Assembly: GCA_033065855.1 (NCBI GenBank)
Contig: JAVXUO010002323.1
Coordinates: forward strand, 72,501 to 136,500
DNA length: 64,000 nt
Origin: Escallonia rubra
Taxonomy: Eukaryota > Streptophyta > Magnoliopsida > Escalloniales > Escalloniaceae
Direction of reading: 5' to 3'
The notes under the pieces were generated by a model. That model saw only the letters and a program-made list of their open reading frames with translations. It was not told the origin of the DNA and did not search any database. Of the stretch, positions 1 to 64,000 are shown piece by piece (position 1 is the first letter of the stretch; each line of letters begins with the position of its first letter). The translations under genes and the position numbers were made by a program.

Positions 1-1154
1 GTACTCGATTGCAATAAGCTTTATAAAATTACATAAAAAACTTTTATTTTGGAGGTTATAGATTTTCTCAAATATACTACGAACTAAATTAGCTTAATTG
101 TATCATGTTTTTTATGTGATGAACCCTTATATATCTATCGAGTTTTAGAATCATCATAGTTAGTTTTTAAATTATTTAAAGTTAACTAAATCTAAAAGCA
201 ACAACGCTATCAAAATTTAAATAAATCATTAGATAAGTTTTTTTGCTCTAACCCTCGCATGTCATCTAATATTTCGATATTCACATCATTTTTTTCCTTC
301 TAAGCCTCATAATGTTAGTTTTGATTCTCAGATGCATGAATTTTGATGCTAATATTAGAACGAAATTTTAAGGTTACAATAGTCAAAATTAAGTCATAAG
401 AAGTTAGGCTATTGATTATGTTAAGTTTCAAAATAGTTAGAATTGATTTTGAATTTAATAATAAGGACCCTATCCATATTTAGGCAACATTAGTTAACAT
501 TTTTGTTCTAAATATCATAAATTATATATATATTTTTTGAAGCTAAGAAGTTTTATATTCATATTACGGAACGGTTTTTAATGATATAATTGAAAAAAAT
601 TAGGTCCTTTAATATATCATTGTTTATTAGGTAGAGTTTTAGAGTGGTTTGAAAATTAATTTCCAAAACATATACTCCACTTAGTATAGAATCGAAATAA
701 GGATCCCACTACTGACCTTTTAGCGGCCATTTATATTCAGTATCCGGTGTTTGTTATACTTTCGCATTGAAAAAACACGTGGTTATGTGTCGTACAAAGA
801 AGTTAGGATTGAATTTTATTTCGTTTTGTTACTTTGCCTCTTGTCCTAGACTAGACTAGACTAGATACTCCTGTAGATAAATGTAGACAACAAATAAGCC
901 CTTAATGGTGTAAAATAAATAATCAGTTTGCCGTACATGGAAGAACCAAAGGAGGAGGAGGAGGAGGAGGAGGCGGTGTACGGTGTAGTATTGCATTTGT
1001 AGGATACCTACCACTTGTTACTTTATACATCATCATCATCATCACTTTCATTAAAGGCCAAAAAACTTGTAATTATTGCATCAGCAGAAAGAGAAAGAGA
1101 AAGATAAAATAAAATAAAATAATAAAAAAGGTGAGTGAGTGAGTGAAGAATGAG

Positions 1155-1198
<44 letters not shown>

Positions 1199-1500
1199 TG
1201 GGGAGGGGGAGATGTCATGCGGTTGTGGTACCCCGGAGAGGAAGAAGAGAACAAAGCTTTATATGAATGCTGTATGTATGAATGAGAGTGTCATTTTCCA
1301 TGACTCACCACCCATTTCTCATTTTCTTCACACACCCAAAACCAAAAGGACGAGCAGAGAAAATTCAGAAAAAAAGGTGAGGCGAGAAGCGTACTTGCCT
1401 TGGTTAGCCAAGCGGCCCAAAAATACCCCACGACCATCCATCCATCCATCCACCCAGCCTTCCTCTTTCTCTCTCACCCACTACCAACACACACTTCCTT
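1..1500. promoter_or_regulatory. 5' flank and probable promoter region of SKIP35, AT-rich with microsatellites
   Basis: I see no coding region here. The first 900 bases are featureless AT-rich DNA. A GGA/GAG triplet run lies near 951-975, a (TA)n run at about 1157-1187 passes directly into (GA)n at 1187-1199, and pyrimidine-rich DNA follows to about 1500. The TA/GA tract and the CT-rich stretch sit where a core promoter and start of transcription for the gene at 2294 would be expected. No start site can be fixed from sequence alone. The open frame across the TA repeat is a repeat artefact. Confidence 0.4.
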
Positions 1501-2293
1501 CCCCCCACTAAAATTATCAGGTTCGCTCCTCCCTCTCTCTTAAATTATTCTAGTTCCCATTTTTGCATTTATTTCTTCTTTGTTTTGTTCGTCCCTCTGC
1601 TTATTTATTGAGGCAGGTTTTTGTACGTGCTCGCTCCCATCAGTTTTTCATTTGGTTTTTTTCTTTCTTTCCCTTCTGTATGTGTTTGTTGATGATGATT
1701 TTCTGGGTATAAATGTCTTAGGGCTCGCGGTGAATTGGTTCCTGTGGATTCGATTTCTGGTGGGTTTTTAGGGTTCCCTCCCACAGGATGAGGATGATGA
1801 AGCTCTTGGTCTGAAAGACGGACGTGTCTGCCCCTTTTCTTTTTGAGGGATCATTCACAGTTTCATGGGTAAAATCTGGGTCTTCTGATGTTTTCATTGG
1901 TGGGCTTTTGATGTCCTTCCAAGTGATTCCTTTAGATCGTTTGGGGGTTTGAGACAATTTTGTTTTTTGTTTTGCTTTTCAGTTATTTGGCAAAATTTTG
2001 GGGGTTGATCTCTGATTCTCTCGTGTTCGGATTTTCACCTTTATCTTGTTCGGCTGTTGTAAAATAAAAGGGAGGGAGGGGCGCAAAAAAGTTGTGTTTT
2101 TGCTAATTTGGGAGAGGAGGTGGTTTCTTTTTTCTTCTTCTTTTGGAATTGAGATACAAAGGAGTGAATTGAGTTTGTCTGTAAAATAAGCTAGGTGGGG
2201 TTTTTTGTCCCAGTAGTATGTATTAGGCTTTTGATTTAAAGAAGTGAGCTTCTTTGCCCATTTTTGATTTGGGAGGACAGTAGGTGGGGCAAA

Positions 2294-5200
2294 ATGGATG
2301 TTAAGAAAGACTCCTTGGTGGGGAGCGACGTTGGACTCCATCTGAGGAACGAGACTATTCCTGAAGAGCCTCGATGTGCTGAAATGGAAACCGAGGAGAA
2401 TGCAAGTGGGTCTCCGAAGAATGAGGCTGTAGATTTTGCATCGGAAAATGGTGAGGGAAGCAATGGCAACGTGGTGTTTTCGAGGGAAGAGCCCCTTGTG
2501 AGTAAAGACCAGATAATGTCGGAAGGCGGTTGTAGTTGCGGAAGTGAAAAGAAACTCAAATCCGAATTGCTCGCTGCGGATTGCGAACTTGGCAGAGATG
2601 AGAGGGTTGCACATGAGAAGAAACTAAGTAGACAAGACAGAATCGAGTTGGGGCGATTGTTTCAGGGTGCTGTGAGTTCCCACGATTGTGAGCTTGCAGA
2701 GAGCCTGATCGTCTTGGCTGACCCGCAAACTCTTAATGATGCCTTGTGCATTTCTTTGGATTCAATCTGGTTTCTGAGCACCCAGCAGGAGCTATACGGG
2801 ATAACTGGATTAATTAAGAAGATCATCACGAATGGTGCTTATGACTTCACGAGAGCCGCTCTTAGGACTTCCTTCCTTGCTTCCTGCGTCTCTGCTTGCC
2901 AGAGCCGAACAATGAGCCTGGCGGACACTGTGAATGTGATGGCACAAAGGTAAAACTGTATATAAATTTCTGTTGGGATGCCACTTTTTCCTTTTGCTAG
3001 GAGATAATTTCTCTTCTACACCCAGGTCTCTATGTTTTGTTAAAGTAATCACTATAAAGAATAGAGTGCCTATCATGTTAGATTTTATGGTCATGTGACA
3101 TCTCTTTTGCCTGCATAGGGAAGTTAATATTGCTGGGAGAACATTCTTGAGTACACCTAATCTATCATTACGGAAGCCTGATTAAGTTCATTTCTAGTAG
3201 CCGCATTATAACAGTGGGGTTTTGCAATGAGTCTAGCTTGTAGGATGCGCTTTTATGAACTTTCATCCATGAAGAAATTCTTCGCTACAATATTGTATCC
3301 TTAAACTGCACGAACCCAGGTTTGCCAAAACTAGAAATGAAGAAAAGGGGTTAGGGTCTTAAAAGAGAGTACAAAGGGGGAGTTGATTTGATTCATTGGA
3401 ATTCGCAAACATGCTGGGGACAAACTTGGCAATTCAATAGGTCCCTTAAGGATGGAGGCAGATCACAAACACATCATCGTTTGACTTTATAAAGCATAGT
3501 AGATAATAGTTATTAGTTTCATTTCCATTTCCTAACCCACTTGGTGGGAAACAAACACTGTTGTGAGATTGCATGAGCGTACTTTTCAGATTTCTACTTC
3601 TCTATCCTAGTGTAAAACGGCGATTAAAGTGACATTGAGTTCTCAGAAAATAGGCAACAATTATTTTAAGCAACTGTGTAAAAAAGAAGTAATTGAAGAG
3701 TTCATGCTCATAATTTGTGTACTCTCTCGCATGACACATATCTACCTTATTGGAGCATCTTATAACGTGTTAACATGAACCAAATAGTTAGCTATAATAA
3801 TCTCTGCTTGTGTGCAGTCAGTAGACTTCAGGCGTGCAAGACTAACTCAAAATGATGTAGACTGTAGGATGAAACGTTAGCTGTACTTTTTTTAAGCTTT
3901 ATCCCATTTCTTTATTCTTCTGTGGTTGAAGGCAGACAACACTATCATTAAATGATCTTGAGGTTGAAATCATAGTGGGTTTCTTCATTATATCGTCATT
4001 CTATGTTCATGGTGTTTAATGTGATTGGGTAAACTTAGAATGATGTCTAAGTGTCAGTTCGTCTACCATTACTTGTTAGCAGGTTGCATGAGCGTCTTCA
4101 GGAATGCAATGGGGATGAGGTTTTGAAGGCTGAAGCTGGTGCCAAGGTTCAAAAATTTACCGAATGGGCTCTGAAATGCATTGGCTTCCATTCTCGTTGC
4201 CAGGGGAATGCTGATAGAGTGAATCATAACTCAGCTGTTCAGATCCAGTTACAGTTGTCTGCATTCAAGACATTTTTAGAACTTGCTGGAAACAACCTTA
4301 CAGGAAAAGACTTCACGGAGGCCTTTGATGCAGCTTGCTTTCCCCTTACTCTCTTCTCTAGTTCATTTGATGCTGGTTGGGCATCAGGAATATCAGCAAC
4401 TGCAATTCAAGGATTGCTGGGATTGTTGGTAGAAGGGGGTGCAGACAATGTCAATCAGTGTTTTCTCGAAGCCTCGCGATTTGGGAGCACAGAGCTTGTT
4501 CGCATCTTGTTACAGGTAATATTGATATCCAGCCGTTTAAAGTTGTACTTTCTTATTATATATGCTTGTGGCTTGGTGCCAAAAAGGAGGAGGAAAGAAA
4601 GAGAACGTGGTGTTTAAGCTGTTTCAAATTTTGCTCATGCAAGAAATTTTGGACCTTGTTGCTATTATTATTAGAGAGCAGCTATTTCCACCACCTCATA
4701 TATTTATCCATCCCCATCCTAGGTAAATACATGTAGTGAGGCATTGTTTGGACAAAACTACCCTTATTTGTCAGCAAACCCTTCGTTTTTTGTCTTCCCC
4801 CCCTGACCCATTGCTCTACTTGAGTGGTACTCAAAGTGACATGACAATATACTCTGACGACATTACTGATTAAGCTATATGCCTATGCTGTTTATTAGTA
4901 TGGATGATGGGGATGAATTGAGATCTGAAAATAAATTACAGTGTCGCAATCTGTTGCACAATCAATTATTACTTGAATCAAAAGGCCGAAGTTCACCATC
5001 TTAAAACCCTCTTCCCCAGAAAACCCTAAATGTCCATTTTTAGTCGCTTGTTAATCTTCACATGGAATGCCAGATTTTACAATTGTCTACAGAAGATGCA
5101 AATGGTTATCGTGATTTCATTGATCAGGAATTATGAAATTTTCTGAAGTACCATTCAAAGAAACCCCCCAATGCAAAACAGAGAGGTTGAAACTAGATGC

Positions 5201-6486
5201 TCAAATATATGGTCAATTTTTATGTATTTTCTAGAGAAAAATGCATTTGGAACCATACATGGTCGTTGCTGATTAAGTCAGTCAAACTACTTTGGTTAGT
5301 ATTAAAGACTCTGTGTTCTGTACTTTTAATGCATTTTTGATGAGTAATTGTCCTCCTTTGCCTCATGTCGTTGATTAAGGTGTGGTTGCTCGTCCACTTG
5401 GACACAATCTTGTGATAAATGAACGTTAGTTCACGTTGTCAATGAAACCAGAGTTAAAAATTAATTGCACAGGCTTTATGCGTTTTTGAAATGTGCATTT
5501 TTTGATAAGTAGTATGCGTTCGAACTATTACAGTATATATATGACGTGCTTCCTAGTTGTTGAAAATTAGATTCATTTATCATAGTTGCAGTAGAAATAT
5601 GCCTTTGAAATTTTCAGTTTCTTAGTTAGTCTGACATTCACTGCTTGTTTGTTCTGCAATATGGGGTGTTTTTTCTTAGATTGCTCAAAGGAATAGTTTG
5701 GACGTCGACGTTGACCTGGCCTTGGGCTTTGCTTCGCACTATGGAAAGATTGGCACTATGGAATGCCTAGTGGAAGAGGGTAATGCAATGGCTTTTTTGG
5801 GTCCTTTGATGAGAGCAGCTGAGAGGGGTTGCATGCAGGTTGTCCAGTGGTTTGTCAAAAGAGGCTGCCGAGACATGGAACTCTGTCTTGCCCTCACAGC
5901 TGCCACTTCCAGTAGTCAGGTTGAGATTGCTGCCTATCTCCTCCCTCATGTCCCACAACATGTCCTTGCAGCTCTCAGTATAGAAATTCTCAAGGCTGCT
6001 GGTGAAAGAAGTGGGGGTTCTCTTGGCGGTGTAGCATTTCTTCTTCGTTCAAACTTCCTAGGTGATCCTGTTGCTACCTATGCTGTGGCAGACAGCATAT
6101 CCAGATCTGATGATGAGGCTGTTGCTCCTGACCTTAGGGCTTTTCTTCGAGAACAGTGGTCAGAGGCAGCTTACTTGGACGGGTTGGGGCAAGGCCAAGA
6201 ACATTACTTGAACATGATGAGAATTTTGAAGTGGGGCGAATCTCCAATTTGCTTGAGAGATCTCCCAGCCCCGTTGAGGGTGGCTATAGCCTACCTGCCA
6301 CTGTACAGGGAGAGTGTAAAGGCAGGTGGGTGTTTGTTATCACAGCGGCTTAGGGGGCAACTTGTGGAAGCGGCAAGAAGACTGGGAGGAGTCACATTGG
6401 AAGAGGCAAGCCAGGGAAGAGAGCTCCTGGCTGTTTTGGAACATCATATTCCTCCATTTTTGCTCTATGCGCCAAGTGTTGCTTAG
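2294..6486 (+). CDS. SKIP35: SKIP35, ankyrin-repeat SKP1-interacting protein (3 exons)
   Basis: Three coding exons, 2294-2949, 4083-4515 and 5680-6486, join in frame across GT-AG introns to give 631 residues, close to the Arabidopsis protein. The start is the ATG at 2294; the frame extends upstream only through non-ATG codons. The acidic, Ser/Glu-rich N-terminus contains the conserved stretches VVFSREEPLVSK and GCSCGSEKK, then KLSRQDRIELGRLFQGAVSSHD and SLDSIWFLSTQQELYGITGLI. Exon 2 contains LHERLQECNGDEVLKAEAG, and exon 3 carries the ankyrin-like part (ALGFASHYGKIGTMECLVEEG). The family was found as partners of SKP1/ASK proteins, which suggests an SCF ubiquitin-ligase link; its substrate is not known to me. 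A 5'UTR intron is possible (donor near 1704, acceptor ending near 1980) but unproven. No lesions are seen, so the gene looks intact. Confidence 0.95.
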
Positions 6487-7590
6487 CAAGATAATGTTTT
6501 CCAAATATTCGGATTCCTCTCTCCCCATCACTCTACCTCTCCCATGTCATGCACAATAAGAACACAATAGCCGGGTTTAAAGCTCCCAATGTTTGTCAAT
6601 CTTCCTCCTGTCAAAGGGGTAGCGAGTATTTTTAGGCTTTGCACTGCACTTTTTGCCATGCGTATTCTGTTTTCATGGATGTGCATGTTATGTGAAACAC
6701 AGAGAAACCACATTGAAAAGGGTGGAAATCTGATGGGTATGTGTATTTGGTTAATGTCTATATGTCTAAGGTTAATAGCACTTGATGCATCTTCCTTATG
6801 AATGTAACTACCTACCTGCCTGAAAGGCTGGAACTTTTCAGTTGGTTCTCTGTAGTAGGCCTGCTTAGGATATGCTTACATCCTGTGACAAGTGTTGGGA
6901 GCTCAGCTTGAAGTACTAGATGCATGAATTCATGTGGACTTGTCTGAACCTTTTAGTTGGTGATACTTGGTCCACATTTGTAGCCAACTATTCCAAACTG
7001 ACATCATTAGGTAACAGCCGCTGCTGTTTGTCCCTCTTCAAATGGCTACTTGAGCTAATACTGAATGAGTCAATGTCTGGAATTAGACTTTTTTCCTCGC
7101 ACTAAACTTGTTTTCTGGTGCATGATTTCTGTTTTCTAGTGTCAGTTGTATTTGGGAGAACTCATTATACCAGAACGCTATGTTATGAATGTCCACGTTC
7201 TCATTTGTCACCAAGAAGTGTACCGTAGAGGATGCATTATATTTTTGAGCAATAAATAAAGTGTGGACAAGCATACGAGGCGGAGAAATAGACAGTCTCA
7301 AGAAAACGATGTGCATATAGTATTTGAGCGAACTTCTATTTATAAACAAAGTACTTAAATCTCACCTCTGTTAGTGGTCTAATGCCGTAAAATGCATTTT
7401 ATTGGTCCAACCAGGGAAATGCAACAAGATCATGACACGAGACAATTGTCTGCGGAAATGTGGCCAACCGTAATGCCTGCCGATCCGCTTGACTTATGCC
7501 TCGTGGTTCATAAGCCAACCGAGTAAAATGGCATTTGATCCCTCGTCAGTTGCTGAAAGCATAAGACCTTTCCTTATTGGAGTGAACAAA
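6487..7590. other. 3' flank of SKIP35, no further gene seen
   Basis: This stretch directly follows the SKIP35 stop codon. The first few hundred bases are probably 3'UTR, with several AATAAA-like signals including one near 7250. I find no coding region or clear repeat before the LINE remnant begins near 7592. Confidence 0.4.
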
Positions 7591-7591
7591 A

Positions 7592-9560
7592 TTGCCCCTC
7601 ACCCAACTTGGTCTTCTTTCGTCTTTGCCCTACGCCATGATTGCAAAATCCCCACTGTTTTGTGTCATACAAAATGGAAAAGGAAAAATTGTACTGGGCT
7701 CTCTTGCAAGTTGGAATAAGACTACATTGGGAAATATCCTGGCAGAACTTGAAAATGTAGGTCTCAAACTCGAAGAAACTTTGGTTCTTACCCGGGTCGT
7801 AGAAATTTTCATCCAACCCCGTGTATAGTGATAATTAATAGTCGCCAAATGTTTATGATGATTTTTCTTTTAACACTTTTAGAGACAATTATTAGCAGCA
7901 CTTTTTTAGCGTCACTAAATAAAAGCCAATAGAAACAATTGATTGTCGCTATATAGGGGATATGAGAAAATTCCTCCAACCGGTAGCAGCCAAATTTTTT
8001 CCTTCAAACTCCTGTCTGCTCAATTTGACATTCCTGATCCCAAACCTCAAGTGAAACATTGTGCTCTGACCACCCATCTAGAGTGGCTCCTGGACCTGGA
8101 CTGTGAAGAACTCTTCTGGACTCAGAAAATGCAACCCAAATGGTGGGTGCGAGAAGGAGACAGAAACACACAGTCGCTCCATTCTTCCACACTCTCATTC
8201 ATAGAGCTAAAAACCGGGTAGGCAGCATCTTCGATAGTTCACAAATTTGGGCTACCGCGAGACTCCTATAATTGAATATTTTTCAGAACCACTACGACAC
8301 TGTCTGTATGTCAAGAAAACGCCTCTACTCCTGATGTGTTAAGTGATGCATCCTCCCTTGTAAATTCCCTTACTGCTGCTCATATCATATCTTCCCAGGA
8401 TGTAAATTTCTTAAATACTTGGGTTCTCTGGAAAGAAGCCGAACAAGTTAAGTTCTGTCCGTCATGACACCTCCTGAATTCCTGGTCCTGATGGTATTTC
8501 CCTAGTTGCATACCAGACTTATCCTACGCTCTGGTCACACGTTATCGGAAGCAATTTTTCCTGCATCACTTTGGTTTCGAGATCTCCTCAACCCGAATAT
8601 CCCTATGATTTAAAACCAATAACTTTGTGCGACACTGTTTCCAAATCCAAACTTATAAAATGGTCCTGGCTAACAAGCTGAAGCATATTTTGCCCTCTCT
8701 GGTCTCTTCCTTTCAAAGCGCTTCTCTGGAAAATCATGCAATTTCAGACTATATCCTCATTGCTCAAGAGCTCACTAACATCTTCCGCACAAAAAAGATC
8801 TGGGCTCACAGCACTGGCAACTCTTAAAATTGATTCCTTGCCTTCTAGATCAGGATAAATATGCACTGATCACCACTTTCACGTGCAGAATTCTGAAGCT
8901 TTGGCACATATTTGGGGACCTCTCTTGACATTGGCGCTAACTGCAAGGAATTCTTTCAATCTCTGACTGTACGAGTGGAGAACCATTATGCAGGCCGGAA
9001 AGGCTTATTGCTTAATTAAGCATTAACATACGACCCTCACTCATCTAGCTACGGTCTTTCTGTTAACTTGTATATCATATGCAATCTTTCCCTTTCCCTA
9101 TAAATGTCTGCGATAAACTCAATACAATTCTTAGTAGGTTTTGGTGGTCAGGTTACTCTTCTTCTATTTGCTGTCCTACTAAAAAGGAAGGGGGTGGGGG
9201 TGGGGGGATGTTAGATTATTGAACCTAGCAAGCACTGTTGGCCAAAGCTAGTTGGAAAATCATGAAATTTTCAAACTCCCTTAACTGCTCGGGTTTTCAA
9301 AGCAAAAGTACTGCAAATCTCGTCCGGTTTTCACAGTCGATTACTAAAAGAATCTGCTCTTGGGCCTGGAAAGGCATTTAAAGCGGGTGATTCTTCCATG
9401 CTTAGAGGCCTAATGCGGGAAGTGGGAGATGGCAAGTCCATCAAAATTTGGAAATGACAAATGGATCTTCCTTTGAGGAACATTCACCCATTGCTTTCAA
9501 GTTTCAAACCTCTTTCAACTCCCTTTTGTAAGGTGGTAAATCTTAGTATTTAGCATGGCC
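7592..9560 (+). pseudogene. Degenerate LINE (non-LTR retrotransposon) ORF2 remnant
   Basis: Pieces of plant LINE ORF2 occur in order on the plus strand in shifting frames. At 7592-7828 is the linker after the endonuclease (WNKTTLGNILAELENV). Near 8120-8220 is a WWVREGDRNT motif followed in another frame by FFHTLIHRAKNRVGSI. Near 8600-8820 is the reverse-transcriptase entry region (MVLANKLKHILPSLVSSFQS, then a degraded DYILIAQEL). Near 9100-9470 is the late ORF2 region (RFWWSG, ALLAKASWKIMK, REVGDGKSIKIW). The polymerase palm with its YADD motif is absent, so an internal deletion is likely. Many stops and frameshifts show an old, dead copy. Ends are not resolved. Confidence 0.8.
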
Positions 9561-10812
9561 TCGGGAACTTTGATATTCTTTAACCAAATTTTCCTATATC
9601 CCTTATTGACTCAATCAAAGGGATTCATATCTCGGTATCTGAATATGTCGATAAAGTAGTGTGCACCCCGGATGATAATGTCCATTTTTCTGTATCCTCA
9701 TCTTACAATAGTTTTCGCTCTAAAAAATGTGGCATGTACGTACCAAACACTAGCATATTACATAATGGTTATCCGTACAATGTCCAGAAAAGTTTCTGAT
9801 AGCTCAATCTTCCTTATAAAATAAACGTCTTTCTTTTCTCATGTAATTACTCCTTAGATGTAGCCCCCTCAAATCTTATCTAAACTCTAGAGGCATTCCC
9901 CTAACCTTCCTTCTTGGCTAACATAAACATCAGCCTCAACTTCGGTACCGACTTGTCACATAATTTTTCTTTCCTTATGGCGGAAGAAAAGGCATCATTT
10001 GCAAATTGCAATTAGCTCCACCTCCAAAACTCTTCTGCGTTGTGCACTGGCCGAGGACTGACACTAATTAAGTCCACAGCAGTCTCCAGCTTTCAAACTC
10101 AAGCAACTTTATAGCTGCACAGTACACCCTCGGCTGTCGCACTGTTCTTGGGTTGTGTATTACAGAAACAAGACTCTTTTTGGTTTACACTCAGTATCAC
10201 AAATGGTACACATTTTGAACAAATAAATTGGAAGAGCATTTCGAGGCCTGCTGCTGCTCCCAACATACTGCTAATCTTATTGGACTTTTCACTGGTTACA
10301 CGCATGCGTCATTCTATAGCTACGTTTGCTATACGATCTCCGAGACTGGGCAAGTTAAGCCAATACACTCGGCAGGCGGCAGCCCCTAACATCACCTGAT
10401 GCCAGTTTCCTGCTCTTGGGACCGGCGACTTCGGTTCTTTCGTTTTTTTTGGCTGTCATGTAATTATTATTATCCGTATCATCTCTAAAATTATGCTCCT
10501 GGAAACTTTAATATGGTTGTAACTACTATCTATCCTCTCCTTTGGCTTACTCGGACGATAGTAACTTGATTACTCATGTAACTGAGGACGCACCCACCCA
10601 TGCAATGATCTACACTTCTACCATGACACCACCACCACACCACCATCAAACAGCCCGCGTAAAACAATGAATCTCTCGAATGCAACCATAAAAGATACTA
10701 GAATTATCAACGCGTCTACGCAAGGATAAGATATCACCCTTAATCCAAGCATATCATACGGGATACCAATTCTTGCTTTATACCTCCACATTCTGTACAA
10801 TCTAGAGTTCTT
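9561..10812. other. Intergenic, unassigned
   Basis: I find nothing I can assign. The left part may be further decayed LINE 3' sequence. A 60-codon minus-strand frame at 10618-10800 is hydrophobic, but it has no family I recognise and no splice or start context. Confidence 0.3.
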
Positions 10813-11498
10813 AGAGGCCGTTTGGAATTGATTATGAAAAACAGATTTCAGCTTAAATCTGAATCAGTTTTCAAAATCAGATTTAATCTACTTTAAACAA
10901 AATTAGTTTGTTGTTTGGCAAAATTAGCTGTGAACTAGTTTAAAGTTACAAAAAGTGTTCGGATAGAAAGTTATTAAATCAGTTTTGATATGACAAAATG
11001 ACCACAAATGACAGTACATAAATAAAGTTTCTTATATCTATTTAGTGAAATAATGTTTACATAACTTTCAATTGAAAATAACTACAATATATGAAAAAAT
11101 TATTGAAGAAATTATTTTCAACCATCTACAAAAGTTGTTACTTCTTATTTTGAATTAAAAATACTAACGATCTCGCATTATTACTTATAATACGATAACT
11201 TCCCAAAATTATAAATAAAGTCTATCTAAAAAGTCACACCCAATAATTAGTTAAAAGGGTATGAAATGTCTTTTTGTGAAAAACTTGGGGATATGATGGT
11301 AAATTAAAAGGTCAAACCAGATTATGAAAAAAGTGATTATTTCATAATCCTCACTTTTCAGGATTATAGATTTAATCAATTTTTAACTTTTTTAGCCAGA
11401 TTAAATCTCATAATCTCGTTTGCCAAATACTCACACACCTGATTTCATCTTGATTAAATTAGGTTTGACAATCCCAAAATCAACCCCAAACACCCTCT
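10813..11498. mobile_element. Putative hAT-like MITE
   Basis: The left end AGAGGCCGTTTGG at 10813 and the right end CCAAACACCCTCT near 11486-11498 are imperfect inverted repeats. The interior is AT-rich and non-coding, with internal partial inverted repeats (AAATCTGAATCAGTTTTC on the left, TTTAATCAATTTTTAAC on the right). This structure is typical of short non-autonomous DNA transposons. No clear target-site duplication was found, so the exact ends are uncertain. Confidence 0.4.
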
Positions 11499-12017
11499 TA
11501 TTCAGCGTGTCAAACACTTCTAACCTTCGTTTGCAAAGGAAGGCTCCGTTTAAGGGCATTCCTCCTCCTTACCTTATTGGAATCAAAGGTACTGCAATTG
11601 GACGTAGAGCCCCTTTTGAGGCCACCTTAACGTAGTGGACAACTATGATATTCGATGCTGGTTATTGCAGTCTGTAATTAGGCTTTCTCAGTACTGCCAC
11701 TTGAACAACGTTTTTTCGTACGATGCTTGTAGACATGGCGTAGTTGCAGCCAAACCATTAAACAAAATGATTGTACCAAACCAGTGCTACTCCGCCTCAC
11801 GGTACATGACTACAAGGGACAAGGAATTTGTGCACAGGCATACAACACACAGGTTAGATCTCAATTCCAAAAACTAGTTGATGATGGTTAGTTTATTGGC
11901 GGGCGTAATTCAAGTATAAGAAATTAAAGAACTGTTCTTGGCTGTACTTTTTGGACATCCAGAGTATAAGCGAAGCGAAAATTTGTATGGTGCCTGAGAT
12001 GCAAATTAAAGCACCAT

Positions 12018-12392
12018 TTACACGTACGTCTGAGCCATGTCGCGAACGTTAGAGGGCATGAAGGCCAGGATCATAAGCACGCCCAGAATGCAGATCGGAA
12101 GGAGCAACAGCATGGACGGCGGGGGCGGCAGAGGCGGTAGTATCAGCGGCAGGATGAGCAACGACGCAGTGAGACATACGAGTAAAAGCAACGATTCCAA
12201 GCTGAAATAGCTCGCAGGCCAAATTTTTTTACCGTGGCCTTGCGAAAATGACCGGCGGTACTCTATCGTCCTTCCTTCGACAAAACCAGTGCTGCCCTTT
12301 CTCGGAAATGCAGTAGTGTTCGTCATTGTGTTCATGTTCATGATGCTTCTCAAGTAGATCAAACCTTGTGCTTCGTGAAGGTCAATGCTCAT
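12018..12392 (-). CDS. ARL: ARGOS-LIKE / organ size related (OSR) small membrane protein
   Basis: This intronless coding region encodes 124 residues with the family's signature block at about residues 60-118: a hydrophobic segment (LLLLVCLTASLLILPLIL), the invariant LPPLPPPP turn at 85-92, and a second hydrophobic segment ending in LAFMPSNVRD. ARGOS, ARL and OSR proteins are small, mostly ER-associated membrane proteins that raise organ size by extending cell proliferation or expansion under auxin, brassinosteroid or ethylene control; that function is family knowledge, not visible here. The basic N-terminal half is variable, as usual. The ATG at 12392 is preceded directly by an in-frame TAA. 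A 5'UTR intron is predicted, with donor after 13271 and acceptor before 12444. No lesion is seen. Confidence 0.92.
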   Translation of the reverse strand: MSIDLHEAQGLIYLRSIMNMNTMTNTTAFPRKGSTGFVEGRTIEYRRSFSQGHGKKIWPASYFSLESLLLLVCLTASLLILPLILPPLPPPPSMLLLLPICILGVLMILAFMPSNVRDMAQTYV

Positions 12393-13590
12393 TTAGAAGG
12401 AGACTGACTGAGGAGTGAGGATGGAGCTGGACCCTCTCAAATCCCTGTGGCTCAAACCCAATTCGATAATAGGATTTCTTGTCAAGGCGACCCTCGGATT
12501 ACTTCAAAAATTCTCTCTTTCCCTTGCAGCCACAGTGTGCAACGGACACAACTAAACACAATCCTCCGGCTGTATGCAAAATGTCCTCCTCGAGTCAAAT
12601 CCTCAATCTGATTGCCCAATCTTCTGATTCCTAGAAAATGTAGAGCTAATTAGTCGTACGAATTGAAATGCAAGACCAAACGCTATGTATCGGAGTTACA
12701 ATGTAAGGCCCATATAGAACAACAGATCTCTCATATGCAGACATCTCAAGATTCAGAAAGTTGCAATGATGCATAATTAGAGTCCGGATTTAGAAGTCAA
12801 ACATGTTGGGGATAGACAGTCTTAACATTCAATATTTTTATCTAACAAATTTGGAGAGACCTAAGACAATAATCATATCAAGATCAAACACTTCTATTCA
12901 AGGGTAACTCTGTAGTCTATTTTCCGCACAATGGACTTGTGTTCTTTTGGGAACATGACAACCGAAACAGTCTGTTCTTTTTGGTGTGCATATCTATGCA
13001 AATTCAGCTGATTGAAGCTGAATGATAACATTAAAGTACATATGTATCAGATTCAAGACTAACATATGCAGAAGATGTTAATTTGGCGGGACAAAAATCA
13101 GCACGACAAAACAGACTTGTGCGCACACAAGAAACGAGCAAGGCATGTACGTATATTGATTAGGGTCGATAAAGAACACTGCCGGGTGGCCTACTTGCTT
13201 AACATCGATCAAGCGGGATCAACAAGGAAAACCGCATAGCTAAAGTAGAATAATAAAGAGTATAATATACCTGTGGATCTTGCAGAACAGCATACAGGTT
13301 TTGCCCTTGAACAGAGAGACCAAAAAGGAGATTTTAGAGAAGCAGGAGAAGGGAATGAAGGGGAAAGAAGAGAAAAGGGGAAGTGGGTATTTGTGGTTTG
13401 GTAAGGAAAGGGGTGATGGGACAAAATTGGGAGCAGGAAATGGTGGAAGAAGATACGTGTGTGGGGAATAAGTGAGGTGAAAACCAGAAGTGTGGAACAA
13501 GTTTGTTTAGGTAAGTAAAATCGAAGTTAAATGGTTTGGGGGATGGATTGTTATGGATTCGGTGGGTGTTGGACTCTGTATTTTATAATT
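12393..13590 (-). promoter_or_regulatory. ARL 5'UTR exon, 5'UTR intron, spliced uORF and core promoter
   Basis: On the minus strand a TATAAAA box lies at 13581-13587, which predicts transcription starting near 13550. A non-coding first exon would end at 13271 (CCACAG then GTATAT). The intron would end with CCACAG at 12445, leaving 52 bases of leader before the start codon. In the spliced leader an ATG at 13293-13291 opens a 24-codon frame that crosses the junction and stops at a TAA touching the main ATG. The splice sites are inferred from consensus only. Confidence 0.55.
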
Positions 13591-14156
13591 ACGCGAAGGT
13601 GTATATGCATGAATGAATGGACTATAAGGGGAAATTTGGAGAGGGGGGTGGGGGGGTTGGATTCAGTGAATTCCCAAAACAAGTGGGGGTGTGGGGGCTG
13701 CTGCTGCTGCTGACATAGAAACCAAGTTGAGATGTTTCTTTTTGAAAAATATATACGAGGGGGATGCATGTCTCCCAAGGTTCTTCACCCCTGCCCCTCT
13801 CTTGTAATATCCTTTCCGGTCAAACATCAGCATCTACTTTATTTATTTCTTTCTTCCTTCCTTCCTTCTCTTCCCTTTATTTTGTACTGTATTGTTTTTC
13901 ACGTTTTTTTGCCGCATCTGGATTCTGGACCTCCCTTCTTCCTTTTAATGTGCTTTCTTGACTATTTCTTACTTTTACCCCTTCTGTTCTTCTTTCTAGT
14001 TATAGAAACATCATATTCTTTTTTCTTTTGGTTGGATAGAAACATCATAGTCGCCATTATAGATGATCGATTATAAGAGTGGATGTATCTTCGATCAAAA
14101 CATATCTTACTTCTCTGGCCTTAATCCATCTTTCAGTGCTCTCGTAACAAATTAAG

Positions 14157-14480
14157 GATATGTTTGATTTTTTTTCTTCAGTTTTTAAAACGGTGCTCTT
14201 TTTGAAAACCTCAATTTAGGAGTTTTAGGTTTTCAGTTTTGATTTTTATTTTGAGATCACCACCACTACCACCGCAGCCAGTCGGCCGGCAGCCATTGCC
14301 GGCGACCGCCACGCCCCACCACTGCCACCGCAAATCATCATAAAAGAAAAAACTCAAAATAAAAACTGAGTAATCAAACATTCATTTATTTTTGTAAAAA
14401 AAAAAAAAATTTTAACTGATTTTTTTTTTTTAGAAATAGAAAACCAAAACTAGAAGTGATTTCAAAAGTTACCTAACTTA
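14157..14480 (+). repeat. GC-core MITE-like repeat, copy A
   Basis: AT-rich arms surround a GC-rich core (CCACCACTACCACCGCAG, then CCGGCAGCCATTGCCGGCGA). The core is followed by the family's fixed tail ACTCAAAATAAAAACTG and a TTTTTGTAAAAA stretch. The same arrangement recurs at 14958, 20977, 24961 and 26607. It has no coding capacity. Confidence 0.65.
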
Positions 14481-14481
14481 C

Positions 14482-14540
14482 AAGAATATATTTAGTGGTT
14501 GTTTAACACCACGTCACTCGCATAAGTGGAGTTAGATTAC
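14482..14540 (+). repeat. Dispersed ~60-bp repeat, copy 1 (TTAGTGGTTGT-type)
   Basis: The motif AATATATTTAGTGGTTGT, then TTAACACCACGTCA, also occurs near 24411-24470 (same strand) and, inverted, near 27545-27612. The similarity spans about 60 bases with scattered mismatches. No known element is recognised. Confidence 0.55.
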
Positions 14541-14957
14541 CATTTACATCTTGAAAACTTAACGAAGTGATTACGCAGGGACAACATAGCAAATCTTAAT
14601 TTCAGGTAACCATGATTAGTGAAATATTAGAATTCAAATTTTCATCATAATTTTGAAGATCCCGCCCACCGATTTTGAAAAGATTTGGACACAAAGGTGT
14701 ACTATCTATGAATCGAAAGAGTTGTCATGCTCCACTTTGTGTTGTCTCCACCAAAATAAAATCAAAACAAAAAATCAACGCAATCATCACAGAAGCTACT
14801 CAATTCTAAGCCTCTGAAAAACTGAAATCAATTTCTCAAATTGTTCTACCACACATGTGACTCTTATAAACCAAAAAGCATAATGAGAACCGTAGTATAG
14901 AACCAACACCGGACTGCAAAATCTTGATCCAAATTGTCATCCAAAGATTACAGTTCA

Positions 14958-15145
14958 AATGTTATTGTTTAACGCCGCCGGCCATCGTCACGCCCTACCA
15001 CCGCAAACAACCAACAAAGAAAAAACTCAAAATAAAAACTGGATAATCAAAATCTATTTGTTTTTTGTAAAAAAAATTTTTTTAACTAATTTTTATTTTT
15101 ATAAAAACAAAAAATCAAAACTGAAAGGGATTTCAAACGCTACCT
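14958..15145 (+). repeat. GC-core MITE-like repeat, partial copy B
   Basis: The right half of the same family as copy A: a shortened GC core (GCCGCCGGCCATCGTCACG), the ACTCAAAATAAAAACTGG tail, TTTTTTGTAAAAA, and the flank GATTTCAAACGCTACCTAACTT. That flank matches the one after copy A, so B may be a duplicated and truncated segment of A. Confidence 0.55.
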
Positions 15146-16469
15146 AACTTATAGATTTTGAAGCCGTCCTGACTATTAATCTAATAAAAACAACACCGAG
15201 ATAATCTTGATTGACACACTACTTTGCAGTTTTAGTTTTGCCTGCCTTTTTTATTTTTCCCTTTTGCCTATTTCTCAATAATGGCATGGTGATCTAAAAA
15301 GCACCTTTCGAATCCACAGCAAGATGAGTCATAGCCACGATCCAACAATGAGCTGGTCATGTCAAGGGTTGACAGGATTTCATAACCACACCCGAGTGCT
15401 CAACATGCCATTTACAACATATACGTCGATAGAAACTCGCAACACAAGTAGCCCGCTCAACCGTGGTTAGGGCTGTATACGAACCGACTTTGAGCCGAGC
15501 ATGATCATGTTCGAACTCGTTCGTTTATTCTAAAGTTGTGTTTGAACTCGGCTCGTGTTCGTTAAGCATATATAATTCTGTGTTCGTGTTCGGTTCGTGA
15601 AAATAATCAAAAGATTGAACTCGACTCGGCTCGTTCGTTTAAACTTCACGAACCGAGCTCGAGCTTGAGTTCGTGTCAACTTATTGCTACAAACCAACTA
15701 AATTAACTTAGAGATAACCTGAAAACCCATTGGTAATTAACAATTATGTTCTTCCATACATTCATTACTGTAGCCACAAATATAATGCCAATTACTAATT
15801 ACTACTGCTGCATTAGACGAGTTTACAAAATAATGCCTTGTATAAAAGACGTAACTAAGCATGTACAAAATCTGCAGTTATACTTCCTACATAGTCCAAG
15901 TAGCGTATCAAGCATGCAGTCCATAAAAAAAGTGCAGCTTTCCCCTTTAATTAGTCCTGCAAAAAACAAAACCAACAATTAGGAGTTTTAACAATTTTCC
16001 ATATATATGCACCAATTGACTTGATGCAAAATGCTTGAATACCTTAATTACAAGTTTACAACATTCAAAGTAGCAAATTAAAGGTCATGCAAAATTCTTG
16101 TACAAAAGATGTGGCTATACTCCTTAAAACAATATAGACAGGTATCTCCCATGCAATCACAACAAAAGTCACAATTTCCTCCTTGATTTTGTCTTGCATA
16201 ACCGATAAAAGATTTATGAGTTTAAACAAACAATAATCATACACACTATTTGACTTCATAAGGATAAATAACATTCAAATGTGACATTACTCAATGGACC
16301 GAATACCGTATTACATAAACTACTACTGAGGCAGTTCAATCTCTCTCACTTCCTCCATTGTGCGCTACAAAAATAAAAAAAAGACAGAAGTTAGCAAGAA
16401 ATATTGTGTATAATATACTCGAACACAATGAAATAACGTTGTTAACTTTAGCAAAAATATAAGTAAGTG

Positions 16470-19092
16470 AATAACGTACAGTATAAACTTCCTTTACTCT
16501 GTACAAGGAATGTATCCAATCTCCTCCACATATCAAAGCTTTCCACAACCTTTGTTGATAATGATGCACGATAAGGGTCTATAACCCTACCACCGGTGCT
16601 AAAGGCAGCCTCCGAAGCAACTGTGGTGATTGGAATTGAAAGTATATCAACCGACATCTTTGACAATATTTTATACTTAAGATTGTTCGCTTTCCACCAC
16701 CCAATAACATCAAATTGAGACTCTAAATTCACTTCACAGATGTACACTCCTTCGTCAAGGTATGTTTCCAAGTCAGACTTAATAGGCATTACATTTTCCA
16801 TGCTTCTCACATAAAGATCATATTATGTCTTCCCTTTAGCTTTGTAGGTAGAAGTAGTATTACTAGAACCTCCCACAACACTACTTTCCTTAGTTACATT
16901 CGAGCAATGCAAAGCATGATTCAAGACATATTCCTTATACACCTCAAGCAGGGAACCTGACACCAACTCAATGTTCTTTTTCGACTCAACCTCATCGTAG
17001 ATCTTAGGAAAACAAAATTTAATGAATGTCATTTTGTACCTAGCAAAGAACCATGTAAAGCAGTTCTTAGATTCATCAAAAAGTAGACAAAATTAACCAA
17101 CAATCAATGTCATGTCCTTAATGAAAAGTTAATTAACAATTATTAGCAAAAGAGTATATGATAGGGCTCATTCATGCTAACTGTAAAGCAGTACTTAGAT
17201 TTTTGCTAACTGTTCACTTGAAGCTCTTTCATGCTATTTTCTCTAGTAGCTAGCCATGGTAGCTGCCTTTGCATGTAAATGAATCAAACTCTTCAACCAA
17301 ACATGAACACATATATTGCTGCAAATTCTGAGAACATCAACCCTCAACAAGCTCTTTCCATAAGAGCTGAGGTGCTTGAATCTGCCTACTTAGACCCACT
17401 CCTGGTGGAAATGGAAAGAATACAACATAATAAAGAACAAACTATCAGGATGCATGAAGAGATGGTTTGTGCGGCAGCTCTCTTTCTCACTCGACCCAGC
17501 ATTTCAGTAAGTGATGACCAAGTTCTATACAGATATTAAGGCTGAAAAAGTGAAAAGTATTTATTATATACTGTAATGAGGGGGAAAATATAGAGAAAAG
17601 ACATACCTTGGGTCCAAAACAGCAGCAATGGCCATCAACAGATTGCATTCACCCCAATATTTATCAAACTTTTCCTTCATTTTCATCGCCATAGATCGCA
17701 TGTAATTGTTTTCATCTCTGCTCTTCTCATTTAAGGCTTCCTTGATCTTCTACACCTCCGGAAGAAACATATTTGCAGTAGGGTACTTGGTCCCCGATAT
17801 GCTATCAGTGACCTCATGAAAGATCTCTAGGAACTTGCACACTTCTTCAGCTCTTCTCCAATCTTTTATACTTCAGGCAGCCATAAATAATTTGCATCGC
17901 GAGCAGAAAACCGAGGAAACACTTGCCTAAACTCTAGTGCTGCAGTCAACATAGCGTGTGTTGAGTTCCAACATGTGGCCACATCTAAAATGAGCTTCTT
18001 TTGAGGTAACTCTAGTGATTTAGCAATGTCACTGAACGTGATAATTCGAGATTCCGCAGCATTAATGTACTTCACGCTCTCACGAACATTTTCAATAACA
18101 TGCTTGACCTCACTAAGCCCGTCTTGCACCATAAGATTTATGATATGGGCACAACACCGCACGTGAAATATCTTCCCCGCAAAGAAAAAACTTATTTTCA
18201 ATGAGAAATCTTCATTCAAATACGTAATCGCTGCATCATTGTTGGATGCATTGTCAAAAGTCACAGTTGACACCTTGTTGCCAATTCCCCAATCATCTAA
18301 ACACTTAGTAATGGCCTCACATATTACTAGGCCAGTGTGAGGAGGTGGCACATCACAAAAGTTCAGTATTTTTTTCTGCAATTTCCAATCGGAATCAATG
18401 AAATGTACTGTAAGAACCATGTACCCAATCTTTTGGCCGGACTTCCAAAAATCTGAAGTAAGGCTAACTTTGCTAACACTTAAGAAAGTTGCCTTCAAGC
18501 TCTTTTTCTCCTTCTCATAGGTTGCCATTACATCACTCTTAGCGGTTGCTCGGGAAATACTTTCATAGTAGGGGGTGGCTGTCCTCATGAATCTATTAAA
18601 GAATTCATGCTCCATCATGTTAAATGGGTACTCATGGACAAGAATCATTTGTGCAGCAGCCTCCCTAACCTTAGCATGATTGTACTTGAAGTCCTTCTTG
18701 CTGACTTCATACTCCATCTTTCCAAGCTCAACATTTATCACAGATTGATTTGTAGCAGCTATTCCACGTTTAGGACAATAGGTATCTCGGTGTCTAAGAA
18801 GCTGAGTTGTAGTGCCACCTTTTGTCTTATTGAGGATAGCATTGCAAAGCTTACACTTGACTTTCTTTGTTCCATTTGCTAGAGTGACGTCAACAAAGAA
18901 GTCCCACACCGGAGAAGTTTTCTTTCTTTCCCGCCTTTTAAACATGGTGTTAACCTCTACCTCACCAATAGCAGCCTCCCCAACTGGTTCACTCATAATT
19001 ATAGCCTTGCCCTTTGACTTTGAAAGACCCGGTCGTGATGAGTTATTAGATATAGAAGACGCTGATGATAATTCAATCTCTTCACTAGACAT
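16470..19092 (-). pseudogene. hAT transposase (BED zinc finger, DDE/hATC), multiply disrupted
   Basis: An intact first block at 19092-17866 has a BED finger (SPVWDFFVDV, CKLC, HRDTYC) and hAT catalytic-core motifs (SLTSDFWKSGQ, VTFDNASNND). Next come a one-base frameshift near 17875 (after WLPEV), an in-frame TAG near 17755, and a predicted intron from 17605 to 17040. The second exon then runs from 17039 with MTFIKFCFPKIYDEVE. An in-frame TAA lies near 16815, and another frameshift near 16560 separates SLSTKVVE from ALICGGDWIHSLY. The C-terminal dimerisation signature TTVASEAAFSTGGRVID is present. The domain order and most residues are well kept, which suggests fairly recent inactivation, but no full protein can be made. 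Confidence 0.88.
17279..17539 (+). pseudogene. Fragment resembling plant MOM1-type helicase protein, inside the hAT intron (antisense)
   Basis: The 86-codon frame contains LDPLLVEMERIQHNKEQTIRMHEEM, which resembles from memory the coiled-coil segment of plant MOM1 (MORPHEUS' MOLECULE 1) proteins that precedes a KLRLKSECEKE-like stretch. The likeness ends exactly at HEEM, where the DNA reads ATG|GTTTGT, a splice-donor-like junction. This suggests a copied genomic exon edge, not a processed cDNA. It lies wholly within the predicted transposase intron (17605-17040) on the opposite strand. Quoted similarity is from memory and should be searched. Confidence 0.42.
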
Positions 19093-19790
19093 ATCTAAAA
19101 CAAAAATTCTAAATAAATTACTCTACAACCCAAAATTGGGTAGAACAAAGAAAAAAAGGTCATTGACGTAAAGAATTAAACTCATTCTCAATTTCATCCT
19201 GAAACTCAGCTAAATTCTAAGCTAAATTCTAGTCTCAACTGCAGGTATGGCTAACTTTCCCTTCAAATTCCTACATTGGCAGTGTAAATGAGAAAGAGAA
19301 ACTAGAAATAACCAGCAGGGTCTCCGACAGAAGCAAAAGTGAGAATCGATTATCAAAGTAACGCAATAACCAGCACTGGTTCAAAGAGAAACTAGAAATA
19401 ACCAGCACTGGTTCAATCAACAATCTCATCTTCTCCTTTCTATTAGTATTCCAGTAGTTTTGTTATATACAACAATGTGAAAAGGTACATATAATTTTTC
19501 TATGAGAATCCATGCTCATGACCAGCTAAAGAAAGAGTAGAAAATAGAAAACAATCAAATCATACTTCCGGGAGTTGAAAATATACCAGAGAAAGAAATA
19601 TAATCTGATCACTTTAGAGCAGTAAGCTCTAATTAGCTTGTCCGTGACTGTGAATAAGAAGATATCGATCAGAAAGCCTTCAAAGATCAGACGACTTGGC
19701 TTTTGTGGTGGAGCAGTTGCCGTTTGTGAGCCTCTAGCCTGACTTGGAGGTGGTCTGGCCGGCGATGTGGGCTGTGGTCTGGCCGGTGGT

Positions 19791-20024
19791 GATCTTGTGT
19801 GATGAAAGAGAGGGGGCTAAGTGTGCTTGACTGTTCGAGAAACAGAGAGAATGAGGCGGTATGAGCGGTGGTCTGGCGGCGGCGTAAGGTGTGGTCTGGC
19901 CGGTGGTGATCTTGTGTGATGAGAGAAAGGGAGCACAGGGCGCTTGATTGTTCGAGAATCAAAGAGAAGGAGGCGGTATGAGCGGTGGTCTGCCGGCGGC
20001 ATGGGGTGAGGTCTGGTCGTCGAC
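19791..20024 (+). repeat. 117-bp tandem repeat (2 units) near the hAT right end
   Basis: Two units starting GATCTTGTGTGATG at 19791 and 19908 share a TTGTTCGAGAA..CA segment, an AGGCGGTATGAGCGGTGG segment, and a GGTCTGGCCGGTGGT segment. A third, shortened GGTCTGGCCGG piece lies just to the left (19750-19780). Open frames here on the minus strand (Ser/His/Arg-rich) come from the repetition. Confidence 0.75.
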
Positions 20025-20517
20025 TCGTTGCCCGTCGGTGTACTGATGAGACAGGGGGTGTGACTATGGAGACTTGGTTTGAATGTCTCTGAACGGGAGG
20101 AGAAGGAAAATGGGTTTGGTGAGGATAAGTGATCCACATGCTTCCACGTCCCCAACACACGTCCCAATGGCCAATACACAGATATTTTGGCTAGAATATA
20201 TTGTATTTTTTAATGAGTATAAACGAACCAATATTCGTTTACAGGACTCGGTTCGTGTTCGGCTCGTTAAATAAATGAGCCCTCTTGTTCATGAACATTA
20301 ATAAACAAACATCATTATGTTCAAACTCGGCTCGTTTAATAAATGAACACTAAAATTGTGCTCGTGTTCGGTTCACTTATTACGTGAACGAACATGAACG
20401 AGTTTTAGAGAGAACGAACATCGAGCTGTTCATGAACAACTCTGTTCATTTACAGCCCTAACAGTGGTCATTCTATTGCAAATAATCCGTTCACCAACAA
20501 CCTAAATCCAAGCATTA

Positions 20518-20972
20518 AGGGTGTGTTTCGATCTGAGATTTGAATTGAAAATTTCACTTTGGAGAGTTTTTTAGAAATTCTTTAAACCGAATCTTTTGTT
20601 TGGATTGTACGAAAGAGAATTTGCGAAATTTTTGGAAGGATTTGAACTGGAAATTTAGGGCCTCTAAATCCATAATTTAAAATAACTAGTCTGGATTAGT
20701 TACTTCAAAGAAGTGATTTTGCTAAAACACTATGTAACTTTTGCTTACTTTTTTAGATATTTGTTCCCCACCTTTTTCATAGCTTTTTTTTTAAAGAAAA
20801 GTCTTGAATGCAATAATACTCATCCAAACTACCCAATAAAAATCCACAGAATAATAAAAAAAGTTCCCAAACAAAATATTTCGCAATGATGGGATTTGTA
20901 AATGAAGGAATTTCAAAATGAGAGAATTTAGAACTACCTAGTATTTCAAAATTCCACATTCAAGCACACTCT
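20518..20972. mobile_element. Putative MITE with short terminal inverted repeats
   Basis: The left end AGGGTGTGTTT at 20518 and the right end AAGCACACTCT at 20962-20972 are near inverted repeats. The arms contain complementary-looking AAATTTC/GAAATTT stretches, and there is no coding region. No target duplication is convincing. It begins 57 bases beyond the right end of the hAT element. Confidence 0.4.
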
Positions 20973-20976
20973 AAAG

Positions 20977-21368
20977 GTCTGTTTGAAATCACTTAAAAAA
21001 AAACCAGTTTACTTTTTATTTTTTACAAGAATAAATGGGTGTTTAATTACCTAGTTTTGTTTTGAGTTTTTTTTTTCTTTTGGGTGTTTGATTACCCAGT
21101 TTTTATTTTAATTTTTTTTCTTTGATAGTGGTTGCAGTGGCGGTGATGGCGGCGGCAGTGGCTGGCTGGGGGCGGTGATCGGCTGGTGGCGGTGGTGGGG
21201 GGAAGGTCTCAAAATAAAAAATCAAATTTAGAAACTCAAAACTCCAAAATAGAAGTTATTAAAAACAACCTGTTTTAAAAACTAATCTTCAAAATTGAAA
21301 GAAAAAAAATAAAAACTGTGTGTAAAACGCGTTTTCTGAAAACGAAATAAATTTCAAATGCCGTCTAA
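20977..21368 (-). repeat. GC-core MITE-like repeat, copy C (inverted)
   Basis: Inverse orientation to copy A: a GGTTGCAGTGGCGGTGATGG core within AT-rich arms, with GGGTGTTTGATTACCCAGTT and AATAAATGGGTGTTTAATTACC, equivalents of the family tail, on the left. The GTTTGAAATCA start and TTTCAAATGCCGTCT end mark the approximate limits. Confidence 0.55.
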
Positions 21369-24300
21369 GAATTAAGGATGAGACACAACTTTCTTATCAC
21401 ACCACTGCTTACTCAACTGACGAGACTAAAAGGAAAAAAAAAATGCATCACTGAAACCCAGGGTCTCATAAAGAGCCACATCCTTACAAACAAATGATAG
21501 CATTGAACGACCAAATCAGGACTCAATACCACAAGCAAAACCCTCCTAAGGCACCAAAGTGGAAGCAAAGATAGATTCAAACTCAAAACATAAATGTAAC
21601 CGAGCTGAACCCACAGGTTCTGATAAAACCGTTGAAGGTAGAACAAGACACCTTTAATCAAGCCAAGCCAGAGCCAAAACAAGGCAGCTCAAACCAATGC
21701 ACGTGGGAGCCAGGACAAGACACCTCCCACCGAGACCCAAAAAAATGAAAAAAAAAAAAAAAGAATAAAAAAATGATGACTACTCTGCTGAAGGAGATAG
21801 AAAAGGTTCGACCACTCTGCCGCCTCACGCGCGCTAACGCACCGTAGGCAGCGGAGTGAGGCGCTAGAGTTTGGGAGTTTAGAAGACCCAAGTTTTTTTT
21901 TGCACTTTTGAGTCGTCAAGACCGTAAACTTGTACCACTTATTTTTGAATTCATTAATCATGTAACAAAAGGGGCCGAACACGTTCACAATTATTGATAC
22001 AAATTTGGACAAACGCGTAAAAAAATATTCACGCACATAAACTCCACAAAAGTTGACCGGGTGAACACGCTTATTTATAGTAACATTTGAAACTCACAAG
22101 AGTCAACCAAATACAAACATGGATATAAAGGTTTTGTGCGGTAATATATTTGTGAAAATAATTTTTTCAACCTCGTCGCTCACTTTAGACAAAGCATGTT
22201 AAGTACAACTTACATGGTAGGGTTGGGGGGTGGGGTGGGGTAGGGAAGGACTCGATGATTAAGGCTGGACATGTCATGTGATTTTTGGTACTAGGTATTT
22301 CTTAAAGGGTGCCCCATCTATACATGCTCTCGCGTAGTGCTTTCCTGTGTACATAATTCACACAGCATTAAGTACTTGGTTGTTTTATGATGCCAAGTGG
22401 GCGGTAGATTATTTATATTCTGGTTTTAGCACTAAAAACTATATTTAGGGGTGACTAACTAGTAAGATTAATTAAGAAGCATAATAATAATAATAACAGT
22501 TGCAGAGTCTGGTCTTGTCATGTGAAGCCAGCATCCATCTGGTCTGGATGAGTTTGAGTTCAATTCAATGTATGCCATGGGACTCTTTTAAGTTCCTCGT
22601 ACGACCCTGCTTGCTTGCTGCACTTTTTCTCTTTGAACCAAACTTGGAATTGAATATACTAACTAATACCAGTTGTCACATACATAGGTTCAGGTTCAGG
22701 CTCAGGTTCATGAATGTAGGCGTAGCTAGCTAGCTAGCTAGTGGCTGTTTTCATCAACCTCTCTTACTCGATCTAAAACCAAATTGCTTTTGGCGTAATA
22801 ATTGATTTTGCCAATGCCCTGCTTGCTGGGTGTACGTTCGTTGCTTTGAATTTGAAATTCCCTCCTCTCTGTTCTCTCCTTTTTTACTCGCATGACGATG
22901 ATCAATTGATCATAATCATACAGTGTGTATGCATGCATCAAAGTTCTTAGTTTGCAAGTCAAGTCAAGTAATCAACACTGCCTTTTTTTTTTTTTTCCCA
23001 GCTTGAAGCAAATACTATACGAGTTTGCTACGGCATCGTGCAATGGACTTAAAACCGCCGAAGGGATAGACTTCCTTTGTTTTCCATGCACAATTGTAAT
23101 GTGCAACATTTCCTTGCCTACCTTTCTCCTTCCTTTGACGGGCTTTGAAATGAAACAAACCGGATAGTTATCGATCAGCGGGTACGAAAAATGAAAAAAA
23201 CACACAATATATAAAATAAATTCTTAACTGGCAGGCAGCTGGATGGGAGAGGATACAAGACTACCCTTTAGAGAGAATAACTGGCGGCCAAGAGATGTGA
23301 CATCAGTTGACTCGATTCATAAATTATTTTTCTGATGTGAGATTTGTATTTCAGCAAAGGTGGTATTCTATTTTTAATAAGTTAATATAAAGTGATAACT
23401 GCAATTGTATAAAACTCTGTCGGAATGAAAATTCAAATTTGGAATTTCAAAATCACATATCATCGAGATTCTTTGTCATTTTCACTGTCCCTTTTGGGGC
23501 CGCGGGTCTTGGATTTAGGTGGACTGGTACGCCTGCAGTCAGAGTCAGGACCACGTACAAATGTTTAGGATTCGATGTATTATGCACATATATGCTGCTG
23601 TGACGTTATGTCTGATTTGGCCTTTGATGCATCTATTCATACATATATATATTGATTGTAGTAGGAAAATAAAAACCGAGGCAAAATGGACGGTGACATC
23701 ATCCATATATATGCTGATTAATTTACTTACAATTACATCATCTATTCGTACATATATATGCTGATTAATTTACTTACTTACAATTACAAGACACCATACT
23801 TGTACTTGATTATCTATCTATTGATTACCAAATTTGTCTTTGGTGCTAAGATTCACTATTACACACTACTTATCGGCGCCTAATAATTGTGTGACGTTTT
23901 TAATCGCATTTTGGAAGATAATAATGGGGTTATAAGATAAGCTCTTTGTATTTATAACTGACTCACTCCATGTGTTAGCTTACAATTAAAAGCTAATCTT
24001 TTCTATTTCTGAATCATTTAGAAACAAAACCCATGAAATTTCTGTTGGAAAGACATCACGAATTTTTGATTTTTTTTTTTTTTAACAAAGAGTGGGTAGT
24101 TATAGTTGCACCAAAAAGGAGATATAAATAGGTTACCACTTTGGATTTTAGGGAGAAAAAAGAAAAAGAAAAAAAGAGCAATCACAAGTACTCGTACTGG
24201 TAGTAGTACTCACTCCCCCCGGGACCACGAATGCAATGCATGAACTGAGAACCGTGTAAAGGCGGTGGCTTGTCAGTTCACCCAAATGCAGGCCCCCTCA

Positions 24301-24395
24301 TATCCTCAACATTGAAGGCAGGCGGGCATGCATCTCTTAAAATGATTTTGGAGGGTCTATTTATTAATATGTATGAACTTGTTTGCTTGCTCGTA
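21369..24395. other. Intergenic, no gene recognised
   Basis: I find no coding region with a recognisable family. Local features are (GCTA)n near 22727-22742, AAT repeats near 22485, a poly-T run at 22983, and a ~55-bp near-perfect tandem duplication at about 23697-23795 (ATATATGCTGATTAATTTAC twice). Short frames in this stretch lack supporting context. Confidence 0.4.
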
Positions 24396-24470
24396 GAACG
24401 GTCTAACACGAAAAAATATTTAGCGGTTGTCTAACACAACGTCATCGTCTTACGTGGTGATGTTAGACTT
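24368..24470 (+). repeat. Inverted-repeat arm, left; copy 2 of the dispersed ~60-bp repeat
   Basis: TATGAACTT, then AGAACGGTCTAACACG, AAATATTTAGCGGTTGTC and AACGTCATCG, matches the reverse complement of 27545-27640 over about 80 bases. The two arms enclose about 3.2 kb of nested elements. Confidence 0.55.
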
Positions 24471-24960
24471 TCCCATTATATTTTACCAATAAAACAAGAT
24501 TGTCAAATGGTAAGTGAGACATTTATCCAGCTAGATGGTTATCTTAGCCATGGTTTATATCAATTAAAAATATATCAATGAGCCGCTCATCTCTCTCTCA
24601 CACACTGAGACACACACATGTTTGAATACAGAGTAACATTCTACCTAAATAAACTCCCTCTTCTCTGGGATGGCAAACAAAAGAAGGAAAGACTGTTTGA
24701 ACTAATGGAGGTAGAAGCCGTGGAGACCTTTCATTTTGTGGTGGAAAGGATGTGGCACTAATTTCGGGTGGGAGCCATGATCACCACCTTCACCTTCACC
24801 ACTCCGGTCGTTTGACTAAATAGTCGCATTGCCGGACATTGATTCAAGTCAAAAGGATTTTCGGCGCAGATCCATCATTTTTCAAGCATACAAAGTCAGA
24901 AAAGGCGTGTACCTCTTATGACTAAAATGGCCAGAGGAATTGGCTAGGATTTCAGATTCT

Positions 24961-26484
24961 TAGGCCCGTTTGAGAGGGGTTTATTTATTTTTTATTTTTT
25001 TAGTTTTGGAAACTGGAAAAAATAAGGGTTAATTACTCACGGCACCCCTAAGGTTTATCCTAAATTACACACGGACCCCCTATCTTTGAAAATTACACTC
25101 CGCTCCCCCATGCTTGTACCCGCATTTCATGGAGCCCCACAAAATTGACGGGGACCCTAACTCCGTCTAAAGATTCCATGACACCTTAATTTTTCGATTT
25201 TTCATCCCCAAACTGCCATCCCTTTCTTGAATAAAACCCCTCTTGCCCTTTAATGTTTTTCTTCTTTTTCTTTTCATTCTCTTTCTCTTCTGCAGACCCA
25301 TTTCTTTCTCCCTTTCTTCCTTCACTTCATTCTTTCATTGATTGCTCAGAATCTTAGTCAATAACTCTGTGATCTTTAATTTTACCCGCAATAAGAAAGA
25401 TTCGTTCAATAGCTTCTCAATTAAACCTTGAGCCAAACACTCAGCTTGGTACATAAATCTCAAGCATCATTTGTTCACTGTTAAACCAAAAGAGCAAAGA
25501 TTCCAACCATCTCATGTCGCCCCCCAGAAAGAAATTAAGAATCCAAACTGGCCATAAAGTCGCTTGAGCTACAGAATACATGTAAAACATCCCTTGGGTA
25601 GTTGGGTTGGATCTTTCCATCCATTCAACTCATGTAACCTTCACTGACTAGATTACTCAATACCAACTACCAACAAGAAAGAAAATTTAGACTTCATAGA
25701 TAGATATTGCACATATACAGCATGACCAATCAACTTTCTTCAAATCCAGTTCATGTCCAAGGAAACTGTTAGTACTGGAAGATAGTTGACTTGTTTGAGT
25801 CCTCTTTTTCCTTCGGTGCATCAATGGCAGCAAAAATCATCTGAAAACACCAACAAACACGAAAGAATTACTAACAGTTCAAAAGGAAAAAAAACACAAA
25901 ATGCAAAATGAGGGCACAAAAATTGGGCTTTAGTAAGATCTTTGAAAAACCTTGTGGTTTTCTTGGAATATAAAGGAGGAAATAGAAGAATATAGGGAAA
26001 ATTTTCAAGAATATGAGCAAAAAAAGAGAGGGCAAAAACGTCTTTTTTATGACCAGCCGTTAACACCGTCAAAGAAATCTAGATTTTTGGAGCAGAGTGT
26101 AATTTTCAAAGATAGTGGGGTCCGTGTATAATTTAAGGTAAACCTCAGGGGTACAGTGAGTAATTAACCCAAAAAATAAATGCGTTTCGTAATTATTTTT
26201 CGTTTTTTTTTCTTCAGTTTAAAAAATCAGTTTTTAAAGCAAGTCTGTTTTTGAAAGCTCCAAAAATGAGTTTCGATTTTTTTTTTGAGACCACCACCAC
26301 CACTCCCCACTGCCGGCAGCCACCTCCGGCGACCACCAACGCAAACCACCAAAAAACTCAAAATAAAAACTGGGTTATCAAACACCCACTCGTTTTTGTA
26401 AAAAAAAAATTATTAAACTGCTCTTTAGTTTTTTCTTTTTTGTCACTGAGAAAAAAAATAAAAGTGTTGTCAAACAAAGCCTTA
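24961..26484 (+). repeat. GC-core MITE-like repeat, copy D, split by a MULE
   Basis: The left piece 24961-25025 (TAGGCCCGTTTGA...) and the right piece 26171-26484 (...TCAAACAAAGCCTTA) form one family member with imperfect inverted ends. The right piece holds the GC core (CCACCACCACTCCCCACTG, CCGGCAGCCACCTCCGGCGA) and the AACTCAAAATAAAAACTGG tail. A MULE is inserted between the pieces. Confidence 0.7.
25026..26170. mobile_element. Mutator-like element (MULE), 1145 bp, 9-bp TSD, possible Pack-MULE
   Basis: Terminal inverted repeats of about 85 bp begin GGGTTAATTACTCAC and contain AATTACACACGGACCCC-like and TCTTTGAAAATTACACTC blocks in both arms. The element is flanked on both sides by AAAAAATAA (25017-25025 and 26171-26179), a perfect 9-bp target duplication, diagnostic of Mutator-type insertion. 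No transposase is encoded. On the minus strand near 25845-25770 an intron-like end (GTGTTTTCAG) is followed by 23 codons (MIFAAIDAPKEKEDSNKS...FQY) and a stop, then 3'UTR-like DNA. This looks like the last exon of a captured host gene that I do not recognise. Confidence 0.88.
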
Positions 26485-26606
26485 GATTTGAATAAGATAC
26501 TTTTGAATTTCTCATCGAATTTATTTTTGACAAAACCCCAAGTGTACCAGATATATCCATCTATTGTACCTTTATAGAAAAAAATAACTTGCGGTGAAGT
26601 CTTCCT

Positions 26607-27145
26607 TAGGCTAGGTTTGAGAAAAAAAAATTCCTCTTTGTTTCAGTTTTTAAAAACTGAAAAAAAAGGGGCGTTTGGTAACCATTTTTTTTTCAGTTTA
26701 AAAACCAGTTTTTAAACTGAAGAGTAAAAAAAAAAACTCCAGAAACTGGTTTTTTTTTTCAGTTTTGGTTTTTTTTTCTTAGACCACCACCACCACCCTC
26801 CCACCGCCGGCAGCCACCTCAGTCGACCACCGCCGGCCGCCGGCGACCACCGGCAGCCACCTCCGGCCGCCGGCGACCACCGGCCACCACCTCCGGCCGC
26901 CGGCCACCACCACCACCACCACCACCACCTCCGGCCACCACCACTACACCCCACCACCGCCACCGCAAACCACAAAAAAAAAAACTCAAAATAAAAAGAG
27001 TTACCCAACACCAAAAAAAAAATCTAAAAAAAAAGGGGTTATCAAACACCCACTTGTTTTTATAAAAAAAAATTTAAGCTGCTCTTTAAAAACTGCTCTT
27101 TAAAAATTGAAAACCAAAATTTTTTTTTTGTCAAACGAACCCTTC
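26607..27145 (+). repeat. GC-core MITE-like repeat, copy E, with expanded core
   Basis: The ends TAGGCTAGGTTTGA and TCAAACGAACCCTT are inverted repeats like those of copy D. The core is expanded by tandem units of CCACCTCCGGCCGCCGGCGA type (about 26790-26960), followed by (CCA)n. The tail AACTCAAAATAAAAAGAG and TTATCAAACACCCACTTG are conserved. Long Trp/Gly/Val-rich frames on the minus strand are by-products of the (GGT)n/(GGC)n composition. Confidence 0.7.
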
Positions 27146-27544
27146 CTTTTTGTGGGTTCCCTGATTCCGGCAAGGCAGCTGTGTCTGTTCATGTTGATTG
27201 CGAACATAAGGTTACTCATAGAATCCAGTTTTTACTGAATGTGATTTGCCACTTTTCCAGTTTTTATGTTCAAAAACTTCTTCTTTCTCAACCTATTAAC
27301 CATTCAAGATTCGGAAATGGATCTTTACTCTTACTGGATCTGGATAGGCATACTATCTAGTAATTCTATCTTGATCTTTATTTCTATGGCATGCATTGTC
27401 GTCGGAAATGAAAACGAAGAATGGAAAGTAAAGTGGCTTTCTTGCCGAATACATGTGTAGTACAGAAGCAACTCCACATTAACCATGGTAAACAACTCCA
27501 CTGTTCGACAAGTTTGCGTAGTTGGCAAAATATAAGTGAAAGTT

Positions 27545-27640
27545 AAAAACCACTTCGTGCCGGTGACGTGGTGTTAGACAACCACTGAATATTTTCTCGT
27601 CTAACACGCGTTCTTCGGAAGTTCATAAACATTGTAATGC
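27545..27640 (-). repeat. Inverted-repeat arm, right; copy 3 of the dispersed ~60-bp repeat
   Basis: Read on the minus strand it gives AGAACGCGTGTTAGACGAG, AAAATATTCAGTGGTTGTC and ACCACGTCACCGG, the counterpart of the left arm at 24368-24470. Confidence 0.55.
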
Positions 27641-27812
27641 ACTAGCATGACAAGTCTTGGCATAATCATGTAAAAATATAAATTTGAATGTATCAAACGG
27701 TATAACGTTTGGGAGATCTTGAGAATATCCTTCAATTTCATTTTGGCTCAATGTTTCAGGACATTTTCCAGAACCATTTAAGTTCTTGCTACTCCTACCT
27801 ATTCGACTCCTC

Positions 27813-28040
27813 CTAATCAAGAGTAAGTACATAAAAAAGAAAAACGTTGAACATATGCAGCTTACCTTCAAAATGCTTGCAATAATCAACTCTTTGTAAT
27901 GACACTTGGAGATTACATAAGCTACAATTCAAAGTTCGAATACACTTTGGTAACCGTTTAAAATGAGTTAAACATCGGTTTGATGCATTTAAGAACCATT
28001 TACGTAAAACTACCACATGTCTCAGCGTGTCTCCATTCAT
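27813..28040 (-). pseudogene. Possible leucine-rich-repeat (NLR-type) fragment
   Basis: The short frame contains LRHVVVLRKWF, then FKRLPKCIRTL and SLCNLQVSLQRVDYCK. The spacing resembles the LxxLPxxIxxLxNLQxLxLxxC pattern of NLR leucine-rich repeats. It is short, has no neighbouring LRR units and no kinase or NB-ARC motif nearby, so at most it is a relic. Confidence 0.25.
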
Positions 28041-28601
28041 TTTACCCTTCTACTCATGTTGAATAATCATTAGTTGGGGCGGCCAGATGAGATGATCGCA
28101 GTCGGATGTCCCAAGTCAAAGTGAACACAAATGCAAAAGCCTTTCTGGCTACGCATGCGTTTCATTTTCTTTTACGTTTTCCACACTTCTCTTGACACAG
28201 TCAAAAGACAAACATATGCACTGACCCATAATTCATTCAAAAAAGAAAGGCAAGCATGCACCAACACGAGCTTCTACTTTCTTTCCACCATTACTAAATG
28301 ATGTTGGCCGGAGAAGTATAATTTCAAAGATGGCATAAAAGTTGGAACAAGAAACAGGTGCCTCTTCAAATGTTTGGAATTTAGAAGATAGGCTACCCTC
28401 ATCCGCATGCACGGCCTCTGGTCAAAGGCATCCCCAATGCTTACCTTACCATTGAGACATGCTTGTTGATCCAGATCGTACGGACGGACGGACTCCATCC
28501 GATGACTTCCAAAGGAATTCAACAAAATGAAGCGTACGGGAACAAGAAGCTCATCGGATGATGCTTCGGCATTGAGAGGAGGGAAACATGTAAACCACAT
28601 C

Positions 28602-28738
28602 TGTTAGATAATATTAGATCAATCAAGGATTGTTTTGGAGATAATATTGTTAGGTTGAAATATCCACTCCACCTATATATAAGTGTGTACTCAACTAACA
28701 TAATGCGAATGAAATCCTACTTTTATATTTCAATAACA
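28602..28738 (+). mobile_element. Possible short solo LTR (TRIM-like)
   Basis: A 137-bp segment begins TGTTAGATAATATTAG and ends CAATAACA, giving TGTTA...TAACA termini. It has a TATATATAAG promoter-like box in the middle, as short LTRs do. No primer-binding site or matching second LTR was found, and a target duplication is not evident. Confidence 0.3.
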
Positions 28739-31246
28739 TCCGTTTCTTCTCAACTGCAATTCCCACTACCGGACACCATGATCCTTCATGGGGTGTTTTA
28801 TGTGTGCAATGGAACTTGTACCTTACAATCTACAATATGACGGTACTATCTTAGGGAATTGAAGAAACCAAAGACATTGAGGGGGCTACGGTCGTAAACA
28901 AGTTTTACACCGGATAAAATACAAGATATTACACAAGACATGATATAAAGGAGCATCACAAATCACATCCATTCATACAAGGCTCCAAAGCTACATAAAG
29001 TGCTCAAGCGGGGTAATCGTGCATCTTGATTAAAGCAATGAACTTTCACGTGCACATAACACACATGCACTCGTAGACAGGCCTCAGCGTCAATGCATGA
29101 CTAATTATTGGAAATGGTTGATGAGTTCACTAGGGGAGCATCCAAGACCAACATCTGACGCTGTGAAAGTGAGGGTATCAATCGTCAGTAGCACTTGGAA
29201 GAATACCTTCTAGTCATCCACTGACTGACAAGAATAGCACCTAAGTGGCTATTCACGAACCAATGTCCATGATCAACCATAAAAGCACACAAAGACAGAC
29301 ACGAAAAACCTGATATCATCCCAGAAAACGTTTTACAACACAGATACTACAAGCTCAAACTGGGATAGACTTATTAACGCCATCAACATCTACCAATGAG
29401 ACGTATATGGCTTACCATGTATCCGCTCCTGCCAATGCCCTCCCTACTCCTGCATAAGATAAAAGTGAAAATTCAGATTACACGCACAAGTAAATGCATC
29501 CCCATTCCAGATCCACCCTCCTCAAAAACCCCAACAAAATGCAAGCACAAAAGCAAGCAAAAAGGAAAGAGGAAAAGGCCAACCAAAAACTAATACACGA
29601 GGAACAATACACTAATAAAACAAGGAAAAGATGTAAAACTAAAGCATAGGGTTCGTCTAGATTAATTTATAAGTCCCATCCGACAAAGCTTATGGGAAGC
29701 TCAGGTAATGTTTCATATGATGCAGACACTGCGGGACTATAAGGTTTCAAGAGCTCCATATCCAAAACACTGATAGAACAGGACAAGCCCGATGTAAACA
29801 ACACAAATAGGAGGACAAAATAACACACTTTTTGGACTCCCAAAATTACCGGGAAATAGTAGCTAAGATGACAATGGTGGAATATTTAACCCCCCATTCC
29901 CAATAAAAAAGGAAAAAAAAAGAAGTGCTGAACAGCAACCAGACATTAATTCATCCTTTTCTCACCATATCAACCATAAAAAGTTGGGTATTTTGATGTG
30001 TGCGAATCAATGCCATTACTACTCATGCATTGATGTAAATTTGTCAAACCGTTAATCACAATTCAATTATAGTTTTCCTGTTTACTTCTACTTGAAACAA
30101 ACCTTCAGAATACCAAATCTCTTTGGACAATTCATTTAATCTCTTCCACTGTAACCAATTTTGTTCTGGTCCATCACCTACCCTTCCTACGAACTTTGCT
30201 TTATATCTATTCATGGTTTATATTAATGTGAATTCGTTATCTTCTCATGAAGTTAAATCAATCTGGTCAGGAAGAAAGGACAATTTTATCATTCCACCAT
30301 ATAACTCATTTCCTCCCTTTCTTTTTCTTCATAATCTCCTTCGAGCACTTCAAACACCTACCACCACTGTTGGAACACCACCATCAACGTCTTTACAAAC
30401 ACAACTATCATCCAGCATCTACCGCCGACCCACCACATCACCCACTCATTTTCATCTTTCTGAAGTCTATCTTCATTTTGGTTTGCATCACGTATTTCTG
30501 CCCCACTCAGAAGACAGCCATCACAACTGACAACTCAAAACCAGAGCAACCTTGTTATTGGTCACCGGGGCCAGAAAGCCCTTAACCTTCACCATAGTCA
30601 TGGCGTGCCGATGTGGCATATGTGACTGGCTATAATGTGGTGGTGAAATTGTGAATTAAGTGAGGTAAAAAGTCTGAGAACAGCCTGTTGTTTTTTGCAA
30701 TATTCAATTCCATTGGATGCAAAAGTGTGCTAACCAATGTCACATGGGGAAAAAATGCGAGGAAAGACCTGATTACTAGAAATTTATCAGAGAACATGTG
30801 CTTAGATAGGGGAGAATGAAAGAAAAGGACATGTAGCCGGCCCCAACTAGTTTAGGACAAAGGCTTCGATGATAATGACGATGCACAAGGAATCAACTTG
30901 ATATGTTTGCGTGAGAAAAAAAATGCACCTTAAATCACTTGTCTTAGAATCCAAACCATGCTCTTTAAAGCTATCACAAACCAACTTCAAACTAGTATTC
31001 TTATACCATTTTCAACAGCAATGTGCAGGAAGGGAAGTATGAAATGCAAGAGAGGCAATGACAATAGGCATGCCACAAGCAAGCGACGATCTAACAACTT
31101 CTCGCGATGAAAATTGGAAGTGGACTTCTATATCTCCTACACCAGTGTCCAACATAAAAGCAGCAAGCATAGTATAAATTGGAGACATCTACAGTTGTAT
31201 CAACTAGCAAAGTAAAAAAAACATTTCCAACTGAAAAGCAACAAGA
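28739..31246. other. Intergenic / 3' flank of the LEA gene
   Basis: The part nearest 31246 is probably the 3'UTR of the LEA gene and may hold a short terminal exon, because the LEA frame ends in a good splice-donor context. I see no other coding region or repeat that I can name between 28739 and 31246. Confidence 0.35.
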
Positions 31247-32206
31247 TCAGTTTACCTCATCATCATTATCATCACCCCCATCTTCTTTGTTCTTCTTGAG
31301 GCGGGTAGTACCACCCTCCTTGCTGATGGGTAACTTCATTGCTCCAAAGGGTGTGTCCACGTTGATGTTTCCCTTCATAGTGTAACCAGTACCTTTTCCC
31401 CTAATCATGTCCCAAAGAGCAGACCCAAACTCTTTAGGCCTGAAGGTGATAGGAATATCGATGTAAGTTATTCCATTCTTTGCAAGATTGGCAGATTTTG
31501 AGAGTTCTGCACCACCAATGCTCACATCAGACAGCCAAACCTCATAATCTAAATCATTAAGCCCCAAGTCAAAGTCGTTCTTATTTTCCAGTTTCAAATG
31601 AAGAACTGCAACAGTTTCTTCAAAAGAAAATCTCTCGAATTTAATTTTCTCAAGATCGATATCAGGCTTGTAAGGTATAGGGATCTCTCCGGTTTTTTCA
31701 AGCGGCAGAGTCAGCCTACCAAACACAGGCACATCCACAATGAGGTCAACCTTGATTCTGTAAGGAATGATGCTTCCAGGCTTTATGTCATCGTATGTGC
31801 CTTTAATGTCATCATATATAAGAGTAAGTGGTATCTTCACAGTCTCTGAACCATGTGCATGGATCGTTCCAGCATCAGGGATCAAACCGGAAACTAGCTT
31901 CCTTCCATCACTTTCAACTAAGTAGTTTATGTCAATGAGAGGAATTGGAATGGGACACGGATTTTTCACCAGCACATCCACAACTATCTCAGCCTTCTCA
32001 AGGTTAATTAAAGGAATGTGTATTCCAGAAACATCTGCAGTTGGCTTCCCAAATCCTATCGTTTCCTCAATCTTTTCACCAATATCATGGATAAAATCCT
32101 TTACCTTGTCAATGAATCCCCCTTTTCCTTCACCTTTATCGTCTTCTTTGTGTTCTTTCTCATCGACATTCCTTTCAACTATCTCTGGCTTATCAGACGA
32201 TGCCAT
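31247..32206 (-). CDS. LEA26: LEA_2 / Lea14-type desiccation-related protein (two WHy domains)
   Basis: This uninterrupted frame encodes 319 residues. An acidic/basic N-terminus (to about 50, with GGFIDKVKDFIHDIGEKIEE) is followed by two WHy/LEA_2 domains. The first, about 58-165, contains VDVLVKNPCPIPIPLIDINY; the second, about 180-290, contains LENKNDFDLGLNDLDYEVWL. An acidic Asp-rich tail closes the protein. It matches from memory the Arabidopsis two-domain LEA_2 protein At2g44060. These proteins are folded (unlike most LEAs), cytosolic, and linked to desiccation and ABA responses. The end codons GATGAG|GTAAAC form a splice-donor consensus, so the annotated C-terminus may be replaced by a short downstream exon. 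An AG acceptor lies two bases upstream of the ATG, indicating a 5'UTR intron. Confidence 0.94.
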   Translation of the reverse strand: MASSDKPEIVERNVDEKEHKEDDKGEGKGGFIDKVKDFIHDIGEKIEETIGFGKPTADVSGIHIPLINLEKAEIVVDVLVKNPCPIPIPLIDINYLVESDGRKLVSGLIPDAGTIHAHGSETVKIPLTLIYDDIKGTYDDIKPGSIIPYRIKVDLIVDVPVFGRLTLPLEKTGEIPIPYKPDIDLEKIKFERFSFEETVAVLHLKLENKNDFDLGLNDLDYEVWLSDVSIGGAELSKSANLAKNGITYIDIPITFRPKEFGSALWDMIRGKGTGYTMKGNINVDTPFGAMKLPISKEGGTTRLKKNKEDGGDDNDDEVN

Positions 32207-35200
32207 ACCTTAATGAAAACAAATTCCAAAAAGTAAATTTAGTTCAAAGTGACTATGATACACATTCTCCACCATTGTACAAAGATAGCACTCATGACGA
32301 ACAATTTATAGCATATAATTGTTGAACTTGAGAATGAGTGATATAAACCAATCTCAACAGCTTCTCATTTACTATATTGAACCTTTTTTCAATGCATAAC
32401 CTCTATAATGTTCTTACTTTGAGGCCTTTCTGGTAAAGTTGATTGAATAGTTGAAGGATGTAACTTAAAGAGTAAAAGAGAGATGCATGTGATATCCCTA
32501 AGCTGGGTTGTCTTTACAAATACCAAGCAATGCATCAATAAGGCGAAAGAGAGTAGCCAGGGTTGTTCAAATTTACCATGACAAGAAGAAGGAAATTTAG
32601 GAGGGTGCCGACTATTGTAATGCAACAAGGATAGGGAAATGAAATTAACACACACATGTACCACTATAGACTTACATATATATGTACTACAGTCTTTCAC
32701 TACTTTCTCATTAGGTCAGAGTCGTCGTTTCTCTTCTCTATCTTATTGTCACACCTACTTATTTATTTATATTTGCAATATATGTATTTTAGTTAATGAC
32801 CTCAACAAGCTCTCTTTACCACCACCAAAATATTGTATAAATCATCTTGAGTAGTCATAAGAGAGAGAAAATGACAAAAGAAAATACTTTCCTAAATGAA
32901 GTAAGAGAAAGATGACAGAAAATTCAACTCCAACTATAAAAACAACAACAAAAAACTAGTAAGCTCGGCAAGCTTTGATATAGTTCAACCAATTGCTCGT
33001 CGATAACAAGCAGCAACAGCAGTTTTGGAAAGAACCAAAATAAAGGTGGTAATGCACCTCCTCCTATATTGTGAGGTTGCAGAGCAAGCTTTGCACGTGG
33101 GGTTTCATCTGCTTGGGTTTGCCTCAAGTATTCACTGGACTGGATCAATGGAGGCTCCAGTGGTTATCAGGTGATAAAGAGCGAAGGATTTTTTTGAATT
33201 TGACCCTCTCCAGTCAAGTGTGGATCATTTATTATTGCGCTGGCAGACTCTAAAAGAGAAAACAGTAGTGCATCAAGCACATGCACAGACTCAGCGAGAC
33301 CTAACATGTTGTGACATTAGGCCTTCGAATGTAGATGTTAGTCTTTTCTTTCGACAAACACTAGTCTTTTCTTTTAACAGCCCTTTCTATTGACACCTAT
33401 TTTTATAACGTGAAGTCAACGTAAGAACCTGATAGGCAATAACACGCACAAATACAAAAGAGATCTTTAACTTTTTAGGGAGGCTGGGCCCCAAAGTAAG
33501 TAACTCTTGCGCATTACATCTTCTCGAATGTTTGAGATTTAAACCCTAATTCTAATTTTTTAAAAATCAAGAAAATGAAAATGATAAGTTAAAACGAATT
33601 AATAAGTGGTACATTCCATTGCAAGAATTTTAACACGACGGGTACTAAAGAAAAGTGCAAGCAGCAAAGTAGCATTTAAAGTCAACCTTGAGATGGCTAG
33701 AATCAGACAATAGTCCTCCGGTGAGATCCTCAAATGAGAACAAAGGAAGAGGTTTACAATCTGTCGACATTTTATAGTTTGCCTAATTTACAGACTGCCT
33801 AATCTGCCAAATGAGAACAATAAGGTTTCCAAACTCTTATTTGCTACGCAATATTTTACAGTTTGCCTAATTTCTCATTCCTGAGAACATCCGCAACTTT
33901 TCCTCAATCTATATCCAACCCCCAACATAAGTATTAAATAACACATTTCAGCCCCATACGTATTCGTCCCTTTTCTAGAAGTGTCTTCTGACACTTTTGT
34001 AATATGTGTGTGACACGGTGTCAGATAATCAAAAAAATTGAAAAAAAAATTCACACACCTCCGGGAAATGTTGGACACATTCCAGAGGTGTCGGTGATGT
34101 GCCGGACATGATACCTCGACCCATGAGAGGTGTCCGTATTTCATAGCTGTTAACAAGACCTTCCTCTTGACACAGTTTTTGCAATGCAATGTCAATGCAA
34201 GAACGGGTGGGTAAACAATAACTCAGACGCAACGAGGAAAGTGCAGATATACAGCAGATGAAAATTTTATAATTTTAGGATGGGAGTTGACTAACTCCAA
34301 CTAAAAAGAGGAGGCAAGTAACTTCCAAACTCTTATTTGCTACTCAATATTTTCTTAAAGTTAAGAATTAAACTGTACCACTACATTTAAGAAATGAAAA
34401 TGAAAATAGAGTGCATTCCATCGAGTAAATTCAAAAGGTACAAGTACGAAAGAAAAACGCAAGTAACAAAATAAGATGTACTTAAAATCAACCTTGAGAT
34501 GACTCCATTATGTAAACTAGATACCATGGCACAGGCGATGCATGTGCAAATTAAATTGAAGTTACCAATGTCATATTTTTATAATATCAAACTTGACCTT
34601 TAGAATTTATTTTAACCGCATCTTTTTTTGTGAAAACCAACATCTTTATGAGTAGTTATTTACTATTTAAAATTTTATTTAATTTAACCTTTTAGAAGTT
34701 TTCTTAGAATGATGCGAATTTTGCAAAAGTAAAGTTAATGGTATGAATTTTGTTAAAAAAAATCAAGCATCACGTAAAATGAATTTTACGTGTCATTCAG
34801 CAAAATAATTTCAGGTTATGGAAACTAAACATGCCCCTATAGGTGATTATTTACTATTGGATTTTTTATTTTGTGAATTTTAACAATGTTGTTATTATAC
34901 CAAGTGTCAACATTCTAGATATGTAATTGTGTAACACCAAAAGATTTGTTACACCAAAGGGGATGTTCCCTTTACAAGTAGTATAGGGTTTTTTTTCCAA
35001 ACGGCAGCATTTAGTACCAGGGTTTGGGACACGGGCAATGCCTGTACAAACACAAAATACAATCTTGCTTGGCGGATCCATACAGAAAGTTGTAATATCA
35101 CATCAGATAATGTTGCAAATTAAAGGGTGTACTCAAGAGAGAGGAAGAAGAAGAGAGAAAAAAATGACGAAAGGGAATCAGGAGAATGAGGAGAGAGGTG

Positions 35201-35700
35201 CGGTGGTATGGCTAGAAAGTAGGGGAGAATGGGGTTTATATTGGAATTACTTGAGCGATCATTGCTAAATATTTTTTTTTCAGGGATGGACAGAATCATT
35301 TCAAGAAATTAAAAAAAAAAAAACCCTCAAGTATAAGGTGATCTCATAGATAAACCGGTACTAAACTAACAAAATATAAAGACAACAAAACAGATTCGAA
35401 TCGCAACAAAATAGACGTGTCCAACAAGATGAACAACGAGCCTGTGGCAAATATGAGGTTGATATATCATAAATCGTAGTAAACGTATGCAAAGAAAAAA
35501 GAAAAATGCAGGGAAGGGATCGGGATCGGGATCAGAAGCAGATCCAGTTCATCGATTCGTAGCAAAATAGAAGTGAACAGTGTGTAGATTATGGGGTAAA
35601 CAAGCCAATGATATATACCTGAAGAGTAGAGAGAGAAGCGAGGGAAGTCGTCAGTCAGTCAGTCTGTGTGATCAAAATTCCGATGGAAATGGAGAAACGG
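32207..35700 (-). other. Predicted 5'UTR intron and leader exon of the LEA gene
   Basis: The ATG at 32206 is preceded on the minus strand by a T-rich tract and TTAAG|GT. A matching donor, CTTCAG|GTATAT, lies at 35618-35617, after a pyrimidine-rich leader (about 35619-35700). If used as one intron it spans 3410 bases (35618-32209). I find no coding exon within it, but weakly duplicated blocks occur (33400-33740 against 34180-34540). Extra non-coding exons cannot be excluded. Confidence 0.5.
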
Positions 35701-35719
35701 GGACGAAAGACTTGGTGGG

Positions 35720-35830
35720 GTGTGTATAGAACTCAGAAGAAGAGATGAGATCAGATCAGATGGGGCTTAACAGGATTGAATTGAAGGAGGCGGAGAGTGA
35801 TCTGATCAATCACGTGTCGCACTTACTTCA
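35720..35830 (-). promoter_or_regulatory. LEA promoter with ABRE / G-box
   Basis: CACGTGTC at 35811-35818 contains the ACGTGTC abscisic-acid response core within a CACGTG G-box. A TATA-like CTATACAC (minus strand) lies at 35722-35729, about 85 bases closer to the leader. The spacing fits an ABA-responsive promoter for the stress-protein gene at 32206. Confidence 0.5.
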
Positions 35831-36699
35831 CTTGACTACTCCTGTGGGGGCGGCCCTCATCATTTCCTGATCGTCTGCTGCCGACATATCGTATAACTCA
35901 ATATTTTTCGGCACAATTACAACTCAATCTCAATCAGATTACAAGTCCTAAAAATAGGTTACGAACATTTCTAAAACTCCAAAAGTGCAAGTCCCCATAT
36001 CTCACATGTTGTAGGTGTTATATGCGTATCTTAGTGACAGTGCTCACATCCCTACTTTCATGTGCTCAGCAAAATAATCATCTGTACTGGAAATGTAAAT
36101 GGTAGGAAATGAGCCGGATAATCCAGTAAGTGGAATAAACATAGCACCACAGGATCAGAATCAAACACGTTAAAGATTCAGGATCGAAATATTCAACAAT
36201 CAAACAGTCAACGCAATTGTGCCAGGTAGAAAGGCGCAAGACGGGTCTAATACAAGGGCCTGCTTTAAATCAAGCATCTACGGCTATTTCACTCTCAAAT
36301 GTAAACCAATTAAATATCCAATTTGAGTATCAAAAATAACAATTCAGCATCTTGCTTCTGGTATCCTCAAAGGGATTCGCCAAAGCTGAGCTGTATCATA
36401 ATCACAACGTATCATGCACGTAGACAAATCACTGGAGCACTGTCATTGATCAAAAGTACTTAAGCCACGTCACACAAATGTACTTCAGAACCAAGTTCTT
36501 TATCAGTATTCAAAACAAAAGTTTGAGCAAGATTTTAATTTAATAGTGTTTAAGAGTACGACGAACGTTAAGAAACAACCCCGTGACGTAAAAGAATAGC
36601 GATATTGAATTCCTCTTACCTAAATCATAAGGAATTCACTTAAACAATTCCTCTAAATCAAGCCCTAAGATTCTTTTATCACAATCATGGCTAATCTTT

Positions 36700-36742
36700 T
36701 TCTCTCACTCTATATCTATCTATCTATCTATCTATCTATTGA
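36700..36742. repeat. (TATC)n microsatellite
   Basis: A run of about eight TATC units centred on 36712-36740, otherwise unremarkable. Confidence 0.85.
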
Positions 36743-36804
36743 TGAGAGTCAAAGATAACTTAAACTAATCTCAAAAGAGATCAAATACCTATTTACAATA
36801 TTTT

Positions 36805-37135
36805 CTAGGAAGCATGAGGTGTAAAGAAACACGAGGTGCCTATCAATGATGTGTCACCTAACAAGCATGATAAGGCTACGAAAAGAACGACGAGGCTTGA
36901 AGCACGAGGTGCATGGTGAGATAAGGTTGTGCTGCCTAGCAAGCACACCAAGGCTAAGCGAAGCACGACGATGTCGAAGCACGACGTGTCACGATGATAC
37001 AGTGACACATTACAAGCACAACAATGATATGTAGCACGAAATGTCAATCAGAGAAGTAATCAACACTGACTCTTCAAGAAGCACAAGATATCACGATAGC
37101 ATGATGACACCTAATAAGCACGACAACGCCAATCC
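36805..37135. repeat. Degenerate array of AAGCACGACG-like units
   Basis: Variants of (A)AGCACGA(C/G)G, GTGTCAC and CTA(A/G)CAAGC recur irregularly at least ten times. There is no regular period and no convincing coding frame. Confidence 0.45.
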
Positions 37136-37329
37136 CAATTGTCAGTGAAGATCATCATCTTTTTTTATATGAACCAATCAGTCATTAGTTTGGTCATCTC
37201 TTAAAAGTCGGGTGTTACATGAACCATTATGTATGTGGGTGAAAAGCTATCATTTCTAAAAACAACCGCATTTCGTGCTCGCCAAAAATATTCGAGAGTA
37301 AAGCAATGAAGCTACAATATAGCATAGAT

Positions 37330-37872
37330 CTGTACTACTTTGAAAAATAGGTGTCAACAAGCAAGCCCTCGAATGAAACTACACTCAATGAAGATATGGT
37401 GTTATGTTTCCTGGCATCTAAAACAAAATGGACACAAATCTGAAATCCAACATTTTCTCAGCACAAGAGCTGGGGAGACCGCGAGACAAAGATGCAGAAA
37501 CTGTCAGAGAATTTTTTTTAGCTTTTCTGTAATTGGCAATTTCCACCGTTTGCGCCACACAACGGAAGGCAAAGCATTAATCTCTAAAAATTTCAGGGGA
37601 GCCAACCTTCTCAAATACTTATATGTTTTATTAGTTGAGAAAGAACTAGCTTTAGCAAATGGCCGGAAACACGCATCGAGTGACCCTGATGACTGAACCT
37701 CAAGCTGTAGAATGAGAGAGACCATAGCTGAAAGAAAGGTGTTCAATAATGTTCTTAGATTCCAACGCGTTGAATTAGGAAAGAATAAGTCTGAGACGTG
37801 CCAATTCTCATTTTGTGTAGTCCGAAAGATTTGCAAATGATCAGGAGTTAGCTGAGGCAACCACCAGTCCAT
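37330..37872 (-). pseudogene. LINE ORF2 C-terminal part (RVT-zf region)
   Basis: The frame reads NWHVSDLFFPNSTRWNLRTL, then YKYLRRLAPLKF and WRKRWKLPITEKLKK, matching the region before the zinc-binding reverse-transcriptase domain (zf-RVT) of plant LINEs. It is the continuation of the reverse transcriptase at 41950, cut off by the hAT insertion at 37997-41721. Confidence 0.8.
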
Positions 37873-38852
37873 CCCAACAGAAATTTAGTGACCATTGCCG
37901 ATGTGCCACTGTACTACATGCTTAAGCACCCGCTAACCAACCAGAATACTATGTCGAACATATGATTCTTGCCGAGGGTTCCTAACCTGCAAGAAGTAGA
38001 GGTGTCAAAAGGGCCGGGCGGCCCGCGGGCTGGCCCGACCCGGCCCGGTTCTGGCCCGGGCTGGCCCGGCCCTGAAGGTGAACAGTAACGGCCCAGCAGA
38101 TTTGGGCTTGGGGCCAGGGCCTGGACCAGGCCAAAGAATTCTGGGAAAAAGCCCGGCCCGGCCCGGTTCTGGCCCGGGCTTGGCCCGGTTTGGCCCCACC
38201 ACTTGGTTTGAATTTTTTGGTTTTCCCCCCTTTCTTCCACCCCTTTTCCAAAATTCCACTTTTACCCCCCCAACAGCAATATAACGGCTAGTTTGGGGGG
38301 TATTTTAGTCTAACTTCATTTTTTCAACTCCTTTAAAGGTTTTTACACTCTTACCCTCCCCAACAACTATAAACGGATAGTTTGTAGGGGTATTTTGGTC
38401 TTTTGTGAAGTTTCTAAAATCTATAAATTCACACCATTTCTCTCTAATTTTTCACACCAATCTTCTTACTCTCTCTTACCTAAACATTCTATATTTCTAC
38501 AAGCTTTGCTACTATTTTCCTCTCCAATTACTACTCTTGCTAATTACTACTAGTATTTACTAATTAGTACTCTTGTTTATTAATTAGTAGTCTTACTAAA
38601 TTCTAATTACTAACTACTACTCTTATTAATTTGTTACTCTCTAATTCTTTTGTCTAGTAATTAGTAATTAGTGAATTTTTATTTATTAATTACTATTACT
38701 AAATGCTTTTTAATTACTAACTCTCTCCACATTGGATCAGAATTACCCTCAGTGATTAATATTTGTTACTCGTTCATTCTTTTAATTGTTATTTCTTATT
38801 ACTACTCTTATACTTGTGTATTTAGTTACTCTTACAATTTTTAGCGTGAAAT

Positions 38853-41004
38853 ATGGCTGAATTATTGAAGAAAATGAGGCGTGCATCGTCATCACGAAAA
38901 ACATCATCATCATCGCAAGCACCACCACTAGCACAAGCGCCAGCGCCACGGCCATCACAAACACCAATCCAAGCACCAACACAACCATTCGTTCCTGGAC
39001 GAATGAGTACAGGCTGTATGATAGATACCCAAGCCAATTGGGAGTTCAATCAAAACATTCCAGATTTTGAATACACGCCTGATGAAGACCCCCTGCATTA
39101 TAGTCAAGGACGCAGCTCGGTTGGCGAAGCTACTACTCAGTGGCATAATCTCAACCCTATGCCTGGTCATGATGAAGAAGGGCCGAGCAATGCCTCCGAT
39201 AACGTGCCAGAAGTCCAAAAAGGGAAAAAGAAGAAAGCCGAGTGTTGGAATCATTTCGATGTAGTTACGGTGGACGGCATCCGAAAAGCTCGATGTAAGT
39301 ACTGCTCTAAATTATTTTCGTCTGGTAGTGGTAATGGACATCTTAACAGGCATTACCCTCAGTGTGCACCTCGACAAGGCCACGTCGAACCTACCCAAAC
39401 GCAGTTATCTTTTGACGGTAAGTTATTTGTTTATAATCAGCGAGAGCAAAGAGACGGTCTCGCTGAATTTGTTATTCATGATGAACAAGCCTTTTCTTTT
39501 GCCGATAATTCTAAGTACTCTAGATATATGAACACATACGTTCAACCTTTGTACAAAAAGGTTACTAGAAACACAACTAGATCCGATGCACTCCGACAGT
39601 ACAATGCTGCCAAAGCACGCCTTATCGATTATTTCGATAAATTTGACGGTAAAGTTAGTCTTACTTCTGATATTTGGCAATCTCCATTTACTTTTGTTAG
39701 TTATTCTTGTGTGACCGCTCATTGGATTGATGCAGATTGGGTTATGCACAAGAGAATCATCGCTTTCGAGCACTTTCCTTATCCGCACGATGGAATGAAC
39801 ATTGCTATTCTTATATTAAAAGCATGTACCACATTTAAAATATAGGATAAATTTAATTGTTCAAGATGGTTTAGCTGCTGCAGGAGATATTCTGCTCAAA
39901 ATGAGGGGTATGACAGCGTATGTTAATGGCTCGAGTTTGAGAACACAACAATTTAAAACGTTGTGTGTTCAATATAATATGCCTCGCAGGAGAGCAGTTA
40001 CATATGTGGTCCACAGGTGGAACTCTACATACCACATGCTTTTACACATTCTGGCATACCGAGAAGTCTATACGCATTTTCTACTAATCCAGTTCCCAGC
40101 CGGCTTGCCAACTCAAGAGGAATGACAGATGGCCACATACCTAGCTGAATTTTTAAAGGTATTCTACACGTCTACCAATTTATTGTCTGGTACGTACTAT
40201 CCCACCTCTCCTCTCGCTGTAATAGAAATTCTCAAGATGGCTACAATGTTAACAAAATGGAGATATATAGGACCCTTTCAACAAATAGTAAAAGAGATGG
40301 ATAAAAAATTTAATAAATATTGGAAGAAATTGCCTGTTATTTTTGTTGTGGCTACTTGTTTAGATCCTAGGTTAAAGTTGCATGGCGTGAACGCCTCGAT
40401 ACAAGAGATATCGAAATTAATGTGCTACACAGCAGATGAGACAATCGCACTCACAGCAAAAGTGAGCAAGAGGTTTGAGGACTTGTTCAACCTCTATCGT
40501 AATTCTGCTGACGTGCGCGGGCGAGCTACATCATCATCCACTGCTGAGAGGTATTATGCGCCATACCTTCAGGGCTTTGAACATCTAGTAGCAAGACAAC
40601 TACCAGGTGAAGGTACTTCTAATTCGGCAGGTCCGTATACTTTTTCCTCTTTTAATGAGATTGGTGTATATTCAAATACTGATCATTATTCTGATTTATC
40701 AAGGCAAGAACAGGTTAATTTTAATTTGTTAAATTTTTGGAAACAAAATCAAAACATGTATAAAACTTTATCCCAAATTGCACGGGATGTACTGCCAGTG
40801 CAAGCCTCCACGGTTGCTTCAGAGTCGGCATTTTCAGCCAGCGGAAGGGTTTTGGATGACAGGAGGAGTCGTCTTAACCCCGAGTCGCTCGAGCTATGTG
40901 TATGTTGGAAGGATTATCTTGATGCGAATTACCGCGAGCAAGATAAACCGATTGATGATAGGAAGAGCAGTGACTCGGATATTGAAGTACTTCCGGATGA
41001 TTAG
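38853..41004 (+). pseudogene. hAT transposase (RICESLEEPER/BED type), internally deleted
   Basis: The 38853-39845 frame has a Ser/Ala/Pro-rich N-terminus, a BED finger (AECWNHFDVV, CKYC, HLNRHYPQC) and the first catalytic block (KVSLTSDIWQSPF). It then runs into unrelated codons and a stop near 39845. The expected FDNAS block is missing, and the coding sequence resumes in another frame at INLIVQDGLAAAGDIL (about 39850). A TGA near 40123 (EE*QMATYL) splits the remainder. The C-terminal dimerisation domain is intact in sequence (QASTVASESAFSASGRVLDD). Loss of the second catalytic region means it cannot be active. Confidence 0.88.
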
Positions 41005-41292
41005 GTAATTTCTTTTTATTTTCCTTCTCTTAAGTTTTAAGAATAAATTTTTTCACAAAATATACTTTTTTGCCATATATATAAAATAAATTTTTACAAG
41101 CAAGATATATATTTTTTCGTATATATAAAAAAATAGGTAACTTCGCCTGTTTGTTTACAAGCAACCGGTCCCAAGCCCGGATAAAAGGAGGAGGGCCTAT
41201 GAACACATTTATTAAATGTAAAAGTAGCCTACAACAGTTTGCTCTATATAACGATCATTGTCGCTAAATGTTATTAGTGTCATTTTGCATGC

Positions 41293-41380
41293 ATTCTTTT
41301 AACAATTGTTTTAGCATTACAATCGTTTTGCATACGTTCTTTTAAGAATTGTTTTAGCGTTACAAAATAAAAGTTACTAG
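41293..41380. repeat. Short tandem duplication (~44 bp x2) near the hAT right end
   Basis: CATTTTGCATGCATTCTTTT and CGTTTTGCATACGTTCTTTT each lead into a near-identical AA(C/G)AATTGTTTTAGC(A/G)TTAC segment. It is non-coding and within the hAT element. Confidence 0.55.
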
Positions 41381-41949
41381 ACATATTTAAAAGGAAATAC
41401 TCATGTAGTAACCAATTCTTTTTTCCCAATTCAAGATAAATTCATGAGGAAGTGGTATCTCTAATAAAACAACATTATGAGTAAAGAAGGATAATTATAG
41501 CCAATTAAAGAAAGAAATTACACCCCAAAAAAAATTTGGGCCCGGGCCCGGCCCAAGCCCGGCCCTAAATATTGGGCCTAGGGCCAGGGCTTGGACTGGG
41601 CCTAGCATTTATCCTCAATCGGCCCGGCCCGGCCCGGATTGGCAGGCCCTTGGCCCGGCCCCGCTTCAAGCCCGATGGGCCCGGGCCGGGCGGCCCAAGC
41701 CCGGCCCGTTTGACACCTCTAGTAGGAAGTTACCTTGAGTAAAGTATTTGCCTTTGGGGACTTGAGCCAAAAGACTGTCGGGGTTGTCCTATATTTTCTA
41801 AGCTTGCTTAGTTAACAGAGACTGATTTAACATTTTGAAATTGCTAAAGCCTAAATCACCCAAAGGCTTAGGCAAACAACTAGGAAATCTAATGAATAGA
41901 TCTCTGAGATGCATCCCCCGACCACCAAAATCTCGAAAGAATTTGATTT

Positions 41950-42950
41950 AATTATGAGCACACCGAGGCTCGAAATTTATACACCGACATATAGTGAATA
42001 AGGAAGGACGAGACAACATAATTAATAAGCGTCACGCGACCCGCCTTGTTGAGCAAGAGACCTAGCCAGTGCGCACACTTTTCTTGGACTCGCTGTAGTA
42101 ACCCACGAAAGATTTCCTTTTTGTTGGTAGCAATGTCCAAATTAACTCCTAAATATTTACCAAACTCTTGTTTCTCTAAAAAAAAATCCAACTGCTATTA
42201 TCAAACCTCTTATGTCCGAAGAAGCATTATGACTGGTCATCAAGCTAGACTTTTCACAATTAATGAGTTGTCCATATATTGAACAGTAGGAGATAAACAC
42301 TGTCTAACCTCTGCAATCTGAGAAACCACGTCTCGATGAAGACTTAGAAACAAATAAACACCATCAGTGTACATTAAGTGCATGATCGACGACGAATGTC
42401 GACCAGCTCTAATGCCTAGAATTTTCTTTTGATTTGTAGCAACCATTAAATCCATGGACGGAATCTCAGAACATAAAATGAAAATAGAAAGCGTCAAAGG
42501 GTCACCTTGACGAATTCCACATTTCGGATTGAAAGGAAGGGTGGGAGCCCCATTGACCAGGACCAAGTAGGTAACCGAGGTCACACATTGGTAAATAAGA
42601 TTCACCCAAGATTGAGGAAAATCAAAGCACATTAGACCTCGAAAAGAAAATCCCATCTAATCCGGTCAAAAGCTTTACTCATATCTAATTTCAAAGCTAT
42701 CAAAACAACCTTGCATTTGTTTCCCATTCTGACACAACCAGTAAGCTTTTGATCCATGTCTGAGAGACCGTGCCCAGAGACAAAAGCATTCTCGTGACAA
42801 AGCACCTTAGAAATAAATTTGTAGATAACATTGGTTAAGCTAATCGGCCGAAAATCAATAGGAGTTTCAGAAGTTGTTTTATTAGGGATCAAAATGTTGA
42901 AAGTTCCATTTGCTTCCTTAAGCATTCGCCCAGAATTAAGAAATGACAAG
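41950..42950 (-). pseudogene. LINE reverse transcriptase, catalytic motif altered
   Basis: Minus-strand pieces in adjoining frames read RPISLTNVIYKFISKVL, LIALKLDMSKAFDRIRWDFL, CGIRQGDPLTLSIFILCSE, HLMYTDGVYLFL and KYLGVNLDIATNK...AGRVTLINYV. These are the ordered motifs of a plant LINE reverse transcriptase. The YADD box is Y-T-D-G, so one catalytic aspartate is lost, and at least one frameshift near 42640 separates the blocks. Confidence 0.88.
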
Positions 42951-43929
42951 ACTGCTCACGTGACTAGGAGGCCCATGAAATACCAACATCGCTGAAGGAT
43001 AATAGCCGAAATTCCATCTGGACCAAGCGCTTTCAGCTCTCCCAATTGAAAGACAACATTTTTAATTTCCTCCGAAGTGAAAGCTTAGGAGAGTGCTCTT
43101 GCTAAGTAATTGATAAGGAATGAAACGCGTATCTACTCAGGAAAGGCTTAATTAAATTCTCATTCACAGAGGAAGGGACTGCCGATGAAAACTAGTTAAA
43201 GAAATAATGAGCAATTAGACCTCGAATGGCATCTTCCTCAGAAGTGACAAGGCCATACCATCTTTAAGGGAGATAATTTGATTAGATCGACAACGAATAA
43301 CAGTTGAGGAATGAAAGAGTTTAGTATTTATGTCCATTTGCTCTAACCAATCAATCTTAGCTTGTTGGGCCTAGAAAACTCCTTCACATTTCAACATGAA
43401 ATCTAACTTGCACCGAAGATTAAACTCCTGCAAGCTACCTAGATCTGAAATATGAGACTCATGCTGGAAGAACTTAAGACTCTGATGAACATCAGTAATC
43501 TGATATTGTAGCTACCCAAAAGTAGATTGACTCTAGAGTCTGACCTCCCCCAACAGTTTTTTGAATTTATACACGACTTGAAATAGAGGCAGACTAAAGG
43601 ATGACATGATCCAGACCCTGCAAATAACTTCAAAAATCTCGGGAGACGCAAACCACATGAGGCAACCGATACTTACACCTTACAGGGCTAGTATCATAAA
43701 AGACAGGGGCATGGTCTGATCGTTGAAAAACCAAATTAGCCGCTACCGCTTGCGAGTAATGAACTATCCACCCCAGAAACACCATGACAATCTAATTTTC
43801 ATACAAAAAACCATGCTCCGGGGATCCACGAACCCAGGTGTACATCGAACCCATGTGCAACATCATCTTCTTGTTTCTCTATTTTGCTTTGTTTCTTTTG
43901 GGTTTTCTACTGAAGTTTCTTTACGTTGT

Positions 43930-44600
43930 TTTTCTTAAGAGTTGGAGATACATTCTCCTCTGCTAACTTGCCGTGCGTAGAGGTCTGTCTATATAAGCTT
44001 AATTAGCTTGATCCTAAGGTGCCGGGTTTCGATCAAAGACTCCATCCGTCAAGCCAAAGCTTTTCAAGAAATTCCATAATGTTGTGCCCTCGGGATGATA
44101 AAAGAATCAGGGTTCAATTTTTCAGAAAGAGACAAAACTTGATTAAAATCACTGCAAATACAGAAAAGACCCGGGAGAGGAGACAAGATGGAGGAAATGA
44201 AGTTACAGACACCCAATCGAGAATAGACACGAGGGTGGCCATAAAGAAAACCATAGTAAACCACAAATTCATCTGGACTTTTGAATGAAGTTAAGATAAA
44301 ATTCGTGTGCACCAGCCCCACAACCAAAGGGCTAGAAGCTAACTAACCTAACCACAATCCCCCACTCAAGCCCACAGGGTCCACTTCAAAAAAAAATGAG
44401 AAACTGTGAGACCTAAATAGACCACTTATGAGAGAAACTAGCATCTTAGTTTCTATAAGGAAAACCACATCAACTTTATATTTATGGATCAAATTAATAG
44501 TTGTTCAAATTGTGGCCGGTTGACCCCAAGCCACCACAGTTCGAGCAAAACAGGATCATTGGGCCACCCGTGATTGGTGTGGCTCAATCACCAATGCCAT
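43930..44600 (-). pseudogene. LINE APE-type endonuclease domain
   Basis: Minus-strand translation gives YKVDVVFLIETKMLVSLIS, VDPVGLSGGLW, then YGFLYGHPRVYSR and LFCICSDFNQVLSLSEK. These are the usual plant LINE endonuclease blocks, including the ETK motif and the GDFN-like SDFN motif. Stops interrupt the frame near 44520 and 44340. Confidence 0.8.
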
Positions 44601-44749
44601 TAGACTATGCCCCAAAAAAGGCCGAGGCCCACCAATAACTAAGGTTCAATACAACAACGAATGCGGGTACAGAGCAAAGAACAAAATGTGCATGCAAGCA
44701 AACTAATATCTCATAGCCGGTTAACATTCATAAATTGGCAAAGTGTAGT

Positions 44750-46150
44750 GACGTGTTCAGAAGATATAAGATGAGACAAAACCTGAAGATGCAACCAACA
44801 GACTATTAGTTAAAGAGTGGATCTTCTTTACACTGCCCGCAGCTTCCAAGTCTAATTCTTTAGTACGATCTCGTTTTTGTAAGCTCGAGGACTTACAAGA
44901 CTCTGTACCCAAGTCCACAGACTGAGTTGAAAAAGATGCAGAGATCCCAAAAATAGCAATTCCTGCTCTAGTGCTTGAACTCAAACCAACCACTTCCCAC
45001 GAACTAAAGCGTTTTAACCTGAGTTCATCCCCAAAACCCTCTGCCCTGATTTTCTTTCTTGAGGCTGAGGACAAATGCCACCCCCCTCTAGATGACGAAG
45101 AGGAAGGGCACTTGCATCCCTATATCTCAGCGACCATTAATGCATTAGAATTAAGCTTCTAAGCTAACCACTTACCAACCCCCAGCTCCCGCGCTTGCAA
45201 TGCCCAATTACCACCAACCTCAATCCCGTTAGTCATAGGCGCAGGAAGCATTCCCGAACTATTTTTGGAAGAATTAGCATCACATGGCTTCATTTTCTTA
45301 AGAGACATATCATGTTCAACACCTAAAATTAAAACAGTAGCTTTCAATTTATGGGAGGAATCAGTCAACGAAGAGGAAGCGGAAGGGGATATCTAAAGCT
45401 TAGCCACCTGATTATTCGTCCAAGCAATGCGCAAGATGTCATTTGATTTTTCAACGCAGTGAAGCAGATAATTAACCTCAATATCTTCATGGTCACTATG
45501 ATCACTATCTGAATCCTATGAAAAGTTCGGCGCTCGGAGAAGAAAGGAAGGAGAACATGAGCGTGGAGTATGAAGATGGGCTTGTGAGACTGCCTAGACG
45601 TGTCTGCCTCTGCATCATTCTTCCTTGGGAGAAGAGGACTCCCATACTGATTTATGGCAAGCTGTGGGCATTTATCAGGAAAATTAAATTGGGCTGAGTC
45701 CAAACCAACATGGCTGACTAACAAGTCCAAGCAATGGTCGCAGCCTGCAGTAGTTGGGCCTATAACTAACATTAAATTTATTTTAAGAAGCCCACACAAA
45801 AAGGCACTACGGTCCACCAAAGAATCCAGCCCATTCTTTTGATCCACACTCCCAGGAGATAAATGCAAAAGCCCCAGTTTTTATCATCTTGGCAATCAAG
45901 TTCCAAGGCCAGTCCAGGTGGCGCCAAGATAGGTCCAGATGGCACAACTGACTCACCAACCTTCTCCTGCGTGGCACTTTCCTGACGACTCACCACATGC
46001 GTTGAATCCATAGACGTTGCCTCAGCATCTCTATCAAGCACCTTGCCAAGTCATCCCTGCAACATTCTCCGTTACTGTTTCCGGCAAAATCTGACTGGAA
46101 TCCAGAAAAGCCGAACCAACACTTTCGGCCAAAAAATAACCATTAGAACC
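44750..46150 (-). pseudogene. LINE ORF1 C-terminal variable region
   Basis: Several overlapping minus-strand frames (46041-45778, 45868-45365, 45368-45159, 45074-44757) form a low-complexity Ser/Pro/Lys-rich stretch. This is typical of the tail of plant LINE ORF1 between the zinc knuckle and ORF2. They are assigned by position, not by strong motifs. The left edge, near 46160, meets the Harbinger insertion. Confidence 0.5.
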
Positions 46151-47479
46151 TGAAGAGTTCCCTGAAAAATTGGCTAAGAGGACGTATGTTTACGAATTTT
46201 TTTTTCGTGTTTTGTATTATGTTTTTGTTTTCCAGATTTTAGTATTCAGTTCTAAAATCGCATTGTGTACTTTTAGTTTTTTCCATATCTACTTTTTTCA
46301 GTTTTTTCTGTACGTTTACCATTTTCATTTTCACCAACTTTTTTGGATCCATTTTTGTATGTTTAGCATTTTCTACACTATTTGTACACATTTCTTTCGA
46401 TTTTAACCTTACTCTTAACCCAACAAATTATTTTTATACCCTATATTTATCTCCTCAACAACCCTCTATACCCAAATTTTTACTTCTCCCAATAAAGTCA
46501 TCACTCAATTTGTGACAAAATCTTCCACGTAGGGCCCACCCGATTCATGCTTCATGCCAAGATTCCCCGGTTCACGCCAATGTTCCCGTCCCCCTTCCCC
46601 TTCCTTTCTTCCCTGGGGCCACATATGTGTGTGACATTCCATTCCCCTTCCATTTCCCCTTCCCATTCCCTGTTCGTGTAGTTCCTCTTTCTCTTTTTCT
46701 TTTCCTTTTTATTCTTAACCTACCATCCGTGAAAAAATGCATCATTGAATCAATCTTTCACTTACTAAATTAAATGTAGAAGAAGCGATTAAGTGAAAAC
46801 GAGATTAAATGATTGAGCAAAATTATTGTTCACGAGGGTAAAAGATTTAGCAAAATTATCGTTCACATTAAAATTAAATGCAATGAAATAGCCTTTTAAA
46901 ATGATATGTCATTGTTTATAAACGTACTTACATGAACAACTTTCTTTTGTCTTGTCTTTTTCAATTTCTTGGATATAATCCACTATTAGGACAAGGGTCT
47001 TTATATTTTGCTGAGAGCGTTAGGGATGACTATTTACGGACTCCTTCAATTTGATTCTCTTTAATAATAAGTAAAAAAAAAAAAGACTCATTATTTAACA
47101 AACATTGTCAAAAATAGGAAAAATTCAAGTTTACCTATTGTTTACATTTACATATATAAGTAAAGATGGGGAAAAATTGAAAAAGACTTTCAATAAGTTT
47201 ATCACCGCGTTGATAAGCATATTACAACGTGCATATAATTAATTAATTTAGTGCAGAAGCGTGACACACAAGGCCATGAATAAAAAATGAATACATAAGA
47301 TGTTAAAGAGCAAGAAAAAAAATCCAAGTTTAACCAGCATTGTCATAGTACATATAAATTTCATAGTAAACACATACATTACCCAAATTTAAATTATAAA
47401 ACATACGGCGGTGGCGACACATTGACAATCAATAACTACCTGTAACCCAACAGATTGACGAACATTACGTAGATGTAAC

Positions 47480-48899
47480 CCAACAATCACCCACTGTGGT
47501 GGCTATTAGTAGCTGCAACATGATCCCTGCATATATGATCAGCCAACCCATTCCTGAAGTTGGCCATGCGGTTACACGTTGCATGAGACAAGTCGGGACT
47601 TTCGAAAATGGTTGCCTCATCTCCATGTACTCGAATTCCTTCTGCCATGAAATCATTGAAGAGAGGGTCGTCTGGCGTATTTAGGCGGATGAAGTTGTGC
47701 AGAACAAAACAAAACAAGCGTTGACGATACTGTTTTGCCTGGTCAGGTTGTAATTCGACATTAACCTTAAAATTGGAAACCTGGCCTTCAGAACTCCAAA
47801 GCATCGTTCAATAACATTACGCAAAGATACGTGTTTGTAGTTAAACATTTCCCTAGGTCCTCTAGGTTCATTCCTTGGTCCCTCAAAGTCGTGAAGGTGG
47901 TAGCACTCGCCACAATATAGGGCTAAATAACCATCCACATTACTATATCCACTATCGACCACATAGTACTTATCTGCGAACCAAAATCGATGTATCGTCT
48001 TCAAAATAAAATTTGAAGTTTGAACTCCTATCTAATGAGAATACAATCATGAAGCGGTAACTCATTTACTTACTCGGAGAGGGCCGAGGGAAATCAACAT
48101 CTGATGATGTGATAACTTCTGCATGAACTCTTGAATCATTCGCACTTTCCTCCCATCCCACATGGACAAATGTGAACATCATGTTGAAGTTACAGGCGGC
48201 CATATATTCCCTTTCCTTGAATGAGATGCATTCATCTTCGACTTAGGTACAACGGCCGCCACAATTGTACCATCAATTGCCCCAATGCAATCCTGTAGAA
48301 ATAAGGCCAAATTAAATCATGTTAGTTAGTGGTCCAACATTAATCTAATTTACGAACAACATAGCCTTAACTAAAGCCGGTACCTTGAAGTACGGGTAGT
48401 ACTTCGAACTGTTTGGTATGTGCGGATCGACGTTGTCCATAGCCTGCGGCTTTATGATTAACATTCCTAGATAACCCAAAGCCCAAGCAACACGTTTAAT
48501 GGTCCGGCGTATGGTATCAAGTGAGCATTAAAACCGTTCACACAATTGCCGCATCCGTTCTGTGTGACTAACACAATTCAAGAAAATGCCCAACGCCTCT
48601 TCAACACCGACGTGAGTGTGTGCGTCATCTCTAAGCCATCCATTATCCCTAAGAGCCAATGTTCTAAATGCATCCGAATACATCCTCATTACATTATACA
48701 TCCTAGATGGATGACCATTCAATAATTCTTCAACATGAGCACTCCCAGTGAGTACAGACGTATACATAGGCCATAGGACCCTATCTAATGCTGCACGTCT
48801 ACGTTCTATTTCCTCTAACATGTAAATGTCATGAAGGTCATCATCTGACGATGATGTGTCACCATTAGGCCATGTAGCATTGGCTTGCGAGGATGACAT
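47480..48899 (-). pseudogene. Harbinger-type DDE transposase (broken)
   Basis: An N-terminal part at 48899-48528 is followed by an in-frame TAA (CERF*CSLDTIRRTIKRV). An intron is likely between PYFK|GTACCG and ACAG|GATTGC. Then come the first catalytic aspartate (DCIGAIDGTIVAAVVPK), a frameshift near 48215, the second aspartate (YYVVDSGYSNVDGYLALY) and the glutamate region (YKHVSLRNVIERCFGVLKAR). The latter continues across a frameshift near 47700 into NFIRLNTPDDPLFNDFM. The family cuts and pastes elements with TWA target sites. The lesions rule out activity. Confidence 0.88.
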
Positions 48900-49204
48900 T
48901 GCAATATAATAATTATGCGAACGATAACTTCAATAACATGTTACTAAATGAACAAAACATTTGTCAAGCAACGGTTTACACATACATGCACGCTAATATA
49001 AGATAGAACATTGCATATATTTCAAATAGTCAACGTTAATATAAAATAAAAACCATAGTCTACCACATTGATGATTCCAAAATTGCCACTGATACACAAC
49101 AGTGGACTTGCCCAACACAAATGTTCAGCGAATAGAATTAGCAGAAAACCCACACATAGCATTGAATTCCAAAAAATACAGTTCATCGTAACCAAATACA
49201 GTTC

Positions 49205-50193
49205 CTAGGGAACCAAAGATGCCAACCACTGCAAACGGCGAAAATCGGGGATTTGAATGAACATGATGCGAGTATCCCTCAATTTAAAACAGTTCATTGC
49301 AGCCACGTATTGCTCTCCAGGAACGTCCGAAATTTGATCGAGCTCCTGCAGGCACCTGCTGATGCTGTACACATCATCGACGTTGTGCTCTCGTTGGAAT
49401 TTGGAGGTAACCTCAAACTGATATTTTTGTGCTTTGGCCTTGGAGCACTCCGTCCACACATCAAGCGTGATGTCCATTTTCATGGACTTGGACTCCTTGC
49501 CAGAACGCGCGTTGACGGGGGTACCATCTGACCTACGTTTCGTCCCCACATCCGTATCATGAATATCATCGTCAATGTCAATAGCAACTCCCCTCTTACT
49601 AGAAGCTCCGACATACTCATCGTATTTATCCTTCTCCTCAGCACTAGTCAAAGGTCGTTGCATTGAAGAACGTGCAAGGTAACCGGTTGCCGTAGACTCC
49701 GCGTAAATCAGGACCAAATTCGGAATTGCCTAGCCCTTTGTTCGCCTACATAAAAATCATTGTAAAACTTGGTGTGTTATACATATATAGCTAAGGGAAG
49801 TATAATGTATAGTTAATATGAGTGTGGTACCATTATGTAGTTATCCCAAACTTCGTCCGAAGCAGTGCACGTCTAGGTTGCGTGATCCCATCCAAACCCA
49901 GTGTGATTCCGCAACTTGGTAAACTCGCGATACCTAATACGCAGCCTACTGTGCTTTGACTTCAATTGTGCCCGTTTGAACCATGTGCCAGTTATCGTGA
50001 ACAAGTCATTCTCAATCTGATCTCACTGTTTGTCCTTAAAGGTGGAAGACTGATTGGGATGTTTCTTTTTTAGCTCTGCCATTAAATTGATAAATATCGT
50101 CTCTATGCGCAAAGGCCACAAAGCTTCGTCGCGTTTCTCGTCATCGAAAACCCCTCCTCGAAAACCAGAATTGTTCTTAAACGCTTCGGACAT
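49205..50193 (-). pseudogene. Harbinger Myb/SANT-like DNA-binding protein (broken)
   Basis: Starting at the ATG at 50193 the frame has the ALWPLRIETIFINLMAELKK and HSRLRIRYREFTKLRNHTGF blocks of the Myb/SANT-like domain (an equivalent of the Harbinger ORF1 partner), with a premature TGA near 50029. A predicted intron ends with TATGTAG at about 49754. The second exon runs to 49205 with a charged linker (IDDDIHDTDVGTKRRSD) and ends RRLQWLASLVP. The protein normally brings the nuclease to DNA and the nucleus. Confidence 0.75.
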
Positions 50194-51397
50194 CTACAAT
50201 TATGAACATAGACATAAAAAAAACCTCACATTTTTTCAAATTCAGGTCATGTAGCTACTTTGCATGTACAGTAGTTAATGATAACGTTATAATGTGCAAA
50301 GTAATATACCAATATACAGTACACAACGATTAATAAAGATACTCAACATTAATACAACGTACACGGCTGGTTAAAAATGTTCACAAATAGTGTTCAAAGC
50401 ACATTGAAAACATATAAGAGTATAGTACACGTCTCGTTAACAACAAATGACAACTAAAAGGATGCGGGTTCACTCCTCGGGCCACTATTGGCCCTCATCC
50501 ATGCCATCGGGGGCATTGGGGGAAAGGGTGGTGGAGACTCGTCGTAGAATTGTATTCCGCTTTGTCTGCCAAAACTTTGAGAAGCAATTGCTAGGTTGGC
50601 CATGGGTGGTGCTGCCGGAGGAGGTTGTTCGGGAGGTTCAATTCGTCTTTCCCACCGAGGTTCAATACGTCTTGCATTGTAAATTCTGTTAAAAAAGCTT
50701 TATAATCCACCAAAAAAAAAAAAAAAAAAAAGACACTGATCATAGAATCACCACTTCAAATGTACATTATGATTAATCCTCTAGTTTATAAGCATAAAGG
50801 GTCCACAACATCAAAATCAAATCCACCCAGGTGCACTTTCACATTTATATATAGGAGAAATATAATATTTTCATATATAGAATTTGTCCATTACTTCGGA
50901 CAGTTAAAACCCCTAATTCATTTTGCAAAGCAGAGTAGTTATATTAGATCTTAATCCAACAAAGAAGCTAAAAAGGCTATAATGGTGCCTCTTTCTCGAT
51001 CTCTCTAATTTCTTGGTAGTTATAATTAGAGTGCTCGATTGCCAAACAGTAGATGGATCTGCTTGTCTCTAATGTCTAATGTTCCTATTCAAGCTGGGCT
51101 CGTCCTCTAATAGTCTAAAACAAGATAGAAATTTCCTTTTTTGTCTTGTATTATATCAAAAACAACAAGAATGAAAGGGTTATTCACAAGCTGTTCAACA
51201 CCAATCTGAGACAACCCTTGTCATAAACCAAAATCCCTATAGTTCATAGATCATAGACAACCCACACCAAATTAAATTACTCAAAACAGAACAATTTAGA
51301 GTACTTTTCGACAAATCACAAAGAGAAATCTCAATAATCATCAATAGCCGAACCAAACATCGAAATCAACGAAGAGAAAACAGAAACTAAAGCAAAA

Positions 51398-51655
51398 TTA
51401 TGGATTGATCGACGAAAAAGTAAAAGAGAGAGAGATGGTCAAAACCTTGAGGAGCTGTGCAGGAGATGGGACTTCGTTCTCTCCGGTCACGGAATAGTGG
51501 GTGCTTGTTTGGGAGACGGCGGGTACCGGCGGCGTGTCCGTTGTATTTAGACTGAGTCTTCGGCAACCAGAGGCAATCCGTCTCGGTGCAGCTTCTCCTT
51601 TGATTTCGACAGATATGGGAAGGGCTTGAGAATGAATTGAGGAGCTGTTATTCAT
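51398..51655 (-). pseudogene. Possible captured first exon of a host gene inside the Harbinger element
   Basis: A CT-rich leader-like stretch (51720-51656) precedes an ATG at 51655. The frame reads through ISVEIKGEAAPRRIASGCRR and VTGENEVPSPAQLLK to a donor-like AAG|GTTTTG near 51447, after which the frame is pyrimidine-rich and intron-like. It belongs to neither standard Harbinger protein. I do not recognise the family. Confidence 0.35.
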
Positions 51656-51944
51656 GGAAGGTGGAGGAGATAAATGAGAGAGAGGGGAGAGCTACAGACT
51701 ATCTCCGACTTGACATTGCAGCTGGGTGTCAGAAAACTCTCGCCAAAAAATTGTGAACAGTGGAAAGGATTTGGTATTCTCTGACACAGAGAATACAAGA
51801 AGCGGAGAAAGGTGAAAACACCCTTGAGTGTTTTCAGTTTTTTCGGTATTGTTTGGATTTTTTTTTATCCAAAACGAAACTGGAAAAAAATAAAAGTACA
51901 CGAAAAGGCATCTTTTTCATCATCATTACAAAAACGAAAAAACG

Positions 51945-52840
51945 TAAATGTACAAATCATTTTCACTATCCAGACTCAAGCCTTCATTAGTCCCAAACAC
52001 CAAATCGAAACCTATTTCTGTTTCAATGAGATGTAAAGAAGTACGCTTCCAACTCGTATGTGCAAATGTCCGAAGTGTAGCCGTAAAACACGGTTCATCA
52101 TGATAGGCAACCATGGAAATGTGATTCGCTGAGGTGTATAACAAACTCACAATTTCTAGCCAATTTCTAACCACTCTCAAAGGCAGTCCACAGTTATCAT
52201 TACAGTGTCCAAGTCCCCCACATCTATAGCAAACCCAAAATTTTTTCTCCTAACGAGCTTGTAACCAATGCGTTCCACCATTAACAAACTCACAAAAACT
52301 CCAAGAACAAGGGAATCATCCAACTTAACCCTTACCAAAACTCTGAAGTAATCCTTTTGTTAATGATGTGTAGGGGACCAGTCAATTGCCATTAACTGAC
52401 CAAAAGCATTGCCTACGAGACCTCAAAATCATGATAAAACATCTCAATTGGCACTAAATGAATTTGCACCCAAAGGTCAACTGATAGAAATTCAACTTCC
52501 TCGATCGCTAAGAACAACTGCCAACTCTGTAAAACTAATAAAGTTCCTCTAACATTCCAAGGGTTGTCTCTTAACACCGCCACCATATCATCGCATACTG
52601 TAAAATGAAAAGTGTATAAGCCAACAATGGCTTCCACCACCACGTTACCACGGAGTTGCCAGAAAATTTTGACAATTCGCTGAAGCAATTAAGATACGTC
52701 CAATCAAAGTGTTCCTCCATAACCGCCTACGCTGATCCACCACCATCGCATCTAATCGGAGCAAACGACCATAACAAGCAAGGATGTTAGTAGACTCTAA
52801 ATACCCATATTCAAATTTGTCAAACTCCATATCCTAAGCA
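51945..52840 (-). pseudogene. LINE ORF1: DUF4283 domain and zinc knuckle
   Basis: Three minus-strand frames give RLDAMVVDQRRRLWRNTLIG, FWQLRGNVVVEAIVGLYTFH, DDMVAVLRDNPWNVRGTLL, LFLAIEEVEFLSVDLWVQIH and then, after shifts, a CYRCGGLGHCNDNC knuckle near 52200-52240. This is the standard DUF4283 plus CX2CX4HX4C architecture of plant LINE ORF1, which packages element RNA. Frameshifts separate the pieces. Confidence 0.85.
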
Positions 52841-55082
52841 ACACGATCTTCCAATGGAACCAAAACAACAAACTGACCAGTAAAGCAAAGACACAACACA
52901 AAGAATACAAACACAATAAAACAAAACCAAAGAAACTTAACCGTCAAAGAGGAGGATGACAGTATCAGTCCTTACACGACAAAGAAACTAGGGGATGAAA
53001 CAACCAAAAACATCGCCATCGAAGATTCGTAGTTGGTAGGAAGAACTCTCAGACTCGAAGAGCTCTCACCTGACCCATTCACCACGGGTCCACCACACCC
53101 TGACACTTTTTGCCAAAATAGTAGGAACATATATATACCATAATAATATAATGAGATAACAACTTAAGAGACCGGCATTCAGTAATTCATGTGACAAATA
53201 AACTAGATAGTAAATGCCAAACAGGCCTTGCACTTATAAAGGATTGAAGCGCAAGGATCAAAATTACTAACACATAAATACCGCAAACAAAAGAAAACAG
53301 GACTTCTGAAGTGAATGTGAATTTTGCATGACCTAAAAAAATCGCCCTGGAACATGATCAGCGTGAGAGGCTAAACCATGCTGCAAACCCATATTCGCCC
53401 ACCCAGCGCCACCCACCTATAGCAACCCTGCATAACCACTCACTTCCTATAGCACTATTACACAATCACCCAACCAATCAGCAACTAACCAAGGTCACTC
53501 CATCCAAACGGGCCATCACGCTAGACTACAACCTCATCACCGCCGAGTCGGCATCGCCACACAAAAGACAATAAACCAACGACGTGCACAACAACACAAT
53601 TGCCGTGACACCACTAGAAGAGAGGTCACCGAGCTTGGGAGAGGGACAAGCCTTGGTCTGAAACTACTCCCTCTCCTTACAGCCAAATCACCCACAAAAC
53701 AAAAGGAAAAACCGAGAGGGCACCAGGCTACGGGGAAGGGGGAGAGGGAGGGAAAACCTAGTTGAAAACTATGCCCTCTCCTTTAGGCACGCCTTCAGAT
53801 GCCACGTCACGACCACCCACTATATCCGGAAAAAACTAAAGAAAAGCAACCAACAACCACCAGAAACCACCACCGCCATAACCCACCTTGTGGTCCACCC
53901 CGAGACATCGAAAAAGATCCGATCTAACCTCCTCACCTACCACCGTCCTAAAACCATTGGATCAAATTAAGAAGACACTAGGAAAAACAACCCTAAAAAG
54001 CTTATGGAGAAATACCACGCCACCACACACCAATGGAAGCCGATGATGGTGATGAAAACAACATATCTTTTTCGGAGAGAGAATGGGTTTTTTTAGGGGG
54101 GAAACATCAAACTATCTTTGAGTATCTTCTTACATCTTCGTGTATCAATTAATTAACACACTTTTGAGAAGGCTATCTCTGGATCGTTTGTTAGGTATAA
54201 AACGTCTATAGAGAAGTACCACACCACCACGCACCAGTGGAAACCGGCAGTAGCGGAGGACATCTACCTATCTATTTATTTGTCATGTTTTCTCTCCCCT
54301 TCTCCTCTTTATATCTTGTCACTATAGTTGTATATCCTTCTCTTTACCCAGATAAATATACCAGCAAAGCGCGATAATAAAAGGGAATCCTAGTAACTGA
54401 TAACTGTTACTCAATACCTTTTGCTACTACAAAATCATCATTTAATGACAATAACTACCGCTAAATACGCAACAAAATAATGGTGACACTACTCTACAAT
54501 TTGCTAAATCCTTGTCACTAGCTGTGATAATTAATTACTCGTCACTAAAGTGAGCGTGGAGGACACGCTGAGACGTTGCACCATATTGCTACAACCATAT
54601 GGTTGTAGCTAAATCTTGATCTCCAATGAATGAGATTGTGGGAAAATCATATTCCAGAATCATTATTAGAACTCAGTTGGCAAGTTGTCGAGATTATTTG
54701 CTATTGCATGGATGCTATTTAAGTCCTCAAAGTCGATATTTTTTTTCCCAGTAACTTACAAATTTGTTGTACCGACCATTTTAACAGAAAGAATGCAACT
54801 AATACACAAAAGTAAACATACCATTATAAACGTCAAAGATGACAAAGAATAGGGGGACTAGAAATTTGAACTCAATTTTCTCCTTTTCGTTTTGAAGGGG
54901 CAAACCTTGCTTAAGATTTACTTTGATACTAAACAGTCATAGATTACATACTTCTTTGTACAAGTACTCAGAAAAATCAGAAAATGCATTGCACTATACG
55001 TGATACAAGAAGTAAATAAAGATCAGAATCTTCAGCCTGCAGCATGTCAAGATCATTTTGCCTCAAAACACTTGATTATTCC
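52841..55082. other. Probable LINE leader, direct repeats, and 3' flank of the RAP gene
   Basis: I see no coding region. Direct repeats of about 50 bp occur at 54001-54049 and 54203-54256 (AATACCACGCCACCACACAC and AGTACCACACCACCACGCAC). The 53640-53780 stretch contains two CCCTCTCCTT-bearing blocks. 54410-54560 has a CTACTACAAAATCATCATTT start and repeated GCTAAAT/GTCACTA words, like a decayed CACTA end. The last few hundred bases before 55083 are probably RAP 3'UTR. Confidence 0.35.
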
Positions 55083-58000
55083 TCACTCCCTTTGCATGTT
55101 GGAGATGCCTTCCCCTATGTGATCCTTGAGGATCTCTCTAAGGTACTCCAACTGCTCAAAATCTCCTTGAAGTTCCTCCCACTGCAATTAAACGACCATT
55201 ATAACACATGCATCGCATTAGTTTTCACTTTATAAAGTTCTAACAAGCAGAACCACACATCTTCAAAGGAAGAATATATTTGAAACTAAAAACTGATCAA
55301 GTCTGATAGTTTTTTTATAGGTTAATGTGTGTGTGTGTGCACGCGCCTGTGAGGGCAGGAAGAAACAGGCGGCTGAAAAAGGATCCCCAGTGGGACACTA
55401 ATATTTATGTCAAATGCAAAATATTATTATGCCCCCCCGAATTCGTTATTGAAGTGGCTCGGCTTACCTGACCTTTATGCCACCATCGAAAATGCACCAA
55501 AGTCCTGTGAGATTCTAGTATTTCGTTTGTTACTCAGGAGCTCTTTAAGAGCCCGCTTAAAGCTGAGGTGGCAATTCTGCTTCAAATTTATAGAAGAAGA
55601 ACAACTAGTGTAACCCTATTGTCCCTAACCCAATATGTTATGTTAAAGCTGATGAGTACTGATATTAATTCCTAATCGAAACCCTAAACTTCAGATTCTT
55701 AACAAAGTAGGATGAGACAAATCTCACCATGACAAAAGTAAGGCAAATCATACCGAGCCACATATCCGCAAATAACATCTTAAGACATTTCTAGATGCCT
55801 ACAGTTACCTGCCACATGCCATGTCCTTCCCCCACTAATGCAGTGGAAGTCACTCTGTCGTCTTGTCCTAATCAGTTTCCAGCAATTACCACAACAATCA
55901 GCAACCAAATTTGAAAAGCAAAGTTGATTGAAACCCAAGCATGAACGCAAACAGATCGAGTATACCATAGGAACCTTTTCGCTTTGAGAAATGACTAGGT
56001 TTTCAGATGGAAACTCCGGCAAGAACAAAACTACATTTATGTCCAGAGCCCAAATTCCACAGATGGGTACCATTTCCGCCAAACGCATTTGATAGATCAA
56101 ATAGTGAGCTAGGTTCTCCCATTGTTCCATGAAACAGTGATCCAGATACTCGATGCGGTCAGAAAAGAAAACCTCCAACACGCTCCCATAACTCCCTTCA
56201 GCTTCCTGATACACGGGTAAATGCGGGCAAATGGGCAGTCTTGGAATAAAACTTCCTCTCCTGCGCTTGTTGAAACTCAGCTTCCGTGGAGAGCTCATTG
56301 CACTTTGTTGCTGCCCACTCAATCACAACAAACCAGCCATCTCTTCCCCTCAGCCCCCCTCTCTTCCCTCCCTCCTCTTCCGCACCCTCCCTCCCTCTTT
56401 CCACCACTACAGCCATATATCCCTTCTTAATTGTGCACCAAGTATATGGAGAAGAGCGGGAGCGGGTATGAGGATCCGGCACGGAGGAGCGTCACTACAA
56501 TACAGGGTTTTGCGGTGGGAGGGAGAGTCACTAATATACAGGGTTTTGGGGTGGGAGCGGGAGCAACCGTGAGGTTCCTGAGCGAGATTCCAAGGAAGAA
56601 ACATCAGAAAAAATGGATAATCCTAAAACTAATCTTTTTCCACCTCATTCAGAAACTTCTCCTAGGTCCACAAGTCTCCCTCAATCAACCAGCAGTCCAC
56701 AGACTTCATATCTATCCAGCCGTACTTCCCAGACCACAGCTCTTCTTTCTCTTTGAGCCAAGAAAATGCCTTACTGCCTCCCTCGTTTAGTTTATTTCCC
56801 TCCCATATGTTTGTCAGGATTTAAATCTTTTCACTTTTTCATCTGAGCATCAATTATTATTACATGGAATTGTTCACGGGGTCTGTGTAGGGTGAGATAT
56901 ATGTTGCTCCAGACGGCAACCTTACTGTTGCACCAAAGGCTCAGTGAGAACTGAGAAGGTGCATACAAAGGGGGGAAGATGTTCCAACCTTCAGAGCCAA
57001 CTGACTCGTTGTCCCTTATGCCAAAGATTCTGACCTCGGGACCAAAGAAGAGAATGCACTAGTACAGTAATTATTCCTCTATCATCTTCACTTCAAAGGG
57101 AGGGACCTAAAAGTGAAAGCTGGCAAGCCCCACTCATCAACCCTACCACTAACCTAAGCCTATACCTGTACGGAGGACTGGCTTCTGTTCCTAGAACGAC
57201 TGGGCTATCGCTGTTATATAGAAGCCACGGCTTGTTCCTCTCAATGAGCCTTTATGTAGTCAACCACAGCTCTCTGACAAAGTTGTATGACAGTTCTCCC
57301 ACGTATCATATAACAAAATCCTTACAAGATGACCAACTAAACCACGAGGACGTGCATATAAAGTGTCAACCTCCAGTGATGAACATCGTATGTACTTGAG
57401 CTTTGATAGTTTATACGTAGTAAAATTGCATGTTTCCTCTTCCTCCCTCAAGGGACAACCTGATTATCTCTTGTTGGTCGGTTAAGATCATTGACAAGAC
57501 TAGTATTCTGGATTAGAACATTTTTTTCATTTGCCCTAATTGCGACTAGTGTGCTTAAAGAGTAAAAGTTTCCTTCAAACCTTAGACTTGCTGGTAAAGG
57601 GTAGCTTTAACTATAATCACTCTACAATATGGCATGGTTGCCATACAGTATTCTCAAACTTCTTACAAATAGAAAATAGCTTAGAGTCGCGGACATGTGT
57701 ACACAGATGAATACAGAAAAAATAAAAGCATTTGTTGCAACTATGAAATGCAATTATCATATTAAACAAGAAGCTAGAGATGTTCCGATAGTAACGATAA
57801 ATAATTCCATGAGTAGTAAGGAACTTGCCTTTCAAACATAAAATTAGTGAAGAAGATAGAAATAATTTAAAAATTCAGAGCAGTTCCTAGCGCAGAGATT
57901 CAAATATGATCTACAGAAGGAAGGCTTAACTAAAATGTAAGCTCCCATATGGGAAACCAATTCCAGAAATTTTTCCCTCGCAGAAATCCCCCGCTAAGTC

Positions 58001-60275
58001 AAGAATGTGGTACATAGTCATGACTCTGGTTACGAGAAAGAAAGTTCACTATACTCCCTCCTCCCTCCCTCCCTCCACTGGGTCTTAATGGTAACTTACT
58101 GCAACAACAGTACCTTCCTTTAAAAACAAGTATAGAACAAAAGCAGATGCATTTGAAGATAAAGCTGATTTGCTGAAAGAGTTGAGGTAACTCACCTTTT
58201 GGTAAGACAGCGATGCAAGCTTCCAACCAGCAGCAGTAATGTAACGACGTTTTAGCATCGTATGGCCCAAAGGGACCCCTGCAGAGAAGCACAAGACAAT
58301 CAGGAATATTAACAGTGACCAAATAACCAAATGAAATCAGCAGGAGATGCTGATATATCTTGCGGTAGAGGACTGTGTGACACCCACCAGAATTTCTTGA
58401 GAAATGAGTTGGCCCATCAATCTCCAAAGCAACTTTTTTATCAACCAAGACTGCGTCCAAAGTGTATCCATCGGCAGAATACTCCCTCACCCAGTCAAGG
58501 CCTGTGCTAACAAGAAGACGCGCGACCTCCTTTTGAAATGAGGAAGTGACTTTCTGATTAAACCTCTTGGTTCTTCCAGCACGAACAATTTTCTCCTCCA
58601 GGTCACTCCTGAGGGACAACTGAAGATGCGGACACTCAAGCTTCAGGCATAGATTCACTAGATAAACCTGAGAAGCAAACATGATGTCCTCCCTATACTG
58701 CTCCGAAATCCGTTGCTCCTCGAAATGGCTTAAAGTCTTCCACACGTGAGAAAAGAAATTCCGATCCATTTGCCCAAGAACAGCACAAGACCAGGCTATA
58801 TTGCCAAGCTGATCCCTGCTAAAATTGAGCACAGGAGAGCCAAGAATTTCTTCAGCCTCACAGTCTTTACTAGTTTCTGCAGCTCTTTCTTCCGTGCGTT
58901 CTTCTTTTACTTCGTGTAAGCAACATGTATATTGGTGTACATCTTTGAAAACATTATCAAGAGATTCCACTATCTGGTCAGCAGACTCATTAAGAGAAGC
59001 AAAAGCCCACAACAGCTGAGCAAGTTCTTGAGCCTGAAATGTGTGGATTATATCTGAAGCTCTTTTTGATAGTTCTGAAAACAGCACTGGAGCCGAATGC
59101 CGCATAGATGCAAAAGCGCCCGCAAGGTTCGCAACATTCTGGGAGTTCATTTCACCAACCTTTGTCGTTGCCACCTCTGCTACTCTATCCATTTCCGACA
59201 AGTAGAGAAGCTCACCTCCAATCTTAGACAATGCCCACGCAATATTTGAGATGCCTTGAGCCGAGCATTCCATTAATGACATCATCGCAATACCCACAAG
59301 CATAGACATCTCCTTTTGACGAGCAAATGCCAGCCTATGAGTCCTCATCATCGAAACTTTCTCCATGTTCTTAGCAATCCTATGGAGCGCGGTGGCAATG
59401 TTCAACGGAGAGAGAGGCGAAGGACTCAGCCCTTTCCCGACTGCCATTATCATCTCAGCAGTAATCTCGAGCACTTCATCTGCCGTCTGCGCTTCCACAA
59501 TTGCCTTGTTCAAGTTAATCTCTTTCCTACGGTCGGATGGCCCCGAAAATTGAGATAGCCTTTCAATAAAAATTTCCCTATTCCTCTCCTTCTGTTCGTC
59601 GAACATCCCATCCGCAATCATACTCACACTCCTTCTAAGTTGGTCTCTATCATCAAAATCTTCTTCGTCTAAATCTGAATCTGAATCCTCTTTCACACCC
59701 CTAGCCATCTTATCAACCTTGTGTTTATCCCCCACCATTTTCTTGCTCTTCTTTTTCTTCTTCTTTTTATTAACCGTGACGAGGTCCTCCATCGTCCGAC
59801 TCAAACCCCTAGACTCGATGGACTTGAGGGCAATCTTTCTTGCCCTGACGCACCAATCCATTGCATCCGTGTCCTGAATCAGCTTAGACTTTTTCTCCTG
59901 CTTTCGCTTCTTAGGGGGGAGGAACCCCAAAGGGTTCAGCTCCCCAATAAATTCCGCTTCCCAATCCATATCGGAACCTTCTTCTTGTTTATTATCATCA
60001 TTATCCTCCTCATCGTCAATGTCATCCACTATCTCAATTCTAACAGGACTATAGTTTTTCCCAGCATTAACTAGAAAAAAGTTCTTTCTTCTTTGAAATT
60101 GGACAAAACCCAGGTGGGGTCTAGGCCTTGAGAACGCAAATTCTGGGCTTGTGATGGTGAGCTGGTGCGGGTGTCGGGTTAGTTTTGAGTGAATGAAATT
60201 GGAAGCCACACAAGTCAAGGACATGGGTGGTTGTAAGTATGTGTGACTATGTGTAATGGGTAACACTGCCTCCAT
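55083..60275 (-). CDS. RAP: RAP-domain protein, chloroplast rRNA maturation (3 exons)
   Basis: Exons 60275-58388, 58278-58196 and 55181-55083 join in frame (GT-AG) into 689 residues, close to the Arabidopsis RAP protein At2g31890. A Ser/His/Pro-rich N-terminus suggests a chloroplast transit peptide. An acidic tract (about 80-105) and a long lysine run (about 168-180) follow. The middle is made of weak helical octotricopeptide-type repeats ([53 protein letters not shown]). The C-terminal RAP domain, about 600-672, carries [14 protein letters not shown], then [15 protein letters not shown] and [14 protein letters not shown]. In Arabidopsis the protein binds the 16S rRNA precursor and aids its trimming. 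Exon 3 encodes only 32 residues and lies 3014 bases away. No lesion is seen. Confidence 0.94.
55780..56482 (-). other. Unrecognised open frames within RAP intron 2
   Basis: Two overlapping minus-strand frames (56322-55780, 180 codons; 56482-56198, 94 codons) read [20 protein letters not shown] and [20 protein letters not shown]. The mixed composition is more protein-like than neighbouring frames, and they would join with one frame change near 56230. The 56482 frame is preceded by a GGGAGG-rich repeat. I know no family for it. It could be a relic of a retrocopied or captured gene, or chance. Confidence 0.25.
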
Positions 60276-61119
60276 GATCTTCTTCTACTGAGCTACAACT
60301 GGAATTCGATATGCAGGAACTTTACCCAAAAAAAAAGAATAAATCTTACACGAATTATCTTATATAGAACCCCCTAAATGTGAATGGTAATCAACAGCAT
60401 TGCCAACAGAATAGCAGAGACAAAGAGAGAAGAATTAGGGAAAAGGAAAGTGAAAAATCTGAAGAGTGGAAGGAAGAAGGATGATTTACCATTGGCGAAT
60501 CGTGCCTTAGTCCATTGCTACAGAAACCAAAGTTTCAGTTTGATGTCTCACGGTCTCTGTGTAGCTGGTATTTGCGGGAGATAAAGACACTGAGAGGCAG
60601 AGCTGCTTCTATTTTTATGGTAGAAGTGGAACAAGAAGAATAAACGGTCCATTACGTTTCATGGACTCAACTCAAATTTACGAAATTAAACCTTTGATGC
60701 CAAAACATTTGCGGCTTAATTTTTTTTAATTGGATTCATTCGGCCAAATATTTACCGGAGTGCATTGCAAGTTCAGTATTTTGATAGTCAATTTTTTTTT
60801 TAATTATTCTTTCATCGACATTAGAAAGCATAAAAAAGTGAGCGTATTTTCAAAAATTCATTAGTATCTTCTTGAATCTTTCGCCTTTAAGCTTCACGAC
60901 CGCCACGCCATGTACACACCAAACTCGTGATCGATAGGTAATTCTAGCAATTCCATTAGTTAAATTCCTTCTTGCCACACAAACACCCTAACTCACCGCT
61001 ACAAAGGCACAATTTTTTGCCCGATAAACCCCCTCCCCCCAAGACCCCCACTATAGGTAGGCTCTTGAAAGGCATCATACAAGGTATCATAAGCCAATTT
61101 TAGAAGTGAATTCATGCTA
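60276..61119. promoter_or_regulatory. RAP 5' flank / leader
   Basis: On the minus strand a donor-like CAATG|GTAAAT lies near 60505, and an acceptor-like GCTCAG just upstream of the ATG suggests a leader intron. Beyond about 60620 the DNA is AT-rich with no coding region. Confidence 0.35.
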
Positions 61120-61493
61120 TGACCTGAGCTCTAGGACCACCTAAGCTGAAGCTAAGGATTAAACGACCAAGCCAACAAGTTCAACGGCCAAAAACGGGGG
61201 AAACTATAAAAGAAAAGGGCACCAATGTAGTTGACTTGCAAAGTGACATCGTTTTGGTTGAAAAAAACCAAGTACACTTGTTACTAGTAACGTCAATATT
61301 AATTTGTAGCTTCCTGCTATCTCTTATGTTTGTTTGAAATTTGAAGGTAAAACAGGGGAGCAATAACATGTTTTTGCTTGATGAAAATTGAATAGAGATC
61401 TTCTTCTCTGTGTAGAATTGTGTTCTTCATCTCTCCTCCTCTCTCTCTCTCTACATTCCTTGTTTCAGCATAGTGTCTCGTCTAATACACTAG
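61120..61493 (+). repeat. Left LTR of the gypsy remnant
   Basis: Starts with TGACCTGAGC and ends around CTAATACACTA, just before the primer-binding-site-like sequence. Confidence 0.75.
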
Positions 61494-61587
61494 AAGATGT
61501 ATCAGAGCTGTGGATCCCAGAGCTTCGGTTCACTCTCGTAGATTTCAAGTAAACCATGGTTGCAAAGGAGGAGCTCGAGACTCTTAC

Positions 61588-61960
61588 ATGCACTGCTTAC
61601 CACCCACCCTCGTAGTGATCATGGCCGGTAAGAGATGCTTAATAGGTGCTTAGAGACATACCTCAGGTGCATGTTCAATGATATGCCTAAACAATTGGCG
61701 AAATGGTTCTCCCTGGCTGAACTTTGGTATTACAGCACCCATCACAGTGCACACAGGATGACCCTAGCTATTCCATGCGCTTTATGGTTATACCCCCAAG
61801 TCAATAAATCTATAACATCTCAAGCTTACAACTTTGTTAAAGAAAGAAGAAAGGTGTTGCACTTTCTCAAAGTAATTTGGTACTTGCTCAAGCGAGGATG
61901 CAACAACATGCCAATCAGCACAGGACAGAGAGACACTTTAAGGTTGGGGACCTAGTGTGT
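61588..61960 (+). pseudogene. Ty3/gypsy integrase C-terminal fragment
   Basis: The frames read TAYHPPS and, after stops, LNRCLETYLRCMFNDMPKQL, AKWFSLAELWYYSTHHSAH, then a degraded KVGDLVY equivalent. These match the NRCLETYLRC...EWWYNT block of gypsy integrases. Frameshifts and stops are present. It follows the primer-binding site by only about 80 bases, so gag, protease, RT and RNase H are deleted. Confidence 0.82.
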
Positions 61961-62177
61961 CTCCCACTTAAAGAAATAGGTTGAAACCAGAGGAAGGACA
62001 AATCCTGATGGAGTGAATCGCTATTATAGACTAAAATGCAGAATACCCTAGGTGCTTGTAAAATGATCTAACACAACCGAGGGAGACACAAACTGGGGAG
62101 TTCTCCTTCTCGAGGTCGATTTCCAACTTATGGCCCTTGGGGACAAGGGTGGTCTTTAGTAGGGGACATGAATATAA

Positions 62178-62599
62178 TGACCTAAGCTCTAGGACCAGCT
62201 AAGCTGACGCTGAGGACTAAAGGACCAAGCCAACAAGTTCAACTGCTGAAAATAGGGGAATCATCTACAACAGAAAGAACAATAATAATGTAGTAATTTA
62301 CTTGCAAAGTGATGCCCTTTTGGTTTTAAAAAACTATGTACACAGGTTGAGACGTGCCAATATTAATTGGTAGCTTCTCCCCATACTCTTTATGTTTGAA
62401 ATCTGAATTGTAATAACAATCCCTTAAAACAGGGGGGAATGATCACATGTTTATGCTTGATGAAAATTGAATACAAGTCTTCTCATCTCTCCCTCTATCT
62501 CTACATTCCCTGTTTTAGTCCAATACACCATTAAATGATGGTCAGCTTGCTGTTGATCATCAGAGTTTCATTGCAGTGTCTCTTGCTCGATACACTACA
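62178..62599 (+). repeat. Right LTR of the gypsy remnant
   Basis: Starts with TGACCTAAGC and ends near GATACACTACA. It contains about 60 bases with no equivalent in the left LTR near 62520-62575. Confidence 0.72.
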
Positions 62600-63208
62600 A
62601 TTGAACATATAAACAAGAAACACAACAAATTGGCTTCTTCTTAAAATTAACATAACAAACTAGAAACAAGAAATAATTTGAACATTGGACTGTGGTGATA
62701 TATTTGATGTCACGGTGGACAATGTGTGTAGATTGATCCCTAAGAATTGAGACATTTGCATGTACTAGGCTACTCTAGAATTCTCTACAATGCACAAGAC
62801 AAGTGCTAGAAAAATAACTAGAGAACCGTGGAACTTTCTGGAGGGTGTTCCAATAAGCTGCCATGTCGTGTCCTCGTTAGTGAGCGCATGGTGTAACCTC
62901 TCAAATTTGTCTCACTTTCATTCGGTGCGGGACAGTGTGTTCCGTAGCTTGACTTTTTTTTTTCAAGAAATGAAAACCATTGGGGCAGAAGAAACAAAAT
63001 TGAGGGTTAGATCCATAGTTGTGGGACTTGCAGAAAAATATTGAACAACAGCTCGGAAGTAGAAGATCAAAATGCAATACATTCTCCTTGGGTGACATGA
63101 AACACTACATAGTTTTTGAACCAATGTGATGATGAATCTGTGTGTTGGAAGTCTGCATATTCCATTTTATTGATCACTAGTCAAAGAATGAACAAAAAAA
63201 ATCACTTC
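62600..63208. other. 3' flank of the AGPase-like gene
   Basis: Probably includes the 3'UTR of the gene ending at 63209. I see no supported coding region here. Confidence 0.35.
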
Positions 63209-64000
63209 TTAGAGGATGCTGCCATCTGGGATTACTGCACTCCTTAGAATTACAACTATCCCCGCTGTGATGATGTAGCCATTAGCTTCATTGTTCCCTT
63301 CCTGGACACTGTCATTGTTTATGATCTACATAACACCAACAGCACACGCATTTGACATTAGTAACAACATCATTTAAGTTAGTTACCCTCAAACAGAAAA
63401 ATGTAGCCAATCTTGAGTCTGACGACATCAAGTAGAAATTCTTATACTTGGTTATGACTACTGGACATATTATCAAAGGGAAAAAAAGGAAAGAACAGAA
63501 GAAGAACCAGTTGTAAGACAGTGAGAATTGAAAAGTTAAAGTACCATAACATTTTTTCCAATCCTTGCATTCTTGTCTACTATGGCTTTCCTTATGCGGG
63601 AACCTTCCCCAATCCCAATTGGAATGCACGTACTCTTCCTTTCATCTTCAGTCTGCTGCACATACGCACTTGTATGAGAAGCAGATTTGATTAGCGGGTG
63701 TTTGGAACCATGCACGATCAAAGCTAATATCCTCGACTTTGTATTATCTTTCTCAGTTTCATGTTTGTTATTTGAAAAGGATTGACGTCGGTCATGGAAG
63801 AGTCATTACGGTTGGGAGAAAGCAAGATCTGTACTTTAGATGGAGGCGCTCCTTGTAGGTGTAAAAATGCATACTGTTGAGAGCTAATGGCATTTTCAAG
63901 TTATCCACTATTGCGTGGTTCCAAACACCTTAAAAGGAATAATAATGAAGAAGAGGTAAGAATCCTTAAAGCATCTTACTTGATAGATATCTGAACCCAT
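63209..64000 (-). CDS. APS2: ADP-glucose pyrophosphorylase small-subunit-2-like, 3' end (partial)
   Basis: Three exons, 64000-63980 (open at the window edge), 63652-63545 and 63325-63209, join in frame and give the last 81 residues. They contain [15 protein letters not shown], then [37 protein letters not shown] and the end [17 protein letters not shown]. This is the C-terminal left-handed beta-helix of glucose-1-phosphate adenylyltransferase, which makes ADP-glucose for starch in plastids. The [11 protein letters not shown] and [14 protein letters not shown] ending fits the APS2 branch better than the main small subunit. In Arabidopsis APS2 is considered catalytically inactive; whether that holds here depends on residues outside the window. 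Confidence 0.9.
63697..63929. mobile_element. Small MITE in an intron of the AGPase-like gene
   Basis: Perfect 14-bp inverted repeats GGTGTTTGGAACCA (63697-63710) and TGGTTCCAAACACC (63916-63929) bound 233 bases of non-coding DNA. The element lies entirely in the intron between the first and second visible exons. A target duplication was not resolved. Confidence 0.65.

Follow-up and report, generated by a model that had tools for sequence, protein, structure and literature searches.

Captured gene fragments are already known in plants. Grapevine Hatvine-6 hATs share their transposase sequence and inverted ends and carry host-like exon and intron sequence, and a CACTA element with a gene fragment in inverted, potentially antisense orientation has been published, as set out in the available sections of one report (PMC2528002). 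Pack-hATs have been published for maize, and the available part of that account classes Pack-TYPE elements as non-autonomous and without a transposase match (PMC8903248).

The window, the whole 64,000-nucleotide stretch of Escallonia rubra DNA analysed here, contains a hAT element with a broken transposase gene. On balance we favour a dead hAT that carries a transduplicated piece of the host gene MOM1 in its transposase intron, now as a passive passenger. Like Hatvine-6, such an element would be a hAT bearing host-like gene sequence; the variable regions of Hatvine-6, however, often have high DNA identity to identified grapevine sequences according to the sections of that report at hand (PMC2528002), whereas here the source is read from 23 residues. 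With Pack-hATs the locus would share hAT-type ends around host coding DNA. Identity as a Pack-TYPE element, in so far as the excerpted definition goes, is ruled out, as the element keeps a broken transposase gene with its domains present. A transduplicate in a dead hAT, as in Hatvine-6, appears to be the best reading. If the MOM1 origin is true, the locus is one more hAT with a host gene fragment, the source being a transposon-silencing factor, and placement of the fragment in the transposase intron need not disable the transposase.

The hAT element and its transposase

The ends of the element, the duplicated target site and the two parts of the transposase gene lie as follows.

15468-20460, minus strand (strand of the transposase): hAT transposon of 4993 bp, from inverted ends, flanking duplication and internal hAT domains
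15460-15467, no strand: left target-site duplication, ACCGTGGT, from the end search
15468-15483, plus strand: left terminal inverted repeat, TAGGGCTGTATACGAA, from the end search
20445-20460, minus strand: right terminal inverted repeat, TAGGGCTGTAAATGAA, from the end search
20461-20468, no strand: right target-site duplication, ACAGTGGT, from the end search
17607-19092, minus strand: transposase part 1 (BED zinc finger and DUF659-like region, up to the predicted splice donor), from ORFs and domain matches
16451-17039, minus strand: transposase part 2, from YKMTFIKFCFPKIY to the hAT dimerisation region, from ORFs and domain matches

The ends were sought at 13000-16500 on the left and 19100-23000 on the right as inverted ends matching at no fewer than 11 of 16 positions, flanked by an 8-bp duplication matching at no fewer than 7 of 8. 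The pair TAGGGCTGTATACGAA/TAGGGCTGTAAATGAA with ACCGTGGT/ACAGTGGT ranked first, with 14 of 16 positions matching in the inverted ends and 7 of 8 in the duplication. Of the other 14 among the best 15 pairs, most were A- or T-rich runs, and two coincide with the termini of 15468-20460 or fall just beyond them. In Pfam, the minus-strand transposase matched the BED finger (E 2.5e-6) and Dimer_Tnp_hAT (E 2.6e-22) above their curated cut-offs, and a DUF659 match in part 1 fell under its own. Short inverted ends with an 8-bp duplication, a BED finger and a C-terminal dimerisation domain, all features of hAT membership, are thus present together. The intact transposase expected of an autonomous copy is missing, the gene having one frame change (near 17866-17900) and two in-frame stops, one past the frame change in part 1, after FLPEV, and one at 16823-16825 in part 2. 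The stretch 15468-20460 is a defective hAT copy. At 19749-20016, where the stretch from the start of the transposase to the element's right terminus lies, a 117-bp unit is repeated 2.3 times; it falls in a repetitive 157-aa ORF at 19687-20160 on the minus strand.

The two parts of the transposase are separated by a predicted intron.

17040-17606, minus strand: predicted 567-nt phase-2 GT-AG intron of the transposase, from splice-site letters and the continuity of a second hAT

Its splice sites are canonical (GACCCAAG/GTATGT ... TTCTTTGCTAG/GTACAAAATG), part 1 ending in GTTTTGGACCCAAG/GTATGT and part 2 starting at TTCTTTGCTAG/GTACAAAATGACAT, and phase-2 readthrough of the predicted splice gives VLDPRYKM. 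The prediction is supported by a second hAT in the window, whose ORF at 40129-41004 reads CLDPRLKLHG, with DPRLKL at the same place, unbroken. This second transposase (38853-41004, plus strand) consists of two open frames with a frame switch near 39821; its hAT-like RNase-H and Dimer_Tnp_hAT domains score above cut-off and its BED finger just under, and it is 31-41% identical to the first across three aligned pieces.

An antisense frame resembling MOM1

The initial annotation had placed an 86-codon plus-strand frame inside the transposase intron, and that frame is present. The segment quoted from it and the donor-like GT that follows were found letter for letter at 17393-17470, and the hAT host, the intron and the antisense placement are borne out by domains, splice sites and strand.

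17279-17539, plus strand: 86-codon open frame, antisense to the transposase, from the ORF list
17393-17461, plus strand: 23 codons aligned without gaps to Arabidopsis MOM1 CMM2 residues 1734-1756 (numbering of PMC3276543)
17465-17470, plus strand: GTTTGT, candidate splice donor one codon past the end of the MOM1 match, from the sequence; the local alignment ends earlier

The frame lies entirely within the predicted intron and is preceded directly, on its 5' side, by an in-frame TAA. Its length is weak evidence: when the intron was dinucleotide-shuffled 1000 times, 32 of the shuffles contained an ORF with an ATG start and 86 or more codons. The segment DPLLVEMERIQHNKEQTIRMHEEM occupies 17393-17464 in frame, and GTTTGT comes next.

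The only MOM1 reference compared was the CMM2 region of the Arabidopsis protein (AtMOM1) in PDB entry 3vem, which covers AtMOM1 1700-1814. CMM2 is AtMOM1 1734-1815, and positions 1736, 1737 and 1740 at its N-terminus were mutated in that study, as far as its available text goes (PMC3276543). By this numbering the match starts at D1734, the start of CMM2, and the window has the hydrophobic residues L, L and M at 1736, 1737 and 1740. The peptide DPLLVEMERIQHNKEQTIRMHEE gives an ungapped alignment with the opening 23 residues of CMM2, with 8 identities, 14 positives and a score of 44; the limits of this span come from the local alignment that was observed, a choice that favours the match. The remaining CMM2 residues, about 59, are absent from the frame, and no counterpart to them was found among the best 15 of the 728 window frames of at least 40 aa. 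On the 5' side of DP, the resemblance to MOM1 fades to weak with a joined query.

How readily such a match arises depends on the register in which it is counted. In the CMM2-start register, a score of 44 was reached by one of 200000 shuffles of the segment, and the next best of the 38919 open 23-mers in the window scored 32. Dinucleotide-shuffled windows reached 44 in that register in none of 800 cases, the maximum being 43, and in 13 of the 800 when any register of 3vem was allowed; a first run of 25 shuffled windows had given none (best 40) and one, respectively. In gapped local alignment, the frame ranked second among the 728 frames with a score of 44, against 49 for a DDE transposase fragment in the window; when the frame was shuffled 5000 times, 9 of the shuffles also attained 44.

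Database searches with the frame returned no matches. Pfam gave none for 17279-17539, a silence that tells little because the genuine Arabidopsis CMM2 sequence also finds no MOM1 family there, and phmmer against PDB, MOM1 entry 3vem included, gave none for the frame or its core. Among viral contigs, the frame gave 8 pattern stretches and a CMM2 sequence 11, and among prokaryote contigs the frame gave 41; none of these was confirmed, as is expected of a plant sequence.

The end of the resemblance was also considered. The last codon of the match is 17459-17461, and beyond it Arabidopsis MOM1 continues KKSILKAELERK and the window frame MVCAAALFL. The similarity thus stops one codon before the donor-like GTTTGT, which fits what captured genomic DNA would be expected to show. 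The training set for codon scores comprised six open stretches from the window, including the hAT transposase; not every one is a proven gene. The scores were +0.091 for 17336-17464, a sub-range picked after the fact, +0.047 for 17279-17464 and -0.02 for the tail at 17465-17536. The whole frame scored +0.028, rank 15 of the 98 ATG ORFs of at least 60 codons. The match end and the codon scores would weakly fit genomic DNA that crosses from an exon into an intron.

It is possible, if rather doubtful, that the frame is simply an ordinary open stretch of this hAT's intron and that its helix-like peptide, rich in E, K and R, looks like the beginning of a coiled coil by chance. Frames of this length arise in shuffled introns, equal matches to some register of 3vem arise in shuffled windows, the best CMM2-start score in those windows (43) comes close to 44, a transposase fragment outscores the frame once gaps are allowed, and phmmer and Pfam return no matches. 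Such a coincidence would, however, have had to fall in the CMM2-start register, to end where a GT follows and to coincide with codon usage that looks more like that of a gene over the matching part than over the tail. Set against only the distant Arabidopsis protein, the match falls short of the usual standard for homology. The likeness to MOM1 that the initial annotation had proposed is upheld as a residue match in the CMM2-start register, but homology is unproven in view of the phmmer result and the 13 of 800. We regard a MOM1 origin of 17393-17461 as probable from the alignment.

Route of a proposed capture

The captured piece, if it is from MOM1, would comprise the end of an exon carrying the start of CMM2, together with the opening bases of the intron after it, taken up in antisense. 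The hAT would have acquired this short piece of host genomic DNA in its transposase intron by transduplication. Since such a capture would have left the splice sites untouched, the transposase message could still have been spliced; the element would have decayed later, leaving the fragment passive. Capture from a host silencing gene, as first annotated, thus agrees with the hAT, the intron and a CMM2-register match ending at a donor-like GT, but shares the unproven homology of the match itself.

Short direct repeats lie beside the frame. Four families were found at 16990-17650, three of them between the 3' end of the intron and the frame.

17054-17073 and 17182-17201, no strand: first filler-like pair of direct repeats, from the repeat listing
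17170-17184 and 17199-17213, no strand: second such pair, same source
17166-17179 and 17223-17236, no strand: third such pair, same source

Two of these three pairs match over 14 bases with at most one mismatch. Counted in that way, two repeats were observed in the intron, against a shuffle mean of 0.05, and one of 60 shuffles reached two; one 18-base direct repeat was observed, against none in 60 shuffles. Templated break repair leaves copied local sequence beside foreign sequence. The repeats near the frame look like such repair filler, and capture during repair of a double-strand break or gap, with copied local filler left alongside, is preferred because local repeat copies adjoin the putatively foreign sequence. 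A literature search returned no report that ties filler DNA and double-strand break repair to gene capture by transposons.

Nested insertions are common in plants, and a smaller transposon or a Helitron could have brought the MOM1 piece into the hAT intron. This is quite improbable here. A search for inverted repeats with flanking duplications gave a single weak candidate, at 17177-17511, with 8 of 10 positions matching and a 2-bp duplication, and exact direct repeats of more than 8 bases are missing from the flanks.

Possible effects on MOM1 and other genes of the window

The initial annotation had also suggested that antisense or hairpin RNA from the fragment might touch MOM1 expression. CMM2 is the most critical MOM1 element for silencing in the portion of the source available (PMC2507757), which makes the idea of a transposon acting against its own silencing attractive. 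The fragment is antisense to the transposase transcript, and antisense regulation has been proposed where a CACTA element carries a PPR fragment that is likewise inverted, as recounted in the sections of that work at hand (PMC2528002). The proposal that antisense or small RNA from the fragment lowers MOM1 expression and so shields the transposon is nevertheless most improbable, given a broken transposase, a MOM1-like exon stretch of about 70 bases and RNA of the intron that folds no better than its shuffles (z-score 0.39; 64 of 100 shuffles equally or more stable). Hairpin or otherwise structured RNA was rejected on the same z-score and on the two inverted repeats found, both weak, so that the hairpin claim goes unsupported, as does the effect on MOM1 expression. 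We likewise give very little credence to the element, or intact relatives of it, yielding a MOM1-dampening RNA that would ease their own silencing. Such an effect, if true, would be far more important than the capture itself, and nothing here supports it. The MOM1-like fragment in this dead hAT probably does nothing.

Rfam gave no match at gathering score across the window. A scan of the intron for bacterial promoters and terminators, which is meaningless in a plant, returned 3 promoter-like sites (shuffle mean 1.7) and 0 terminator-like sites (0.3) and was set aside.

Three other coding stretches were noted in the window, all on the minus strand. A DDE_Tnp_4/Plant_tran transposase fragment lies at 47687-48031. 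An open frame of 319 aa at 31247-32206 has a strong LEA_2 match. The 758-aa frame at 57999-60275 resembles organellar RAP-domain proteins; its matches to FAST kinase-like and MTES_1575 domains are weak and lie under cut-off.
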